DNA from: Paracoccaceae bacterium
GTDB taxonomy: Bacteria > Pseudomonadota > Alphaproteobacteria > Rhodobacterales > Rhodobacteraceae
Length of the DNA stretch: 64,000 nucleotides
NCBI GenBank assembly: GCA_024639125.1
Contig: JAHEJA010000002.1
Location: forward strand, 65,369 to 129,368
Direction: 5' to 3'
A model generated the notes under the pieces. The model worked only from the letters and a program-made list of their open reading frames with translations, had not been told where the DNA came from and searched no databases. Positions within the stretch are counted from its first letter, which is position 1, and each line of letters opens with the position of its first letter. The translations under genes and the position numbers were made by a program. Shown here one piece after another: positions 1 to 64,000 of the stretch.

Positions 1-50
1 AGCTTTCGGGCACTGACACGGGGCACTCTTGATGGGTAACAAAGGCGACA

Positions 51-1043
51 ATGACGATGACCAAAATGATGCGTGCAGTTGAAATTACAAAACACGGTGG
101 GCCAGATGTTTTGATGCCAACCCAACGCCCAATGCCCACACCCGCCCATGGCCAAGTGGTGATAAAAGTTGCTTATGCGGGTGTGAACCGACCCGATGCG
201 TTGCAACGCGCTGGGCTATATAATCCCCCCGCTGATGCCAGCGATTTACCGGGGCTAGAAGCCTCTGGCGAAGTGGTCGATGTGGGGGACGGTGTAGATG
301 GGATCAAGCTGGGGGATATGGTATGCGCCCTGTTGCCCGGTGGCGGCTATGCGGAATATGTGGCGACACCTGCGGCGCATTGTCTGCCGATCCCCAAAGG
401 CATGGACCTAAAACAAGCGGCCTGTTTGCCGGAAACATATTTTACAGTTTGGTCAAACGTATTTCAACGCGGTGGATTGCAAGCCGGTGAACGGTTTTTG
501 ATCCACGGCGGATCCTCTGGCATCGGCACAACCGCTATCCAATTGGCCCGTCATTTCGGGGCGCGTGTGTTTGTCACCGCAGGATCCCAAGCAAAATGCG
601 ACGCCTGTATTGCCCTAGGTGCAGAGCGTGCGATTAATTACCATGACGAAGATTTCGTTGATGTCCTGCGCGCCCAGGGCGGTGCAGATCTTATCCTTGA
701 TATGGTGGGTGGCCCCTATATTCCGCGCAACCTATCAGCTTTGGCAGATGAGGGGCGTCTGGTTCAGATTGCCTTTCTTCAAGGGCCAAAAGTCGACATG
801 AATTTGGCCCAGCTGATGACGCGCCGTTTGACGTTTACGGGCTCAACATTGCGGCCTCAGTCTGATTTGGCCAAGGCCCGTATCGCGGCGTCTTTGCGCG
901 ACAGGGTTTGGCCCTTGCTAGAGGCAGGCGCAATTGGCCCTGTCATGGATAGTGAATTTGCCCTTGATGACGCTAATCAAGCGCATGCGCGCATGGAAAC
1001 CAGTGGTCATATTGGTAAAATTGTCTTGCGTGTCTCTGTTTAA
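51..1043 (+). CDS. NAD(P)H quinone oxidoreductase, MDR superfamily
   Basis: This is a zinc-free medium-chain dehydrogenase/reductase of the quinone oxidoreductase type (330 aa), expected to reduce quinones or enones with NAD(P)H in the cytosol. An N-terminal GroES-like domain (about residues 8-125, with AGVNRPD near 44) is followed by a Rossmann fold whose nucleotide loop HGGSSGIGT lies at 152-160. The structural-zinc cysteine cluster of alcohol dehydrogenases is absent. The start at 51 is supported by AAAGG at 41-45, but ATGs at 57, 66 and 69 are possible. It lies in tandem with a second quinone oxidoreductase, 71 bases downstream. The family resembles the human TP53I3/PIG3 type; the physiological substrate cannot be read from sequence. 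Confidence 0.85.
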   Translation: MTMTKMMRAVEITKHGGPDVLMPTQRPMPTPAHGQVVIKVAYAGVNRPDALQRAGLYNPPADASDLPGLEASGEVVDVGDGVDGIKLGDMVCALLPGGGYAEYVATPAAHCLPIPKGMDLKQAACLPETYFTVWSNVFQRGGLQAGERFLIHGGSSGIGTTAIQLARHFGARVFVTAGSQAKCDACIALGAERAINYHDEDFVDVLRAQGGADLILDMVGGPYIPRNLSALADEGRLVQIAFLQGPKVDMNLAQLMTRRLTFTGSTLRPQSDLAKARIAASLRDRVWPLLEAGAIGPVMDSEFALDDANQAHARMETSGHIGKIVLRVSV

Positions 1044-1114
1044 GGGATTGCTCTGGACGGGTTTCGCATTAGGTCTATTCTAGGTTTTAGGCCGCTTGCT
1101 TTTGGAGAGTGAAA

Positions 1115-2089
1115 ATGAGCAAAACAGTTGTTATTAACGCCCACGGCGGATCAGACGCGCTGTGTCTTGAGGATCGCGTTGTGGGGGATCCCGGACCCGG
1201 TGAAATCCGCATAGCTCACCGTGCCTGTGGATTGAATTTTATTGATGTTTATCAACGCTCTGGCCTATATCCGATGACCTTGCCTCATGCGCTAGGCATG
1301 GAAGGTGCGGGGATTGTCGAAGCCATTGGCGATGGCGTCACACACCTCAAGGTTGGCGATCGCGCGGCCTATGCCGCACAGCCTCCGGGATCCTATTGCG
1401 AAGCGCGCGTTATGCCTGCGGCCCAAGTGTGCCCTCTGCCAGATGAGATCAGCTTTGAAGAAGGCGCGGCCATGATGCTCAAGGGCCTAACGGTCCAGTA
1501 TCTGTTCCACCGCACGACACCTTTGAAAAAAGGCGACACGGTCCTGTTCCACGCGGCTGCTGGCGGTGTTGGGTTGATTGCCTGCCAATGGGCGCGCTCT
1601 GAAGGGATCACGCTGATCGGGACTGCTGGCTCGGATGAAAAATGCCAACTTGCCTTGGATCATGGCGCCGCGCATTGCATCAATTACCGGACAGAAAACT
1701 TCTTGGACAAAGTGCGTGAATTGACCAATGGCGAAGGGGTCGATGTTGTGATGGATTCCGTTGGCGCCGATACATTCGAAGGATCTTTGGACAGCCTGAA
1801 ACCGCTTGGAATGTTGATCACGTTCGGTAATGCCTCTGGGCCCGTTCCGCCGTTCAATTTGGGTCTACTTGGCCCCAAAGGATCATTGAAAATCACACGC
1901 CCGTCAGTGTTTACGCACATTGCAAAACATCAAGATTGCCAAGATATGGCGCATCACCTGTTCAGCAAGGTCGTGTCGGGGGATGTGAAAATCAACATTG
2001 GTCAAACTTTCCCGTTGGATCGTATCAAAGACGCCCATGACGCCCTTGAGGGACGTCAAACAGTTGGATCGACAATCATCACGCTCTAA
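1115..2089 (+). CDS. qor: NADPH:quinone oxidoreductase (QOR type)
   Basis: Second zinc-free MDR enzyme (324 aa), closer to classical QorA than its upstream neighbour. It shows ACGLNFIDVYQRSG at 38-51, a glycine-rich nucleotide loop HAAAGGVGL at 146-154 and the family pattern GVDVVMDSVG in the second half of the Rossmann domain. It is expected to carry out one-electron quinone reduction with NADPH in the cytosol. The ATG at 1115 is preferred because GGAGAG lies at 1104-1109; a GTG two codons earlier would overlap that site. The two oxidoreductases are only distantly alike, so this is probably a functional pair rather than a recent duplication. It ends facing dnaE2. Confidence 0.88.
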   Translation: MSKTVVINAHGGSDALCLEDRVVGDPGPGEIRIAHRACGLNFIDVYQRSGLYPMTLPHALGMEGAGIVEAIGDGVTHLKVGDRAAYAAQPPGSYCEARVMPAAQVCPLPDEISFEEGAAMMLKGLTVQYLFHRTTPLKKGDTVLFHAAAGGVGLIACQWARSEGITLIGTAGSDEKCQLALDHGAAHCINYRTENFLDKVRELTNGEGVDVVMDSVGADTFEGSLDSLKPLGMLITFGNASGPVPPFNLGLLGPKGSLKITRPSVFTHIAKHQDCQDMAHHLFSKVVSGDVKINIGQTFPLDRIKDAHDALEGRQTVGSTIITL

Positions 2090-2127
2090 TCGCGTGTTGC
2101 ATCTTGCTGTTGCACCGCCTTCGGCGA

Positions 2128-2296
2128 GAGTATTTGGACAAAGATGAAATTGCGTCTCTGCCTTTGTGTCTAGGACCGCGGGCAGAGACGACTTCACCTT
2201 TGACGGTCATCGGCTCTCCAGCCTGTACCGTGTTGTTATTTTGGGGCGGGTTGATTAAAATTTAACTAAAATCGCTTCATCTTTGTGAAAATACTC
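2128..2296. repeat. Inverted pair of ~21-bp small repeats between convergent genes
   Basis: GAGTATTTGGACAAAGATGA begins at 2128, and a copy in the opposite orientation (minus-strand GAGTATTTTCACAAAGATGA) ends at 2296. They match at 18-19 of 21 positions. The left copy is preceded by a small GCCTTCGGCG hairpin at 2118-2127. Similar short sequences often sit just after genes in Rhodobacteraceae (from memory, not checked). The pair faces each other across the gap between qor and dnaE2. A terminator or RNA-end role is inference. Confidence 0.5.
2153..2190. repeat. Perfect 10-bp inverted repeat, 18-nt loop
   Basis: CGTCTCTGCC at 2153-2162 is the exact reverse complement of GGCAGAGACG at 2181-2190. 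No T-run follows on either strand, so it is not a classical intrinsic terminator. It lies 64 bases after the qor stop, inside the interval bounded by the small inverted repeats. It may be a transcript-end hairpin or a remnant; the function is unknown. Confidence 0.5.
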
Positions 2297-2301
2297 AAAT
2301 T

Positions 2302-5214
2302 CTATTTTGTCTGGCTGAGCGTTGGGCTGAGTGTTGGGCGGAGCAGGGCAACGGGGTGTGCTTTGAGGCTGAGGCGAAGGGCGATGTAGTCTTCGACGAC
2401 ATCTTCGCCTAGGGTCATTTGCGGTAGGGATGCTGCGGGTTCTAGGATGCCTTCGCCGTCGATATCATTTGCAAACAGAGGTAGGGGCGCGGCGGCAGTC
2501 AGGGCTTTTGCATCCCACAAGGCGATCCTGCGGGGGATGCGCAGGGCGGCAAAGACGTCGGCTTCGGCAAGGCGGGCGACCAGCGCAGGAGGGACGCCTG
2601 CGCGACGCCAGACATCTTCGACGGAATGATAGCCATTTCCACGGGCTGCGGTGATCCAATGGGCGTCATCTTCGCGCAGGCCTTTGATTTGGCGAAACCC
2701 TAGGCGCAGGGCGAGCTTGCCTTGGCTGTCGTATTCAATTGTGTTGTCCCAAAAGCTTTCGTTGATACAGACGGGGCGCACAGTGACGCCGTGGTCGCGG
2801 GCGTCTCGGACGATTTGGGCCGGTGCGTAGAACCCCATGGGTTGGGAATTTAACAGGGCGCATGCGAAAATTGCAGGATGGTGGCATTTGATCCATGCGC
2901 TGGCATAGACCAAAAGAGCAAAGCTTGCGGCGTGGCTTTCGGGGAAGCCATAAGAGCCGAAGCCTTCGATTTGGGAAAAGCAGCGTTCGGCAAAATCCAT
3001 ATCGTATCCGTTGCGCAGCATGCCTTTGAGGAAGCGGTCCTGAAATTCGCTGACGTTTCCGTGTTTTTTGAACGTTGCAAGAGAACGGCGCAACCTGTCG
3101 GCTTCGTCGGGGGTGAAGCCTGCGCCAATGATGGCGATTTGCATGGCTTGTTCTTGAAAGAGGGGCACGCCCAGCGTTTTTGCAAGCACGTCTCCTAGGG
3201 CATCGGAGGGAAATGTGACGGGTTCTTCGCCATTCCGCCGCCGGATATAAGGATGAACCATATCGCCTTGGATTGGGCCGGGGCGGATAATGGCGACTTC
3301 TATAACCAGATCATAAAAGCAGCGTGGACGCATCCGCGGCAGAAAGTTCATTTGTGCGCGGCTTTCTACTTGGAATACCCCCACGCTATCGGCTTTGCAT
3401 AACATATCATAGACTTTGGGGTCTTCGGGGGGAAGCGTGGCCAGTGTATACTCTTCGCCCATATGTTGGGTGAGCAAATCAAAGCTTTTGCGGATACAGG
3501 TCAGCATTCCCAAAGACAGCACATCCACCTTGAGGATTCCGAGGGCGTCAATGTCATCTTTGTCCCAACAGATAACGGTGCGGTCTTCCATTGAGGCGTT
3601 TTCAATGGGAACCAATTCATCAAGTCGGCCTTCGGTGATGATAAACCCCCCGACGTGTTGGCTAAGGTGTCGGGGGAAGCCAATGATTTCATCTATCAGA
3701 TCAAGGGTTTGTCGTAGGTGGCGGTCCTTGGGGTCGAGGCCGATTTCGCGCATACGCGCTTCTTCTAGGCCAGCGGAGCTAAAGAAACCCCATAGCTGAG
3801 ACGAGAGGGCGCTTATCGTGTCTTGGGTCAGGCCCATGGCTGTGCCGACCTCTCTTATGGCGCGTTTGCCGCGGTAATGGATCACAGTTGCGCAGAGCCC
3901 TGCGCGGTGGCGGCCATAGCGGTCGTAGATATGTTGGATCACTTCTTCGCGGCGTTCATGTTCGAAATCGACATCAATGTCGGGGGGTTCGTCGCGGGCT
4001 TCGGAGACGAAGCGTTCAAAGACCATTGTGCCGATTTCGGGGCTGACCGAGGTGATGCCAAGGCAATAGCAAACAACGGAGTTTGCAGCAGACCCGCGCC
4101 CTTGGCAGAGAATATTTCGTTTGCGTGCAAAGGCGACGATATCGCGCACAGTCAGGAAGTAAGGTTCATATTTCAGTTTTTGGATAAGGGCGAGTTCATG
4201 TTCCAAGAGATCATGTACCCGTTGCGAGGCCCCATAGGGGTAGCGCCAAGACAGGCCTTTGTAGGCAAGGCGCGACAGGCGTTCGGCAGCCGTTTCGCCA
4301 TCGCTAAGTTCGGAAGGGTATTCATAGCGCAATTCATCCAAGGAAAAGGTTAATGTCTTTGCAAGTGTTACACTGCGTGCGACCGCATCCAGGTGTGCGT
4401 GAAAAATACGCTTTATTTCTGGGTATGATCTGAGGCGGCGTTCTCCGTTGGCAAGCGCTTGTTGTCCCAAGGCATCTATGCGGGTGCCTGTGCGGATCGC
4501 GGTGAGCACATCGGCGAGTTTGCGGCGTCGGCTATGATGCATCAAAGGGCAGGCGCTGGCGATTGTTTGGATCCCCAGAGCATTGGCGCAGCTGGTGAGA
4601 TTATCAAAGCGCGTCTGGTCTTCGCCATCATAGGCCGGTGCAAGAATAAGATAGGTGTTTTCGCCAAAGCGGCGCGTCACCCGTTGCGCGGCCTGCCACC
4701 AAATGCGCGCGCCGTTTTGTGGATCTAGCGCCTCTGGTGGGTGGATCAAAAGGGACAGGTTCGTGCCGTGGTCAAAGAGATCAGAGAGATGCACAGCGCA
4801 GTCCCCTTTGGCGCTGCGCAGGCGACCCTTGGAGATCAGGCGGCACAGATTGGCCCAGCCGTCCCGTGTTTTGGGCAAGACTGTGATGTCTATGCCATCT
4901 GTGAAACGCATACGGGCGGCTGGGATCAGCCGTGGTATGTTATAGATATCCGCCGAAACAGGTTTGGGGATATGGGCCGGGCGTTCTGGCCCTATGCGTT
5001 CTGGCCCAATTTCATCAAGGGCTTGGCGTTCTGCGACAAGCCGTTTGATACGGCGCGCTTCGCTATGGGCGCGCACGATGCCTGCCACGGAATTCAGGTC
5101 TGCAATTGCAATTGCAGGCAGCCCAGAAAAGGCCGCGCGGGTCATGAATTCTTCGGGGTGAGAGGCCCCCGTTAGAAAGGTAAAGTTGGATGTGATCGAC
5201 AATTCTATGAACAT
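2302..5214 (-). CDS. dnaE2: Error-prone DNA polymerase DnaE2, C-terminally short
   Basis: This is a C-family DNA polymerase of the mutagenic DnaE2/ImuC type, which acts in SOS translesion synthesis. The protein is 970 aa. It has an N-terminal PHP domain ([16 protein letters not shown] at 8-23), catalytic aspartates in PPDIDVDF (410-417) and the third aspartate in [10 protein letters not shown] (561-570). The typical C-terminal landmark [19 protein letters not shown] is present, but the chain then stops after a low-complexity [11 protein letters not shown] tail. Family members usually continue for roughly 100 residues with an OB-fold-like domain, so that domain appears lost. No imuA or imuB partner adjoins it. 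A LexA box sits 14 bases upstream of the start codon. The many ORFs on the opposite strand are shadows. Confidence 0.92.
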
Positions 5215-5220
5215 GCCGAT

Positions 5221-5249
5221 ATTATATGTTCTCTTTTTGTTCTCGTCGA
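5221..5249 (-). promoter_or_regulatory. dnaE2 promoter (-35 TCGACG, 17-bp spacer, -10 TATAAT)
   Basis: On the minus strand TCGACG (5244-5249) is followed after 17 bases by a perfect TATAAT (5221-5226). Only six bases separate the -10 box from the dnaE2 ATG (5212-5214). Transcription would therefore begin at or next to the start codon, giving a leaderless message; no Shine-Dalgarno site is visible. The LexA box fills the spacer, as expected for tight repression. A 16-bp palindrome (5249-5264) abuts the -35 box. Confidence 0.65.
5228..5242 (-). promoter_or_regulatory. LexA (SOS) operator
   Basis: GTTC-N7-GTTC on the plus strand (GAAC-N7-GAAC on the minus strand) matches the alphaproteobacterial LexA direct-repeat box exactly. 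It lies between the -35 and -10 elements of the dnaE2 promoter. SOS control of dnaE2 is well established in alphaproteobacteria such as Caulobacter. Confidence 0.85.
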
Positions 5250-5292
5250 ATCCTAAAAAGGATTAAGCAGCAGTCCGCACGATATATTTGGT

Positions 5293-6702
5293 CTAGACGT
5301 GATAGGCCAAACGGAGTGCGCCCCAGTGCTTGCCATTGACCATGATCGGAACAGAGAGGTCCTTCATCAAGGTGAATTCCCCATTGCCCATGTCGCGGCG
5401 ATAGGCTTGGAGCAAGAGTTCGGCAGTGTTGCGTCCTGCTGCCAAGCCAACGCGATCATCAAAAATACGACGATTGCGCGCGTTGCCTTGGTTCCAATCG
5501 GGGTCTCCGAAGCGCTGGGGGTGGCTGAATTTCTTGTTATGTACGGGAAGATAGCCGTTATTATCAATCGCCGCACAAAACACCACACGGTCCGACAAGG
5601 ACAAAACAGGTTCCTGGATGTCTGGCAAATTCGCATCCAGAAATCCAATGGCGGCTGTTGTATATTGCACCGGATCAGACTGGGGAATGGCGCTGTAGCT
5701 TTGATCAAAAAGCGCGGCTTGGGTTATGTCGCCTTGGGACAGGGCCGTTTCAAAGCGTTTTGAAATTGCGTTTGCGGTTGCGGTTGCCATCGTCACAAAG
5801 GGTGTATCTGTTGTTTTCATGCCTAACTGAACAGTTGCACCAATGATGGTTTCCGACAGGCTGCGTAGGGTACCAAGTTCTTGGCTGGCTTGGTTAACGG
5901 AATGCGCCGATTCGCCAACACCAATGGACAGCGATTGAATATCTGTTTCGATTTGACCCACGGCTTGGCCGATGGTTTGGTTGGCTGACACGATGGATCT
6001 TTGGGCATCTACGACGGAATTCAGCACGCGGGGGACTTCGGCGATGCGTTCACCAATGCCTTGGGTGTTTTCTTCTAACATGCGTGCGGTTTCGATCGAG
6101 GTCATGGATTGCTTGAGCATGGATTGAATTTCAACCGCGAGTGTTTCCAATGTGTTGCTGATTTCAACAGTCGATTTCGCAGTATATTCCGACAGGGATT
6201 TGAATTCGGCGGCGACCACGCGAAACCCTTGGCCGCTTTCGCCTGCGCGTGCGGCTTCGACAGCGGCGTTAAGCGACAAAAGCGATGTGCGCTGTGAAAT
6301 TGAATCGATTTCGTCGGAAATTTTGCGCACACGATCCAATGTGTTCTGCACCGTTTCTAGTCGTTGACCTGCGGATTTCACACTTTCGGCCAATGTGGTG
6401 GCGTATTGTAATGTTGTTTCTAATTGATTTGTGGTTTCAATGGCGACTTTTTCCGCAGAGATGGTGATATTTTGGGTGCTAACCGTCGTCGAAACCGCGG
6501 ATTTGCTTTCGGCTGAAATTTGCGTGGCATGGCTTGCGATATTGTCTAGGAATTTGGCTTGTTGGCGCAGATTGTTTCCGGCATCTTCGACGTTGCCTGC
6601 AACGCCTGCAATCGAAACGCTAAGATCACCAATTTGTTCGGCAATTTTGCTGACCGCTTTGGGCGACGTGCGTAAAGGCTTGAAAAAAGCAGGACGTTTC
6701 AT
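5293..6702 (-). CDS. Soluble methyl-accepting chemotaxis protein with C-terminal sensor domain
   Basis: A 469-aa chemoreceptor without transmembrane segments or signal peptide. A long coiled coil (about residues 20-295) carries the signalling tip [20 protein letters not shown] at 141-160, which contacts CheA/CheW. The remaining 170 residues (about 300-469) form a separate globular domain with [10 protein letters not shown] at 380-389 and an aromatic end [12 protein letters not shown]. It looks like a Cache/PAS-like ligand-sensing fold, as described for some cytosolic receptors. The order is thus inverted: signalling part first, sensor last. GAGGAT precedes the ATG. No che genes are nearby. 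The ligand is unknown. Confidence 0.85.
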
Positions 6703-6803
6703 AAATAATCCTCGATTGGAAACACACGGTTAACAACGGGGGATATGGGCGAAAGTTTAATGCATTTGGGAAAAAAGACGTCGATCTATCCGAAATCGAC
6801 CCG

Positions 6804-7142
6804 TTAATCGACGCTTCTGATCAATTTGCGTTCTAAAACACGCAAAACGGTTTTCAGGTCATGACCACGCTTTAGGATTTGCCCATCGAACCCGACCACG
6901 CAATATTCGCCTTGCTTATTGCGTAGCTTGGGGCGCTTTTCGATGCGATAAAGCGGATGTTCAGCGGTGCGACGAAAGACGGCAAAGATCGCCAAATCTT
7001 TGAGCGCGGAAATGCTATAATCGCGCCATTCCCCTGCTGCGACCATCCGACCATAAAGCGACAGGATCGCGTTTAATTCGGGGCGTTGAAACGAAACGAC
7101 TTCGGAATTATGGCTAGGGTGTATCGGTGTAATAGAATTCAT
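6804..7142 (-). CDS. DUF2794 family protein
   Basis: Small conserved alphaproteobacterial protein (112 aa) of the DUF2794 family. It is recognised by the core ELNAILSLYGRMVAAGEWRD (22-41), followed by AVFRRTAEHPLYRIEK and GQILKRGHDLKTVLRVL. The function is unknown. It is expected to be cytosolic, with no membrane segment or cysteine motif. It is transcribed divergently from pmbA across 137 bases, and is followed on the same strand by the soluble chemoreceptor, 101 bases away. Confidence 0.85.
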   Translation of the reverse strand: MNSITPIHPSHNSEVVSFQRPELNAILSLYGRMVAAGEWRDYSISALKDLAIFAVFRRTAEHPLYRIEKRPKLRNKQGEYCVVGFDGQILKRGHDLKTVLRVLERKLIRSVD

Positions 7143-7279
7143 ACCGCTAGATTTGCGCCAAAGCTAAAATAAATCAAGATAAGACACGATCTAGGGTGGT
7201 ATTTCTTGCCCTATGGCAGGCTTAGTCGCTTGCTTTGGGGGCTTGGGTTCTCTAGGTTTTTACAAAAAAGAGGGTCCCC

Positions 7280-8635
7280 ATGACACGCACGCACGAGAAT
7301 TTGTCTGAGCTTTCAGAGCAAATGCTAGAAGTGGCCAAAACTGCCGGAGCAGAGGCGGCGGATACTATTGTGCTGCGCGGAACGTCGCTGTCGATCGAAG
7401 TACGCGAAGGACGGCTTGAACATGCCGAGCGCGCCGAAGGAATCGACATCGGGCTTCGGGTGTTTATGGGGCAGCGTCAGGCAATTGTGTCTGGCTCTGA
7501 TATTAAACCTGCAACGATGCGCCTTATGGCAGAACGGGCTGTTGCGATGGCCAAAGAAGCCCCCGAAGATAGCTTTGCCGGATTAGCGGACCCTGATCAA
7601 ATCGCCAAGGATTGGGATTTGGACGCACTTGAATTGTATGATTCTAGCCCAGAGCCGAACCCCGCGGCATTAGAGCAAATGGCACTTGATGCCGAAGCCG
7701 CCGCTGCCGCAATTTCTGGTGTCTCTCAAATCCAAGCCGCAGCAGGCGGATACGAAGAACGCGATGTGCATTTGGCAACGTCGCATGGGTTCAGCGGCGG
7801 GTATCGGCGCACGCATACGTCTGTGTCCTGTGTGGCGATTGCAGGTCACGGCACGGGGATGGAGCGGGATTATGATGGCGACAGCCGCATCTTTGCTTCT
7901 GATCTGCGGTCTGCGGCTGATATTGGGCGTTCTGCCGGTGAACGTGCTGTGGCACGTTTGAACCCACAAAAGCCGAAAACGGGTGTCTATCCCGTGCTGT
8001 TTGATGAACGGATTTCATCCAGCTTGATTGGGCATCTGTTGGGGGCCGTCAATGGGGCCTCTGTGGTGCGTGGATCAACCTGGGCTAAGGATTTACTTGG
8101 AAAACAAGTCCTGCCAGAGGGCATGGCGTTGATCGAGGATCCACATCGCGTGCGGGCCAATGGATCGCGGCCATTTGATGGCGAAGGGCTTGCCACGTCG
8201 AAGCGTGCCATTGTTCAGGATGGCGTTTTGCAAGGGTGGACGCTTGATCTGGCGTCGGCGCGAAAATTGGGCATGACGCCGACAGGGAATGCCGCGCGGG
8301 GGATTAGCGGTCCTCCGTCCCCTGCAACGTGGAACGTGGCCTTGACCCAAGGACAGCACAGCCGCGCGGATTTGATCCGTGACATGGGCACTGGTATTTT
8401 GGTGACGTCGATGATCGGGTCTACGATCAATTCCAACACGGGCGATTATTCACGTGGGGCTGCGGGGTTTTGGGTGGAAAACGGGACCATTCAATACCCG
8501 ATCAGCGGGATTACCATTGCGGGCAATCTGATTGATATGTTGCAGCGTATTGTGCCTGCGAATGATGCGCGGCTGCATTTGTCCAATATTGTGCCGTCGC
8601 TGTTGATTGATGGATTAACCATTGCTGGATCATGA
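7280..8635 (+). CDS. pmbA: TldD/PmbA family metalloprotease subunit
   Basis: PmbA/TldE-like protein (451 aa), the partner of TldD in a cytosolic metalloprotease known to process peptide antibiotics and to degrade CcdA antitoxin in E. coli. Family features include an N-terminal helical region with GTSLSIEVREGRLEHAE, a central VLFDERISSSLIGHLLGAVNG and the C-terminal stretch ILVTSMIGSTINSNTGDYSR followed by GAAGFWVENG. PmbA subunits lack the HExxxH zinc motif that TldD has, and none is visible here. AGAGGG lies upstream of the ATG. Its last 14 bases overlap the start of the phosphatase gene downstream, which suggests translational coupling. No tldD gene is present in the window. Confidence 0.92.
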   Translation: MTRTHENLSELSEQMLEVAKTAGAEAADTIVLRGTSLSIEVREGRLEHAERAEGIDIGLRVFMGQRQAIVSGSDIKPATMRLMAERAVAMAKEAPEDSFAGLADPDQIAKDWDLDALELYDSSPEPNPAALEQMALDAEAAAAAISGVSQIQAAAGGYEERDVHLATSHGFSGGYRRTHTSVSCVAIAGHGTGMERDYDGDSRIFASDLRSAADIGRSAGERAVARLNPQKPKTGVYPVLFDERISSSLIGHLLGAVNGASVVRGSTWAKDLLGKQVLPEGMALIEDPHRVRANGSRPFDGEGLATSKRAIVQDGVLQGWTLDLASARKLGMTPTGNAARGISGPPSPATWNVALTQGQHSRADLIRDMGTGILVTSMIGSTINSNTGDYSRGAAGFWVENGTIQYPISGITIAGNLIDMLQRIVPANDARLHLSNIVPSLLIDGLTIAGS

Positions 8636-9395
8636 GCTGCTTCTTCAAAGTGCCAAGATCGCTGGAAAGATTGCGCTTGGCTATTGGGATACAGGCTTTG
8701 ATGTCCAAGACAAGCCAGATGGCGCCGGGCCGGTCACGGATGCGGATATTGCCGTTGATCGCGCTTTAAAACAGGCGTTGGTATCGGCACGTCCTGACTA
8801 TGGGTGGCTGTCTGAAGAAAGCGACATGTCAGTGGATCGTTTGTCAAAACGACATGTTTTTGTGGTTGATCCCATTGATGGCACACGCAGTTACATCGCC
8901 AAAGACACGTCTTGGGCGCATTCCCTTGCGATTGTGGATGATGGGATTGTGACGCATGGGGTGATTTATCTTCCTGCGCGGGATTTGATGTATAGCGCTG
9001 TGCGCGGCAAAGGGGCGTTTTTGAACGGGGCGCCGATCACGGCAAGCCAATGCGCGGATATCACAACATCAACGCTTTTGGGGGCGCGTCCAATTCTTGA
9101 TCCCAACCATTGGAAAGCCGCACAGGTGCCGGGGTTTACCCAACATTACCGTCCGTCTTTGGCGTATCGCATGGCTTTGGTCGCCCAAGGGCGCTTTGAT
9201 GCGATGTTGACCCTGCGTGCCACGTGGGAATGGGATATTTGCGCCGGGGCATTGATCGCATCAGAAGCCGGCGCGACGGTGTCAGATAAATTTGGAAACG
9301 CGCTGCGATTTAATAGCCCCGCAGCTCAGGTGTCGGGCGTGCTCGCAGCAGCGCCCGAAGTGCATCAACAGATTATTGACGCGTCAGATTTTTAA
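8622..9395 (+). CDS. Inositol monophosphatase family phosphatase
   Basis: Mg-dependent sugar- or nucleotide-phosphatase of the inositol monophosphatase superfamily (257 aa). The metal-site motifs are all present: LSEES (63-67), DPIDGTRS (83-90) and WEWDICAG (202-209). The DPIDGTRSY form fits IMPase/histidinol-phosphatase-like members better than the DPLDGTKEF of CysQ, but a role as 3'(2'),5'-bisphosphate nucleotidase cannot be excluded. The start is taken as TTG at 8622, because no in-frame ATG exists near the N-terminus; it lies inside the pmbA end, so translation is probably coupled. The gene ends overlapping the chrR stop by 12 bases, tail to tail. Confidence 0.85.
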   Translation: MLDHELLLQSAKIAGKIALGYWDTGFDVQDKPDGAGPVTDADIAVDRALKQALVSARPDYGWLSEESDMSVDRLSKRHVFVVDPIDGTRSYIAKDTSWAHSLAIVDDGIVTHGVIYLPARDLMYSAVRGKGAFLNGAPITASQCADITTSTLLGARPILDPNHWKAAQVPGFTQHYRPSLAYRMALVAQGRFDAMLTLRATWEWDICAGALIASEAGATVSDKFGNALRFNSPAAQVSGVLAAAPEVHQQIIDASDF

Positions 9396-10028
9396 GAACG
9401 GTTGTACCACACGGTGCAGCATCCGAGAAAAGCGCAATGGTGCCTCGGTCACGGCCAAGCAGATACAATCCTGATCACCAAATGCAACGGGGGTGTGATT
9501 CATGTCTTCGTTTGCGACTTCGATGTCACCGGCTTTGAATTCATCGCTTTCATCGCGGAATGCACCCTGAAGCACCAAGGTTAATTCTAAACCATTATGT
9601 CCATGGTCAGGCACGGCTGTTCCCGATGGAATATAGAGCAACCGCGCAATCGCCCCTTTTGATGTCGGCAAGATTGCTTGCTTTACGCCCATTCCGATCG
9701 GACGCCAGTTGACGTTTTCAAGCCGCGTTCCGATGTAATCAACCAAAGGTGCAGGCACGTTCGTTGCCACCGGCTTTGTACGGGGTGCGTCAGGCAAGGC
9801 TTTGATCTTGGCCATGGTTGCCGCAAAAGACACGTCTTGGGTGGTGTCGATATCAACAGTTTCCAATATACCACCGCCTAAGGCGTCATAGCTTTCCAAG
9901 GCCGCGCGACAGTCGTCACACATGGACACATGGGTGGCAACAGCCAAGCTGACGGCTTCGGTTAGAGAGCCGCAAGAATACCCTGAAATCAGGTCATCCG
10001 TTAGGTGGTGTTTAATATGTTTCGTCAT
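9384..10028 (-). CDS. chrR: Zinc-binding anti-sigma factor ChrR
   Basis: ChrR holds the ECF sigma factor RpoE inactive and releases it on exposure to singlet oxygen or related oxidants. The protein (214 aa) has an N-terminal zinc anti-sigma (ZAS) domain with HVSMCDDC, giving the Hx3Cx2C ligands H33, C37 and C40. It also has a C-terminal cupin-like domain (about 95-205) with DHGHNGLELTLVLQGAF. This is the two-domain organisation known from Rhodobacter sphaeroides ChrR. Its ATG overlaps the rpoE stop as ATGA, so the two are translationally coupled. The pair is expected to be autoregulated from the RpoE-type promoter upstream of rpoE. Confidence 0.93.
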   Translation of the reverse strand: MTKHIKHHLTDDLISGYSCGSLTEAVSLAVATHVSMCDDCRAALESYDALGGGILETVDIDTTQDVSFAATMAKIKALPDAPRTKPVATNVPAPLVDYIGTRLENVNWRPIGMGVKQAILPTSKGAIARLLYIPSGTAVPDHGHNGLELTLVLQGAFRDESDEFKAGDIEVANEDMNHTPVAFGDQDCICLAVTEAPLRFSRMLHRVVQPFLKI

Positions 10029-10636
10029 TTTACCGTCTTTACGTCTACTGAGTGTCTCAGCCTATCCAAGGCTAATCTAATGCGCGATTTGATTGTGCCC
10101 AGTGGTAATCCCGTTTTTTTTGCGATTTCGCTATGGGACATGTCACCAAAATAGGCTTGTTCTACCAAAACACGTTGCTTTTCAGGTAGTTCAGTCAATG
10201 CCTGTGCCAAGATGTCGGATTCTTGTTGAAGGCTCATGACCGCTTCGTGATCTGGTTCGTGGTCTTCCATCCAGTAGAGATCTTCTGGTTGGGGTTGGCG
10301 TTGTTTCCTAATGGCATCAATGCGTTTGTTCCGCGCAATGGTAAAGATCCACGTTGATACACTGGCACGCGCTGGGTCGAACAAATGCGATTTTTGCCAA
10401 ACAGTCGCCATGACATCTTGGGCGCATTCTTCGGCAAGGGTGGCATCTGCGCCCGAGCGCATCAAAAATGATTTAATGCGTGGTGCAAAGTGATTAAACA
10501 AACGTTCAAAGCTGTGGGTGTCTTGCGACTCTTGAACAGCAGCGATTAGGGTCACCCAGAGTTCGTTATTTGGGGGGTGGTCCTGCACGTTTCGATCTGG
10601 CCTTAGGTTGTGTCTGTTTTCGGTTACTCCTAGCAT
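10025..10636 (-). CDS. rpoE: ECF RNA polymerase sigma factor RpoE
   Basis: Extracytoplasmic-function sigma factor (203 aa) paired with ChrR, governing the singlet-oxygen and photooxidative stress response in this family. Region 2 shows AEECAQDVMATVWQKSHLFD and SVSTWIFTIARNKRIDAIRK. Region 4 carries LPEKQRVLVEQAYFG followed by the helix-turn-helix SHSEIAKKTGLPLGTIKSRI. The start at 10636 has no obvious Shine-Dalgarno site, so an internal start (such as the GTG about 16 codons in) is possible. A TGATCC-N18-TAAAT promoter lies 45-73 bases upstream of the start and indicates autoregulation. The operon running the other way matches a known RpoE target set. Confidence 0.94.
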   Translation of the reverse strand: MLGVTENRHNLRPDRNVQDHPPNNELWVTLIAAVQESQDTHSFERLFNHFAPRIKSFLMRSGADATLAEECAQDVMATVWQKSHLFDPARASVSTWIFTIARNKRIDAIRKQRQPQPEDLYWMEDHEPDHEAVMSLQQESDILAQALTELPEKQRVLVEQAYFGDMSHSEIAKKTGLPLGTIKSRIRLALDRLRHSVDVKTVK

Positions 10637-10680
10637 GGTTCAGCACGCACTGCGAGCACATTTAGGTGTGTATTTATCTG

Positions 10681-10709
10681 ATTTACGTAGGTAAGCTGAC
10701 GTTGGATCA
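10681..10709 (-). promoter_or_regulatory. RpoE-type promoter of rpoE-chrR
   Basis: On the minus strand TGATCC (10704-10709) is followed after exactly 18 bases by TAAAT (10681-10685). This fits the Rhodobacter RpoE consensus (TGATCC, 18-base spacer, TAA-rich -10). The start point would be near 10675, about 40 bases before the rpoE ATG. For the divergent operon only a weak plus-strand candidate is seen: TAATCC at about 10729, 18 bases, then TACCA. Confidence 0.8.
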
Positions 10710-10782
10710 AAAACGATGAAAAAAAATAATCCAAGTATCGTTTTGGGACGTACCAAAGAAAAATAATAAAAAGAGACCGTCC

Positions 10783-12081
10783 ATGAATATGCACTATCAA
10801 ACACCAGGGAAGCGCAATATCGCCGTCATCGGCGGGGGAATTTCGGGCATGGGGGCGGCGTATGCCCTGTCCAAAGATCACAATGTAACACTCTTTGAAG
10901 CCGAACCAAGGTTGGGGGGACATGCCCGCACCAAGATCGCAGGCAAGCATGGTAACCAACCTGTTGATACCGGTTTTATTGTTTTTAACTATGCCAATTA
11001 TCCCAATATGGCCAAACTCTTTGATGAGCTGAAGGTGCCTGTTGTCAAAAGCAACATGAGCTTTGGGGCCTCGATCAATGGGGGGGCTTTGGAATACGGC
11101 TTGGCATCGTTGGATGCGGTCTTTGCGCAGCGCAAAAACGCGTTTAACCCAAAATATCTGCGGATGTTGCGTGATGTGTTCCGGTTTAACTCCAAGGGGC
11201 TCGCCATGAGCCGTGATCCCGATCTAACCATTGGGCAATTTTTGGACAAGATGGGAACAGGCACCTGGTTTCGCGATTATTATCTTTTGCCTCTGTCCGG
11301 TGCGATTTGGTCTACGCCGACGGAACAGATATTAGATTTCCCCGCACATGCCTTGTTGCAGTTCTTTGAAAACCACGCACTGTTAAATCATTCTGGTCAG
11401 CATCAATGGTACACTGTCGAAGATGGATCCATTCAATATGTTGTCCGCCTAGAAGCCGCGATGCGCGCGCGTGGGGTGAAAATTCGGTTGGATGCCACGA
11501 TCGAAGCGGTGACGCGCTCGGCCAAATCTGTGTTGATCAAGCCACGCGGTCAAGAACCACAACAGTTTGATGACGTTATCTTTGCCACCCATTCCGATGA
11601 CAGCTTGTGGATGATCAAAGATCCTTCGGCCGAAGAAAGCAAATATCTTGGCGCAGTCAAGTATCAGCCGAATGATGTTGTTTTGCATGGCGACACAAGC
11701 GTGATGCCCAACAATCGCAAATGCTGGTCAAGTTGGGTTTACACGGAAACAGCTGATAAATCATCGGATCGGATTGATTTGACCTATTGGATGAATTCGC
11801 TTCAGCCGATTCCAATGGATGATTTGATGTTTGTCACCTTGAATTCGACACGCCAGATCAAAGAAGAGCTGATTTACGATCAAGTCACCCTGCGCCATCC
11901 GGTTTACGATTTGGCCGCATTGGATGCACAAGGCAAGATTGCGGCGATGAACGGCACGAACAACACGTGGTTCTGTGGCGCGTGGATGAAAAATGGCTTT
12001 CACGAAGACGGGCTATCAAGTGCGCTCGATGTGGTGACGAAAATGACGGAACAGCTCGATCAAAAAATCGCCGCTGAATGA
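10783..12081 (+). CDS. FAD-dependent oxidoreductase (amine oxidase type)
   Basis: Flavoprotein of the amine oxidase/phytoene desaturase-like superfamily (432 aa). The dinucleotide-binding motif is at the N-terminus (VIGGGISGMGAAYALS, 15-30), with the acidic ribose-binding residue in TLFEAEPRLGGHART. A C-terminal FAD segment includes NTWFCGAWMKNGFHEDGL. It is the first gene of four coupled genes. From memory, the equivalent R. sphaeroides operon (RSP1091-1087) belongs to the RpoE regulon, and its flavoprotein has been linked to furan fatty acid formation in membranes under singlet oxygen stress. That role is therefore a reasonable inference here. The gene stop overlaps the next start as ATGA. 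Confidence 0.85.
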   Translation: MNMHYQTPGKRNIAVIGGGISGMGAAYALSKDHNVTLFEAEPRLGGHARTKIAGKHGNQPVDTGFIVFNYANYPNMAKLFDELKVPVVKSNMSFGASINGGALEYGLASLDAVFAQRKNAFNPKYLRMLRDVFRFNSKGLAMSRDPDLTIGQFLDKMGTGTWFRDYYLLPLSGAIWSTPTEQILDFPAHALLQFFENHALLNHSGQHQWYTVEDGSIQYVVRLEAAMRARGVKIRLDATIEAVTRSAKSVLIKPRGQEPQQFDDVIFATHSDDSLWMIKDPSAEESKYLGAVKYQPNDVVLHGDTSVMPNNRKCWSSWVYTETADKSSDRIDLTYWMNSLQPIPMDDLMFVTLNSTRQIKEELIYDQVTLRHPVYDLAALDAQGKIAAMNGTNNTWFCGAWMKNGFHEDGLSSALDVVTKMTEQLDQKIAAE

Positions 12082-12830
12082 CCCAAGTTGATGCAATACA
12101 AGGATCGACTTGGCACGGTCGGCGTGGTGATCTAGCCAATGCGTTTCGCTATTCGGTTGATTATGTCATGCTTGATGCCGATGCTCAGGTTTCCGCGCCA
12201 TGGTTGTTTTCACGCAATGGGCGCGGTATTTTTAGCCTGAATGATCGTGACCATGGTGGCGTGCCCAACCATGGGACCGGTGCGAAATGGGTGCGTCAGG
12301 TGCTAGACCAGCATGGCATCCGTTTGGATGTTAAGATCAAGCTTTTGGCGCAACCGCGTATCCTTGGGCATGTATTCAATCCGGTTAGTTTTTGGCTGTG
12401 CTATGATAGCCAAGACAATTTATGTGTTGTGATCGCCGAAGTCACCAATACATTCGGCGACAGGCATTCGTATCTATGTCGCAATGCGGGCCTTTCCCCA
12501 ATAAAGCCCAGTCAACGGCTTATGGCGGATAAGATTTTTCACGTGAGCCCCTTTCAACCGATTGACGGGTGCTATGAATTTCGTTTTGATATTCGCCCCG
12601 ATAAAATTGGCGTTTGGATTACTTTGCAGTTGCCCAATGGTGGTGTGATGACCAATCTTGTTGGGCCGCGCAGACGGCTGCGCACACGCGATATTTTGTG
12701 GTCGTGTTTGCGTCGGCCCTTTGGGTCGCGTCGTGTTTTGGGGCTTATTCATTGGCAGGCCCTAAAGCTTTGGATCAAGGGCGCCAAGTATCGCCAACGC
12801 ACAGACCCGCCTGCAAACGAGGTGTCCTGA
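12078..12830 (+). CDS. DUF1365 family protein
   Basis: DUF1365 protein (250 aa), recognised by FRYSVDYVMLDADA near the N-terminus, RILGHVFNPVSFWLCYD around residue 100, AEVTNTFGDRHSY and the KIFHVSPFQPIDGCYEFRF segment. The biochemical function is not established. The family nearly always travels with the FAD oxidoreductase upstream and often with a cyclopropane-fatty-acid-synthase-like methyltransferase; no such methyltransferase is present here. The start ATG overlaps the upstream stop (ATGA), and the stop overlaps the MFS start (TGATG). A role in modification of membrane lipids under oxidative stress is inferred from this company only. Confidence 0.88.
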   Translation: MTQVDAIQGSTWHGRRGDLANAFRYSVDYVMLDADAQVSAPWLFSRNGRGIFSLNDRDHGGVPNHGTGAKWVRQVLDQHGIRLDVKIKLLAQPRILGHVFNPVSFWLCYDSQDNLCVVIAEVTNTFGDRHSYLCRNAGLSPIKPSQRLMADKIFHVSPFQPIDGCYEFRFDIRPDKIGVWITLQLPNGGVMTNLVGPRRRLRTRDILWSCLRRPFGSRRVLGLIHWQALKLWIKGAKYRQRTDPPANEVS

Positions 12831-14035
12831 TGGGACAGTCATTGTGGCGGTTTAGCATCTTTGGCGCACTGCTAGGGGCTGCTGGCTTGCCGCTCTATAT
12901 CCATGCACCCAAATATTTTGTGGATACCTACGGCAGCAGCCTTGCGGCTTTGGGCGTTGTCTTGTTCGTTTTGCGGATGCTGGACGTGGTCCAAGATCCT
13001 TTGCTTGGACGGCTGGTTGGCAAATATCGCTCTCATGTGCGGTCCTTGGTGGTTGGGGGCGCTGGGCTGATGTGTCTTGGTATGCTTGGGCTTTTTGTTG
13101 TGGCGGCCCCGATTGCGCCAGTGGTGTGGTTCGCCGTAACGCTGGCCTGTGTCTTTACGGGGTTTAGCCTTTTGACGATTGTGTTTTATGCACAAAGTGC
13201 CGATCTGTTTGATGGACCTAGCCAAGTGCGTGTGGCGCGTTGGCGTGAAACGGGTCAGCTGTTGGGTATATGCTTAGCCGCCCTTGCACCTACGTTGCTT
13301 GGTCTGGCTATGGATGCGCCTTTTGCTGGCTTTGCTTGGCTATTTGTCGGATTGACGCTGCTTGGTGTTGGGGTGATGAACCCGATCTGGAGCGCGACAT
13401 GGATCGCCAAACAACACGTGAACCTGCTTGCTTTGGTCGCTATTCTAAAGCCCTATTTGATGTTGGGCTTTGTGAATGCGGCCCCTGTTGCGATCACATC
13501 AACCTTGTTTTTGTTTTTTGTCCAATACCGCTTGGGCGCCGAACCCATGGCAGGACCGCTTTTGGTCGTGTTCTTTTTGTCCGCTGCGATCTCGGCTCCG
13601 ATCTGGACATGGTGCGCCGCGCGAATATCAGATGTGGCTATCTTGGCGTTTGCAATGGTTCTTAGCCTTGTTTGCTTTGTCTTTGCCTTTTATCTGGGAA
13701 CGGGTGATGTGGGCTATTTTGCGGTGATTTGCGTGCTGACTGGGTTTACCACAGGGGCGGATATGACGCTTTTGCCGGTGATCTTTACGCGGTTTTTGCA
13801 AGCCCGCGATATTGCGCCGGATCTCAGTTTCGGACTGTGGTCCTTTGCATCAAAAATGGCGCTGGCCTTTGCCGCAATATTGGTTTTGCCAGCCCTAGAG
13901 TTTTCTGGGTTTAATCCAGAGGCCATTACCGCACAGGGCTTGAACAACCTGAGCGTGGCCTATGCAATTATCCCTTCTGCCCTGAAATTGGGGGCGTTAT
14001 ATTTGTTATACAAAATTGGAAAAAGCTATGCGTGA
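12830..14035 (+). CDS. MFS transporter, GPH (glycoside-pentoside-hexuronide) type
   Basis: Inner-membrane carrier (401 aa) with about 12 hydrophobic segments, related to the melibiose-type cation symporters. After the first two helices comes VLRMLDVVQDPLLGRLVGKY, the family's cytoplasmic loop motif (RxxDxxxDPxxG). The start at 12830 is chosen because the ATG overlaps the DUF1365 stop (TGATG) and the N-terminus then begins directly at the first helix. A longer reading frame starting at 12614 would only duplicate DUF1365 coding sequence. The substrate is unknown. As third member of the presumed RpoE-responsive operon it may move a lipid or carotenoid-like compound rather than a sugar, but that is speculation. 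Confidence 0.83.
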   Translation: MGQSLWRFSIFGALLGAAGLPLYIHAPKYFVDTYGSSLAALGVVLFVLRMLDVVQDPLLGRLVGKYRSHVRSLVVGGAGLMCLGMLGLFVVAAPIAPVVWFAVTLACVFTGFSLLTIVFYAQSADLFDGPSQVRVARWRETGQLLGICLAALAPTLLGLAMDAPFAGFAWLFVGLTLLGVGVMNPIWSATWIAKQHVNLLALVAILKPYLMLGFVNAAPVAITSTLFLFFVQYRLGAEPMAGPLLVVFFLSAAISAPIWTWCAARISDVAILAFAMVLSLVCFVFAFYLGTGDVGYFAVICVLTGFTTGADMTLLPVIFTRFLQARDIAPDLSFGLWSFASKMALAFAAILVLPALEFSGFNPEAITAQGLNNLSVAYAIIPSALKLGALYLLYKIGKSYA

Positions 14036-14759
14036 TTTCAAAGGCAAACGGTATTGGTTGATTGGGGCCAGTGACGGGCTTGGGGCGCAATTGGCCCGCG
14101 ATCTATCGGCAGCCGGGGCGCATGTCATTCTATCCGCGCGGACCCAAGGTGCGCTTGCCACTGTGGCTGCGACCTTGGCGGGTCCGTCAGATATTGTTGA
14201 AATGGATGTGCAAAGCGACCAAAGCGTTCAGGCCGCATCAGACCGCGTCGGTCATGTTGACGGGGTCGTTTATTTGGCAGGGGTCTATTGGCCGATGGCT
14301 GCACAGGATTGGAAAACGGATCAAGCGATTGCAATGGTGGATGTGAATTTCACAGGCGCGCTTAGGGTGTTGGGGCATGTTCTGCCCGAAATGGTTGCGC
14401 GCAATGCAGGACATATCGTGCTAACAGGAAGCCTGTCTGCCTATCGCGGATTGCCCGCGGCAATTGGATATTCTGCGTCCAAGGCCGGATTGCTTGGACT
14501 GGCGGAATCGCTTTATTATGATTTGCGCAAAACGGGTGTCGCAGTTCAAGTTGCCCACCCGGGGTTTATCAAAACGCGGCTCACCGAAAAGAACGATTTC
14601 AAAATGCCATATCTCATGAGCCCCGAAACGGCGTCGGCCCATATGATGAAACATATGGGCTCGGATCGTTTTAACGTCGCATTCCCGCGTCCATTCAGTT
14701 GGATTTTTCGCGGGGCGCAGTTTTTACCGAATTGGCTATACTATCGCCTGTTTGCTTAG
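14028..14759 (+). CDS. Short-chain dehydrogenase/reductase
   Basis: Classical SDR (243 aa) with the cofactor motif GASDGLG (13-19), the structural LAG at 83-85, and the catalytic Y148xxxK152 within YSASK. It is expected to be an NAD(P)-dependent alcohol or ketone oxidoreductase in the cytosol. The ATG at 14028 lies inside the end of the MFS gene with GGAAAAA just upstream; a TTG four codons earlier is less likely. It is the last gene of the four-gene coupled operon; an SDR in this place also occurs in the matching Rhodobacter operon. Its TAG stop shares the bases TTAG with the stop of the convergent globin-coupled receptor. Confidence 0.88.
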
Positions 14760-15829
14760 CTGTTTAGGGATTTTTTGGTCAGCCCAATCAATTCTTCAAC
14801 ACTGCTAAGTTGTTCGCTCACCGTATATTGGATGGCATCCATGCGACGGGCAATATCCTGTGATCCTGTGCGTTGCATATGGACGGCGCCAGAAATCTGA
14901 TCGGTGGCTTTTAACACTTGGCTAAAGCTGTTTTGAACGTTTGAAATCGTCGTCTGAAGCGCTTCGACAGATTTCTGAATTTCTTCGACTTTGCGTGCCA
15001 CATCTTTGGCGCCTGCGTCTGTGCCTTCTGCCAATTGCCGCACTTCGTCTGCAACAACGGTAAATCCTTTGCCGGCTTCACCCGCACGTGCCGCTTCGAT
15101 GGCGGCGTTCACAGCCAGCAATTTGGTTTTGTCAGCGATTTCGGTAATGATGTTCAAGAAGGATCCAATTTCTTCGGAGGCCGTCGCCACAGAATCCATA
15201 GACACCGAGGCCGAGTTGGCTTTTTCGGTGGCGTCACTGGCAAATCGTGCCGCTTCGTCAACATTGCTGGAAATATTTGCAATAGACCCGTTCAATTCCG
15301 TTACTGCAGTGTTCACAGAGTTAACATCCGAGGATAATTGCGTCATACCAGACGTCAATTCGTTAGAATGCGTGACCACATATTCTGCGTTTTCGGTTTT
15401 TAAATCCGAAGCGATTTTCTGATAGGCCAACATCGACAAACTAAGGTCCTTTAGCACCGTCGCCGTCGTTTCACGAACGACATTCAGCGCAACTTTGGGA
15501 GAGCTGCGATAGTGGCGGGACGCTAAATCCGCAATCTGGGTCAAGAACACGCTATAGGCGTCGCAATACATGTTTGGATCTAGTCCAATCCTAGAATGCG
15601 CCGCGACAATGCGATCCATGCGATTGAAATAATCCGTGTTAAATCCGTTTTCAAACGTCAACTGCCAATGCTTTTTCTGAAGCTTTTTCAGGTGATTGAT
15701 TTCGAGCCCATCTAATAAATATGCTGTGTCTTCATTGTCTAGAATGCTTTGATAAAACGTATTCATAGCGTCATCTATAATTGGTATCATGAGGGCCCAT
15801 GTTCCAATTGGTTTTTGATTGAAAAACAT
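14756..15829 (-). CDS. Globin-coupled methyl-accepting chemotaxis protein (HemAT-like)
   Basis: Soluble aerotaxis-type receptor (357 aa). The N-terminal ~130 residues match the protoglobin sensor domain: [40 protein letters not shown] and the proximal-histidine segment [17 protein letters not shown], with H78 as likely haem ligand. The signalling region follows, with the tip [20 protein letters not shown] at 237-256 and no HAMP or membrane segment. The globin begins unusually early, since the first helix or helices seen in HemAT proteins seem missing; an upstream in-frame TGA rules out extension. GGGAG precedes the ATG. It is expected to bind O2 or another gas through haem and to signal through CheA, which is encoded elsewhere. 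Confidence 0.86.
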
Positions 15830-15943
15830 AGTTATTCAGCTCCCGAAAGCGGTGACGCCACCGCAAAGCGGCGTCTGATGTGTCTGTTTGAAAAAGAACG
15901 TGGCACAGTCCCGAGGGCCAAGATCGACGCGCACGACAGCTGA

Positions 15944-15990
15944 GTGGACAAATCTGTCCACGAAACAGGTCGTGCAGTCGCTAAATAGCG
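15944..15990. repeat. Two perfect palindromic elements upstream of the globin receptor
   Basis: GTGGACA-AATC-TGTCCAC (15944-15961) is a perfect 7-4-7 inverted repeat, and CGCTA-AA-TAGCG (15979-15990) a perfect 5-2-5 one, 17 bases apart. They lie 115-161 bases before the receptor start, in the 255-base gap after the saccharopine genes. No T-run follows, so they look more like operators or RNA hairpins than terminators. The rest of the gap shows no gene that I can support. Confidence 0.45.
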
Positions 15991-16084
15991 CATTGAGGGC
16001 TCCTGATAGGGTGTTGCTCACGTGTCTTACTAACAGCAAGATCCGTGCAAATTTTACCCAAAGCCCAAAATAAAAAATGACTCC

Positions 16085-17230
16085 CTATTCGGATAGGTGG
16101 TCTTTGATTGCCAAATATTGGGTCAAGTCATTGATTTTGGTCATCCAGTCATGGACCAGATTTAAATCGTTCGGTGCCGCATGAACGCCAGTTGAGATGT
16201 CGCCATTTAGGACGGCTTCGATGGCATAGGACACAGGGTTCGAAACCAACCGCGCCATCGCAGTGACGCCATCGGCGCCCCATGCATCCATGACATAGGT
16301 CTTGTGCCAGACGGCTGATCCGTTTTGTTCGGCTTTGAGGCTGACACATAAAACGACGCGATCCGGTTCGCCTTTGTCATAGGCATTTTCTGCCCAAAAC
16401 CCATCGGACATTTCCTTGAGTCGGGCATCCCCTTCTGGGCCAGATAGCGTTTCGATTTCTTTGAATACGGGCGCCCATGCGTCTTTCCAGCCATTCAAAC
16501 GCAACGTGCCACGGACAAAGTTTTTGACCTTCCATGCGGGGTCAAAATGGTATTGCTGAACAAAGGGCAAACTATCGCGGTTCGGATAGACCTCAAAGGT
16601 TTCGGGTGTTTCCAAAGGGGCTTCGTAGGATGAAATCGCATCCCACGGGCGGGCCACGGTATAGTCGGCAAAATCTTTGATCGATTTAGACGGCGAACGC
16701 AACGCCTTGAGAACACCCAAAGGGGACCACGAGAATTTATAGCGGAACGGATTTGGAATTTTTGGAATACCACCGCAATAGGAAATAAAGCTAAGCTCGT
16801 TGTCATTGGAACAGGCTGTGGACGCGCGGTAGTCTTCTACCAAGTGATGCGCCATCAAGTGGTCAATTCCGGGGTCTAGGCCAACTTCGTTCACCAAGCA
16901 AACGCCGGCCTCTTTGGCGCGGCTGTCCAAGTCACGCATTTCAGGGGCAATATAAGACGAGCTTACAAAATGCGCTTTTTTCGAAATTGCGATCTCGGCC
17001 AGTGGAACGTGCAAGTCACCCGGCAGCATCGACACAACGACATCCCCAGCTGTGATTGCTTGGGTCACCGCCTCTAGGTCAAAGGCGCGGATGTCGCTGG
17101 CAATATCGCCAACGGCCTCTTGTGCTTTGGAGGTTGTGCGGTTCCAGACCACAACATCGTGATCGCCTTGGATAAGACGACGAAGTCCGGGAACAGCGGA
17201 TAGTCCAGTACCACACCAGTGAATAGTCAT
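16085..17230 (-). CDS. Saccharopine dehydrogenase-like oxidoreductase (LYS9/glutamate-forming type)
   Basis: Protein of the saccharopine reductase/dehydrogenase NADP-binding family (381 aa). The N-terminal motif is IHWCGTGLSAVPGLRRLI, a variant GxGxxG nucleotide loop, followed by VVVWNRTTSKA. The substrate domain includes GVCLVNEVGLDPGIDHLMAH, typical of LYS9/LKR-SDH C-terminal halves. It is expected to interconvert saccharopine with aminoadipate semialdehyde plus glutamate. The start at 17230 is chosen because GAGG (17236-17239) sits at proper distance; the longer frame would overlap the upstream gene. Only one base separates the upstream gene's stop from this ATG, so the two enzymes are surely co-translated. 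Confidence 0.85.
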   Translation of the reverse strand: MTIHWCGTGLSAVPGLRRLIQGDHDVVVWNRTTSKAQEAVGDIASDIRAFDLEAVTQAITAGDVVVSMLPGDLHVPLAEIAISKKAHFVSSSYIAPEMRDLDSRAKEAGVCLVNEVGLDPGIDHLMAHHLVEDYRASTACSNDNELSFISYCGGIPKIPNPFRYKFSWSPLGVLKALRSPSKSIKDFADYTVARPWDAISSYEAPLETPETFEVYPNRDSLPFVQQYHFDPAWKVKNFVRGTLRLNGWKDAWAPVFKEIETLSGPEGDARLKEMSDGFWAENAYDKGEPDRVVLCVSLKAEQNGSAVWHKTYVMDAWGADGVTAMARLVSNPVSYAIEAVLNGDISTGVHAAPNDLNLVHDWMTKINDLTQYLAIKDHLSE

Positions 17231-17231
17231 G

Positions 17232-18281
17232 TTAAACCTCGTTTGCATGTTGTGTGAATGTCGCAAATGCACGTCCCCAGACGCCATTTTCCAGATCATT
17301 CAACGTTTTAAGTGATGGCAAAAGCTGCGCTGCGAAATCTTGCGAACTTTCGAGTGGCAACAGTGACGGAAGATTATCAATCGCCATAACATCCAACACA
17401 GGGTCCTGCGCAGCACGGTAAGCGGGCGCGGCCCAATCTGTGGCTTTGTCATAGATTGGAATGGGATTGTAATCGCTGTCAGGATCGCAGGCAATATCGC
17501 CAATGGCGGTCAATTTACGATCGCGTGTCAGGGCTGTTTTTGGCACAAACACAGGTGTGCCCTGCCGCGCAAGGATACAGTTAAAGAACAAATTATGGTC
17601 TAGGATTTCCGGAAATGGTCCGCCGTTTGCGGTTTCCTGCATGTCCCATTTTGTGACGGGGATCCCCATCGCTTTGCAAAGATCGGCGGCCCCTGTTCCA
17701 ACCCGTCCCAAGGCACCGATAACGATGGCTGTTGGCGTTGTCTGGCCCTGCATCATTTTGCCTAGATCGGTCAACAACGCGTCTTTGTTGGCATATGATG
17801 CGACAGGCCCGCATTGACCGTTCGATTGTTGCGCCGCCCAGCATTTTAACGTCACAGCCGCGCCGGCATATCCCGCCCAATACCCAAAGGCCGCGACGCG
17901 GCGCCCCGTTTCATCGACAAGATATTCCAAATCATAGAGCGCGCCGCCACCGGCATTGAACCTCTTTAGCAAAGCTTTGCCAGAATGCTGCCCCTTGAAG
18001 GCGTGACCGAACATGATGTGGCGATGACTTAGGGGTGTGTCGTCTTCGGGAAGCTCTTTCAAGCCAAAAATAAGCGCGTCTTTTGGGGCGGTGGCCCATG
18101 TGTTTTCTTCTGCAATAGCACAGCCCTGTGCGGCATAAGCTTGGATTGGGATGATCCGCGTTTTGCTTTTTTCAACGGTGATTTGCATGCCCTGCGCGAT
18201 CAAAGCAGCGGCGCCTTCTGGGGTGATCCCAACGCGATCTTCGTTTGCGCGTTGTTCCGCGCGGACCCAAATATGTGTCAT
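17232..18281 (-). CDS. Saccharopine dehydrogenase (NAD+, L-lysine-forming), LYS1 type
   Basis: LYS1-like saccharopine dehydrogenase (349 aa) of the alanine dehydrogenase/transhydrogenase-like fold. It begins HIWVRAEQRANEDRVGITP, the conserved substrate-site start, and has HRHIMFGHAFKGQHS and GGGALYDLEYLVDETGRRVA, followed by FGYWAGYAGAA, all characteristic of fungal LYS1 proteins. It would link lysine and 2-oxoglutarate to saccharopine with NAD(H). With the downstream LYS9-like enzyme it forms a complete two-step saccharopine route; in bacteria that lack the aminoadipate biosynthesis genes this usually means lysine degradation. The direction cannot be told from the sequence. Confidence 0.88.
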   Translation of the reverse strand: MTHIWVRAEQRANEDRVGITPEGAAALIAQGMQITVEKSKTRIIPIQAYAAQGCAIAEENTWATAPKDALIFGLKELPEDDTPLSHRHIMFGHAFKGQHSGKALLKRFNAGGGALYDLEYLVDETGRRVAAFGYWAGYAGAAVTLKCWAAQQSNGQCGPVASYANKDALLTDLGKMMQGQTTPTAIVIGALGRVGTGAADLCKAMGIPVTKWDMQETANGGPFPEILDHNLFFNCILARQGTPVFVPKTALTRDRKLTAIGDIACDPDSDYNPIPIYDKATDWAAPAYRAAQDPVLDVMAIDNLPSLLPLESSQDFAAQLLPSLKTLNDLENGVWGRAFATFTQHANEV

Positions 18282-18340
18282 GTTTTGCCTAAATTATAAG
18301 GGTTTACCCCCAAACAGGGGCACAAGTTGCGCCAAATGGA

Positions 18341-19000
18341 TCAGTAAAAGCTCTTGGCGTCAAGCCGGCTTGGGTGTTCTAAATGAGGAAGCGCATTCAT
18401 TTGAATAAGCGTAAATGATCTATGAATATACTGAAGCTGGGTTACGCCCGTATTCATCCCCGCCAAAAGACATTTGATCAATCCCGCAGTGTCCAAATTC
18501 AAGGCGATTTTTATCGCCATGGCAATAATCCCCCCCGAGGTCACCGCCAAAACAGATGGCCCCGCGTGGCGCATGTCGTCTAGCATGTCAGTGACCCGCG
18601 TTTCATACATCTGATAGGTTTCGGGGGGATTTACGATTTTGCCCTTTTGCCAATACTCATACAAAGTGTGGAAGTGATCGATATAGCCATGATCCGTGTC
18701 GGGTCGATGATAATCAAATTGATCGATCAATTGCTGGGTTAGCGTGTAATATTCGATCTCGTTCAGTCGGGCATCGGTGATGATTGGCTTTTTACTGGCA
18801 TGTTGCAGGGCTTTGGCTGTGTCTTGTTGCCGATGAAGGGTGCCAGCGAAAAGGGCATCAAACTGGGTGTTCAGTTTCGAAAAATGGTCCCCCAAATAGG
18901 CGGCTTGATCCTGCCCTAGGGCGCTGAGTTGGTCATAGTCTTTTTCTGTAGTGGCAGCAGAATTGGCTTGACCGTGGCGCACAAGGGTAATCAACGACAT
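18341..19000 (-). CDS. Histidine phosphatase family protein
   Basis: Phosphoglycerate-mutase-like phosphatase (219 aa). The catalytic RHG motif is at the N-terminus in SLITLVRHGQANSA (2-15), followed by LSALGQDQAAYLGDHF and the second conserved region VLAVTSGGIIAMA. In the last motif the usual catalytic His of the SHG pattern appears as SGG, a difference that deserves attention and may lower activity or alter the substrate. It is a single gene on the same strand as the saccharopine pair, 59 bases upstream of it, so possibly co-transcribed. The substrate is unknown; it could act on small phosphoesters or phosphoproteins. Confidence 0.82.
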   Translation of the reverse strand: MSLITLVRHGQANSAATTEKDYDQLSALGQDQAAYLGDHFSKLNTQFDALFAGTLHRQQDTAKALQHASKKPIITDARLNEIEYYTLTQQLIDQFDYHRPDTDHGYIDHFHTLYEYWQKGKIVNPPETYQMYETRVTDMLDDMRHAGPSVLAVTSGGIIAMAIKIALNLDTAGLIKCLLAGMNTGVTQLQYIHRSFTLIQMNALPHLEHPSRLDAKSFY

Positions 19001-19194
19001 ACAGTTTTCCTATTGTTAAAGGCACAGGGTAGGCAACCATTGCGCGAACATCAAGCCGCAGTTTTGCAGCTGATCGGCATAAATGTTCGGTATCGGAAAC
19101 GGGCTTGGCGTAAAAACGCGGTCGTATGTCGTGATTAGGAGTCTCGGAATTTGGAACCTATGGTGTAAAAGCCTTCAAAACAGGGAGTCTGAGC

Positions 19195-21972
19195 ATGTCC
19201 GACACAATCCGTTTCACTTTAGATGGTCAAGACGTTGTCGCGGAAGCGGGAATGAGCATTTGGGAAGTCGCCAATGGTCGTGGTCTGGTCATTCCGCATC
19301 TATGTCACAAGCCGGCTCCTGGGTATCGTCCCGATGGGAATTGTCGGGCCTGTATGGTTGAAATCGAAGGCGAACGTACTTTGGCGGCGTCCTGTATCCG
19401 TGAACCCATCGAAGGCATGGTTGTCCACACGCAAACAGCGCGTGCGACGTCTGCGCGTAAAATGGTTGTTGAAATGCTATTGGCAGACCAGCCCGAACGG
19501 GATGTGGCCCATGACAAATCGAGCCACCTTTGGAATATGGCGGATTTGAACGGTATTTCTGAAAGCCGCCTGCCCACATTAGAAGCCGACCGCATTCCCT
19601 TGCTCGATGACAGCCACGTGGCGATGCGTGTCAACTTGGATGCTTGTATTCAGTGCGGATTATGCGTGCGAGCCTGCCGTGAGGTTCAGGTGAACGATGT
19701 TATCGGCATGGCAGGGCGTGGACATGACGCCTATCCCACGTTTGATTTCGCCGATCCTATGGGGGATAGTACATGTGTGGCCTGTGGTGAATGTGTCCAA
19801 GCCTGTCCGACAGGGGCATTGATGCCAGCCACCGTGTTAGACGATGCACAAGTCGGTGACAGCAATGATTTTGACGAAGAAGTCAAAAGCGTTTGTCCAT
19901 TCTGTGGTGTCGGTTGCCAAGTCAACCTCAAGGTCAAAGATGGCCGCGTGAAATTCGTCGAGGGTATTAACGGCCCCGCAAACGAAGGACGGCTATGCGT
20001 CAAAGGCCGGTTTGGATTTGATTATATCCATCACGATCACCGGTTAACCAAGCCACTGATCCGTCGCGATGACGCCCCTGCCAAGGGGCTAAACGTGGAC
20101 CCTGCGAATTGGCAAGAGGTGTTTCGCGAGGCAACTTGGGACGAAGCACTGGACCGTGCGGCAAATGGGCTTGCTACGTTGCGCAATACGCATGACGGTC
20201 GTGCCGTAGCGGGCTTTGGGTCTGCAAAATGTACCAACGAAGAAGCCTATCTTTTCCAAAAGATGATCCGCCAAGGTTTTGGCCACAATAACGTCGATCA
20301 CTGTACGCGTTTGTGTCACGCGTCCTCTGTTTCGGCATTGCTTGAAAATGTCGGCTCTGGGGCTGTAACGGCGACGTTTAACGAAATTGAAAATGCCGAT
20401 GTGGCGATAGTTATCGGGTGTAACCCGGTTGAAAACCACCCCGTTGCGGCGACCTATTTCAAACAATTCGTCAAACGCGGGGGCAAGTTGATTGTGCTTG
20501 ATCCACGGGGTCAGGCGTTGAAACGCTTTGCGGCACATATGCTGCAATTCCGCCCCGGCGCTGACGTTTCGCTGTTGAATGCGATCATGCATGTGATCGT
20601 CGAAGAAAAGCTTTATGATCAAGCCTATATTGATCAGTTCACAGAAAACTGGGAAGCCGAAAAAGCGCATTTGGCTGATTTCTCACCCGAGGCTATGGCT
20701 GAAATTTGTGGTATTCCAGCAGAGGATCTGCGCGCGGCAGCACGCACGTTTGCTGCTGGCACCGCTGGCATGATTTTCTGGGGCATGGGCGTGTCGCAAC
20801 ACATTCACGGCACGGACAATAGCCGCTGTTTGATTTCTTTGGCCTTGATGACCGGAAACGTCGGCAAGCCCGGTGCAGGTCTGCACCCATTGCGTGGTCA
20901 GAACAACGTGCAAGGGGCATCCGATGCGGGGCTTATCCCGATGTTCCTGCCTGATTATCAGACGGTCACGGATGATGGGGTGCGCTCTGCCTTTACGGAC
21001 GTGTGGGGCTCTGGTGATTTTTCATCTGAAAAGGGTCTAACGGTTACGGAAATCATGGATGCGGTACATGCGGGGGATATTCGCGGCATGTATATTCTGG
21101 GCGAGAACCCTGCCATGTCTGATCCGGATGTTAAACATGCGCGTGATGCCTTGGCCAAGCTTGAGCATTTGGTCGTTCAGGATATCTTTTTGACCGAAAC
21201 GGCGAACTATGCAGATGTTATTTTGCCAGCCTCAGCCTTTGCTGAAAAATCCGGAACGGTGACCAATACAAACCGTCAGGTGCAGATGGGCCGCCCCGCT
21301 ATTACGCCGCCGGGTGATGCAAAAGAAGATTGGTGGATCGAAGTCGAATTGGCCAAACGTTTGGGGTTGAATTGGACCTATACTGGACCGGCCGAGGTCT
21401 TTGCCGAAATGAAGCTGAACATGAAGTCTCTGAGCAATATTACGTGGGATCGATTGGAAGCCGAAAATGCAGTGACGTATCCATCATTGTCGCCCGAAGA
21501 TCCCGGTCAAGCCATTGTGTTTGGTGATGGTTTCCCGCGTGCCGATGGGCGTGCGCGTTTTACGCCTGCGTCTGTGATTGCGCCAGATGATGTGCCAGAT
21601 GCAGAATATCCGATGATTTTGACAACGGGCCGTCAGTTGGAGCATTGGCATACGGGATCAATGACCCGTCGTTCCAAGGTGTTGGATGCGGTTGAGCCTG
21701 AAGCGAATTGTTCCCTGCATCCCAAAACATTGCGTAGCTTGGGCGTCGAACCCGGGGGGCATGTACGTTTAACAACCAAGCGCGGTAGTGTTGTCGTCAT
21801 GGCCCGCGCTGATCGCGCAGTGGCTGAGGATATGGTATTTTTGCCTTTTGCTTTTGTAGAAGCAGCGGCCAATATTTTGACGAACCCTGCGTTGGATCCA
21901 TTTGGTAAGATCCCCGAATTCAAGTTTTCGGCGGTGAAAGTGGAAAAAGTGGATGCAATGGCGGCTGAGTAA
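19195..21972 (+). CDS. fdhF: Formate dehydrogenase alpha subunit (molybdopterin, Cys-type)
   Basis: Molybdenum or tungsten bis-MGD formate dehydrogenase (925 aa). Domains in order: an N-terminal 2Fe-2S ferredoxin domain (C37, C50, C53, C67), two 4Fe-4S motifs CIQCGLCVRAC (151-161) and CVACGECVQAC (194-204), the molybdopterin 4Fe-4S set CPFCGVGC (234-241) with C268, and the catalytic domain with HCTRLCHASS, where C374 takes the place of selenocysteine. The C-terminal MGD domain starts near residue 800 (MILTTGRQLEHWHTGSMTRR). No twin-arginine signal is present, so it is cytosolic. Diaphorase subunits (fdsB/fdsG-like) and fdhD are not adjacent. GGGAG precedes the ATG and a strong terminator follows. 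Confidence 0.93.
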   Translation: MSDTIRFTLDGQDVVAEAGMSIWEVANGRGLVIPHLCHKPAPGYRPDGNCRACMVEIEGERTLAASCIREPIEGMVVHTQTARATSARKMVVEMLLADQPERDVAHDKSSHLWNMADLNGISESRLPTLEADRIPLLDDSHVAMRVNLDACIQCGLCVRACREVQVNDVIGMAGRGHDAYPTFDFADPMGDSTCVACGECVQACPTGALMPATVLDDAQVGDSNDFDEEVKSVCPFCGVGCQVNLKVKDGRVKFVEGINGPANEGRLCVKGRFGFDYIHHDHRLTKPLIRRDDAPAKGLNVDPANWQEVFREATWDEALDRAANGLATLRNTHDGRAVAGFGSAKCTNEEAYLFQKMIRQGFGHNNVDHCTRLCHASSVSALLENVGSGAVTATFNEIENADVAIVIGCNPVENHPVAATYFKQFVKRGGKLIVLDPRGQALKRFAAHMLQFRPGADVSLLNAIMHVIVEEKLYDQAYIDQFTENWEAEKAHLADFSPEAMAEICGIPAEDLRAAARTFAAGTAGMIFWGMGVSQHIHGTDNSRCLISLALMTGNVGKPGAGLHPLRGQNNVQGASDAGLIPMFLPDYQTVTDDGVRSAFTDVWGSGDFSSEKGLTVTEIMDAVHAGDIRGMYILGENPAMSDPDVKHARDALAKLEHLVVQDIFLTETANYADVILPASAFAEKSGTVTNTNRQVQMGRPAITPPGDAKEDWWIEVELAKRLGLNWTYTGPAEVFAEMKLNMKSLSNITWDRLEAENAVTYPSLSPEDPGQAIVFGDGFPRADGRARFTPASVIAPDDVPDAEYPMILTTGRQLEHWHTGSMTRRSKVLDAVEPEANCSLHPKTLRSLGVEPGGHVRLTTKRGSVVVMARADRAVAEDMVFLPFAFVEAAANILTNPALDPFGKIPEFKFSAVKVEKVDAMAAE

Positions 21973-21997
21973 GCGCCTTAGAGTTTGACCTAATTGA

Positions 21998-22030
21998 GCC
22001 GCCCCTGATCGGGGCGGCGCTTTATTTTTT
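21998..22030 (+). terminator. Intrinsic terminator after fdhF
   Basis: GCCGCCCC (21998-22005) pairs perfectly with GGGGCGGC (22011-22018) around a 5-base loop. The T-rich TTTATTTTTT follows. It sits 26 bases after the fdhF stop. Confidence 0.85.
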
Positions 22031-22094
22031 GATTGAGTATTTATGCAAATGTGAAATAGTTTTGGTATATTGTTTTATGTAATGGTTTTTCGTC

Positions 22095-22997
22095 TTGGCC
22101 CATGCTGTCTTTATTCAAAACCCTGTTTCCAAATATAAAGACCGGCCCGGTGAGGTGTACCATTTTCCCAAGCGGTATTTGAGCACTGTGCGGGACACCG
22201 TTGGGGATTGGGTTGTTTTATATGAAAGCCGCAAGAATGGCGGGGCCTTTGGGTATGTTGCGGTTCAGCGCGTTCTGGACGTTGTGCCAGATGTGGCACG
22301 AGATGATTTATATTTTGCGGTTTTTGATCCATCGAGTTTAATAACATTTGAACAGATCGTTGGGCGTAATGATGTTAACGATTTAGCTTTTGAAACAATG
22401 CTGCGTGGTGCTGATGGGCGTGCGATGTCTGGTGGGGCAGCTGTGTCAGCTGTGCGCCGGTTGAGTGCTTTGGATTTTGACCGCATTCTTGAGAGTGGCT
22501 TTTCCCCAGCTGGTGTGTCCGAGGATATGCCGCGTGTGGATCAGCATGGGTTTTCTGAAGTGTCAGCGCCGTTTGAGTTTCATGTTGATCGGGTCCAGCA
22601 GTTGGTTCAGCGCAGTTTTAGAGATGCCTCTTTTGCGCGTCAGGTGAAGCGCGCCTATGGGGGGCGCTGTGCTATTTCCGGATTGGAATTAAGGAATGGA
22701 GGGGGCAGGGCCGAGGTCGAGGCGGCGCATATTAAGCCAGTTGCCCATGGGGGACCTGATATTGTGATGAATGGTATTGCCCTGTCTGGAACCATTCATT
22801 GGATGTTTGATCGCGGGCTTATTTCCATTGCGGATGATTTCAGTGTGCTGGTGTCCCATAACAAGGTGGACAAGGCTGTGGCAGATAGGTTGTTTCATCC
22901 CGGCAATACTTTGTTGTTGCCTGAGGATAAGCGGTATCACCCGCATCCTGACTTCTTGCGGTATCATCGAGAAAATATATTTGGGAATGTGGCTTAA
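22095..22997 (+). CDS. HNH endonuclease with N-terminal putative modified-DNA reader domain (COG3440-like)
   Basis: Predicted restriction-type nuclease (300 aa). The C-terminal HNH domain (about 180-300) has AAHIKPVAHGG (210-220), with H212 as general base, N226 in MNGIALS, and H235 in IHWMFDRGL. The N-terminal domain (about 1-140) contains YHFPKRYL and GDWVVLYE, then GYVAVQRV. This PUA/SRA-like pattern occurs in proteins that read modified bases and cut (for example the SRA part of ScoMcrA); the link is from memory. No methyltransferase or specificity gene is adjacent, so a modification-dependent (type IV) role is plausible. The start is taken as TTG at 22095, since a TAA stands 15 bases earlier in frame and no ATG is available. 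The flanking DNA is AT-rich. Confidence 0.8.
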   Translation: MAHAVFIQNPVSKYKDRPGEVYHFPKRYLSTVRDTVGDWVVLYESRKNGGAFGYVAVQRVLDVVPDVARDDLYFAVFDPSSLITFEQIVGRNDVNDLAFETMLRGADGRAMSGGAAVSAVRRLSALDFDRILESGFSPAGVSEDMPRVDQHGFSEVSAPFEFHVDRVQQLVQRSFRDASFARQVKRAYGGRCAISGLELRNGGGRAEVEAAHIKPVAHGGPDIVMNGIALSGTIHWMFDRGLISIADDFSVLVSHNKVDKAVADRLFHPGNTLLLPEDKRYHPHPDFLRYHRENIFGNVA

Positions 22998-23017
22998 GCG
23001 CGCGTATCGCTTTGGCA

Positions 23018-23056
23018 AATAAAAAGCCCCCGCGGATAAGCGGAGGCTTGGGGCTT
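23018..23056 (-). terminator. Intrinsic terminator of the permease gene
   Basis: On the minus strand AAGCCCC (23050-23056) pairs with GGGGCTT (23024-23030), with an inner CCGC/GCGG pairing, followed by a T-run (TTTTTA) towards lower coordinates. It lies just after the permease stop. It may also limit read-through from the HNH gene on the other strand. Confidence 0.75.
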
Positions 23057-23068
23057 GGTTACAAGCGT

Positions 23069-24424
23069 TTAGTCTAGGTCTTGTGGTAGGATCAGGTTCA
23101 AGATGATCGCTAGACCGGCTGCTGGAAGCAAACCAGATGTCAGCAAGATTTTTGCTGTTGCTGGCAAGTGTTGCAGCGCTGATGGCTCTAGTTGCAGACC
23201 AAGGCCGATTGACAAGGAAATCGCAAAGATGACCATGTTGCGGCGGTTCCACGTTACGTCGGACAGCATGTTAACACCTGATGCACAGACCATGCCGAAC
23301 ATGACGATCACACCACCGCCCAAAACGTTGATTGGAACTGTGTTGATGACTGCGCCGATTTTCGGAATGAAGCCACAGATGATCAAGAAGATTGCGCCGA
23401 TTGTAACGACGTGGCGGCTCATGACGCCTGTCATTGCAACCAAGCCTACGTTTTGGCTAAAGGACGTGTTTGGCAAGCCGCCAAAGATACCGGCGATTGA
23501 TGTGCCAAGACCATCAGCATATGTCGCACCAGACACTTCTTTGTCCGTTGCTTCGCGTCCGGCGCCACCTTTGGTGATCCCAGAAACATCGCCCACGGTT
23601 TCAATGGCCGAGACGATTGCCATAAAGCACATGCCAATGACGATCGCGAGGTTGAATTCAAAACCGTATTTGAAAGGGACCGGGGCGGCAAAGGACGCAG
23701 CGCGGCCGATGTTGCCAAAGTTGACTTGACCCATGGCATAAGCAACTGCGTAGCCCGCCAAGATACCAATCAACACGGCTGCAACTGAGGCAAAGCCGCG
23801 TGTAAAGAATTTGATCAATAGCGTGACCACAACCACAACCAAGGCCGGTGTCCACATTGCAAGCGATCCAAAGACCGGTTTGCCCATGTTTGGGACGCCA
23901 CCTGCGGCGTATTGGATGCCGACGCGGACCAAGGCCAAACCGATCATAAGAACGATCAAACCTGTTACCAACGGAGGCAGCGCATAGCGAATGCGACCTA
24001 CGACTGTCCCAAGTAAAAAGTGGAAGATACCGCCAAGCATAACGCCTGTCATCAAACCAGCAAGACCAGCGGTTCCCATGCCAGCAACCGCTGGGATCAT
24101 GATTGGAACAAACGCAAATGATGTGCCTTGAACGATTGGAAGACGCGCACCTACAGGGCCCATGCCGATCGTTTGGAACAATGTCGCAATCCCGGCAAAG
24201 AGCATCGACATTTGGATCATATATGTCATGTCCGGGAAGCCAAGCGCGCCTTGGTCAGAGCCAAAGCCGATGCCAGCTGCGCCGGCAACAATAATCGCTG
24301 GCGTTACGTTTGACACGAACATCGCCAAAACGTGTTGGATGCCAAGCGGTATCGCTTTGCCCATTGGGGGTGTATAATTTGGATCGCGCAGCTGTTCTGC
24401 GGTTCCGATTGAAGTGTCAGCCAT
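23069..24424 (-). CDS. Xanthine/uric acid permease (NCS2 family)
   Basis: Nucleobase:cation symporter-2 (451 aa, about 14 hydrophobic segments), inner-membrane uptake of xanthine, urate or uracil. Family features include GIQHVLAMFVSNVTPAIIVA near residue 27, VQGTSFAFVPIMIP, AETVGDVSGITKGGAG-like sequence around residue 260 (here IETVGDVSG) and the QNVGLVAMTGVMSR region. The GGLPNTSFSQNVGL segment fits purine (xanthine/urate) carriers better than UraA-type uracil carriers. Its place as head of a purine degradation gene set supports purine uptake. The downstream genes on this strand would be read before it (puuE, allA, then permease), spacing 51 bases from allA. Confidence 0.88.
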   Translation of the reverse strand: MADTSIGTAEQLRDPNYTPPMGKAIPLGIQHVLAMFVSNVTPAIIVAGAAGIGFGSDQGALGFPDMTYMIQMSMLFAGIATLFQTIGMGPVGARLPIVQGTSFAFVPIMIPAVAGMGTAGLAGLMTGVMLGGIFHFLLGTVVGRIRYALPPLVTGLIVLMIGLALVRVGIQYAAGGVPNMGKPVFGSLAMWTPALVVVVVTLLIKFFTRGFASVAAVLIGILAGYAVAYAMGQVNFGNIGRAASFAAPVPFKYGFEFNLAIVIGMCFMAIVSAIETVGDVSGITKGGAGREATDKEVSGATYADGLGTSIAGIFGGLPNTSFSQNVGLVAMTGVMSRHVVTIGAIFLIICGFIPKIGAVINTVPINVLGGGVIVMFGMVCASGVNMLSDVTWNRRNMVIFAISLSIGLGLQLEPSALQHLPATAKILLTSGLLPAAGLAIILNLILPQDLD

Positions 24425-24475
24425 AGTATTCCCTCCGTGCTGAAAAAATGATTCTGCCTCTTTCGTGGGCAGTTG

Positions 24476-24967
24476 CTAAAACTTTGACCCAACTACATAT
24501 GGTGTGTCAAAGAAAAACTCTTCTAGATTTGGGCCGCTGCCGATACGATCGAGGACCGCGAATAATCCGGGTGCCTGCAAAGGTGTCAAAACGCCATGCC
24601 ATGTATTGCGGTGAAAATTGATGGCTTGACCTGGTTCGGTCATAAAGGCCTGTGGGCGGCCTGGGGTGTTGTTTTCATCTGGCGCTACAATCACCAGAAA
24701 GGGTGCTTGCGACATGGGAATAAAACACTGGCTGCCCAATGGGTGGCGTTCGACCAGTGTCAATTCATACGGTAGGTCACGCGGTGTGGCATCAAACAGG
24801 CTAAGCCCAAGGGATCCGTCAATAATATCGAATTGCCCACGGTCATGATAGCGACCGCATAGACCCATGTTGATGATCTTATCCGGTGAGCCGTCAATAT
24901 CGATAATCTGACCAAATGGGGCAAAGGCCGTTTGGCTTATGGGTTCTATTGCAATCTGCTGGGTCAT
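24476..24967 (-). CDS. allA: Ureidoglycolate lyase
   Basis: AllA family enzyme (163 aa), which splits ureidoglycolate into glyoxylate and urea at the end of the allantoin branch. It is recognised by FAPFGQIIDI near the N-terminus, ELTLVERHPLGSQCFIPMS (about 69-87), FLVIVAPD and INFHRNTWHGVLTPL, the cupin-like metal-site region. The length agrees with the family. Its start ATG overlaps the stop of the puuE fusion gene (4 bases), so translation is coupled. Allantoicase or allantoate amidohydrolase, needed to make its substrate, is not in the window. Confidence 0.93.
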   Translation of the reverse strand: MTQQIAIEPISQTAFAPFGQIIDIDGSPDKIINMGLCGRYHDRGQFDIIDGSLGLSLFDATPRDLPYELTLVERHPLGSQCFIPMSQAPFLVIVAPDENNTPGRPQAFMTEPGQAINFHRNTWHGVLTPLQAPGLFAVLDRIGSGPNLEEFFFDTPYVVGSKF

Positions 24968-26379
24968 GGAAGGATATCCACCAGACGCAATTCTGCAATG
25001 CGCTCTACTTGTTTACAAGCTTCGGCGAATTCAACGTCCGTGTCATTGTTAAGACGCCGTTTGAACGCATCCAGAATGCTGGCTTTGGTATTGTCACGCA
25101 CGGCTATAATAAAGGGAAAGCCGTGCTTTTCGACATAGGCCGTGTTTAAGTCGCTAAAATTTGCACGCTCTTGATCGGTGAGGGCATCCAAACCTGCGCC
25201 GGCTTGTTCAGCGGTGCTTTCGGCCGTTAACCGTTTTGCAGCAGCGAGCTTGCCCGCCAAATCCGGGTGGGCATTCAAGACGCCCAATCTTTGTTCCTGC
25301 GTTGCAGACCGAAAAACGCGGGCCAAGGCATTGTGTAAACCGATCGCGCTGTCATGTGCATATCCCAATTCAAGACCATGTGCGGCCTCGGCAATCCATG
25401 GGGAATGTTCAAAGATGCTGCCATAAAGTTCAACAAAGCGGGCTTTGTCCATGTCCGAGGGGCGTTCAAAATGCTGCGCGGGATGATGGGTTGCCCAATG
25501 CTTTGCGATGTCTAAACGCTTGGCGAACCAGACATCCGCATGGCTTTGTGCGTATTCCATAAAACGGCGTAGACCCATGATCCGTCCGGGTCGGCCAATC
25601 AACCGGCAATGCAGTCCAATAGACATCATTTTTGGTGCGCCCGCTGTGCCTTCGGCATAGAGCGCATCAAAGCTGTCTTTTAGGTATTCAAAGAAATGAT
25701 CGCCAGTGTTGAACCCTTGGGGCGTCGCAAAGCGCATGTCGTTGGCGTCTAATGTGTAGGGAATGATCAATTGATCTTTGCCATCTAACGTCACCCAATA
25801 CGGAAGATCATCGGCATAGGTATCAGAGATATAATCAAAGCCGCCTTGTTCTGACACCAAACGTACTGTGTTTTCAGAACAGCGTCCTGTGTACCATCCA
25901 TAGGGGCGTTCGCCTGTGACTTCGGTATGAAGTCTGATGGCTTCTTTGATTTGGTCGCGCTCTTCGTTGGGTGACATGTCTTTGTGTTCGACCCATTTCA
26001 ATCCGTGTGATGCAATTTCCCAACCGGCGTCTTGCATGGCGCGGACTTGTTCGGGATTGCGTGCCATCGCGCTTGCAACCCCGTAAACCGTGGCTGGCAT
26101 GTTTAGCTCTTGGAACAGACGATGCACACGCCAAAAACCCGCGCGCGCGCCGTATTCATAGATGCTTTCCATATTCCAATGACGTTGCCCGGGCCACTGC
26201 GCGGCGCCAACGATTTCAGATAGAAACGCTTCTGATGCGGCATCCCCGTGTAGCACACAGTTTTCCCCGCCTTCTTCGTAGTTTATGACAAATTGAACGG
26301 CGATTTTCGCACCATTTGGCCACTGCACAACAGGCGGGGTTTGCCCATACCCAGTCATATCCCGAAGATAGCGCTTCAT
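24964..26379 (-). CDS. puuE: Allantoinase PuuE fused to OHCU decarboxylase
   Basis: Bifunctional protein (471 aa). Residues 1-300 are the metal-independent allantoinase PuuE of the polysaccharide-deacetylase superfamily (RYLRDMTGYGQTPP, NYEEGGENCVLHGD, IASHGLKWVEH, MMSIGLHCRLIGRPGR). Residues about 305-471 are 2-oxo-4-hydroxy-4-carboxy-5-ureidoimidazoline decarboxylase (LNAHPDLAGK with H371, EQAGAGLDALT, LNTAYVEKHGFPFIIAV, ERIAELRLVDIL). The fusion joins two steps: OHCU to S-allantoin, and allantoin to allantoate. Start at 26379 because GGAGA sits 5 bases upstream; a further ATG five codons earlier lacks this. A motif shared with the puuD promoter lies 66-81 bases upstream. Confidence 0.92.
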   Translation of the reverse strand: MKRYLRDMTGYGQTPPVVQWPNGAKIAVQFVINYEEGGENCVLHGDAASEAFLSEIVGAAQWPGQRHWNMESIYEYGARAGFWRVHRLFQELNMPATVYGVASAMARNPEQVRAMQDAGWEIASHGLKWVEHKDMSPNEERDQIKEAIRLHTEVTGERPYGWYTGRCSENTVRLVSEQGGFDYISDTYADDLPYWVTLDGKDQLIIPYTLDANDMRFATPQGFNTGDHFFEYLKDSFDALYAEGTAGAPKMMSIGLHCRLIGRPGRIMGLRRFMEYAQSHADVWFAKRLDIAKHWATHHPAQHFERPSDMDKARFVELYGSIFEHSPWIAEAAHGLELGYAHDSAIGLHNALARVFRSATQEQRLGVLNAHPDLAGKLAAAKRLTAESTAEQAGAGLDALTDQERANFSDLNTAYVEKHGFPFIIAVRDNTKASILDAFKRRLNNDTDVEFAEACKQVERIAELRLVDILP

Positions 26380-26444
26380 CTGTGTCTCCTGCATTCGTTA
26401 TGTCCTTGTATGCCAATTAAAACTATCCGACTTTCAAGGAATTT

Positions 26445-26460
26445 TTGAAACAGCTTAATT
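26445..26460. promoter_or_regulatory. Purine-island motif, copy 1
   Basis: TTGAAACAGCTTAATT lies in the divergent gap between puuE and uraH. Its first 12 bases recur exactly at 27813 in the other divergent gap of the island, lysR/puuD. Here TTTCAA (starting about 26433) and TTGAAA also make an inverted pair, the sort of dyad a LysR-type regulator could bind. The role is inferred from position only. Confidence 0.5.
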
Positions 26461-26528
26461 TTATAGCTATGCTTGCAGATCGCGCTGAATGCGTCACAAT
26501 AGCGTAAACAAACCAAAGGAATGCTTGA

Positions 26529-26882
26529 ATGTCCGGTTATTTGACGACCCACGTACTTGATACAGCGCGCGGCTGTCCTGCGCAGGGACTAAAGATTGAT
26601 CTTTATCGCATCGATGCGGACAGCAGGGTTCTGCTGCGGTCCCTCGTGACCAATGATGACGGTCGCACAGATGAGCAAATCCTTCCGTCTTCTGACTTTG
26701 CGACAGGGACATATGAATTGGTGTTTCATGCGGGGGCTTATTTGGATGCCTGCGGCACACCCCCCGAAGATCCGCGGTTCTTGGATGTTGTGCCCATCCG
26801 CTTTGGCATGAGCCAAGCAGATCATTATCACGTCCCGTTGTTGTTGTCGCCTTTCGGCTATTCAACCTATCGCGGCAGTTAA
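26529..26882 (+). CDS. uraH: 5-Hydroxyisourate hydrolase
   Basis: Transthyretin-like protein (117 aa) that hydrolyses 5-hydroxyisourate to OHCU, the substrate of the decarboxylase domain encoded divergently. Family signatures: [12 protein letters not shown] (7-18), with H8, the C-terminal [17 protein letters not shown] ending in the diagnostic YRGS tetrapeptide, and the middle FHAGAYLD. No signal peptide is seen, so cytosolic. It is transcribed divergently from puuE across 149 bases. Its TAA shares the four bases TTAA with the lysR stop. Confidence 0.96.
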
Positions 26883-27799
26883 GCTATAGCCGTTAGCTCG
26901 GCTATAGTGCGCTCCATCCGATCCGCCATGAAATCAATGAACAAACGGGACTTTGGGTCCTGTTTGCGTTTGTGCGGATAAAGACAAGCCATTTGAATGG
27001 AAATCGGGGCGTTGTTTGGCAAGACTGGCACCAAGCGACCGGTTCTTAGATGATCTGCTACATCAAAATAGGGCTTCATGACGATTCCATAGCCTTGCAA
27101 GGCCCAATCGGTCAAAATATCGCCGTCATCGGATTCAAATGGGCCTTTGACGGCAAAGCGCTTTGGTCCTTCCTCTGTCATCAGGGGCCATTGAAATTCT
27201 GAGGCCCCGGGGAACCGCAAGTTCAAACAGTCATGCGTTCCGTTTACCAGCTCTTCCGGAGAGCGTGGTGCGCCGCGGGCGGCAATGTAGTCTGGGGCAG
27301 CACATAAAAGACGATCACAATCCGCGATTTTACGAATTTTCAAAGTGGAATCTTCGGGCAGGCCCAAGAAAAACGCGACATCCAGGCCTTCGGCTGTCAT
27401 GTCTACTTTGCGATCCGAAAGCCGCATGCGCACATCAATCAGCGGATATTTTTCTTTGAAATCGGGGACCGCGGGGGCAACCAATCGACGACCAACACCC
27501 AATGGGGCCGAAACATATAGCGATCCTCTGGGGCTTTGGGTGATGTCTTGGACTTGGGCTTCGGCGGCTTCGATGGCTTCTAAAACGCGAATGGCCCCCG
27601 TGTAGAATAGCTTGCCTTGCTCGGTCGAGGTAAGCATGCGCGTGGTACGCTGAAAGAGGCGCACACCTAGATGATCCTCTAGCTGAGATATCCGCGCAGA
27701 AGCGACTGCGGGCGAAATACGTTGATCCCGTGCTGCTGCGGACATATTGCCCAATTCATAGACACGGATAAAGGTTCGGATGTTGTCGATATAGGACAT
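26879..27799 (-). CDS. LysR family transcriptional regulator
   Basis: LysR-type regulator (306 aa). It has an N-terminal winged helix ([19 protein letters not shown], then [20 protein letters not shown]) and a periplasmic-binding-protein-like effector domain (about 90-290, [20 protein letters not shown]). The start at 27799 gives the normal LysR N-terminus; an extension to 27871 would run into the shared promoter. It is divergent from the urate oxidase gene and embedded in the purine island, so it is the natural candidate regulator of the island, with urate or a breakdown product as possible effector (inference). A 12-base motif repeated in both island promoters could be its site. Confidence 0.9.
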
Positions 27800-27812
27800 T
27801 ATTCGGCTTTTC

Positions 27813-27829
27813 TTGAAACAGCTTGGATT
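27813..27829. promoter_or_regulatory. Purine-island motif, copy 2
   Basis: TTGAAACAGCTTGGATT, 14 bases upstream of the lysR start and 64 bases upstream of puuD. It shares TTGAAACAGCTT with the puuE/uraH gap. The placement would let one regulator act on both divergent genes. Confidence 0.5.
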
Positions 27830-27892
27830 ATTTTGCAATACAAGTAAATTACGCCGCAAGCTAGAGTGCAAGCAACTTTTGGGAGCACATAA

Positions 27893-29146
27893 ATGTACGA
27901 ACTATCTATTATGTGGGATTGGTTGGCGTTTGCTGTCCGGTGGCTGCACGTTATTACAGCGATCGCTTGGATCGGATCATCCTTTTATTTTATCGCGTTG
28001 GATTTGGGTCTGCGCAAGGCGGATGATCTGCCAGAAGGCGCGCATGGCGAAGAATGGCAGGTACACGGCGGTGGGTTTTACCATGTCCGCAAGTATCTGG
28101 TCGCACCTGCGGCGATGCCCGAACATTTGACATGGTTCAAATGGGAAAGCTATTCAACATGGCTGTCAGGCGCGGCAATGTTGATGATCGTCTATTGGGC
28201 TGGTGGCGAGCTGTATTTGATTGATGCAAACAAGGCGGATTTGGCCTTGTGGCAGGGTATTCTGATTTCCGCACTCTCGCTTGCTGTGGGGTGGATCATT
28301 TATGACTGGCTCTGCAAGAACGGGCTTAAGAATTATCCGACCGCTTTGATGGTGATCCTATTTGCACTGCTTGTGGCGATGGGCTGGGGCTATAACCAGA
28401 TCTTTACCGGGCGCGCAATGATGCTGCACCTTGGGGCGTTTACGGCGACGATTATGACGGCCAATGTGTTTTTCATCATCATGCCAAACCAACGCATTGT
28501 TGTTGCTGACCTGCAAGCTGGGCGCAAACCTGACCCTAAATACGGTAAGATTGCAAAACTACGTTCCACGCATAACAACTATCTGACTTTGCCTGTCGTG
28601 TTCTTGATGTTGTCCAACCACTATCCGCTTGCGTTTGCGAGCGAATATAATTGGCTGATTGCGGCGCTTGTTTTTCTAATGGGGGTGACAATACGCCATT
28701 ATTTCAACACGACACATGCGCGCGCTGGTAATCCGATCTGGACATGGCCTGCGACTGTGATCTTGTTTATCTTGATCATGTGGTTGTCGACTTTGGGCGG
28801 TGCAGGCTCTGACACCCGCGAAGAAGCGGCCTTGAGCGAGCGGCAAATGATTTTTGCCAACGCTGCCGGATTTGAAGAGGCCCAAGACATCATCTTGGGT
28901 CGCTGTTCCATGTGTCACGCGGCTGAACCGGTCTATGACGGTATAAGACGCGCGCCCAAAAATGTGCATCTCGAAACCACAGCAGATATCACGGCCTTTG
29001 CCAAACAAATCTATTTGCAGTCAGGACGCAGCACGGCGATGCCGCCTGCGAATGTCACGTGGATGGAAGAAGACGAGCGCCGCGCAATTGTTGAATGGTA
29101 TCGCGCGGCAATGGACGATATGCCCCTGCGCCTTGCTTTGAATTAA
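27893..29146 (+). CDS. puuD: Membrane urate oxidase/hydroxylase with cytochrome c domain
   Basis: PuuD-type urate oxidase (417 aa), oxidising urate to 5-hydroxyisourate. It has an N-terminal integral membrane part with about eight helices ([20 protein letters not shown] at 8-27, [16 protein letters not shown] following) and a C-terminal periplasmic cytochrome c domain with CSMCH at 338-342 and a probable axial Met383 in AMPP. Unlike uricase, this type passes electrons through haem c to the respiratory chain and makes no peroxide. No N-terminal cleavable signal is needed because the first helix inserts. Divergent from lysR; its stop shares TTAA with that of dapA. Confidence 0.92.
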
Positions 29147-30018
29147 GCTGCCAAACCTGCATGTACCAAGGCTGCTTTGATTTTGGCCTTGGTTGCGTCT
29201 GTCAGCGGTGTCAGCGGCAAACGAACATCTGGGTTACATAGCCCTAATGTGCTCATGGCGTATTTGACACCCACCAATCCCGGCTCTGTAAAGATCGCTT
29301 GGTGCAAGGGCATTAAACGGTCTTGGATATCAAGCGCGGTTTTGTAATCACCTTGCAGACATGCGGTTTGCAACTGCGAACAAAGCGCAGGTGCGACGTT
29401 CGCCGTTACCGAAATACAGCCAATGCCACCCTGCGCATTAAAGCCATGCGCGGTCGCGTCTTCGCCAGAAATCTGCAAGAAATCTTTGCCGCAGGTCATG
29501 CGCTGGGCGCAGACACGGGCCAAGTCGCCGGTTGCGTCTTTGACACCGATGATCCGCGGCAGCTTGGCCAATTCACCCATCGTTGCAGGCGACATGTCCA
29601 CCACCGAACGGCCTGGAATGTTATAAATCACGATTGGCAAGTCGCAGGCATCATGCAGCGCTGTGAAATGCGCAATCAAGCCGGCTTGGGTTGGCTTGTT
29701 GTAATAGGGCGTCACAACCAAAGCAGCATCCGCACCAACAGATTTCGCATGCTCCATCAGGCGCAAGGATTCTGCGGTGTTGTTGGAACCGGCACCAGCC
29801 ACAACAGGAATGCGGCCTGCGACGGCTTTGACCACGGTTTCCACAACCAATTCGTGTTCTTCATGGCTAAGCGTTGGGCTTTCACCTGTTGTTCCAACTG
29901 GAACCAAGCCGTGCGACCCTTGGTCGACATGCCAGTCCACCAATTTCTTGAGCGTATCCAGATCCACTGCGCCGTCCTTGAACGGCGTGACCAAAGCTGG
30001 CATTGAGCCTTTTAACAT
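29143..30018 (-). CDS. dapA: 4-Hydroxy-tetrahydrodipicolinate synthase
   Basis: DapA (291 aa, the usual length) condenses pyruvate with aspartate semialdehyde on the diaminopimelate/lysine route. Signatures: [16 protein letters not shown] at the N-terminus, [17 protein letters not shown], the tyrosine in [13 protein letters not shown], the Schiff-base lysine in [11 protein letters not shown] and [11 protein letters not shown]. The ATG at 30018 is preferred because AGGAGCG lies at the right distance; the longer frame to 30105 has no such site. In many alphaproteobacteria dapA lies between a lytic transglycosylase and smpB (from memory). The transglycosylase is here, but the smpB side is taken by puuD. 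Confidence 0.95.
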
Positions 30019-30089
30019 GACACGCTCCTTTCCTACATAAGTGGGGAATTGCCCCATTTGCAAAGGTGAATGTTTGCTCATAACATAGA

Positions 30090-30106
30090 CGTGATTTGAA
30101 CCCACG
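30090..30106 (-). other. tRNA T-arm-like sequence (isolated)
   Basis: On the minus strand CGTGG-GTTCAAA-TCACG forms a five-base-pair stem (one G-U) with a canonical T-loop sequence. No matching acceptor, D or anticodon arm and no CCA end can be found around it, so it is not a complete tRNA. It lies in the 145-base gap between dapA and the transglycosylase gene. Confidence 0.4.
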
Positions 30107-30163
30107 ATCCACCTGTATAAATTCCGTATTGTCTATCCTTCGTCACAGGGAAAAAAGCAAGCC

Positions 30164-32113
30164 ATGATCCGCAAGATTGCACTATTAATTGGTCTATTTG
30201 CCACGTCTGCTTGGGGACAGTCGAACGAAAGGGCGCTCAGTTCGGCCTTTGATGCGATGAAGTCCAAGGATTGGTCGCTTGCGGTCACCCTTGGCGCCAG
30301 TGATGGTGCATTGGGCAAAGACATTATTTTGTGGCATTTTTTGCGTTCTGGCGAAGGCCCCTATGAAGTCACGATTGATTTTTTAAAACGCAATCCTGAT
30401 TGGCCCGGATTGCCCTATTTGATTAAGCGGTCGGAAAAGACATTCGCCACGGCCCCGATCAAAGCGACAGTTGCCTTTTTTGACGAACACCTGCCACAAA
30501 CCGCGCAGGGGGCTTTGATCTATGCACGGGCGTTAAATGCCAGCCAGCAAAGCAGCAAAGCAAACTTGATCGCACAAAATGCCTGGCTTAGCTTTTCGAT
30601 GAACCAGGAAACATTTGATGGTTTCATCGCCGACTTTGGCGCAGCGCTCAAGGATCTTCATCAAAATCGCCTGAGCATGGTTTTGTGGAAAGATTGGGAC
30701 GCGGACACAAAAATGATCGCGCCGCGCGTGTCCCAAGAATTTCAGGCCCTCGCCACAGCGCGGATGGCCTTGCGCAACAAACAAGAGGATGGTCTTAATG
30801 CATTAATCAATGCGGTGCCGCCAAAGTTGCAAACCCATCCTCTTTTGGTGCATGCGCGGTACGAATGGCGCACACGGGCGTGGCGCTTGGATGATGCGGC
30901 AGAGCTGATTATTCCGGCAAGTGCATCGCCGGTGAGCTTGGGGAATCCTGATGCCTGGTCCGGGACCCGTAGCAATCTGGCCCGCGATTTATTACGAGAA
31001 GGCAAAGTGTCCGCTGCCTATGAAATCGCATCCAATCACCACCTTAATCGGGGGGATGACTATGCCGAGCTAGAATGGCTAGCTGGGTTCATGGCCTTGA
31101 AAAAGCTAAATAAACCAGTTCTCGCGCAATCGCACTTTGAACGGTTCCTCAAGGGTGTTGATACGCCAATTTCATTGGGTCGCGGTTTTTATTGGTTGGG
31201 CAAGGCTTATCAAGCCCAAGGAGAGACCGCCAAAGCGACCCAAGCCTTTGTGAATGGGGCCGAACATCAAACCAGCTTTTACGGGCTTCTTGCCGCGGAA
31301 GAAATTGGCGCGCCGATTGATCCTGCGTTTTCGGATCGCTCCGAGCTGCCGGATTGGCGGGGGGCTGAATTTACCAAAAGCTCTGTGTTCAAGGCGGCAA
31401 TCTTGTTGTTCGCGGCGGATCAACCTGCGTTGGGGGAACGGTTTTTAACGCATTTGGCGGAAACGTTGACGGATAATGAAATTCTACAAATGGCGGATTT
31501 CCTAGAAGAGTTTGAAAAGCCGCATGTCTTGGTGATGTTAGGGAAACGTGCAGCAAGTCAGGGGCGCAATATCCCGCGCCCTTATTTTGCGCTGCATCCG
31601 CTGACGTCTGTAAAGTGGCCTGTGAAAACCGAATTGGCCTTGGCGATTTCGCGCCGTGAAAGCGAATTTGATCCGATGGTGGTTTCCCCAGTTGGGGCCA
31701 AAGGGTTAATGCAATTGATGCCCAAAACCGCCGAAGAAATGGCCGGAGATTTGGGCGTTCCTTTTGATGAACCACGTCTTACCCAAGATTGGCAATATAA
31801 CGCAGCCCTTGGCACAACCTATTTGGCAGAACTGGGTGCGCGGTTCCAAGGCAATCCTGTATTGATATCGATCGCGTATAACGCAGGTCCAAGCCGTGCC
31901 GACAAATGGAGCGAACTCTACGGTGATCCGCGCTCGCCTAATGTGGATTTGATCGAATGGATCGAAATGATCCCCTTTCAGGAAACGCGCAACTATGTGA
32001 TGCGCGTTACAGAAAGCCTGCCTGTTTATCGGGCTCGATTGGGGCAAACGGCTTTGCCTGTGCCATTTTCCAAAGAGCTGCGGGGATCAGGTCTTTTGCC
32101 GCTCTCGCCATAG
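30164..32113 (+). CDS. slt: Soluble lytic murein transglycosylase
   Basis: Periplasmic peptidoglycan lyase of the Slt70 family (649 aa). A signal peptide (RKIALLIGLFATSAWGQS, cleavage near residue 19) leads into an alpha-helical superhelical domain (about 20-470). The C-terminal SLT lysozyme-like domain follows: SRRESEFDP (496-504) with catalytic Glu499, GAKGLMQLMPKTA, and SIAYNAGPSRADKW. It cleaves the glycan strand with formation of 1,6-anhydromuramic acid. It is divergent from dapA. Its last 27 bases overlap the end of the EamA transporter gene on the other strand. Confidence 0.93.
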   Translation: MIRKIALLIGLFATSAWGQSNERALSSAFDAMKSKDWSLAVTLGASDGALGKDIILWHFLRSGEGPYEVTIDFLKRNPDWPGLPYLIKRSEKTFATAPIKATVAFFDEHLPQTAQGALIYARALNASQQSSKANLIAQNAWLSFSMNQETFDGFIADFGAALKDLHQNRLSMVLWKDWDADTKMIAPRVSQEFQALATARMALRNKQEDGLNALINAVPPKLQTHPLLVHARYEWRTRAWRLDDAAELIIPASASPVSLGNPDAWSGTRSNLARDLLREGKVSAAYEIASNHHLNRGDDYAELEWLAGFMALKKLNKPVLAQSHFERFLKGVDTPISLGRGFYWLGKAYQAQGETAKATQAFVNGAEHQTSFYGLLAAEEIGAPIDPAFSDRSELPDWRGAEFTKSSVFKAAILLFAADQPALGERFLTHLAETLTDNEILQMADFLEEFEKPHVLVMLGKRAASQGRNIPRPYFALHPLTSVKWPVKTELALAISRRESEFDPMVVSPVGAKGLMQLMPKTAEEMAGDLGVPFDEPRLTQDWQYNAALGTTYLAELGARFQGNPVLISIAYNAGPSRADKWSELYGDPRSPNVDLIEWIEMIPFQETRNYVMRVTESLPVYRARLGQTALPVPFSKELRGSGLLPLSP

Positions 32114-32950
32114 GGTGAACAATCCCGCACAAACGACGATCGCGGCCCCGATAACTGTGTTCATCTCGGCGGATTCTCCGAAAATAAGGATTCCAATCGA
32201 CGAGGCGAACACAAGTTGCAAATAGGCGAATGGCTGCACCGCGCTGGCTTCGGCGACTTCGTAGCAGCGGATCAATAGATAATGCCCTAGCGCGCCTGTC
32301 ACACATAGCACACCCATCCACCCCCAATCGGTCGCAGACATCGGTTCCCAGAACCACACGCCAACAACTGTCATGCCAATCGATCCGACAACGCCGGTCC
32401 AGAAAAAGCTGGTGGCGCTGGTGTCCTTGCGTGCGGCATAGCGCGTCAACAAGCCATAGGTTGCAAACAAAAGTGCTGCTATCAGCGGTATGATTGCTTT
32501 GGGGGAAAAGACGCCAACGCCGGGTTCCAAGATGATCAAAACGCCAACAAAGCCGATCCCGATCGCCGTCCACCTGCGCCAGCCGACTTTTTCGCCCAGA
32601 ATTGGCCCAGACAAGGCCGCAACCAACAGTGGATAACTGGTGAAAATCGCATGACTTTCAACAAGCCCCAGCAATTTAAAGCCCAAAACCATAACGCAGA
32701 TTTCGGTAATCAATAGCAAGGCACGCGTCGTTTGAACAATCGGTTGTGATGTTTTCGCAGCGGCCCTTAGGCCCCCCGCTTTGCGCGATGCAACGGTCAT
32801 GACAAAAGCCGCAAAGAACCAATAGCGGATCATGACGACCATGATCACATTGTATTCACTGGCCAAGTGACGCGATACCCCGTCTTGGGATGCAAAGACG
32901 ATGGTGGTCAAAACCATCAAGATAATTCCAAGGCGTGTGTTATTTTGCAT
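32087..32950 (-). CDS. DMT superfamily transporter (EamA family)
   Basis: Inner-membrane carrier (287 aa) with ten predicted helices in two EamA repeats (about 8-140 and 150-280). Typical segments are VFASQDGVSRHLASEYN, FTSYPLLVAALSGPILGEKV at the end of the first repeat and QLVFASSIGILIFGE in the second. Such carriers export amino acids, nucleobases or other metabolites; the substrate cannot be told. The start lies within the last 11 bases of mnmD, so the two genes are co-transcribed and probably translationally coupled. The end overlaps slt tail to tail. Confidence 0.87.
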   Translation of the reverse strand: MQNNTRLGIILMVLTTIVFASQDGVSRHLASEYNVIMVVMIRYWFFAAFVMTVASRKAGGLRAAAKTSQPIVQTTRALLLITEICVMVLGFKLLGLVESHAIFTSYPLLVAALSGPILGEKVGWRRWTAIGIGFVGVLIILEPGVGVFSPKAIIPLIAALLFATYGLLTRYAARKDTSATSFFWTGVVGSIGMTVVGVWFWEPMSATDWGWMGVLCVTGALGHYLLIRCYEVAEASAVQPFAYLQLVFASSIGILIFGESAEMNTVIGAAIVVCAGLFTLWRERQKT

Positions 32951-33632
32951 TGCGTGTCTCTTTTTGGGCTAGGGTCATGTGGCGTTTACGACCAAACCCC
33001 GGAATACGTGTTACATTAAAACCAGCTGCTTCTAGATTGCGGCGTACAAATCCTGCCGCCGTGTATGACGCGGCTGTTCCTAAATCAGTGGTATGAATTG
33101 CAACCTGTTGCAAGAGCTCTTGTCCCCAAAGCTCGGGATTTTTTGCGGGTGAAAACCCATCTAGGAACCAACAATCCGCACGTTGATCCCACAAAGCAAG
33201 GGTATCTCGGGCGTCTCCGATTTTGATTGTAAGGGTGTAGTCCGCGCCAGTAATCTGGCCCGCGTCCAGCAATGATGCCCAAAGGGGCGCAAATTCTTGG
33301 GCAAGGGGGGCGATGTCGGGAAACTGAAGATGTGCGCGGATCATATCATCGGGCGTCATTGGAAACGCTTCGAAGGTGGTGAATTGAAACGCCCCCTTTT
33401 GTTGGGTGCGACGCCATAGGTCCAACGTCGCCAAAAAATTCAACGCGGTGCCAAAGCCCAATTCCGCAATATGAAAGCCATCTTGAAACCGTTCGGGTAA
33501 ATTGTTGCCTGTCAAAAACACATGCCGTGTTTCGTTCAGCCCATGATCCGCAGAATAATAGGGATCATCGAACCGGGTCGATATTGGAATTTCATCGCTG
33601 CGCCATTCTAGCAAGGGAGAAGCATGTGACAT
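32940..33632 (-). CDS. mnmD: tRNA 5-methylaminomethyl-2-thiouridine methyltransferase (MnmD)
   Basis: Stand-alone form (230 aa) of the methyltransferase half of MnmC, which methylates nm5s2U34 in tRNA wobble positions using SAM. Signatures: FDDPYYSADHGLNETRHVFL (20-39), AELGFGTALNFLATL for SAM binding, and the catalytic DGFSPAKNPELWG. The start at 33632 matches the family N-terminus (LEWRSDEIPISTRFDD). The longer frame to 33779 would translate a 13-base tandem repeat in the promoter region and is rejected. The flavin half of MnmC appears to be the divergent FAD gene at 33779. Confidence 0.88.
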   Translation of the reverse strand: MSHASPLLEWRSDEIPISTRFDDPYYSADHGLNETRHVFLTGNNLPERFQDGFHIAELGFGTALNFLATLDLWRRTQQKGAFQFTTFEAFPMTPDDMIRAHLQFPDIAPLAQEFAPLWASLLDAGQITGADYTLTIKIGDARDTLALWDQRADCWFLDGFSPAKNPELWGQELLQQVAIHTTDLGTAASYTAAGFVRRNLEAAGFNVTRIPGFGRKRHMTLAQKETRNAK

Positions 33633-33667
33633 GTCTAGGACTTGGTCTCTGGGGTTAGTATGTTGCG

Positions 33668-33719
33668 CCAGAGATTCCGGCCAGAAATTCCAGCCAGAGA
33701 TTCCGGCCAGACTTTCTAG
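33668..33719. repeat. Four tandem 13-bp repeats in the mnmD/FAD-gene promoter gap
   Basis: Units CCAGAGATTCCGG (33668), CCAGAAATTCCAG (33681), CCAGAGATTCCGG (33694) and a diverged CCAGACTTTCTAG (33707) follow one another without spacers. Copies 1 and 3 are identical. The array lies 36 bases before the mnmD start and 59 bases before the FAD gene. It is too short and spacerless to be CRISPR; it may be a run of operator sites or a slippage product. Confidence 0.8.
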
Positions 33720-33778
33720 GGCCTTGTTTCTGACAGCAATCGTTATTAGGACACTGCAACAACTGGGATAGGCTTGCA

Positions 33779-34813
33779 ATGGTAGATGTCACAATTCGCG
33801 GCGCGGGAATATTGGGATTGGCTCTGGCTTGGGTGTTGGTGTCACGCGGTGCCAAAGTCCAAGTGATCGACCCCAATGGCGTGGCCCATGGTGCAAGTGG
33901 CGGCATCGTCGGAGCCTTGGCACCACATGTGCCCGAAAATTGGAACAGCAAAAAAGAATTTCAACGTGACAGCTTGTTGATGGCAGAGACGTTTTGGTCT
34001 GATGTGGATGGCGCCTCTGGACGATCCAGCGGGTATGCGCGGTTGGGGCGCGTGCAGCCCATTTTAGAGGATCGCGGTATTGCCTTGGCTAAACTGCGGG
34101 GGGAAAACGCCCAAGAGCTCTGGCAAGGGCGTGCAACGTGGCGCGTGCTGACTGCGTCCGATATGGATGACTGGATGACGCCGTCGCCGACGGGGCATTG
34201 GATCTTTGACACGTTGACGGGCCGGATAAATCCATTGGCCGCATGTCAGTCTTTGGCCGCTGCGATCCGCACCAAGGGCGGAACGTTCGATGCCGTGGGC
34301 CAAGATCGCGGTCATGTCGTATGGGCGACGGGTGTGCATGATCTGGACCGTATTTCAGCGCAACGCCCGCGCATGTTTGGCAATGGTGTCAAAGGACAGG
34401 CTGCTTTGTTTGCGCTGGATCGACGCGATTTCCCCCAGCTGTTTGCCGATGCGTTACATATCATACCGCATGAAAACGGCACCGTCGCGGTTGGGTCAAC
34501 TTCGGAACGGGACTATGACGATGCGACCTCTACAGATGCGCAGTTGGATGACATTGTTGCCCGTGCCCGCCAGTTTTTACCACAGCTTCAAGACGCCCCA
34601 ATTTTGCAAAAATGGGCAGGTGTGCGCCCCCGCAGCCGTAGCCGCGCCCCTGTGATGGGGCCGCATCCACTGGATCCTGCGGCCTATATTCTGAATGGTG
34701 GTTTCAAGATTGGTTTGGGCATGGCACCCAAAATGGCGCATGTCATGGCGGATATTTTGTTAGAAGGCCATGACGCCATTCCCGATGATTTTCGCCCAGA
34801 GGCCAGCTATTAG
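33779..34813 (+). CDS. FAD-dependent oxidoreductase, probable MnmC flavin half
   Basis: D-amino-acid-oxidase-fold flavoprotein (344 aa) with RGAGILGLALAWVLVSRGAK (7-26) and a C-terminal KWAGVRPRSRSRAPVMGPH FAD/substrate segment. The motif GASGGIVGALAPH and the RQFLPQL...AGVRP pattern resemble the C-terminal oxidase domain of MnmC, which removes the carboxymethyl group from cmnm5s2U34 before methylation. Divergent placement next to mnmD supports a split MnmC. A general DAO-type amino acid oxidase is the alternative. No signal peptide. Its TAG stop shares TTAG with the stop of the convergent dehydratase gene. Confidence 0.75.
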   Translation: MVDVTIRGAGILGLALAWVLVSRGAKVQVIDPNGVAHGASGGIVGALAPHVPENWNSKKEFQRDSLLMAETFWSDVDGASGRSSGYARLGRVQPILEDRGIALAKLRGENAQELWQGRATWRVLTASDMDDWMTPSPTGHWIFDTLTGRINPLAACQSLAAAIRTKGGTFDAVGQDRGHVVWATGVHDLDRISAQRPRMFGNGVKGQAALFALDRRDFPQLFADALHIIPHENGTVAVGSTSERDYDDATSTDAQLDDIVARARQFLPQLQDAPILQKWAGVRPRSRSRAPVMGPHPLDPAAYILNGGFKIGLGMAPKMAHVMADILLEGHDAIPDDFRPEASY

Positions 34814-35598
34814 GCCGTGGCCATTGCTGTCATACACAATCGCCCATCTTGCGCACGTACCCAACATGTTCCGTCTTTCCAACATAGGTCAGCTTGTTCG
34901 AAATGCATCAACGGCGCAGTGCCTCGGAATGAAAACGTGCTAAGCGCGCCAAGTTGGTCCTGCGCCTGAAGCATCAACAGCTGTGCCAACAAGGGGCCAT
35001 GCGTGACCAAGCCTTTGTACCCTTCGATATCGCGTGCGTAATCCAGATCATAGTGAATGCGATGCCCGTTAAACGTCAGCGCCGAATAGCGGAACAATTG
35101 CGTTGAAGTGAACGCGACCTGTTCGCACAGGGCTTCGTCGGTTGGTGCACTGGCCGGGGTTGGCTGTGGCGCGTCGGGATCAGGGTCCTCTCTGTAGACC
35201 AGATCTTGATATTCGCGCACACAGAGGGTTCCATTTTGTTCGATATCGTGGCGCACCGTCACAAAGGCCAAAGGACCACTGCGCCCTTGTTTATGCTCTG
35301 TTTGATGAATTGTGCTGGTTTTGGTGGCGGTCTGTCCAACGCGCAGAGGCGCCAAAAATTCCAGCTGCCCACCGGCCCACATTCGGCGTGGCAACCCCAT
35401 ATCAGGGATCAAGCCATGACCGGTTTTTGGATGTCCATCGCGCCCCAGATCTTGGGCCATTTGGGGATCCCAAAAATAGATTTGATGAAAAAACGGCGGG
35501 AGGATATCGCCCTCTTGTACCCGTTCAATGCGATCAAGCGTCACCAACAGGGCATTGCTGCGCGCGGGATCAAGGATATCGGTTTGACTCTGTAACAT
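34810..35598 (-). CDS. MaoC-like acyl-CoA dehydratase (FAS1-type N-terminal dehydratase family)
   Basis: Hot-dog-fold hydratase (262 aa) with a double hot-dog layout: an N-terminal MaoC_dehydrat_N-like half (VQEGDILPPFFHQIYFWDP, GLPRRMWAGGQLEFLAPLRV) and a C-terminal half with the catalytic pattern RYSALTFNGHRIHYDLDYA. Members are annotated as mesaconyl-C4-CoA hydratase or HTD2-type 3-hydroxyacyl dehydratase. It would hydrate an enoyl- or mesaconyl-type CoA ester in the cytosol. A (2S)-methylsuccinyl-CoA dehydrogenase-like gene 4 kb away handles a related CoA ester, but no direct link is shown. It stands alone on its strand, divergent from the VOC gene. Confidence 0.8.
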   Translation of the reverse strand: MLQSQTDILDPARSNALLVTLDRIERVQEGDILPPFFHQIYFWDPQMAQDLGRDGHPKTGHGLIPDMGLPRRMWAGGQLEFLAPLRVGQTATKTSTIHQTEHKQGRSGPLAFVTVRHDIEQNGTLCVREYQDLVYREDPDPDAPQPTPASAPTDEALCEQVAFTSTQLFRYSALTFNGHRIHYDLDYARDIEGYKGLVTHGPLLAQLLMLQAQDQLGALSTFSFRGTAPLMHFEQADLCWKDGTCWVRAQDGRLCMTAMATA

Positions 35599-35640
35599 GG
35601 GACCCTCATGGTTGCGGTGACGCGATTAGGAGATGGTAAA

Positions 35641-36039
35641 ATGCCAACAGTGACATCTTTGGATCATCTTGTTTTAACGGTAAATTCAATAGAGGCAACG
35701 GTCGGTTTTTACGAAACCGTGCTGGGCATGACGTCTGACATCTTTGTCGGGACCGATGGCACACGTCGTGTGGCGTTGATGTTTGGTTCGCAGAAAATCA
35801 ATCTGCACCAAGTGGGCCGTGAATTTGACCCAAAATCCAAGCATCCAACATCAGGGTCCGGGGATTTGTGCTTTTTGTCGGACCACGCCATTGACGACTG
35901 GGTCGCGCATTTAACAAACCACTTGGTGACAATCGAAGAGGGGCCAATTCAACGCACTGGCGCGCTTGGTCCCATTCTTTCGGTGTATGTCCGTGATCCG
36001 GATCAGAACCTTATCGAGATTGCGCAGCCGCTGTATTGA
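35641..36039 (+). CDS. VOC superfamily protein (glyoxalase/dioxygenase fold)
   Basis: Small vicinal-oxygen-chelate protein (132 aa) with two paired beta-alpha-beta-beta-beta modules: TSLDHLVLTVNSIEATVGFY at the start, with a metal-ligand-like His, QKINLHQVGREFDP in the middle and SVYVRDPDQNLIEIAQPLY at the end, with the usual C-terminal Glu ligand. Such proteins act as glyoxalases, fosfomycin-type thiol transferases or dioxygenases; the reaction here is unknown. Start at 35641 because GGAG (35630-35633) lies 7 bases upstream; the longer frame from 35608 lacks support. It overlaps the end of znuA by 29 bases, tail to tail. Confidence 0.82.
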   Translation: MPTVTSLDHLVLTVNSIEATVGFYETVLGMTSDIFVGTDGTRRVALMFGSQKINLHQVGREFDPKSKHPTSGSGDLCFLSDHAIDDWVAHLTNHLVTIEEGPIQRTGALGPILSVYVRDPDQNLIEIAQPLY

Positions 36040-36958
36040 CGTCAAAACAAGTATCAAAGGCCACTGCTGTTTCGCGCAATAACCCAAGGATATCATTGCG
36101 TGTGGTGTCCATTGCATCGCCTGTAGGATCAAGTTCGATCACCGGTATTGCCAAATCCGTTGCAATTTGTTGGGCCAGTGCTGTGCCTTCTCTCGGATCT
36201 AGGATAAGGCAGGACACAGGCGTTTTCGACAAATCCGCTATGAAATTTGCCACGGTTTTTGGGCCGACTTCGTGTCCGTCACTGCCAGTGACGACAGCAG
36301 CCAGTTGAAAGCCATACGCAACATCAAAATATTGAAAGGAATCATGTGCAGCCATGTACCTGAGGGGGTCACTTGGCTGAAAGCGTGATTTTATGTCGGC
36401 TTCTATTTGGTCCAGTTGATCAAGAAATACAGCGAGGTTGGATTGAAACAATGACCGATGTTCTGGCGCGCGCTTTACAAGGGTGGCGCTTAGGTCTTGG
36501 GCAATCGTGCGAATATTTCCGACATGTAACCAAAGATGGGGATCTATTGCATGGTCTTCATGATCATGATCATGATCGTGGTCATGTTCATGACTATCGC
36601 TTAAAACCGTCACATCGCGGCTGTCATATACCGAAATACCGTTTAGTTTGGACGCGGTGAGAACGATTTGTTCACTGTCTTCGTCGGTCAAAAGCTTGGC
36701 AATTGCCGGTGTAAATGTTGGATCAGTCCACAAGACGACATCTGCAGATTTCAGTGCGCGCACTTGGGAGGGGCGCAACGACAAACTGTGGTGATCGGCG
36801 TTTTCCGGCACAATGCGTGTCACGGTCACAGCGGAGCCGCCCACATAGGTTGCGATGGATTTCAGAGCGCCGATATCTGTGGCGATGGTCATTTTGTCCT
36901 GAGCAAGGCCGGCGGTTGCCAGCGAACAGCCAATGAGTAAAGCAAACATGCGTATCAT
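36011..36958 (-). CDS. znuA: Zinc ABC transporter substrate-binding protein ZnuA
   Basis: Periplasmic zinc-binding protein (315 aa). A signal peptide (FALLIGCSLATAGLAQ, cleavage near residue 20) precedes the cluster A-I fold. Metal-ligand histidines are seen in ENADHHSLSLRPSQ (H56/H57) and DPHLWLH (H141), and a His/Asp-rich loop HEHDHDHDHDHEDH occupies 123-136. It delivers zinc to ZnuBC. Start at 36958; the longer frame is not supported. It is divergent from zur-znuCB over an 89-base gap with a Zur-like palindrome, so zinc-dependent repression is expected. The His loop is encoded by a CATGAT simple repeat near 36557-36590. Confidence 0.95.
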   Translation of the reverse strand: MIRMFALLIGCSLATAGLAQDKMTIATDIGALKSIATYVGGSAVTVTRIVPENADHHSLSLRPSQVRALKSADVVLWTDPTFTPAIAKLLTDEDSEQIVLTASKLNGISVYDSRDVTVLSDSHEHDHDHDHDHEDHAIDPHLWLHVGNIRTIAQDLSATLVKRAPEHRSLFQSNLAVFLDQLDQIEADIKSRFQPSDPLRYMAAHDSFQYFDVAYGFQLAAVVTGSDGHEVGPKTVANFIADLSKTPVSCLILDPREGTALAQQIATDLAIPVIELDPTGDAMDTTRNDILGLLRETAVAFDTCFDVNTAAAQSR

Positions 36959-37010
36959 CACAGAATTATCCCAAAAAATAAAAAGTCTCGTTGCGCTGGA
37001 TATAAATGTA

Positions 37011-37022
37011 ATGTTATAACAT
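37011..37022. promoter_or_regulatory. Zur box in the znuA/zur divergent promoter
   Basis: ATGTTATAACAT is a perfect 12-base palindrome in an AT-rich context (GTA on the left, ATC on the right), very close to the alphaproteobacterial Zur operator type with TGTTATA.TATAACA. It lies 25 bases before zur and 52 bases before znuA, so one site can control both units. Confidence 0.75.
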
Positions 37023-37047
37023 ATCAATATCAAAACGGGATTTTCTG

Positions 37048-37533
37048 ATGCCTGATGTCGTGGGATTTACAAAGCATAATCACAAACACTGTGTATCGAC
37101 CGCATTGAAAGCGGCACAGGCGCAGTGCGATACGCGCGGGGTGCGGTTTACACCTGTGCGGCGCCGCGCACTAGAAGTGTTGTTGGAGCACCATCGCGCA
37201 CTTGGGGCTTATGACGTTTTGGAGCGGCTTCAGGAAGACGGTTATGGTTCAAAACCCCCAATCGCTTATCGCGCGCTTGGATTTTTGGTGGAACAGGGTT
37301 TGGCGCATCGGGTGGAGCGGCTGAATGCTTATGTTGCTTGTGCTCATCCCGATCGGGATCACACGCCGGCGATTTTGATCTGTAGCGGATGCCACAAAGT
37401 TGCCGAAGCAATTGATACCACGCAAAATTCGGGGCTACGCCAGATGCAAGCAGAAACAGGGTTCACAGTTGCGTCTGTCGCTATCGAAGCCGAAGGCACA
37501 TGTTCAGACTGTACAGAAAAGGCACGCTCATGA
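37048..37533 (+). CDS. zur: Zinc uptake regulator (Fur family)
   Basis: Fur-family repressor (161 aa). The N-terminal winged helix contains VRFTPVRRRALEVLLEHHRA and KPPIAYRALGFLVEQGLAHR. The C-terminal dimer/metal domain has the structural zinc cysteines ICSGCHKVAE and GTCSDCTEK, and H/D-rich CAHPDRDH. The zinc context (znuA divergent, znuCB following) and the Zur-like palindrome upstream identify it as Zur rather than Fur or Mur. With zinc bound it would shut off znuA and its own operon. Its stop overlaps the znuC start as ATGA. Confidence 0.95.
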   Translation: MPDVVGFTKHNHKHCVSTALKAAQAQCDTRGVRFTPVRRRALEVLLEHHRALGAYDVLERLQEDGYGSKPPIAYRALGFLVEQGLAHRVERLNAYVACAHPDRDHTPAILICSGCHKVAEAIDTTQNSGLRQMQAETGFTVASVAIEAEGTCSDCTEKARS

Positions 37534-38261
37534 GCTTGATCACTTTGCAAGATGTCAGCGTAAAATACGATGCTGATCCTGTGCTGTTAAATGTAAATTT
37601 TTCTGTCAACGCAGGCGAGATTATCACAATTGTTGGGCCGAACGGATCCGGGAAATCATCGCTTTTGCATGTTTTGACGGGCGCTTTGGCACAGGCCGGG
37701 GGGGATGTTATTCGATCCTCTGGACTAAAAATCGGGTTTGTGCCGCAGAAATTGTTGGTTGAAAACACCTTTCCTATGACTGTGCGGCGCTTTTTGTCTT
37801 TGCCAGCCAAAGTATCCGACCAAGCGGCCAAAGATGCGCTAGACCGCGTCGGTAGCCCCGAACTTTGGGGGCGGCAAGTTTCTGAATTATCCGGTGGGCA
37901 ATTCCAAAGGGCAATGCTGGCGCGGGCCATCATCGGACGTCCCGATGTATTGATGTTGGATGAACCAACCCAAGGGCTGGACCAACCTGGATCCGCGGCC
38001 TTTTATCAATTGATTGCGGAACTACGCGATGAAATTGGCTGTGCGGTTGTGATGGTAAGCCATGATCTTCATGTGGTGATGAGCGCGTCTGATCGGGTCA
38101 TTTGTTTGAATGGGCACATCTGTTGCGAAGGCGCACCGGATGTCGTTTCAACGGCCCCTGAATATCGTGCGCTTTTTGGAAAAGGCACCAAAGGCGCTTT
38201 GGCGCTTTATCGTCATGACCATGATCATTCGCACACCCACGATCATCCACATTCGCACTAG
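37530..38261 (+). CDS. znuC: Zinc ABC transporter ATP-binding protein ZnuC
   Basis: Cytosolic ATPase of the zinc importer (243 aa). Walker A GPNGSGKS (36-43), signature LSGGQFQRAMLARAI, Walker B VLMLDEPTQGLD and the switch histidine in VVMVSHDLHVVM. The start at 37530 overlaps the zur stop; a longer frame beginning inside zur is rejected. The C-terminus ends in a strikingly His-rich tail (HDHDHSHTHDHPHSH), unusual on the cytosolic face and perhaps a zinc-sensing or buffering element. It forms ZnuBC with the permease 9 bases downstream and takes zinc from ZnuA. Confidence 0.95.
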   Translation: MSLITLQDVSVKYDADPVLLNVNFSVNAGEIITIVGPNGSGKSSLLHVLTGALAQAGGDVIRSSGLKIGFVPQKLLVENTFPMTVRRFLSLPAKVSDQAAKDALDRVGSPELWGRQVSELSGGQFQRAMLARAIIGRPDVLMLDEPTQGLDQPGSAAFYQLIAELRDEIGCAVVMVSHDLHVVMSASDRVICLNGHICCEGAPDVVSTAPEYRALFGKGTKGALALYRHDHDHSHTHDHPHSH

Positions 38262-38270
38262 GGTTCCAAT

Positions 38271-39056
38271 ATGTTAGAAGAATTCATCATCCGAGCAACC
38301 CTTGCTGGATTGGCTGTTGCCTTGGCGACGGGCGTGTTGGGCTGTTTTGTCATTTGGCGCAAGATGGCTTATTTTGGCGATGCATTATCGCACGCATCTA
38401 TCCTTGGGGTCGCAGGTGGATTGGCGCTTGGGCTATCTAGTTTCATCGGTGTCTTGGCGATTGCCGTGGTGATTTCTATCTTGTTGTTCGTATTGGATCG
38501 GCGGTGGTATGCAACGGATACCATCTTGGGTGTGCTATCGCATTCGGCGCTGGCTTTTGGCTTGATCGCAGCGAACCTTATGTCAGGGGTGCGCATATCG
38601 CTCGAAGCCTTGCTGTTTGGTGATATCCTTGCGGTGTCATGGGCGGATCTTTGGGTGATTTGGGGGGGCGCTTTGGCGGTGGTTTCCGTGATTTCTTGGC
38701 GGTGGTCACGATTGATTGCGATGACGGTTGGATATGATCTGGCGGCATCAGCGGGCATCAATGGCCGACGCGAACAATTGGTGCTGACCCTGACTTTGGC
38801 GCTGACAATTGCAATTTCAGTCAAGGTTGTGGGCGCTTTGTTGGTTACTGCATTTCTGATTATCCCAGCAGCAACAGGGCGGCGTTTGGCATCGACACCT
38901 GAAAGCATGGCGCTGGCCTCTGTCGCGGTTGGCGCCGTTTCGGTGATTGTGGGAATGGCTGTGTCCTATGAATTCGATACGCTGGCCGGGCCAACGATGG
39001 TGGCGTCTGCCGCAATTCTATTTGCTGTGGCGCAGGTTATTCCGAAACGGTACTAG
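38271..39056 (+). CDS. znuB: Zinc ABC transporter permease ZnuB
   Basis: Membrane subunit of the zinc importer (261 aa, about eight to nine helices), ABC-3 family. Typical segments are GVLGCFVIWRKMAYFGDALS (22-41), with the SHASILGVA continuation, and GALLVTAFLIIPAATGRRLA, the coupling region. It is the last gene of zur-znuC-znuB. Its final 20 bases overlap the end of the META-domain lipoprotein gene on the opposite strand. Confidence 0.95.
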   Translation: MLEEFIIRATLAGLAVALATGVLGCFVIWRKMAYFGDALSHASILGVAGGLALGLSSFIGVLAIAVVISILLFVLDRRWYATDTILGVLSHSALAFGLIAANLMSGVRISLEALLFGDILAVSWADLWVIWGGALAVVSVISWRWSRLIAMTVGYDLAASAGINGRREQLVLTLTLALTIAISVKVVGALLVTAFLIIPAATGRRLASTPESMALASVAVGAVSVIVGMAVSYEFDTLAGPTMVASAAILFAVAQVIPKRY

Positions 39057-39438
39057 CCCGATACACCAGCTCTTGTCCGTTTGGGGATCTTAGCATCAAC
39101 GTATCCCCCAGAACTTCGGATTCGGTCATTGTTTCTAACGCCTGGAGATACACGGCTTCTAATGCCAAGTCGGGACATGCCCTGCGTGTGGTCAGGATTG
39201 GCGAGAGTTGGAACCAAGGGTAGGGTGCATTCTGGGTGGTTGAATATCTGTTGCATGGCGCTTGTCCGACAACACGGCCTTGGTCCAGAAGCTCTAGGGT
39301 GATAGTTTCTTTTATGGATTGTCCGTCCAATGTATCAAGCCGCCAAAGTTTGCTGGATCCGCCATAAGCCGTTACGCTTTCGTCCGCCATGCACCCCGCG
39401 GCAAGGGTCAAAACCAAACCAAAAATTAATTTACGCAT
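39037..39438 (-). CDS. META-domain lipoprotein
   Basis: Small predicted lipoprotein (133 aa). A signal sequence ends in a lipobox (LVLTLAAGC, Cys16), so the mature protein is likely anchored to the membrane on the periplasmic side. The rest matches the META/HslJ fold: LWRLDTLDGQSIKETITLEL, GQAPCNRYSTTQNAPYPWF and an RRACPDLALEAVYLQALE helix, with the conserved pattern of cysteines C61 and C88. HslJ-like proteins are linked to heat or novobiocin tolerance in E. coli; no function is shown here. Monocistronic. Confidence 0.83.
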   Translation of the reverse strand: MRKLIFGLVLTLAAGCMADESVTAYGGSSKLWRLDTLDGQSIKETITLELLDQGRVVGQAPCNRYSTTQNAPYPWFQLSPILTTRRACPDLALEAVYLQALETMTESEVLGDTLMLRSPNGQELVYRASTVSE

Positions 39439-39522
39439 GACAGCCTGCCTTTCATGGTTCCAATGTAAACAGCAGTTTGGAACTTGTAAGGGGAAACTGG
39501 TCGTATGCGCGACATCGTGCCA

Positions 39523-39547
39523 AAGGCGTCCTATGATCGGACGCCTT
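39523..39547 (-). terminator. Hairpin after the acyl-CoA dehydrogenase gene
   Basis: AAGGCGTCC (39523-39531) and GGACGCCTT (39539-39547) form a perfect 9-bp stem with a 7-base loop, 14 bases past the dehydrogenase stop. Only a short T-run follows on the minus strand, so termination may be weak or bidirectional. Confidence 0.6.
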
Positions 39548-39560
39548 GCTATTCAGAGAT

Positions 39561-41246
39561 TTAATCCATCAAGCGACGGGCAATGACCTGGGCTTGGATT
39601 TCAGCAGCGCCTTCGAAAATGTTCAAAATACGCGCATCACATAGAATACGGCTGATTTTATATTCAAGCGCAAATCCGTTGCCGCCATGAATCTGAAGCC
39701 CATTATCCGCCGCAGCCCATGCGATCCGGGCGCCCAAAAGCTTGGCCATGCCGGCTTCTAGGTCGCAGCGGCGATCATTGTCTTTTTCAAACGCACTGAA
39801 ATATGTCAGCTGGCGGGCGATCATGATTTCTACGGCCATCATTGCCAGCTTGTTGGCAACGCGCGGGAAATTGATCAAGGATTTACCGAATTGTTTGCGA
39901 TCGATTGCATATTGCATCGAGATATCCAAAGCGGATTGTGCAACGCCAACCGCACGCGCGGCGGTTTGGATGCGGGCGCTTTCAAAGGTCTGCATCAACT
40001 GCTTAAAGCCTTTGCCTTCTTCGCCACCCAATAGGTTTTCGCCTTTTACTTTGAAATTATCAAAGGCAAGTTCGTATTCTTTCATGCCGCGATATCCCAG
40101 CACTTCGATTTCGCCACCTGTCATGCCGTCGGTTGGGAATGGGTGTTCATCGGTGCCTGGGGTCTTTTCCGCCAAGAACATAGATAGGCCACGATGGTCC
40201 GTGCTGTCTGGGTTGGTGCGTGCAAGCAGTGTCATGACGTGCGTGCGAGATGCGTGTGTGATCCAGGTTTTGTTCCCTGTGACGCGATAATCATCGCCAT
40301 CCTTGACGGCACGGGTGCGCAATGCCCCCAAATCGGATCCGGTGTTGGGTTCTGTGAAAACGGCGGTGGGAAGGATTTCACCACTGGCAATTTTAGGAAG
40401 CCACTGTGATTTTTGATCATCCGTGCCACCGCAAAGGATCAATTCCGCCGCAATTTCAGACCGTGTTCCCAAAGATCCAACGCCGATATATCCGCGTGAC
40501 AATTCTTCCGAGACGACCGCCATGGATGCTTTGGACAAGCCAAAACCACCAAGGTTTTCGGGGATCGTCAATCCAAAGACACCAAGTTCGGCCAATTCAT
40601 CAATGATTTCTAACGGGATTAATTCGTCGTTCAGATGCCATTCGTGGGCAAAGGGTTCAACTTTTTCCACAGCAAAGCGGCGGAACTGTTCGCGGATCAT
40701 TTCCAGCTCTTCGTCCAAACCGCTATGACCAACGGTAACGTTGGCGGATTGCTCTTGCATCAATTCAACCAACCGGCTGCGTGCGGCTTGGGAATTGCCC
40801 GACGTCATCAACGTGATGATCGCCGCATTTTGGAAAATACTATCAGCAGCCGACAGCCCCAAATCAGCAAGCCGTAGAATTTCACCTTGGCTCATTGGGA
40901 TGCCGCCCTGAAGCTGCGCCAGATATTCGCCAAAAGCGATCTGCAAGATCAGCTGTTCGACTTCTCCAAAGTTTTGATCTGATGCGAGCGCATGTGCCCA
41001 TTTGTTCATCTGACGCAAGGATTCCACATAGGTCGCAAGCCACGCTAACCCATGAGCAGCGTGTTGGTTCGCTTCGATCAGGCTGCCCGAGATGCGGTCA
41101 TCTTGGGTGATTTGCACCCGCAGGTTTGCTTTGGCGCGATCCAATAGATCCTCTAACGGAGCAATCGTTTGCTCGGTCAGTACGAGCACATCGTTTAGCA
41201 ACATCTGTTCGCTCATATTCATATCCTGTCCATCGTGCGCCATCAC
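39561..41246 (-). CDS. mcd: Acyl-CoA dehydrogenase, probable (2S)-methylsuccinyl-CoA dehydrogenase
   Basis: FAD acyl-CoA dehydrogenase (561 aa) with an extra N-terminal domain of about 150 residues (YVESLRQMNKWAHALA, QLILQIAFGEYLAQLQGGIP), as in Mcd of the ethylmalonyl-CoA pathway. The core shows FAVEKVEPFAHEWH, GVFGLTIPENLGG, AVFTEPNTGSDLGALRTRAV, KTWITHASRTHVM and the C-terminal GGNGFALEYKISRILCDARI, with the catalytic Glu region. Mcd oxidises methylsuccinyl-CoA to mesaconyl-CoA during acetyl-CoA assimilation. The assignment rests on length and the N-terminal domain, recalled rather than searched. Start uncertain: two adjacent ATGs (41246, 41243) near AAAAGG and another at about 41213. Confidence 0.78.
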   Translation of the reverse strand: MMAHDGQDMNMSEQMLLNDVLVLTEQTIAPLEDLLDRAKANLRVQITQDDRISGSLIEANQHAAHGLAWLATYVESLRQMNKWAHALASDQNFGEVEQLILQIAFGEYLAQLQGGIPMSQGEILRLADLGLSAADSIFQNAAIITLMTSGNSQAARSRLVELMQEQSANVTVGHSGLDEELEMIREQFRRFAVEKVEPFAHEWHLNDELIPLEIIDELAELGVFGLTIPENLGGFGLSKASMAVVSEELSRGYIGVGSLGTRSEIAAELILCGGTDDQKSQWLPKIASGEILPTAVFTEPNTGSDLGALRTRAVKDGDDYRVTGNKTWITHASRTHVMTLLARTNPDSTDHRGLSMFLAEKTPGTDEHPFPTDGMTGGEIEVLGYRGMKEYELAFDNFKVKGENLLGGEEGKGFKQLMQTFESARIQTAARAVGVAQSALDISMQYAIDRKQFGKSLINFPRVANKLAMMAVEIMIARQLTYFSAFEKDNDRRCDLEAGMAKLLGARIAWAAADNGLQIHGGNGFALEYKISRILCDARILNIFEGAAEIQAQVIARRLMD

Positions 41247-41389
41247 ATCATCCTTTTCAATTTGTCTAACCTTCTAATCATTATGCAACCGCAGCGCAAC
41301 AAAAATACTTAAATGAAACCTTTTTTGTTTTAAAATTACGTAGCGAAATTTGCGGTGGTTTATTTCTGCATGCGTGCTAAGGACTAACT

Positions 41390-42154
41390 ATGGATCCCCT
41401 ATTGTTTCACTTTGATACCCTAACGATTATCCTTGTTTTTATGGTGGCTCTCTTTGCGGGAATCGTAAAGGGGATCGTCGGTTTTGCGATGCCTACGATT
41501 CTAATTTCGGGTTTATCCATGGTGATTTCGCCTGATTTGGCCCTTGCTGGATTGCTTTTGCCGACGTTGTTTACCAACGGCGTCCAAGCCTTGGGGCAGG
41601 GGATTAATGCTGCACGTGCATCCTTGATCAAGTTCAAGGGGTTTCTCATTGTCGGTGCGATCTTTCTTTTGGCAAGCTCGCAGTTGGTGCCTTTGATTCC
41701 GATGGATATGATGTTCGGATATCTGGGCGTGCTGGTGGTCACGTTGTCTTTGATTCAAATGTCTGGATGGCAAATTCCTGTGGGCAAGGGGCGCTTGGGG
41801 ACTATCATCATGGGGGCGATTGCTGGCTTTACAGGGGGGTTGTCCGGTGTTTGGGGTCCGCCAACCGTGGCGTATCTGACGGCGTTGAATACAGAGAAAA
41901 GCGAACAAATCCGCGTGCAGGGTGTCATCTACGGGTTGGGCGCGGTTTTATTGGTTCTGGCGCATATGACTTCGGGGATTTTAACCAAATCGACCGCGAT
42001 TTTTTCTGCATCGCTATTGGGGCCGGCTCTGGTTGGGCTTTATGTCGGATCGCGCATTCGCAATCGCATTGACCAACGCCGCTTTAAATTAGCGACGTTG
42101 GCGGTTTTGTTTATTGCGGGATGCAATCTGATCCGGCGGGCTTGGTTCGCCTAA
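41390..42154 (+). CDS. TSUP family permease (TauE/SafE type)
   Basis: Inner-membrane protein of the sulfite exporter TauE/SafE family (254 aa, about eight helices in two repeats). Typical parts are MVALFAGIVKGIVGFAMPTI (17-36), with the conserved G-rich first repeat motif, and GAIAGFTGGLSGVWGPPTVA in the second. It probably exports or imports a small organic or sulfur anion such as sulfite or sulfoacetate. Divergent from the acyl-CoA dehydrogenase across 143 bases; no sulfur genes are adjacent, so the substrate is open. A run of C (eight) lies just after its stop. Confidence 0.88.
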   Translation: MDPLLFHFDTLTIILVFMVALFAGIVKGIVGFAMPTILISGLSMVISPDLALAGLLLPTLFTNGVQALGQGINAARASLIKFKGFLIVGAIFLLASSQLVPLIPMDMMFGYLGVLVVTLSLIQMSGWQIPVGKGRLGTIIMGAIAGFTGGLSGVWGPPTVAYLTALNTEKSEQIRVQGVIYGLGAVLLVLAHMTSGILTKSTAIFSASLLGPALVGLYVGSRIRNRIDQRRFKLATLAVLFIAGCNLIRRAWFA

Positions 42155-42175
42155 GATCGCAGGCGCCCCCCCCCA

Positions 42176-42805
42176 TTATCGAACGGGCGGAAGAATAGCC
42201 GAGTCCAAGGTACAGTCTTTGACAACATCCCGTCCACAGGGAACGGGTGCCAAATCTTTGGACAAGCACACGCGGACTTCTTGGATATAGCGATCGCGAC
42301 ACGTCACGGTGACCATGTCCTTTTCCAAATTTGGGTTGGCCTTCAAAAAGGCTTCTTCGACAACCGAGGCAGGTAATTTTACACGCTTGTCTAGCTTTTT
42401 GAAAACAGGCGGGCGGACAACGCTTTCATAGGCTTGGCGCGATGTTTCGAAATAGTTGGCAGCGGATAGGCCAGAGCAGCTACCGTGTTTTTTCCATTGA
42501 TGCCATGCCAGCCCAGATGTGCCCATGATATCAGTCATCGCATTGGTCATTTGACGGGATGGCGCACGTTCTGGCGTCTGACAAAACGATGGCCAGCCCT
42601 GATGATACTGTGGCCACAGGCCGTGCAAGGTCCAGCCATAGTCGAATTTAGGGTCGCATTGTTCTGAATTTTTGGCGTCGCCTTCGATTTCACAAAAGCT
42701 TGGGGACCAGCTTAACGACATCACATAATAATCAAAGTCATCAGAATAGGCGGCAGTGGCCACGGTCAAAACCGCGCCAGTAATTAGATTTTTGATGATG
42801 TTCAT
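42176..42805 (-). CDS. Ribonuclease T2 family protein
   Basis: Secreted ribonuclease of the T2 family (209 aa). A signal peptide (NLITGAVLTVATAAYSDD, cleavage near residue 20) is followed by both active-site segments: WTLHGLWPQYHQ (CAS I) and HQWKKHGSCSG (CAS II), plus YYVMSLSWSPSFCE at the start of the mature chain. Cysteines are consistent with disulfides. It would cleave RNA in the periplasm or outside, perhaps to scavenge nucleotides, as E. coli RNase I does. The ATG at 42805 is preferred, preceded by AGAGAG; an in-frame start seven codons earlier is unlikely. Confidence 0.93.
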   Translation of the reverse strand: MNIIKNLITGAVLTVATAAYSDDFDYYVMSLSWSPSFCEIEGDAKNSEQCDPKFDYGWTLHGLWPQYHQGWPSFCQTPERAPSRQMTNAMTDIMGTSGLAWHQWKKHGSCSGLSAANYFETSRQAYESVVRPPVFKKLDKRVKLPASVVEEAFLKANPNLEKDMVTVTCRDRYIQEVRVCLSKDLAPVPCGRDVVKDCTLDSAILPPVR

Positions 42806-42931
42806 TCTCTCTTCCCTTTCCGTCACAAGACGTATATAGACACCTGCAAGTTTCCCTACACTGGTAACCCGCCTTGGAAAAGGCCGCCTGCAAGTCAGGC
42901 AACGGGGAAAATGTATTAAGGAGTGACGGAT

Positions 42932-43678
42932 ATGTCAAAACCGATTATGGCACGTGCAACCGCAGTTTGGCTGGTTGACAATACGACCCTTACATTCAAG
43001 CAGATTGCTGATTTTGTAAGCATGCACGAACTCGAAGTTCAGGGAATCGCTGATGGTGATGTTGCAACGGGTGTAAAAGGCTTTGATCCTGTTTCTAACA
43101 ATCAGCTAGACCAGTCTGAAATTGATGCGGCGGAAAAAAACCCGATGCACAAGTTGAAGTTGAAATTCAACCCGGCGGCTGCTGGCGAAGAAAAACGCCG
43201 CGGTCCACGCTATACACCCTTGTCCAAGCGTCAGGATCGTCCAGCGTCAATCTATTGGTTGGTAAAGTTCCATCCTGAATTAAGTGATGGTCAGATTTCC
43301 AAGCTTGTTGGAACGACAAAGCCAACGATCCAAGCGATCCGTGAACGTACACATTGGAACATTGCGAACATTCAACCAATTGATCCGGTTGCTTTGGGGT
43401 TGTGTAAACAATCAGAGTTGGATGCCGTTGTGCAAAAAGCGGCTGCGAAACGCGCCTCTGAAGGTACGGTAATGACCGACGACGAACGTCGCAAGTTGGT
43501 TAGCACAGAGCAATCATTGGGCATGGCTACAGAGCCAAAAATCCCAACCGCCATCGAAGGGCTCGAAGCGTTTTCATTGCGTGAAGACGATGACGAAGAA
43601 GAAGATACAAACAATTATCTTGATGCGGATAGTTTCTTTAACCTTCCCGGCGATGAACAGCCCGACGTAGAAGAGTAA
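42932..43678 (+). CDS. trcR: Cell-cycle regulator TrcR family (DUF1013)
   Basis: Conserved alphaproteobacterial protein (248 aa) of the DUF1013/TrcR family. The N-terminal two-thirds are strongly conserved: MARATAVWLVDNTTLTFKQI, then VQGIADGDVATGVKGFDP, with KLVGTTKPTIQAIRERTHWN resembling a helix-turn-helix. The C-terminus is acidic and low complexity (REDDDEEEDTNN). TrcR-type proteins are described as transcription-associated cell-cycle regulators; direct evidence for this protein is absent. AAGGAG at 42918-42923 fixes the ATG at 42932. A terminator follows, so the gene is a single unit. Confidence 0.9.
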   Translation: MSKPIMARATAVWLVDNTTLTFKQIADFVSMHELEVQGIADGDVATGVKGFDPVSNNQLDQSEIDAAEKNPMHKLKLKFNPAAAGEEKRRGPRYTPLSKRQDRPASIYWLVKFHPELSDGQISKLVGTTKPTIQAIRERTHWNIANIQPIDPVALGLCKQSELDAVVQKAAAKRASEGTVMTDDERRKLVSTEQSLGMATEPKIPTAIEGLEAFSLREDDDEEEDTNNYLDADSFFNLPGDEQPDVEE

Positions 43679-43705
43679 GCATCTTCTTTTGCTGAAAATT
43701 TTGAA

Positions 43706-43736
43706 CCCCTGATCTTGGATCGGGGGTTTTTCTTTT
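43706..43736 (+). terminator. Intrinsic terminator after trcR
   Basis: CCCCTGATC and GATCGGGGG pair around a TTG loop within 43706-43726, followed by TTTTTCTTTT. It lies 28 bases after the stop codon. Confidence 0.8.
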
Positions 43737-43776
43737 CTAAGGTCTATGAAACGCGTGAACCAATCGGGAATACCAC

Positions 43777-44910
43777 ATGAAGATCGCAGTCATCGGCGCA
43801 GGGCTCATTGGGGCAGCTGCTGCGAAATATTTGGCGCAAGCTGGGGTGAATGTTACGTTGTTTGGTCCAACAGAACCGAGCAACACAGCCAATTATACTG
43901 GCCCTTTTGCCAGCCATTATGACGAAGGCCGCATTACGCGATCATTGGATGCATCGCCGTTTTGGGCGCAAGCTGCAATCGCGAGTATATCAAGATACAG
44001 AACAATCGAAGCCGCTAGCCGTATTGCATTTTACACTCCTGTCGGAATTTTGATTGCGGGTCCCAATGGATCAGAGACGGTTACACAGGTCATTGCGACT
44101 GCACAGCATCAAGGTACATCCGCCACATTGATGGACGGTGACGGATTATCAAAACAATTCCCATATTTTGCTTTCGCGCCGTCAGATTGCGGAGTTTGGG
44201 AACAAGGGGATGCGGGTCACATATCACCGCGCCGCTTGGTACAGGCGCAGATCGCATTGGCCCAAGCCGCAGGGGCGCATTGGCACAAGGTCGCTGTGGA
44301 TCATGTTGCACCAAAGCTTGTTCATGTGGGCAAACAGGCCCATGTGTTTGATCGCGTTTTGGTCGCCGCAGGCGGATATAGCGATTCCCTTTTGGGGGGC
44401 GCTTTGTCATTGGATGTCTTTGCGCGAACCGTTGCTTTTTTCGAAGTTTCGGCCGAGACAGCGCACCAACTGTCCACGCAGCCATCGTTGATTTATTATG
44501 ATACCCAAGGTCGCGATCCCTATCTGTTGCCGCCAATACGCTATCCTGACGGTCGCTATTATCTGAAACTAGGCGGTGACAATATTGATGTAAAATTAGG
44601 GTCCTCGTCAGAAATTTCTGACTGGTTCCGATCCGGCGGGAACCCAGAGGTCCGTGATATCTTGCAAGACCATTTTCATCAGAGAATGCCGAAAATTAAG
44701 GTAAATTCATATCATATGGCGGCCTGTGTCACGACATTTGATAGGTCCGACTTGCCTGTGCTTAGGTCGCTTGAACCAGACCTATATGTCGCCACCGCTG
44801 GCAGTGGCCGCGCCGCAAAAAGCAGTGACGAACTGGGCCGATTGGCCGCATTGATGGTGCTAGATCAAGCGCGACCCAGCTGGGCGCAATGTCTCTTAAA
44901 TACAACTTAG
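43777..44910 (+). CDS. FAD-dependent oxidoreductase (DAO family)
   Basis: Flavoprotein (377 aa) of the D-amino-acid oxidase/sarcosine oxidase superfamily. It starts KIAVIGAGLIGAAAAKYLAQ (2-21), with GxGxxG and an aliphatic second strand (NVTLFGPTEP). It ends with the FAD segment SLEPDLYVATAGSGRAAKSS. No signal peptide and no fused domain. The region HYDEGRITRSLDASPFW resembles monomeric sarcosine oxidase/N-methyltryptophan oxidase proteins, which have conserved RxxR-type substrate contacts. The substrate is unknown. It precedes the ornithine decarboxylase leader; an A/T hairpin after its stop probably separates the units. Confidence 0.82.
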   Translation: MKIAVIGAGLIGAAAAKYLAQAGVNVTLFGPTEPSNTANYTGPFASHYDEGRITRSLDASPFWAQAAIASISRYRTIEAASRIAFYTPVGILIAGPNGSETVTQVIATAQHQGTSATLMDGDGLSKQFPYFAFAPSDCGVWEQGDAGHISPRRLVQAQIALAQAAGAHWHKVAVDHVAPKLVHVGKQAHVFDRVLVAAGGYSDSLLGGALSLDVFARTVAFFEVSAETAHQLSTQPSLIYYDTQGRDPYLLPPIRYPDGRYYLKLGGDNIDVKLGSSSEISDWFRSGGNPEVRDILQDHFHQRMPKIKVNSYHMAACVTTFDRSDLPVLRSLEPDLYVATAGSGRAAKSSDELGRLAALMVLDQARPSWAQCLLNTT

Positions 44911-44921
44911 GGGTGGGCTCG

Positions 44922-44950
44922 AAAAAAAATTAGTCGGACGTAATTTTTTT
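44922..44950. terminator. A/T-only hairpin with T-tract (possible terminator)
   Basis: AAAAAAATTA (44923-44932) pairs perfectly with TAATTTTTTT (44941-44950) around the 8-base GC-rich loop GTCGGACG. The T-tract is part of the stem. It lies 12 bases after the oxidoreductase stop. An A-U stem this long is unusual for intrinsic terminators, so confidence is moderate. Confidence 0.45.
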
Positions 44951-44954
44951 ATTG

Positions 44955-45102
44955 CACGACTCTTTTTGTGGTCCTATATGCGGTTTCAAGACGCCAACGC
45001 ACGCGCCTCTGGCCGGTATAACACTCGTGTTTACGTAGCGACGGTAACGTCTCCTTTTTTGAACTGGTCGGGTAAAAGCCCGGGTACTTATCGGAGATGA
45101 CC
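44955..45102 (+). ncRNA. Structured leader of ornithine decarboxylase (speF-motif type)
   Basis: The 148 bases before the decarboxylase are rich in short pairings: GACG-GTAA-CGTC (45040-45051, a GNRA tetraloop hairpin), CGGG-TAAAAG-CCCG near 45069-45082, and the segment ACGCGCCTCTGGCC at about 45001-45014. A conserved 'speF' leader RNA upstream of alphaproteobacterial ornithine decarboxylase genes is described; this segment resembles what I recall of it. TCTCC (45050-45054) can pair with the Shine-Dalgarno region GGAGA (45093-45097), but then competes with the GNRA hairpin. A translational switch responding to polyamine or ornithine is inference. Confidence 0.55.
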
Positions 45103-46275
45103 ATGAACGTACACGTAGATCGCCCTCAGGGCGTGGTAGCTTATTCAATTCAATCACACCTAGCTGATTTCATTCGTCGTGCGAATTTTGACCGCCCAAC
45201 GCTTGTGTTGTCTCTTGACGCGATTGCACAGCAATATCGTGCATTGGTCCAAGGATTGGGTCGCGCAAAAATTCACTATGCTGTGAAAGCAAACCCAGAA
45301 AAAGCAGTGATCGAAACCTTGGTCAAAGAAGGGTCTCGTTTTGATGCGGCGTCACGTGCGGAAATCGAATTGTGCTTGGCAATGGGCGCACGTCCAGAGC
45401 ATATTTCCTTTGGTAACACGGTAAAACGCCCTGCGGATATCGCATTTGCCTATCGTGCTGGCGTTCGGTTGTTTGCGGCAGACGCAGAAGAAGAGCTAGA
45501 AAAATTGGCAGAACATGCGCCAATGGCACAGGTCTATATTCGCCTCTTGGTGGGCGCGACTGGTGCTGATTGGCCATTGTCCCGCAAATTTGGCTGCTCG
45601 CTTGACATGGCGTTGCCATTGATGGCGCGTGCACGTGAATTGGGATTGAAACCTGTTGGTGTGTCTTTTCACGTTGGCAGCCAAACACGCGATGCAAATA
45701 TGTGGGGCGCAACTTTGGAACAGGTCGCAGCCGTCTGGCGCGATGCCCAAGCCCAAGGATATGGCCTTACTGTTTTGAACATTGGCGGTGGTTTCCCAGC
45801 ATCCTATGAATACGATGTTGACCGTCCAACGGTTTACGCGTCTCGTGTGATGGAACAGGTCGATGCGTTGTTCCCAGATGCGAAATACGTGATGGCAGAG
45901 CCCGGACGCGGCATGGTAGCCGAAGCTGGAATGATTTCAGCAGAAGTGCTTTTGGTGTCGCGCAAATCAGAAGACGATTTGCACCGCTGGGTCTATTTGG
46001 ACATTGGTAAATTCTCGGGTCTTGCCGAAACGATGGACGAAGCAATTCGCTACCAGTTTGTGACAAACCGTGATCACCAAGAAATGAGTCCCTGCATCCT
46101 TGCTGGTCCAAGCTGTGACAGCGCAGATGTGCTATACGAAAAACGTCCTGTGATGTTGCCAGTTGGTTTGAAATCTGGTGATCGGATCATGATCAAAGCC
46201 TGTGGCGCATACACAACGACATATGCAACAATCGGCTTCAACGGATTTCCTCCGTTGGATGTTGTGATTCTCTAA
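45103..46275 (+). CDS. Ornithine/lysine decarboxylase, fold-III PLP enzyme
   Basis: Eukaryotic-type (alanine racemase fold) ornithine decarboxylase (390 aa), making putrescine. The PLP lysine is K62 in [12 protein letters not shown]. Other motifs are [11 protein letters not shown], the phosphate-binding [23 protein letters not shown], and the C-terminal active-site segment around Cys367 ([16 protein letters not shown]). Residues at the substrate site permit lysine or arginine as alternatives, so 'ornithine/lysine' is safer. The ATG at 45103 lies six bases after GGAG; an ATG at 45097 would touch it. A structured leader of about 150 bases suggests control at the RNA level. Stop codon shares CTAA with recR. 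Confidence 0.93.
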
Positions 46276-46865
46276 ACTTTTTTACGGGCTCTTAGGGCGG
46301 CGGAAATAGTGCCGTCGTCCAAATAATCTAGCTCGCCCCCAATTGGGACACCTTGCGCCAATGTGGTGACAGATACCTGGTGTTCCAGTTGATCTGCAAT
46401 GTAATGCGCGGTCGTTTGACCATCAATTGTTGCATTCAGGGCCAAGATGACTTCGCTAATGGTTTCGCCAACCACACGATCCATCAGTCGCGGAATACCA
46501 AGGTCTTCTGGTCCGATGGAATCCAGAGCGGACAATGTGCCGCCCAATACGTGATAGCGGCCTTTGAACACGCCTGACCGCTCCATCGCCCATAGATCCG
46601 CGACGTCTTCGACCACGCAAATTTCACCGTTCGCGCGTCGATCATCCGAACAAATGTCGCAAATATCCGAGGTCCCGACATTCCCGCAATTCAAGCATTC
46701 TCTGGCTGTGCTGGCAACGCGGCCCATTTGATCAGCAAGCGGCATCATCAATAACCCCCGTTTGCGAATTAAATGCAACACGGCACGACGGGCTGATCGT
46801 GGGCCAAGACCCGGCAATTTTGCCATAAGCTCGATCAAGGCATCGATGTCTTTGGTGTCGGACAT
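46272..46865 (-). CDS. recR: Recombination mediator protein RecR
   Basis: RecR (197 aa, the family length) helps RecF/RecO load RecA at gaps. It has an N-terminal helix-hairpin-helix ([20 protein letters not shown]), a C4 zinc finger ([16 protein letters not shown]) and a Toprim domain ([20 protein letters not shown], then [19 protein letters not shown]). It is the last gene of the dnaX-ybaB unit, but here a cytochrome c gene precedes it, two bases away. The start at 46865 matches the usual N-terminus; the longer frame runs through the cytochrome gene. Its stop shares CTAA with the convergent decarboxylase gene. Confidence 0.96.
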
Positions 46866-46867
46866 TG

Positions 46868-47293
46868 TCAAAGGATTCCATTTTCGCGCTGAAGCCTGCG
46901 AACATAAGCGATGATTGGCGTGATATCGGCCTGTGTTATGCCTTTGATTGGGGGCATATCTCCAAACGGCCAATGGTGGGCTTTGACCCCAAGGATTGCC
47001 GCGCGTTCAAATGCCAAATCTCCATGATGATTTGGTTCATAAATCTTATGTACCAAAGGCGGTGCAACGTCTTGTTGACCATGGGCGTTTGGGCCATGGC
47101 AAGAGGCGCATTTTGCGTTAAACGCGACTTTTCCGATGGCTTCGATTGGGGTCAACGTGTCTGGGACTATGACGTCAACAATTGCCGACCCCTTGGCTGT
47201 TGTGTGTTGGGCCTTGGCCTTGGGCGGTGACACATATGTATACCCCGCATAAAGCGCCCCTAGAATTATCACTAAAACAACAGCCTTTTTCAT
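46868..47293 (-). CDS. Small membrane-anchored cytochrome c
   Basis: Class I-like cytochrome c (141 aa). An uncleaved or cleavable N-terminal hydrophobic segment ([19 protein letters not shown], 4-22) would export or anchor it to the periplasmic side. The haem motif CASCH is at 62-66, and a distal methionine is likely in GDMPPIKG. It resembles the cytochrome domains of copper-containing or DUF-type proteins, without closer assignment. It sits between ybaB and recR, two bases from recR and 14 from ybaB, so it is co-transcribed with DNA replication and repair genes. The electron partner is unknown. Confidence 0.86.
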
Positions 47294-47307
47294 GCACTGC
47301 GTCGCCT

Positions 47308-47652
47308 TTAAAAAGGAAGCTTCATACCCGCAGGAAGCCCAAGACCTTCGGTGATTTTTGCCATTTCTTCTTTGGCGCGTTCACTGGCTTTTTCCTGAGC
47401 GTCTTTGATGGCGGCCAGAATAAGGTCTTCGACCACTTCTTTGTCGTCACCGTTAAAGATAGATGGATCAATGTCCAAGGCTGTCAGATCGCCTTTGGCT
47501 GTGCAGGTGGCTTTGACCAAACCAGCACCGGCTTCGCCTTGGACCATGATGGTGTGCAGATCGTCTTGCATTTGTGTGACTTTGCCTTGCATTTCTTGCG
47601 CGGCTTTCATCATTTTCGCCATGTCACCCATAGCGCCTAGTCCTTTGAACAT
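47308..47652 (-). CDS. YbaB/EbfC family nucleoid-associated protein
   Basis: Small DNA-binding protein (114 aa). It shows the typical start FKGLGAMGDMAKMMKAAQEM and the core AGAGLVKATCTAKGDLTALD, followed by KEVVEDLILAAIKDA. YbaB proteins form dimers that bind DNA and are generally encoded right after dnaX. AGGAG lies upstream of the ATG at 47652. It comes 14 bases after dnaX. A longer frame beginning inside dnaX is rejected. Confidence 0.95.
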   Translation of the reverse strand: MFKGLGAMGDMAKMMKAAQEMQGKVTQMQDDLHTIMVQGEAGAGLVKATCTAKGDLTALDIDPSIFNGDDKEVVEDLILAAIKDAQEKASERAKEEMAKITEGLGLPAGMKLPF

Positions 47653-47666
47653 TTTGTATCTCCTGA

Positions 47667-49442
47667 TTATTCTTCTTCGAAGGGATCCCATTCGTCTTCG
47701 ACTTCGGGCAAGGCATCTGCCTGTGCCTCGGCTGCGATCGCGTCAGGGGTTCGAATTTCTGTTATTTTTGAATTCGGGAAAGCCAATAGAATGGCTTGCA
47801 CCATTGGATGCCCTGTCGCTTCTGCTTCGAGGGCAAGGTGAGCTGCGTCTTTCTTTTTGGCAATCGTTTCTGCACCGCCAGCATTAACGAGGCTAACGGC
47901 CCAGCGATTGCCTGTCCAAGCCTGAAGTTTGCTGCCCAGGCGTTGGGCCAAATCAGAGGGGGCATTGGGTGTGGGTACAAATTCGATCCGTCCCGGTTGA
48001 TAGCTTGCCAATTGAACGCAGCCTTCGACATCAACCAATAGCTTTACATCGCGGTTTGTGCGAATCAATTCGACGACATGGTCGAATGTTGGATACCTTG
48101 CCAAAGCATTCTCAAGCGCGATGGCGCGCACTGCACCGGTTGATGTTGCAACGGGACCCGATGGGCCAGGATGGGTTGGGTTTGGAAGGCTAGACTGCAC
48201 AGATGTCTGTGACGCATGATTGCTTTGACCACCGGCAGACCCGCGTGACATTCCGCCCCCCGAAGGAGGAGGTGGCGGTGTGTCCTGAAGCTTGCGCATC
48301 AATTCCTCGGGCGAGGGAAGATCCGCGACATGGGTCATACGGATGATTGCCATTTCAGCCGCCATCATCGTGTTTGGCGACGCGCCGACTTCTTCCAATG
48401 ATTTGAGCAGCATTTGCCACATGCGTGTCAAAACGCGCATCGGCAATTCAGCAGCAAGGGTTTGACCACGGGCGCGTTCGTCGGGCGAAACGGTTGGGTC
48501 TTCGGCTGCTTCTGGGGTGATTTTAACGATGGAAATCCAATGGGTGATCTCGGCCAAATCCCGAAGAACGGCCATAGGATCCGCGCCATCTGCATACTGA
48601 GATCCCAGCTCGTTCAAGGCAGCGCCTGCTTCGCCGCGCATGATCATGTCAAACAGATCCATGACACGCCCACGGTCGGCAAGGCCCAACATTGCACGCA
48701 CTTGATCGGCGGTCGTTTCCCCAGCGCCATGCGAAATTGCTTGATCCAACAGGGACGTCGCATCCCGCGCCGAGCCTTCGGCAGCACGGGTGATCAACGC
48801 CAATGCATCATCGGAAATATCGGCATTTTCCGCGCCGGCAATCTTGCGCAAAAGCGCGATCATCACTTCGGGTTCGATGCGACGTAAATCAAAGCGTTGG
48901 CAGCGCGACAGAACCGTTACGGGCACTTTGCGAATTTCGGTGGTGGCAAAGATGAATTTCACATGCGCGGGGGGTTCTTCTAGTGTCTTGAGCAAGGCGT
49001 TGAACGCATTGTTCGACAGCATGTGAACTTCGTCGATGATGTAAATCTTGTAGCGAGCCGAGGCGGTGCGGTAATGGACACTGTCGATGATTTCGCGAAT
49101 GTCATCCACACCTGTTCGGCTGGCAGCATCCATTTCCATGACGTCCACATGACGCCCTTCCATGATCGCAACACAGTGTTCGCAGGTCCCACAGGGGTCC
49201 GTTGTCGGTTGACCTTGGCCATCGGTTCCAATGCAATTCATGCCTTTGGCAATGATCCGCGCCGTTGTGGTTTTGCCCGTGCCGCGAATGCCCGTCATAA
49301 TAAAGGCCTGCGCAATTCGATCTGCGTCAAAGGCATTCTTTAGGGTGCGCACCATCGCGTCTTGGCCAACCAAATCCACAAAGGTTTCGGGCCGATATTT
49401 ACGCGCAAGAACTTGGTAAGTATTTTGGTCTGACTGCGTCAT
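47667..49442 (-). CDS. dnaX: DNA polymerase III subunit gamma/tau
   Basis: Clamp-loader subunit (591 aa). The AAA+ part has the start QVLARKYRPETFVDLVGQ, Walker A GIRGTGKTT (51-59), the zinc-binding set with CGTCEHC, the DEVHMLS Walker B box and the sensor region TEIRKVPVTVLSRCQRFDLR. Domain III follows, then a proline- and serine-rich linker (PPPPPSGGG), and a C-terminal tau-like domain for polymerase and DnaB contact. Start at 49442 (ATG) rather than the TTG three codons earlier. No convincing programmed frameshift site for a separate gamma product is visible. It heads the unit dnaX-ybaB-cytochrome c-recR. Confidence 0.96.
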   Translation of the reverse strand: MTQSDQNTYQVLARKYRPETFVDLVGQDAMVRTLKNAFDADRIAQAFIMTGIRGTGKTTTARIIAKGMNCIGTDGQGQPTTDPCGTCEHCVAIMEGRHVDVMEMDAASRTGVDDIREIIDSVHYRTASARYKIYIIDEVHMLSNNAFNALLKTLEEPPAHVKFIFATTEIRKVPVTVLSRCQRFDLRRIEPEVMIALLRKIAGAENADISDDALALITRAAEGSARDATSLLDQAISHGAGETTADQVRAMLGLADRGRVMDLFDMIMRGEAGAALNELGSQYADGADPMAVLRDLAEITHWISIVKITPEAAEDPTVSPDERARGQTLAAELPMRVLTRMWQMLLKSLEEVGASPNTMMAAEMAIIRMTHVADLPSPEELMRKLQDTPPPPPSGGGMSRGSAGGQSNHASQTSVQSSLPNPTHPGPSGPVATSTGAVRAIALENALARYPTFDHVVELIRTNRDVKLLVDVEGCVQLASYQPGRIEFVPTPNAPSDLAQRLGSKLQAWTGNRWAVSLVNAGGAETIAKKKDAAHLALEAEATGHPMVQAILLAFPNSKITEIRTPDAIAAEAQADALPEVEDEWDPFEEE

Positions 49443-49618
49443 GGGGTCCAAACATTTTTAGGTGTTGCACTAAGCTACGATCTTAGGCGTGCCGCGTCCA
49501 GTAGATAGCCTGACTTTATTGCTGGCAAAGTCTCTTTCATAGGGCGTGTGCCTTTTGGTGCTTGTGATCATGGCATAGCTGTTTCAAACTTGGTCAAGAT
49601 ATAGCACAAGAGGCAGGC

Positions 49619-50110
49619 ATGTTTTCCATTTCCGAATTGAACGTTGGCACAGGAACAATCGGGATTGCTCCTTTGGTTGGGCGCAGCGGCGATTATGCCG
49701 GTGATTTGCAAAAGCTGTTGGAGTGGTCGCCTGATTTGGTGCTGACGCTGACGCAGTTGTCCGAATTAAAGCAGGTTGGCAGCGCCGATTTGCCGACTGA
49801 TTTGGGCCTAAATGAAATCAAATGGCTGCATTTCCCGATTGATGACTTTCAGGCTCCTGATGGGGGAATGGACCCGTTGTGGGATGTCATGCAGGATATT
49901 TTGCACACAGCATTGACCCAGAAAAAACGGGTGATTGTGCACTGTATGGGGGGGTGCGGTCGCAGTGGGATGGTCGCGCTTCGATTGATGTGTGAATTAG
50001 GTGAGCGCGCGGATCTGGCGTTAGAGCGGCTTCGAACGCATCGGAGCTGTGCGGTTGAAACCAATGCACAGATGCTTTGGGCCACACATGGACAGATTTC
50101 ACAACACTGA
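49619..50110 (+). CDS. Dual-specificity-type protein phosphatase
   Basis: Cysteine-based phosphatase (163 aa) with the signature VHCMGGCGRSG (108-118), giving catalytic Cys109 and Arg115. A general-acid aspartate is probably in FPIDDFQAPD (72-81). The fold resembles CDKN3/tyrosine phosphatase-like proteins of bacteria. Substrate unknown; it could act on phosphotyrosine or a small phosphoester. A lone gene between dnaX and the SRP RNA, both on the other strand. The 176-base gap upstream holds no further gene. Confidence 0.87.
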   Translation: MFSISELNVGTGTIGIAPLVGRSGDYAGDLQKLLEWSPDLVLTLTQLSELKQVGSADLPTDLGLNEIKWLHFPIDDFQAPDGGMDPLWDVMQDILHTALTQKKRVIVHCMGGCGRSGMVALRLMCELGERADLALERLRTHRSCAVETNAQMLWATHGQISQH

Positions 50111-50120
50111 TAGGTAAGGT

Positions 50121-50214
50121 GAGAGGCTGGACAGCGACCCAAGCGGGACTCGTTACGGCTGCTTCCTTCCGGATCTGACCGGGTTGGCGAGGCGCTCGCC
50201 CACGCCAACCTCTC
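50121..50214 (-). ncRNA. ffs: Signal recognition particle RNA (4.5S, small bacterial type)
   Basis: The minus strand carries the conserved apical SRP core GGTCAGATCCGGAAGGAAGC, continuing AGCC, at about 50150-50173. The ends close with a perfect 10-bp stem: GAGAGGTTGG (5', 50205-50214) against CCAGCCTCTC (3', 50121-50130). It binds Ffh for co-translational targeting. Proximity to dnaX is usual in alphaproteobacteria. Exact ends may differ by a few bases. Confidence 0.95.
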
Positions 50215-50221
50215 GAAGCGC

Positions 50222-50250
50222 TAGATATGGTGCTTTGCATAAGATTGCAA
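50222..50250 (-). promoter_or_regulatory. Promoter of the SRP RNA gene
   Basis: Minus-strand TTGCAA (50245-50250), a 17-base spacer, then TATCTA (50222-50227). The start would fall seven or eight bases later, near 50214-50215, agreeing with the predicted 5' end of the RNA. Confidence 0.65.
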
Positions 50251-50326
50251 GCAACAGAGCAACATTGATTGCGCTTCTTTTTGAACCATGTCATCAGTTT
50301 AGCAAGCAGATTGGGCAAATATACTT

Positions 50327-51277
50327 ATGAAAATAGCGGAAACAGTCACCTTTGGCGGATCGGGCTTAGAACGCCACGCTGAATTACGCGGCACTGATGG
50401 CGCAGAACCGATCGCAGGGGATCGTGCGATTCTTTTGTGGCGGGGCAAGATTTTGATGTCTGTAGATCCACAACAAGGCATTCCTTTGTTAGAGGTGCCA
50501 CATCCGCTTTTTCAGGATGCGCTGCATATCTTTTTGGGACGTGATGACATTGGCGGCTTGCATGCTTTTGATATTTCATCATGGACCCCCCAAGGGCAAG
50601 ATTTGCCAGATGGGTCCAGTTTCAATGATCCCAGCATTCAGTTTCATCCCGATTTAGCCAAGGATGTTGCTTTTTTTGAATTACGCGGACGGATGAACGA
50701 TTTAACACCGCGCGAAGCGGAATTGGCGGCAACTGCCAAAGCCTTGATCCATTGGCACAACGCGCATCAATTTTGTTCACGCTGCGGTGCCCCGTCCAAA
50801 ATCACAATGTCCGGTTGGCAGCGCAGTTGTACAGGCTGTGAAACCTCGCAATTTCCGCGAACTGATCCGGTTGTGATTATGTTAATTACCCACGGGGACA
50901 AGGTTCTGTTAGGGCGATCGCATGCATGGCCTGACAAAATGTATTCCCTTCTTGCGGGGTTCATCGAACACGGTGAAACGATCGAAGCCGCCGTTCGCCG
51001 TGAGGTTTTCGAAGAAGCCGGTGTGCGCGTCGGGGCCGTGCGCTATTTGGCATCACAGCCTTGGGCATTTCCTTATTCCTTGATGTTTGGATGCCATGGC
51101 GAAGCGGTCACGACGGACATCAATATTGATCCAACGGAAATAGAAGATGCGTTTTGGATGCGTAAATCTGAAATGCTTGAGGTGTTTTCTGGCAACAGTG
51201 ATCGCATAATGCCTGCCCGAAAAGGGTCAATTGCACAGTTTTTGCTGAAAAATTGGCTTGCAGACAGGTTAGAATGA
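50327..51277 (+). CDS. nudC: NAD(+) diphosphatase NudC
   Basis: Nudix hydrolase (316 aa) that splits NADH/NAD+ and removes NAD caps from RNA. An N-terminal domain (1-140) precedes a four-cysteine zinc site (C150, C153, C168, C171 in FCSRCGAP and SCTGCE). The Nudix box is GFIEHGETIEAAVRREVFEE (211-230) plus AGV. The NudC-specific SQPWAFPYSLMFG follows. All expected parts are present. Just upstream is the SRP RNA on the opposite strand; an SRPBCC gene follows after 33 bases, probably in one transcript. Confidence 0.95.
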   Translation: MKIAETVTFGGSGLERHAELRGTDGAEPIAGDRAILLWRGKILMSVDPQQGIPLLEVPHPLFQDALHIFLGRDDIGGLHAFDISSWTPQGQDLPDGSSFNDPSIQFHPDLAKDVAFFELRGRMNDLTPREAELAATAKALIHWHNAHQFCSRCGAPSKITMSGWQRSCTGCETSQFPRTDPVVIMLITHGDKVLLGRSHAWPDKMYSLLAGFIEHGETIEAAVRREVFEEAGVRVGAVRYLASQPWAFPYSLMFGCHGEAVTTDINIDPTEIEDAFWMRKSEMLEVFSGNSDRIMPARKGSIAQFLLKNWLADRLE

Positions 51278-51310
51278 TGAATTAAAGAAAAAGATTGTAT
51301 GGGGTAGCGC

Positions 51311-51769
51311 ATGAAATTTTCAAAGAGTGAAGACGTCGAATTGGATCAAGACGCGCTTTTTGCCAAAGTTTCAAATTTTCGGATGTTCGAACGTCTGGTG
51401 ATCCGTCGCGGTGTGACTATTGACCGTGTCGCTGGAACGCCAGAGGATGCTGTGGGGATGGCATGGGACAGCGAATTTGATCTGCGTGGCAAAAAACGCA
51501 AGGCTCGGATTGAAATTGTAGAATTTGACGCGCCGAATTTGGTGAAATTCCATGCAGTTAGCAAAACGATGAATATTCGCTTTGAACTAGACCTGACCGC
51601 GTTGTCAGCCAAGCGTACGCGTATGACTGTGACTGCGGTTCTTGATCCGCAAACCCTTTCAGCGCGACTTGTTGTTCAGTCGATGAAGCTTGGTCGATCT
51701 AAAATGAACAATCGCTTTGCTCAGCGCGTGCGGCAATTTGCAAACGAATTAGAAAAATCTCAGGCATAG
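51311..51769 (+). CDS. SRPBCC family protein
   Basis: Small protein (152 aa) of the SRPBCC/START-like ligand-binding superfamily. It shows the alternating pattern of that fold: a start MKFSKSEDVELDQDALFAKV, strands around WDSEFDLRGKKRKARIEIVE, FHAVSKTMNIRFELDLTALS and a long basic C-terminal helix (KMNNRFAQRVRQFANELEKS). The ligand is unknown and no enzyme motif is seen. It follows nudC closely on the same strand and converges on pheA, nine bases away. Confidence 0.78.
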   Translation: MKFSKSEDVELDQDALFAKVSNFRMFERLVIRRGVTIDRVAGTPEDAVGMAWDSEFDLRGKKRKARIEIVEFDAPNLVKFHAVSKTMNIRFELDLTALSAKRTRMTVTAVLDPQTLSARLVVQSMKLGRSKMNNRFAQRVRQFANELEKSQA

Positions 51770-51778
51770 CAGCCAAGC

Positions 51779-52612
51779 CTAGATACGGCTTGGGTCTGCT
51801 GGGTAGACGCCTAAGATTTTGATCGAATCGGTGAAATAATCCAGCTCGTCCATTGCGCGTTTAACGGCGGCATCGTCTGGATGACCTTCGATGTCTGCAT
51901 AGAATTGAGTAGCATTGAACGACCCGCCGACCATATAGCTTTCTAGCTTTGTTGTGTTCACACCATTGGTCGCAAATCCACCCATGGCTTTGTATAGTGC
52001 TGCGGGAATGTTGCGCACTTGGAAAATAAAGCTCATCATCATTTTTCCGTCACCGCGCGGCATATGATTGGGTTCGCGTGACATAACCAAAAAGCGTGTG
52101 GTGTTATGGCCGAAATCTTCGATACCTGTTGCCAAAACATTTAACCCATGAATTTCTGCGGCAATTGTGCTGGCCAAAACACCGTCACAAGAATCAGCGG
52201 ACTGGGCCAAGTCTTTGGCAGCGCCTGCGCTATCAACGGCTGATTCTGATGTGATCCCGTGTTCGGCCAAGAATTTTTGTGCTTGTGGCAGCAATACCAA
52301 ATGGGCGCGCACCTTTTTGACTTGATCAAGGGTGACCCCCGGACGCGCCATCAGGCTGATGCGGACACGCGTGAAACATTCGTCAACAATATGCAAACCC
52401 GACTCTGGAAGAAGGCGGTGAATATCAGCAACGCGTCCATAAGTTGAATTTTCAACGGGCAGCATGGCCAAGTCTGCTTGATTTGATCGCACGGCGTTAA
52501 TGACGTCATCAAAGGTACGACAAGGCAGGGCCTCCATGTTGGGGCGCGCCGTGCGGCATGCTTCGTGGGAATAGGCCCCCAGTTCACCTTGAAAAGCGAT
52601 GCGATTTGACAT
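51779..52612 (-). CDS. pheA: Prephenate dehydratase
   Basis: Monofunctional prephenate dehydratase (277 aa), making phenylpyruvate for phenylalanine synthesis. The catalytic domain shows AFQGELGAYSHEACR, PVENSTYGRVAD, and the active-site TRF triplet in NTTRFLVMSREP. A C-terminal ACT regulatory domain follows (about 195-275, IPAALYKAMGGFATNGVNTT). The usual phenylalanine-binding ESRP element reads ESYM here, a form I recall from other alphaproteobacteria; its effect on feedback inhibition is unknown. Divergent from the cytochrome gene across 110 bases. Confidence 0.94.
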   Translation of the reverse strand: MSNRIAFQGELGAYSHEACRTARPNMEALPCRTFDDVINAVRSNQADLAMLPVENSTYGRVADIHRLLPESGLHIVDECFTRVRISLMARPGVTLDQVKKVRAHLVLLPQAQKFLAEHGITSESAVDSAGAAKDLAQSADSCDGVLASTIAAEIHGLNVLATGIEDFGHNTTRFLVMSREPNHMPRGDGKMMMSFIFQVRNIPAALYKAMGGFATNGVNTTKLESYMVGGSFNATQFYADIEGHPDDAAVKRAMDELDYFTDSIKILGVYPADPSRI

Positions 52613-52722
52613 TTTTCACCTTTTTTCTGCGATTGGGCGTTTCGTCGCGCCTCATACACCTTGCATAAAGTGATTAGAAGCGGATAGAAAGCCTCCAAAC
52701 GTTAGCAAATGGAATGTGACCG

Positions 52723-53247
52723 ATGCTTGATACAATGACCTTCACCAAAATACTTGGCGGCTTTTGTGGCGCTTTGTTGATTTTCCTCTTGGGCGGCTGG
52801 GTCGCCGAGACACTTTACCACGTTGGACCAGAAGGTCATGGCGACGAAGAGCCAGTTGCAGGCTATTATATCGAAGTCGGTGGTGACGAAGCCGCAACCG
52901 AAGAAGAAGCGGGTCCGTCTTTCACGGAATTGCTTGCGTCTGCTGACGTTGCAAAGGGTGAAAAAGTGTTTGGCAAGTGTAAAGCATGTCACAAACTAGA
53001 AGATGGCGCGAACGGTACTGGTCCAACATTGTATGGTGTTGTTGATCGTGCAGTAAGCAGCATCGATGGTTTCGGCTATTCCGGCGCGCTTGTTGCGGTT
53101 GCCGATGTATGGGATGCAGATCACCTAAACGGTTTCCTTGCAAACCCCAAGAAATATGCGCCTGGTACGAAAATGGGTTTTGCTGGTCTGAAAAGCGAAG
53201 AAGATCGTGCGAACTTGATTGCATATTTGGCGACAATCGGCGGTTAA
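52723..53247 (+). CDS. Membrane-anchored cytochrome c (c552/cy-like)
   Basis: Class I cytochrome c (174 aa) with an N-terminal membrane anchor (ILGGFCGALLIFLLGGWVAE, 10-29), an acidic linker (about 35-64) and a cytochrome domain: GKCKACHKLEDG with haem motif CKACH (86-90), GPTLYGVVDRA and the distal Met151 in PGTKMGFAGL. This layout is that of CycM/cytochrome cy or c552, which carries electrons between the bc1 complex and terminal oxidases, such as the cbb3 oxidase encoded at the window end. A strong terminator follows. Confidence 0.9.
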   Translation: MLDTMTFTKILGGFCGALLIFLLGGWVAETLYHVGPEGHGDEEPVAGYYIEVGGDEAATEEEAGPSFTELLASADVAKGEKVFGKCKACHKLEDGANGTGPTLYGVVDRAVSSIDGFGYSGALVAVADVWDADHLNGFLANPKKYAPGTKMGFAGLKSEEDRANLIAYLATIGG

Positions 53248-53271
53248 TCTAACTGTTGACTAAGGAATTTC

Positions 53272-53304
53272 GGGCCGTGGCACCTGCTGCGGCCCTTTTC
53301 TTTT
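53272..53304 (+). terminator. Intrinsic terminator after the cytochrome c gene
   Basis: GGGCCG (53272-53277) pairs with CGGCCC (53290-53295), followed by TTTTCTTTT. It is 24 bases after the stop. Confidence 0.8.
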
Positions 53305-53392
53305 GCACATTTGCGCGAGGTTTGTACTTGAATGTGGTCATGTTCCCATTTTAGCCTATTCTAAAAGAAAAACATCTTTCAGGGGGTGGATC

Positions 53393-55282
53393 ATGAAGAC
53401 TGTAAAAACAATCGCCGTGGCGCGTACCAATCAAACACTCGTAACAACCTTAATGCTGGGGTTTTCCGCGCTTTTGATTTGGGCAAGCGTGGCTATGGCG
53501 CAAGATGGTATTACCAAAACACATGCGCTAAATTTTTTCGGAGAGCCTAAATACGGTCCGGATGCAACGCATCTGGGCTATGTGAATGTCGATGCCCCTA
53601 AGGGCGGCGAGATTTCAATTTGGGCACCGGGAACTTTTGATTCGATGAACCCTTACACCCGCAAGGGCAACTCTGGCGCTTTGGCATCGGCCCCATATGA
53701 AAGCCTGTTAGAAGAAACCGCAGACGAGGTTGGGTCATCCTATGGTTTGCTTGCTGAAAGCTTGGAATATCCTGCGGATTATTCTTGGGTTATTTTCAAC
53801 ATCCGCCCCGAAGCACGATTTTCAGATGGCAGCGACGTCACCGCAGAAGATGCTTTGTTCACTTATAATCTGTTCTTGAATGATGGTTTGCCCAGTTATC
53901 GCGCGTACCTTGCTCAGATCGTAACAGGTGCCGAAGTGCTTGGCCCCAAGCAGATCAAATATACATTTTCGCCAGATGCCTCCCCGCGATCAACAATACC
54001 CATTGTTGGTGGTTTGCCAGTGATGAAAAAAGCATGGTTCGAAGAAACGGGCCATACACTGGATGAAAGCCGATTGGAAATGCCCATCGGGTCGGCTGAA
54101 TATATTTTAGAAAGCTATGATATTAACCGCAATGTTGTCTACAAACGTCGTGACGATTATTGGGGCAAGGATCTTTGGCTCAAGAAGGGCCGTTCGAATT
54201 TTGACAGCATTCGCGTTGAATATTTCGCTGACAGCAACGCAGCCTTCGAAGGTTTCAAATCTGGTGAATATACGTTCCGCACGGAAAACACGTCCAAAGT
54301 TTGGGCAACCCAATATGATTTCCCCGCATTAAGCGATGGATATGTGATTAAAACGACCTTGCCAGATGGCAACATGGCTCCGGGTCAAAGCTATGTTTTC
54401 AACCTGCGCCGTGAAAAATTCCAAGATATTCGTGTTCGAGAAGCCTTGGGCCTTATGTTTAACTTTGAATGGTCCAATGAATCCCTCTTTTACGGAGCCT
54501 ATGCGCGGATCAATTCGTTCTGGGAAAATTCGGATTTCGCAGCGACCGGAACCCCAAGCGCAGAAGAGCTGGCATTATTGACCCCGCTTGCGGATCAGCT
54601 GCCGCAAGGTATTTTGGAAGCAGAGGCCGTAATGGCCCCCGTATCTGGCACGCGCCCAACTGATCGTAACAACTTACGCGCTGCGTCTGATCTATTGGAT
54701 CAAGCCGGATGGACCGTTGGCGATGATGGATTACGGCGCAATGCGACAGGTGACACATTGCGGGTTGAAATCATGGAAGACAGCCCAACATTCGACCGTG
54801 TGCATTTGCCCTATATTGATAACCTCAAAAAATTGGGTGTAGATGCCGTATATACCCGTATTGATGATGCGCAATACACGGAACGTCGGCGTGCCTTTGA
54901 TTATGATATGATTGTACACAGCATGCCTATGTCATTGGAGCCGGGTACTGGATTAAAGCAATACTTTGGCTCGGAAACTGCGGATGTTTCGGACCGAAAT
55001 GCCATGGGTTTAAAGTCGGCTGCTGTGGATGCACTGATCGAAAACGTGATCACTGCGGAAACTCCCGAGGTGATGAAAGTATCCGTGCAAGCTTTGGACC
55101 GTGCTTTGCGTGCGTATCGGTTCTGGGTTCCGCAGTGGTATAACAACACGCACCGCGTCGCTTATTGGGATATGTACGAACACCCTGAAACTTTGCCGCC
55201 CTATGCGCTGGGTCAGCTTGATTTTTGGTGGTACAATGCCGACAAAGCAGCCAAGTTAAAAGATGCTGGTGTATTGAGGTAA
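53393..55282 (+). CDS. yejA: Peptide/oligopeptide ABC transporter substrate-binding protein (YejA-like)
   Basis: Large periplasmic binding protein of family 5 (629 aa). A long N-terminal region with signal peptide ([20 protein letters not shown], cleavage near residue 36) leads to [20 protein letters not shown] and [20 protein letters not shown], typical of YejA/microcin C-type binding proteins. The end [18 protein letters not shown] is also characteristic. It captures peptides or peptide-like compounds for the permease encoded next. Start at 53393, after GGGGGTGG; the earlier frame from 53303 is unlikely. First gene of a four-gene operon. Confidence 0.92.
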
Positions 55283-55286
55283 GTTT

Positions 55287-56366
55287 ATGGGCGCATATAT
55301 CGCGCGGCGATTATTGCTGGTGATCCCCACGCTGTTGGGGATCATGGTTATCAACTTTGCCTTGGTTCAATTTGTCCCCGGCGGCCCCGTAGAGCAAATC
55401 ATCGCTCAAATGGAAGGGCATGGCGACGTCTTCGAAGGAATCAATGGCGGTGGCTCCGAAGTTATGGAAGCGTCTGGCGATTCTGATTATATCGGATCGC
55501 GCGGATTGCCCAAAGAATTCATCGAAGAATTAGAGCGTGAATTCGGCTTTGATAAGCCGCCATTAGAGCGGTTTCTAACGATGATGTGGAACTACATGCG
55601 GTTTGATTTTGGCGAAAGCTATTTCCGTTCCATAAGCGTGATCGACTTGGTTCTGGAAAAGATGCCCGTGTCAATTTCCCTTGGGCTTTGGTCGACCTTG
55701 ATTGCGTATCTTGTGTCCATTCCCCTTGGTATTCGCAAAGCAATTAGCGATGGTTCCCGATTTGACACCTGGAGTTCGGGCATCATTATTTTGGCCTATG
55801 CGATCCCGGGCTTTTTGTTCGCAATCATGCTTTTGGTGTTGTTCGCGGGCGGGTCTTATTGGCAAATCTTTCCTTTGCGTGGCTTGACGTCTGAAACCTT
55901 TGATCAAATGTCTTTGGGCGGCAAAATCGTGGATTATTTTTGGCATATTGCGTTGCCAATCACGGCGTCAACTATTTCTGCTTTTGCGACACTGACGTTG
56001 CTGACCAAGAACAGCTTTATGGACGAAATCCAAAAGCATTATGTGATGACTGCGCGGGCCAAGGGTTTGACCGAACAGCGCGTACTATATGGCCATATTT
56101 TCCGGAATGCGATGTTGATTGTAATCGCAGGATTCCCTGCGGTATTTATCGGTGTCTTCTTTGGTGGGTCGTTGATTATCGAAACCATATTCTCGCTTGA
56201 TGGTTTGGGGCGGCTTGGGTTCGAAGCCGCGGTTGCGCGTGACTATCCTGTGATATTTGGCACGTTGTTTATCTTTGGGTTGATGGGGCTGGTTGTCGGT
56301 ATTTTGTCTGATCTTATGTATGTCTTTGTCGATCCTCGCATCGATTTCGAAAAGAGAGAGGGATAA
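55287..56366 (+). CDS. yejB: Peptide ABC transporter permease (YejB-like)
   Basis: Inner-membrane permease (359 aa). The first helix ([20 protein letters not shown], 9-28) is followed by a periplasmic loop typical of YejB, with [12 protein letters not shown], then five more helices. The coupling loop is recognised by [20 protein letters not shown], followed by FRNAMLIV. Sequence [20 protein letters not shown] is the usual binding-protein-dependent transport motif. It starts four bases after yejA and its TAA overlaps the yejE ATG (TAATG). Confidence 0.93.
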
Positions 56367-57472
56367 TGGCGCTGTCTCCTTTGAATCAAAGACGGTGGCG
56401 GAATTTTACCGCCAACCGACGGGCCTATTGGTCGTTGATCATTTTCTCTATTCTGTTCGTGATCACTTTGTTTGCGGAACTGGTGGCCAATGACAAACCG
56501 ATCATGGTGCAATATCGCGGTGATTACTTTTTTCCGATTGTTCAGTTTTATCCTGAAACCGCATTTGGTGGGGATTTCGAAACCGAAGCCGTTTACCACG
56601 ATGCCGAAGTCGCGTGTTTGATCGAAAGCGGTGGCATTGAAGCCTGTTTTGACGACCCCGAAGGAATCCTTGCCCAAATTCAGGATGGCACATATGCGCA
56701 GGACGGGTTCGTTCAAGGGTGGGCACTATGGCCGCTTATTCCGTATTCTTATGATACACCGGTGGATCGTCCTGGGGCGGCGCCACTGGCCCCAAGCGCC
56801 CAAAATTGGCTGGGTACGGATGACACCAAACGCGACGTTGTGGCCCGGGTGATATATGGGTTTCGGCTATCAATCTTTTTTGCAATTATCGTGACCACAT
56901 TGTCCAGTTTGATAGGCATCTTTGCCGGCGCAATCCAAGGCTTCTTTGGGGGCAAAACGGATTTATTCTTGCAGCGCTTCATCGAAATTTGGGGTGCTGT
57001 GCCGTCGCTTTATGTGATCATCATCATGTTCGCTATTCTTGGGCGAAGCTTCTGGTTGCTGGTATTTTTATCCGTGCTTTTTGGCTGGATCGGTTTGGTC
57101 GGTGTCGTGCGCGCGGAATTTCTGCGGGCGCGGAACCTTGAATATGTCCGTGCCGCGCGGGCATTGGGTGTCAGCGATCGTGTGATCATGTTCCGCCACA
57201 TGCTGCCGAATGCGATGGTTGCAACGCTTACGATGCTGCCGTTCATTGTGACGGGGACAATTGGGGCATTGGCGAGTTTGGATTTCTTGGGCTTTGGCCT
57301 GCCATCCTCTGCTCCATCCTTGGGCGAGCTGACGCTTCAGGCAAAGCAAAACCTCCAAGCCCCTTGGCTTGGCTTTACGGCGTTTTTTACCTTTGCGATT
57401 ATGCTTGCTCTCTTGGTGTTCATATTCGAAGGGGTCCGTGATGCGTTTGATCCTAGAAAGACATTCAAATGA
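56366..57472 (+). CDS. yejE: Peptide ABC transporter permease (YejE-like)
   Basis: Second permease subunit (368 aa), DppC/OppC type. It shows the N-terminal RRWRNFTANRRAYWSLIIFS (9-28), a long periplasmic loop (about 38-145) carrying the family's NWLGTDDTKRDVVARVIYGF, and the coupling motif YVRAARALGVSDRVIMFRHM followed by LPNAMVATL. The start overlaps yejB and the stop overlaps yejF (ATGA), so all three are translationally linked. Confidence 0.93.
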   Translation: MALSPLNQRRWRNFTANRRAYWSLIIFSILFVITLFAELVANDKPIMVQYRGDYFFPIVQFYPETAFGGDFETEAVYHDAEVACLIESGGIEACFDDPEGILAQIQDGTYAQDGFVQGWALWPLIPYSYDTPVDRPGAAPLAPSAQNWLGTDDTKRDVVARVIYGFRLSIFFAIIVTTLSSLIGIFAGAIQGFFGGKTDLFLQRFIEIWGAVPSLYVIIIMFAILGRSFWLLVFLSVLFGWIGLVGVVRAEFLRARNLEYVRAARALGVSDRVIMFRHMLPNAMVATLTMLPFIVTGTIGALASLDFLGFGLPSSAPSLGELTLQAKQNLQAPWLGFTAFFTFAIMLALLVFIFEGVRDAFDPRKTFK

Positions 57473-59055
57473 AACCACTTTTGTCTGTCCATGACCTTCG
57501 GGTCGCGTTTGCCCAAGATGGTCAAAGCACCGAAGTGGTGCATGGCGTGTCCTTTGATGTCGCACGAGGCGAAGTGGTCGCTTTGGTTGGGGAAAGCGGA
57601 TCGGGGAAATCCGTCACAGCACTTAGCACAGTGTCCTTGCTTGGAAATAACGCCACCGTTTCGGGGTCAATTACGTATGACGGTCAACAAATGGTCGGAG
57701 CGGATCGCAAATTGTTGCACAAAGTGCGCGGCAATGACATCAGCTTTGTCTTCCAAGAGCCGATGACGTCATTGAATCCACTGCACACCATAGAAAAGCA
57801 GTTGGGTGAATCCATCGAATTGCATCAAGGTTTGTCAGGGATCGCAGTCAAAGAACGGATTATTTCGCTTTTGGATCGGGTCGGTATCCATGATCCAGCC
57901 AGCCGACTTGGGGCCTATCCACATCAGTTGTCAGGTGGTCAAAGGCAGAGGGTGATGATTGCAATGGCGCTGGCGAATGGTCCCGAATTGTTAATCGCGG
58001 ATGAACCAACGACGGCGCTTGATGTGACGATCCAAGCGCAGATTTTGGATTTGCTGGATGATCTAAAGCGCAACGAAGGCATGTCGATGCTGTTTATCAC
58101 GCATGACCTAGGGATCGTGCGACGCATTGCAGATCGGGTTTGTGTTATGAAAGATGGCGCAATCGTCGAGACTGGTAAAACGGCCGATGTGTTTGCGGCG
58201 CCACAGCATCCTTATACGAAAAACCTGTTGGATGCGCATTCGATTGGGGGGCCAAGTCCGGTATCACAGGATGCGCCTGTGATCGTAGAAACCAAAGATG
58301 TTCGGGTGTGGTTTCCGATCCAAAGTGGCTTTCTCAAGCGGACAGTTGGCTATGTCAAAGCTGTCAATCAAGCAAGCCTTAGCATCAAAGCTGGGGAAAC
58401 GGTCGGCGTTGTGGGGGAAAGCGGATCGGGAAAATCAACCCTTGCTTATGCCATGACGCGTTTGCTGCCGTGCCAAGGGGATATTGCTTTTTTGGGCCGC
58501 AATTTACGGACATTAAAAACCAAAGAGCTGCGTGCAACGCGGGCCGATATGCAGATCGTGTTCCAAGATCCTTATGGGTCTTTGTCACCGAGGATGACCT
58601 GTGAACAGATCATCGCCGAAGGATTGGGTGTGCATGGATCACCCAGTGGTACATCCCCGCGTGATTTGGTGCGGGATGTCATGGTCGAAGTGGGGCTAGA
58701 CCCAGAGACGATGCATCGCTATCCACACGAATTTTCCGGTGGGCAACGTCAGCGGATTGCAATCGCGCGTGCCATGATTTTGCGCCCGAAATTGGTTGTA
58801 TTGGATGAACCGACCTCTGCGCTTGATATGACGGTTCAGATGCAAATCGTGGATTTGCTGCGTGATCTGCAAGCGAAATATCAATTGGCTTATTTGTTCA
58901 TTAGCCACGATTTAAAAGTTGTGCGCGCAATGTCGCATCAGGTTTTGGTGATGAAGCAAGGGGATATTGTGGAACGCGGCACGGCGGAACAAATTTTTGA
59001 AGCCCCCCAGAATGCGTACACACAAGCCCTGTTAAAGGCCGCTTTGGATATTTGA
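57469..59055 (+). CDS. yejF: Peptide ABC transporter ATP-binding protein, two ATPase domains (YejF-like)
   Basis: Fused double ATPase (528 aa), equal to DppD plus DppF. First half: Walker A GESGSGKSVT (about 39-48), signature QLSGGQRQRVMIAMALA and Walker B LLIADEPTTALD. Second half: Walker A GESGSGKSTL (about 311-320), FSGGQRQRIAIARAM and LVVLDEPTSALD. Each half has the oligopeptide C-terminal extension with PQHPYTKNLL or PQNAYTQALL. It powers the uptake system. Its stop directly abuts the hemN stop on the other strand. Confidence 0.94.
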   Translation: MKPLLSVHDLRVAFAQDGQSTEVVHGVSFDVARGEVVALVGESGSGKSVTALSTVSLLGNNATVSGSITYDGQQMVGADRKLLHKVRGNDISFVFQEPMTSLNPLHTIEKQLGESIELHQGLSGIAVKERIISLLDRVGIHDPASRLGAYPHQLSGGQRQRVMIAMALANGPELLIADEPTTALDVTIQAQILDLLDDLKRNEGMSMLFITHDLGIVRRIADRVCVMKDGAIVETGKTADVFAAPQHPYTKNLLDAHSIGGPSPVSQDAPVIVETKDVRVWFPIQSGFLKRTVGYVKAVNQASLSIKAGETVGVVGESGSGKSTLAYAMTRLLPCQGDIAFLGRNLRTLKTKELRATRADMQIVFQDPYGSLSPRMTCEQIIAEGLGVHGSPSGTSPRDLVRDVMVEVGLDPETMHRYPHEFSGGQRQRIAIARAMILRPKLVVLDEPTSALDMTVQMQIVDLLRDLQAKYQLAYLFISHDLKVVRAMSHQVLVMKQGDIVERGTAEQIFEAPQNAYTQALLKAALDI

Positions 59056-60411
59056 TTATATGGCGTGGCTGTGGTTTTCGGGAGCGACGTCATAGGTATC
59101 AAATTCACGTGCAATCATCCGCGCCAAAGGGCGTGCGTTTTCTGATATGATCATAAAGTCTTGTGTCAGTGTTATCAAACCTTCGTATTTATCCACGATA
59201 GGGGCCAGCACGCCGTTTAATGACGATCGCGCAAGATCAAATTCGGACCGGATTGCAGCTAAATCAATCTGAAAATAACACATCACCATTTCGATCAGCC
59301 GCGCTCGTAGGCTATCTTGATAGGTCAGGGCATGACCGCGGTAGGTTGCGAATTGGTTTTCCAAAACGGATTTTGAATAGTGCGACGTGGACGCGATATT
59401 TTGGCTAAAGCCCTGTGGGAATCTCGATATCGAAGACGCCCCAAGACCCAATAAAACATCAGATGTGTCCGTGGTGTAGCCTTGGAAATTACGGCGTAGT
59501 TTTCCGGCCTTAGCCGCCTTGGTCATGCTATCGTCCGGGCGGGCGAAATGATCAATGCCGATGGCGTCGTAGCCATCCCATAGAAACATGTCTTGTGCCG
59601 TTTCAAATAGCTTTAACCGCTCAACGGGTGTCGGAAGTTTTTCTTTGGGGATCAGCGCCTGCCGCTTGGCCATCCACGGCACATGCGCATACCCATAAAG
59701 AGCCACGCGATCAGGAGAGAGCGACAAAAGCTTTTGCACGGTGTCGCTTAGTCGTTTTGGGGTTTGATCTGGCAAGCCAAACACAATATCGGCGTTGACG
59801 GATGTGATGCCCGCATCCCGTAGCATTTCAATGGCGGCCTGTGTTTGGTCATAGCTTTGGTCACGCCCAATGATTCGCTGAATCCCAATATTAAAGTCTT
59901 GGATACCAACAGAAGCGCGCGTCATGCCTATCTTTTTGAGCATGTTGCAGCGCTCTTGATCAAGCTCTGTCGGATCAATTTCAACTGAAAAATCAAGATC
60001 CTGGTCGAAAATGAAAATCTTGCGAAGTTCATTAGAAAGCCGGTCCATCAAAGCAGGTGACAGCAAAGTAGGCGTGCCACCACCCCAGTGCAAATGAGAG
60101 AGCCTGACCGGCGACGGGAGGGATCGCGCGGCCAGCTCTAGTTCGTGAATGATAACATCCACATAGTGTTCCACGGGCGACAGCGATGAAACGCCTTGGG
60201 TGCGACAGGCGCAGAACCAACACAGTCGCCGGCAAAAAGGAAAATGCATATAAAGCGAAATCGATGATCCTGCTTGGATGCTGCTGATCCAATTTGAATG
60301 GATATCCGCAGTTATCTCTGTCCCAAAGCGCGCGGCTGTTGGGTAGCTTGTGTAACGAGGGACCCTTGCGTCAAAAAGGCCCAACCTATCGAGTTGAGTG
60401 TTTTTATCCAT
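59056..60411 (-). CDS. hemN: Oxygen-independent coproporphyrinogen III oxidase
   Basis: Radical SAM enzyme (451 aa) that converts coproporphyrinogen III to protoporphyrinogen IX without oxygen. The start DRLGLFDARVPRYTSYPTA (8-26) and the cluster CRRLCWFCAC (60-69), giving the CxxxCxxC of the 4Fe-4S site plus the family's extra cysteine, identify HemN rather than HemW. Later motifs include HWGGGTPTLLS and SVEIDPTELDQERC. The ATG at 60411 is taken; a TTG four codons earlier is less likely. A perfect FNR box lies 36-49 bases upstream, fitting low-oxygen induction by FnrL, encoded divergently. Confidence 0.94.
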   Translation of the reverse strand: MDKNTQLDRLGLFDARVPRYTSYPTAARFGTEITADIHSNWISSIQAGSSISLYMHFPFCRRLCWFCACRTQGVSSLSPVEHYVDVIIHELELAARSLPSPVRLSHLHWGGGTPTLLSPALMDRLSNELRKIFIFDQDLDFSVEIDPTELDQERCNMLKKIGMTRASVGIQDFNIGIQRIIGRDQSYDQTQAAIEMLRDAGITSVNADIVFGLPDQTPKRLSDTVQKLLSLSPDRVALYGYAHVPWMAKRQALIPKEKLPTPVERLKLFETAQDMFLWDGYDAIGIDHFARPDDSMTKAAKAGKLRRNFQGYTTDTSDVLLGLGASSISRFPQGFSQNIASTSHYSKSVLENQFATYRGHALTYQDSLRARLIEMVMCYFQIDLAAIRSEFDLARSSLNGVLAPIVDKYEGLITLTQDFMIISENARPLARMIAREFDTYDVAPENHSHAI

Positions 60412-60446
60412 GAGTTTATTCAATAAATGAAATGTGATATGATTTT

Positions 60447-60460
60447 TTGATACAGATCAA
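60447..60460. promoter_or_regulatory. FnrL box between hemN and fnrL
   Basis: TTGAT-ACAG-ATCAA, a perfect FNR consensus palindrome. Its centre is 42.5 bases upstream of the hemN ATG, and the box ends 18 bases before the fnrL ATG. It could activate hemN and, because it lies so close to fnrL, repress or tune fnrL. Confidence 0.9.
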
Positions 60461-60478
60461 GAACTGGTAAAATTCAAA

Positions 60479-61222
60479 ATGAACCTTGTAAGCGAAGAAA
60501 TTAATATCAAGTGCGGTAACTGCGATATTAGACACCGCGCCGTTTGTTCACAGTGCGATACCAGTGAATTGAACACTTTGAATACAATTAAATATTACAA
60601 AACGATAAAAGCAGGCCAGACTATTGCCGCTGTCGAAGAGCCGATCAGTTTCGTGGCCTCTATCGTCACCGGAATAGCCGCGCTTAATCAAACCATGGAA
60701 GATGGGCGCACCCAGATGGTTGGAATGTTGTTACCTTCTGATTTTGTGGGTCGCCCTGGGCGCAACTCTGTGGCCTATGATATTGTGGCGACAACCGACG
60801 TTTACATGTGTTGCTTTTACAAAAAACCCTTCGAAGAGCTTTTGGCGCGAACACCGCATTTGGTAAATCGCTTGCTGGAAATGACCTTGGATGATTTGGA
60901 TGCAGCGCGAGAATGGATGTTGGTGCTTGGGCGCAAAACGGCACGTGAAAAAATTGCGTCGCTTTTTGCTATTTTTGCACATCGTTCTGCAGTGCTGCGC
61001 CGCAAAGGTGCACAAGATACGATTGAATTCGATCTTCATCTGTCTCGTGAACAAATGAGCGACTATCTGGGGTTAACGATTGAAACCGTAAGTCGCCAGA
61101 TTTCCGCCCTTAAAAAAGATGGAATTATCCTGTTGCCGAACAAGCGGCATGTGATTGTTCCCAATCTTTCGGTGCTTTTAACCGAAGCAGGGGACGATGC
61201 CGATGGTGGTGTTTTGGTCTAA
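60479..61222 (+). CDS. fnrL: Transcriptional regulator FnrL (Crp/Fnr family)
   Basis: Oxygen-sensing regulator (247 aa). The N-terminal cysteines C12, C15, C23 and C26 in KCGNCDIRHRAVCSQCD, with a central cysteine (VYMCCFYKK), provide ligands for the 4Fe-4S cluster. A cyclic-nucleotide-like beta-roll follows. The C-terminal helix-turn-helix SREQMSDYLGLTIETVSRQI has the ETVSR recognition helix specific for TTGAT-N4-ATCAA sites. Two such perfect sites flank this gene, before hemN and before ccoN. In Rhodobacter, FnrL activates both under low oxygen. Confidence 0.95.
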   Translation: MNLVSEEINIKCGNCDIRHRAVCSQCDTSELNTLNTIKYYKTIKAGQTIAAVEEPISFVASIVTGIAALNQTMEDGRTQMVGMLLPSDFVGRPGRNSVAYDIVATTDVYMCCFYKKPFEELLARTPHLVNRLLEMTLDDLDAAREWMLVLGRKTAREKIASLFAIFAHRSAVLRRKGAQDTIEFDLHLSREQMSDYLGLTIETVSRQISALKKDGIILLPNKRHVIVPNLSVLLTEAGDDADGGVLV

Positions 61223-61276
61223 CACTTGCGCCTGATTGTCGCGATTTGGGGCATCTTTTTTAAACATTCAAGAAAA

Positions 61277-61290
61277 TTGATATAAATCAA
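61277..61290 (+). promoter_or_regulatory. FnrL box upstream of ccoN
   Basis: TTGAT-ATAA-ATCAA is a perfect FNR consensus. A -10-like TGTAAA at 61309-61314 places the start of transcription near 61321-61325, so the box is centred at about -38 to -41, the class II activation position. The ccoN message would have an untranslated leader of about 50 bases. Confidence 0.9.
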
Positions 61291-61374
61291 ATTATGTGGT
61301 TCCCATCTGTGTAAAACGCAGGCTGTAGGAATAGCCTTCGTGGGCTTTCTGCTCGAAGAAATAAAGGAACCACA

Positions 61375-62982
61375 ATGGGAAACTATGTTAAGGTGCTTGT
61401 CTTTGGCGTCATCACGCTTGGGGCAATGATCGCTGCAAATTTCGCCCGCGACTTGGCGTATCAAGTGAATGCTCTGGTTATCATGGCCGCAGCATTTGGC
61501 ATGTTTATATACACGCTTCGCAATACGGATGAACCTGTTCCAGCGCATAAGCTAGAAGCCGAGTATATGGATGGCGTCATTCGATATGGCGTTATTGCGA
61601 CTGTAATTTGGGGGCTGGTCGGTTTTGCTGCGGGAACCTTTATTGCATTTCAATTGGCGTTTCCGAATCTCAACTTTGATTGGCTCAATGGCGTTGGCAA
61701 TTTTGGTCGTTTGCGTCCTTTGCATACATCAGCCGTGATTTTCGCATTTGGTGGCAACGCGCTTATTGCGACGTCTTTCTATGTGGTTCAACGGACCTCT
61801 GCGGCACGCCTTTGGGGGGGGAACCTCGCTTGGTTTGTCTTTTGGGGGTATCAGTTGTTTATTGTCCTCGCGGCAACAGGCTACATGTTTGGCGCAACGC
61901 AATCCAAAGAATATGCAGAACCAGAATGGCTTGCTGATTGGTTGCTGACAGTTGTTTGGCTGGCTTATTTGGCTGTGTTTTTGGGAACAGTGATCCGGCG
62001 GAACCAACCACATATCTATGTTGCGAATTGGTTCTATATGGGCTTTATCGTGACGGTTGCGATGTTGCATGTCTTTAACAACCTGTCTGTGCCCGTTTCG
62101 CTATTTGGCTCAAAATCGGTCCAAGTCTTTTCTGGCGTCCAAGACGCTATGACCCAGTGGTGGTACGGCCACAATGCTGTTGGTTTCTTTTTAACCGCAG
62201 GCTTTTTGGGGATGATGTATTACTTTATCCCGAAACAAGCCGAACGGCCGGTGTTCTCTTATAAATTGTCTATTATCCACTTTTGGGCGTTGATCTTTAT
62301 TTATATCTGGGCTGGCCCTCACCATTTGCATTACACGGCTTTGCCTGATTGGGCAGCGACGCTGGGTATGGTGTTTTCGATCGTGCTTTGGATGCCGTCA
62401 TGGGGCGGGATGATCAATGGTTTGATGACCCTGTCGGGCGCATGGGATAAATTGCGGACAGATCCGATATTGCGCATGCTTGTGATTTCAGTGGGGTTCT
62501 ACGGGATGTCCACATTCGAAGGCCCAATGATGTCGATCCGTATTGTTAACTCTTTGTCGCATTACACCGATTGGACCATTGGTCATGTGCATTCAGGTGC
62601 GCTGGGCTGGAATGGAATGATTACTTTTGGGGCGCTTTATTTCCTTGTTCCACGTCTTTGGAACCGCCAAGCGCTTTATAGTTTGAATGCTGTTAGCTGG
62701 CATTTCTGGCTCGCAACGATTGGTATCGTTCTCTATGCGGCGTCCATGTGGGTCTCTGGCATCATGGAGGGGCTGATGTGGCGCGAAGTCGATGCAAACG
62801 GCTTCTTGGTGAACAGCTTTGCAGACACAGTTTCGGCTAAATTCCCAATGTATGTCGTGCGTGGCTTGGGTGGGGTTTTGTACCTAGCGGGCGCGCTTAT
62901 CATGACCTGGAATTTGTACATGACGGTCAAGCGTGTGCCAATGGCCGCGCGGGTCACCGCAACTGCGCAACCAGCAGAATAA
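61375..62982 (+). CDS. ccoN: Cytochrome c oxidase, cbb3-type, subunit I
   Basis: Catalytic haem-copper subunit (535 aa, 12 or more helices) of the high-affinity oxidase. Haem and copper ligands are visible: [20 protein letters not shown] (low-spin haem side), [20 protein letters not shown] for Cu[16 protein letters not shown] with the histidine pair and [13 protein letters not shown] near the end. It accepts electrons from CcoO/CcoP and pumps protons. AAAGGAA precedes the ATG. First gene of ccoNOQP, under the FnrL box upstream. Confidence 0.97.
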
Positions 62983-62992
62983 GGAGCAAAAG

Positions 62993-63718
62993 ATGTCTAT
63001 TCTCAACAAACATAAATACATCGAAACAAATGCCACCCTTTTGCTGGTCCTAAGTTTCTTTGTCGTGTCAATCGGGGGCTTGGTCCAGATCGTGCCCTTG
63101 TTCTATCTTGAAAACACCATCGAAGACGTTGAGGGCATGCGCCCATATTCGCCACTAGAGCTAACGGGTCGGGACATTTACATCCGAGAAGGTTGCTACG
63201 TCTGCCACAGCCAGATGATCCGCCCAATTCGGGATGAAATTGTCCGTTATGGTCACTATTCCTTGGCGGCTGAATCGCAATATGATCATCCGTTTCAGTG
63301 GGGATCAAAACGCACAGGTCCCGATCTTGCGCGTGTCGGTGGTCGGTATTCGGATGAATGGCATGTTGATCACTTGCGCGACCCGCAGTCCGTTGTTCCG
63401 GAATCTGTGATGCCGAAATATGCTTTCCTAGAAGAAACGCGGATCGAAGGCACCTATATCAAAGATCTAATTGAAACGCATCGTTTCGTCGGGGTGCCCT
63501 ATACGGATGACATGGTCGACAATGCCTATCTGGACTTCATGGCGCAATCCAATCCGGATAGCGATTACGACGGTCTTTTGGAACGATATCCGGGCGCGCA
63601 GGTTCGCAATTTTGATGGGCAGCCCGGGATTTCGGAATTGGATGCGTTGATTGCATACCTTCAGATGCTTGGCACATTGGTTGATTTTTCGACCTTTGAA
63701 CCAGACGCAAGCCGCTAG
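62993..63718 (+). CDS. ccoO: Cytochrome c oxidase, cbb3-type, subunit II
   Basis: Monohaem cytochrome c subunit (241 aa) anchored by one N-terminal helix ([20 protein letters not shown], 14-33). Haem motif CYVCH (68-72) in [17 protein letters not shown], and a distal methionine in [12 protein letters not shown]. It transfers electrons to CcoN. The start at 62993 follows AAGGAG; the frame from 62933 only overlaps ccoN coding sequence and is rejected. Confidence 0.97.
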
Positions 63719-63727
63719 GAGAGCAAG

Positions 63728-64000
<273 letters not shown>

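Follow-up and report, generated by a model that had tools for sequence, protein, structure and literature searches.

A compact leader RNA before an ornithine/lysine-type decarboxylase gene of Rhodobacteraceae as a candidate homologue of the extended speF leader

Results

The decarboxylase locus and its leader

The window, which is the whole 64-kb stretch of DNA analysed here, carries an ornithine/lysine-type decarboxylase gene (PLP fold III) on the forward strand at 45103–46275. The best solved relative of its product is the lysine/ornithine decarboxylase 2plj (E 1.1e-58), and its NCBIfam matches are all below cut-off, with lysA the best. The gene probably starts at ATG 45103 rather than at ATG 45097, because relatives with GGAGATGACCA-ATG place the first ATG out of frame. 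Its Shine–Dalgarno sequence (SD), GGAGA at 45093–45097, is conserved in relatives. Elsewhere in the window, a bacterial small SRP RNA (RF00169, 54.1 bits) lies on the reverse strand at 50118–50214, near open reading frames (ORFs) that look by eye like dnaX, ybaB and recR.

Upstream of the gene, a predicted promoter consists of TTGCAC (44952–44957), a 17-nt spacer and TATATG (44975–44980) on the forward strand, with like-placed blocks in 91 leaders; the consensus promoter scan of the tool reported none at 44952–44980. We infer a transcription start at about 44988. Beyond the end of the upstream gene and ahead of the predicted −35 box sits a perfect 10-bp all-A/U inverted repeat with an 8-nt loop, AAAAAAATTA (44923–44932) and TAATTTTTTT (44941–44950) in the DNA, which could be that gene's terminator or a UP-like element. 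It is probably not transcribed with the leader, because it is upstream of both the predicted promoter and the conservation onset at 44989. The all-A/U hairpin with which the first-pass annotation began the leader is thus present in the DNA but outside the likely transcript.

In the leader fold, a helix P1 (44989–44993/45048–45052) encloses a helix P2 that has a bulge, and both helices show compensatory changes. The P1 5′ arm, AGACG, is at or adjoining the predicted transcription start. The P2 arms are CG-CA-CGCGC at 44998–45006 and GU-A-GCG-A-CG at 45035–45043, with A45037 bulged, and between them lies the hairpin P2b (45010–45033), variable in length and sequence. The strand CGTCTCC can serve either as the P1 3′ arm (P1′, 45048–45052) or as the anti-SD strand (45048–45054). 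A further hairpin is predicted at 45068–45083 between the anti-SD and the SD; its sequence varies in 47 aligned relatives and its arms are complementary as judged by eye.

Direct reading of the sequence bears out the initial observation that TCTCC (45050–45054) is complementary to the SD and has two bases (45050–45051) in common with a GACG-GTAA-CGTC tetraloop hairpin (GACGGTAACGTC, 45040–45051). The pairing is extendable to 7 bp with one G-U, CGTCTCC (45048–45054) with GGAGATG (45093–45099). A 5-base match to the SD is weak when taken alone, and it is conservation and covariation that set the pairing above chance. The fold of 44922–45110 as a whole is no more stable than its shuffles (z −0.05), which rules out unusual overall stability.

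Conservation in the family

The family leaders came from ornithine decarboxylase (ODC) homologues on genome contigs (80 of 237 loci) and from further genomes. We chose 95 of them by decarboxylase homology (at least 55% identity) and retained the 92 that carry GGAGA. One leader at a contig edge (L041) and two others (L092 and L095) were dropped, and the core is present in the latter two. The core GACGCCA[AG]CGC[AC]CGC[AG]CC is found in all 92 leaders of this GGAGA-selected set.

The promoter table covers 91 leaders (90 distinct), one of the 92 being too short upstream. In these leaders, conservation begins abruptly at AGACG, whose A precedes the GACG core in 85 of the 91, and CTTG-like and A/T-rich blocks upstream are placed like −35 and −10 boxes. 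CGTCT[CT] is present between the core and the SD in every one, with a core-to-P1′ distance of 50–102 nt. GGAGA and CGTCT are invariant among the retained leaders, so the anti-SD pairing does not covary within the family.

Rfam searches and class-wide models

Covariance searches of the window and its own genome rule out the leader as a match to either Rfam family considered, speF (RF00518; membership at 37 bits or more) or ar45 (RF02347; 40 bits or more). RF00518, the search proposed in the first-pass annotation, matches nothing in the window or genome, sub-threshold scores included. RF02347 does not score on the leader, and its best match in the genome (E 4.1) is at another place. At permissive thresholds no credible Rfam family covers the leader, and one match of E 9.6 is on the opposite strand.

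Among 385 genomes of the class, ODC was found in 130 (E ≤ 1e-80). A block GCACGTGCC...GCAACGACG precedes many, but not all, of the ODC genes (80 upstream regions), and it lies just 5′ of the part modelled by RF00518 in the RF00518-positive genomes, 4 of the 142 searched (E ≤ 1e-3). The leaders are labelled speF/ar45-type, or Rhizobiales-type, by their RF00518 or RF02347 matches or by likeness to them. In four of these loci (L111, L113, L114 and L123), RF02347 spans the core and stops within or close to a U-run after P1′. It is followed by RF00518 at the gathering score in L111, where the gap is 8 nt, L113 and L123, and just below that score in L114. RF02347 is below its gathering score in six other leaders (L126, L143, L117, L256, L262 and L290).

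Covariance model R2 was trained on 45 leaders from outside the window's family, 'outside' being the tool's kinship label. These rows were selected by the motif GCACGTGCC...G[CT]AACGACG, so invariance there is by construction. R2 has a single match in the 64 kb, at 44983–45062 (E 4.9e-11). It matched all 100 chosen sources, of which 33 are untrained Rhodobacteraceae-type leaders and the others, being training rows or R1 matches, match by construction; one match (L282) looks like chance. Model R1, built from the same 45 rows with the P1 register one column off, which R2 corrects, matches one place in the window's own genome.

Model R3 was trained on only 11 speF/ar45-type leaders and ranks the window's leader first (E 8.5e-4, the next being 0.29). 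It finds the core in 16 of the 18 Rhodobacteraceae-type leaders tested, with E up to 0.18 and missing L040 and L085, and in all 23 other leaders, with E up to 0.19. These matches support a kinship with speF, as judged from sequence. The kinship shows up solely with models made from relatives, and it relates to the 5′ domain, filed in Rfam as 'ar45'. The resemblance to the speF class noted at first therefore holds for this domain by R2 and R3, but RF00518 itself scores nothing.

Five leaders 5′ of ODC (L097, L172, L196, L208 and L218) carry P1 as CGCACC/GGUGCG and a CCACGU...GGYAACGAGG core. Their outer P2 pair is CC/GG instead of CG/CG, possibly a compensatory change. R2 recognises only L196 (E 0.008) and L172 (E 0.013) among them, and weakly. 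This sub-group, which looks like a further leader variant, was excluded from the counts.

Covariation of P1 and P2

P2 has the form 5′-CG-CA-CGYGC/GY-A-RCG-A-CG. RNAalifold returned it unprompted from the 45 non-family rows, in which it hardly varies and shows no covariation. Two of its pairs vary on both sides, one being U-A in 67 rows and C-G in 33 and the other G-C in 61, G-U in 33 and A-U in 5. P1 takes the forms GACGC/GCGUC, GACGU/ACGUC and CCGUC/GACGG, with AGACG/CGUCU in Rhodobacteraceae and GCCC/GGGC in the speF/ar45-type rows.

In alignment A3, which includes one likely chance row (L282), 91.7% of the cells are paired, against 85.9% after shuffles, which break the relatedness among rows, and 15–55% with slid structures, which preserve it. 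By helix, 84.7% are paired in P1, 99.6% in P2 and 84.0% in P2b. Cells changed on both sides number 74, against 21.6 ± 3.4 in the shuffles. The P1 arms score 12.64 with their own partners and 11.98 ± 0.17 with swapped ones (maximum of 200 swaps, 12.5). Covariance support in relatives, the lack of which the first-pass annotation would have counted against its proposal, was found, and the leader has a conserved, covarying and aptamer-like core as expected of a riboswitch.

The anti-SD helix and folding energies

The anti-SD helix was scored class-wide in 94 of the 100 rows, three being without an SD pattern and three dropped for an SD window overlapping the arm. Its mean score is 16.9 with the leader's own SD region, 14.1 ± 0.35 with swapped ones (maximum of 500 swaps, 15.5), where the swaps do not preserve relatedness among leaders, and 9.5 with other windows of the same leader. 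In 63 of the 94 leaders, so not in all, the SD window outscores at least 95% of the other windows; a simple pattern served to choose the SD, and some picks look wrong (for example L054, L078 and L085). Anti-SD/SD pairs include UCCUUUUUGG/CCGAGAGGGA, GCUUUUUUGGU/ACUGAAGAGGC, GCUUUUUUAGC/GCUGAAGAGGC, UCCUUUU/AAAAGGA and UACUUCC/GGAGGUA, besides CGUCUCC/GGAGAUG of Rhodobacteraceae.

All five P1′ bases of the window (45048–45052) belong also to the anti-SD strand, so P1 and the anti-SD helix exclude each other. This constitutes a predicted expression platform with mutually exclusive pairing, whose anti-SD helix covaries class-wide. A hairpin with the SD in its loop, GGUC-[GGAGAU loop]-GACC, also seemed by eye to covary. 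Its arms score 10.29 against 9.77 ± 0.13 when swapped, above all 500 swaps (maximum 10.20), and it is not claimed here, given the small margin.

In the predicted ensembles of 91 leaders, the SD/anti-SD pairing has a mean probability of 0.97 and exceeds 0.5 in 89, while P1 is almost never predicted to form (0.0002). When P2 is imposed, the anti-SD form is the more stable of the two by a mean of 0.8 ± 1.6 kcal/mol in 90 leaders, and the P1 form is preferred in 24, the window's among them (−26.2 versus −24.9 kcal/mol). Relative to the unconstrained predicted minimum, both forms with P2 cost a mean of about 10 kcal/mol. So the conserved core fold would need stabilising help, as modelled from this gap and the near-zero P1 probability.

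Genes downstream of the element

The class survey ran with R1, so with the P1 register one column off, and it found the element at 100 places in 80 of the 385 genomes. Polyamine genes follow 91 of these places. ODC is at most 700 nt downstream of 59, and 11 more lie 0.7–4 kb before ODC, where each stretch starts with a second decarboxylase and/or homospermidine synthase. The remaining 30 comprise 18 before the second decarboxylase, one each before homospermidine synthase, AdoMet decarboxylase and ODC, four without a polyamine gene (L255, L274, L282 and L284) and five that run off the contig. Homospermidine synthase has PDB matches (E 1.9e-166), and AdoMet decarboxylase exceeds the cut-off of TIGR03330; the second decarboxylase matched its families only below cut-off.

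Of the 130 genomes with ODC, 60 gave no R1 match at the survey threshold, and in ten genomes the element occurs although no ODC match reaches 1e-80. L255 (reverse strand, 2501–2570) is a strong 58-bit match with no recognised polyamine gene downstream, in a genome with another copy before ODC. In L143, L126, L132, L176 and other non-family leaders, a short ORF or an N-terminal extension comes right after the SD, for example AUGAUUGCAGCC and AUGCUUGCAGCC. Some of these ORFs apparently end before ODC and possibly encode a leader peptide.

Discussion

We consider the leader to be, with fair probability, a cis-acting translational RNA of about 110 nt and a compact version, in Rhodobacteraceae, of the extended speF leader. 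Comparison among the leaders shows the core, P1, P2, the anti-SD helix and the place before polyamine genes. On these sequence grounds, it is better termed an extended-speF-leader homologue than an RF00518 member, since its 5′ domain is recognised by the models of relatives, it fails both Rfam thresholds and it is without the RF00518 part. Functionally, it is best read as an orphan riboswitch candidate.

The transcript would start near 44988 and the leader would control translation of the decarboxylase. Its 5′ half may act as an aptamer-like core, in which P1 closes P2 with a conserved CA/A internal loop, a bulged A and a variable hairpin top, and the P1 3′ strand would double as the anti-SD strand. 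By default the RNA alone would block the SD (OFF), and stabilisation of the core and P1, whether by a small molecule, an ion or a protein, would free the SD for translation (ON). We infer the start, the switching, the ON direction and the existence of a ligand, the OFF default and the ON response being drawn from energy models and the assumed start site.

The alternative to the anti-SD helix could instead be the GACG-GTAA-CGTC tetraloop, as the first-pass annotation had it. This hairpin is possible in all 33 Rhodobacteraceae-type rows tested and, when enforced in the window, is cheaper than P1 (−32.0 versus −26.2 kcal/mol), but only 41 of the 67 other rows can form it, it overlaps P2 bases and its mean probability in the 91 leaders is 0.017. 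Therefore, the conserved alternative appears to be P1 (AGACG/CGTCT) and the tetraloop is very improbable as the switch, a preference made by comparison and not by energy because P1 is predicted even lower than the tetraloop. Thus, mutually exclusive folds that block or free the ribosome site are supported as first proposed, with P1 in place of the tetraloop. Hardly any chance is left to control by ribosome stalling on a leader peptide, for which the ORF of 40 codons at 44978–45100 is open with its stop overlapping ATG 45097. Across the 91 leaders, an ATG occurs at −16 to −6 in 63 and some ORF starting from −15 to +40 continues to P1′ in 48, but an ORF of at least 25 codons from that position is found in only 18, with unlike endings, the core-to-P1′ distances spread over all three frames (33/36/22) and ATG 44978 falls inside the predicted −10 box. 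This ORF comparison rules out a conserved leader peptide.

Transcription attenuation, in which the core hairpin and U-run form an intrinsic terminator that stops transcription before the gene and leaves a short RNA, the ar45 'sRNA', is quite unlikely for the window's leader. It would suit the RF02347 matches that end at the U-run in the four speF/ar45-type loci, the T6 shortly 3′ of P1′ in the window, the S. meliloti SmrC45 RNA, which was assigned a length of 181 nt and an end at a U-run that follows a terminator hairpin (PMC2780559), and the ar45 and speF RNAs reported as separate in Bartonella (PMC7717549). However, five T within 13 nt after CGTCT occur in only 3 of the 91 family leaders, the window's included, and a T5 run, first 16 nt from P1′, in 30 of 64 others. 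The terminator scan finds no terminator-like site, and the U-run, where present, is able to pair with the SD region. The core may otherwise serve to recruit a protein or an Hfq-bound trans-acting RNA instead of a small molecule, which is unlikely, if a real contender. SmrC45 is reported to co-precipitate with Hfq (PMC2848018) and the part of the core that does not vary is a short helix with a bulge, whereas the place before polyamine genes and the anti-SD strand common to P1 fit cis control.

Returning to the riboswitch candidate, a wider view is tentative and somewhat doubtful: one class-wide metabolite-sensing RNA, unrecognised as a single family, may control alphaproteobacterial polyamine synthesis. 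The ar45 'sRNA' would then be the terminated Rhizobiales leader, RF00518 the downstream platform there and the Rhodobacteraceae leader a compact translational ON switch. Counting against the translational reading, the U-run end and the separate transcripts suggest an opposite, transcriptional output for the core of the speF/ar45-type genomes. Two separate Rfam entries, one of them filed as an sRNA, may accordingly be parts of a single cis-acting leader. Among the matches listed in open-access literature, as far as their excerpts tell, none joins ar45 and speF as one polyamine switch and none names a Rhodobacteraceae form of the speF/ar45 leader.

The wider gene set of homospermidine synthase, AdoMet decarboxylase and the second decarboxylase points to homospermidine, agmatine, decarboxylated AdoMet and carboxyspermidine as candidate ligands. 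Since 2005 the speF leader has counted as an orphan, and the binding tests on a 400-nt Agrobacterium construct were negative. According to the excerpts of the work that described the extended speF element, none of ornithine, lysine, diaminopimelate, putrescine, cadaverine and spermidine was seen to bind when the speF region of A. tumefaciens was probed in-line (PMC1273637). Excerpts of a later article reiterate that no ligand is known (PMC11477304), and the motif was revised and extended in 2018 by Greenlee et al., as cited in PMC7266159. A relative of about 110 nt with a clear platform, placed before several different polyamine genes, offers a short RNA and widens the range of ligands to consider.

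Like the window's leader, the odc1 motif (uORF-25-1) is, as described in excerpts, a riboswitch candidate that precedes ornithine decarboxylase in alphaproteobacteria and hides the ribosome site (PMC8632094). Unlike the window's leader, where the start is ATG 45103, it has two UUG starts two nucleotides apart and an 11-residue uORF, the two being compared by description. A search of the ODC loci for its arrangement, TTGNNTTG, gave eight chance-looking matches and no odc1 element, and none in the window's leader (L081). In E. coli, speF has a gamma-proteobacterial leader with a leader peptide and alternative folds before ornithine decarboxylase, and such gamma-proteobacterial speF leader peptides control the gene by ribosome stalling. 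The Salmonella speF leader is likewise reported with a leader peptide (PMC6386406), and its alternative folds before the gene resemble those here, whereas a conserved leader peptide is absent from the window's leader.

Among the closest systems is the extended speF element, which is reported before COG0019 ornithine decarboxylases in alphaproteobacteria with conservation from a putative start site into a stem with a variable insertion (PMC1273637). The window's leader likewise lies directly before a decarboxylase, putatively of the COG0019 type, and has the conserved stem with the variable insertion 5′ at the start site, as matched by R3 and R2. In other genomes RF00518 matches start downstream of the core, but the window has no such part: its SD comes about 40 nt after P1′, and this position and the lack of an RF00518 match both indicate that the bulged stem-loop of about 80 nt after the first stem of speF is absent. 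The ar45 RNA, whose role is termed unclear in the excerpt of PMC12403871, differs in being reported as a separate terminated sRNA and in the null score of RF02347 on the window. It is similar in that RF02347 covers the homologous 5′ core in the four speF/ar45-type loci.
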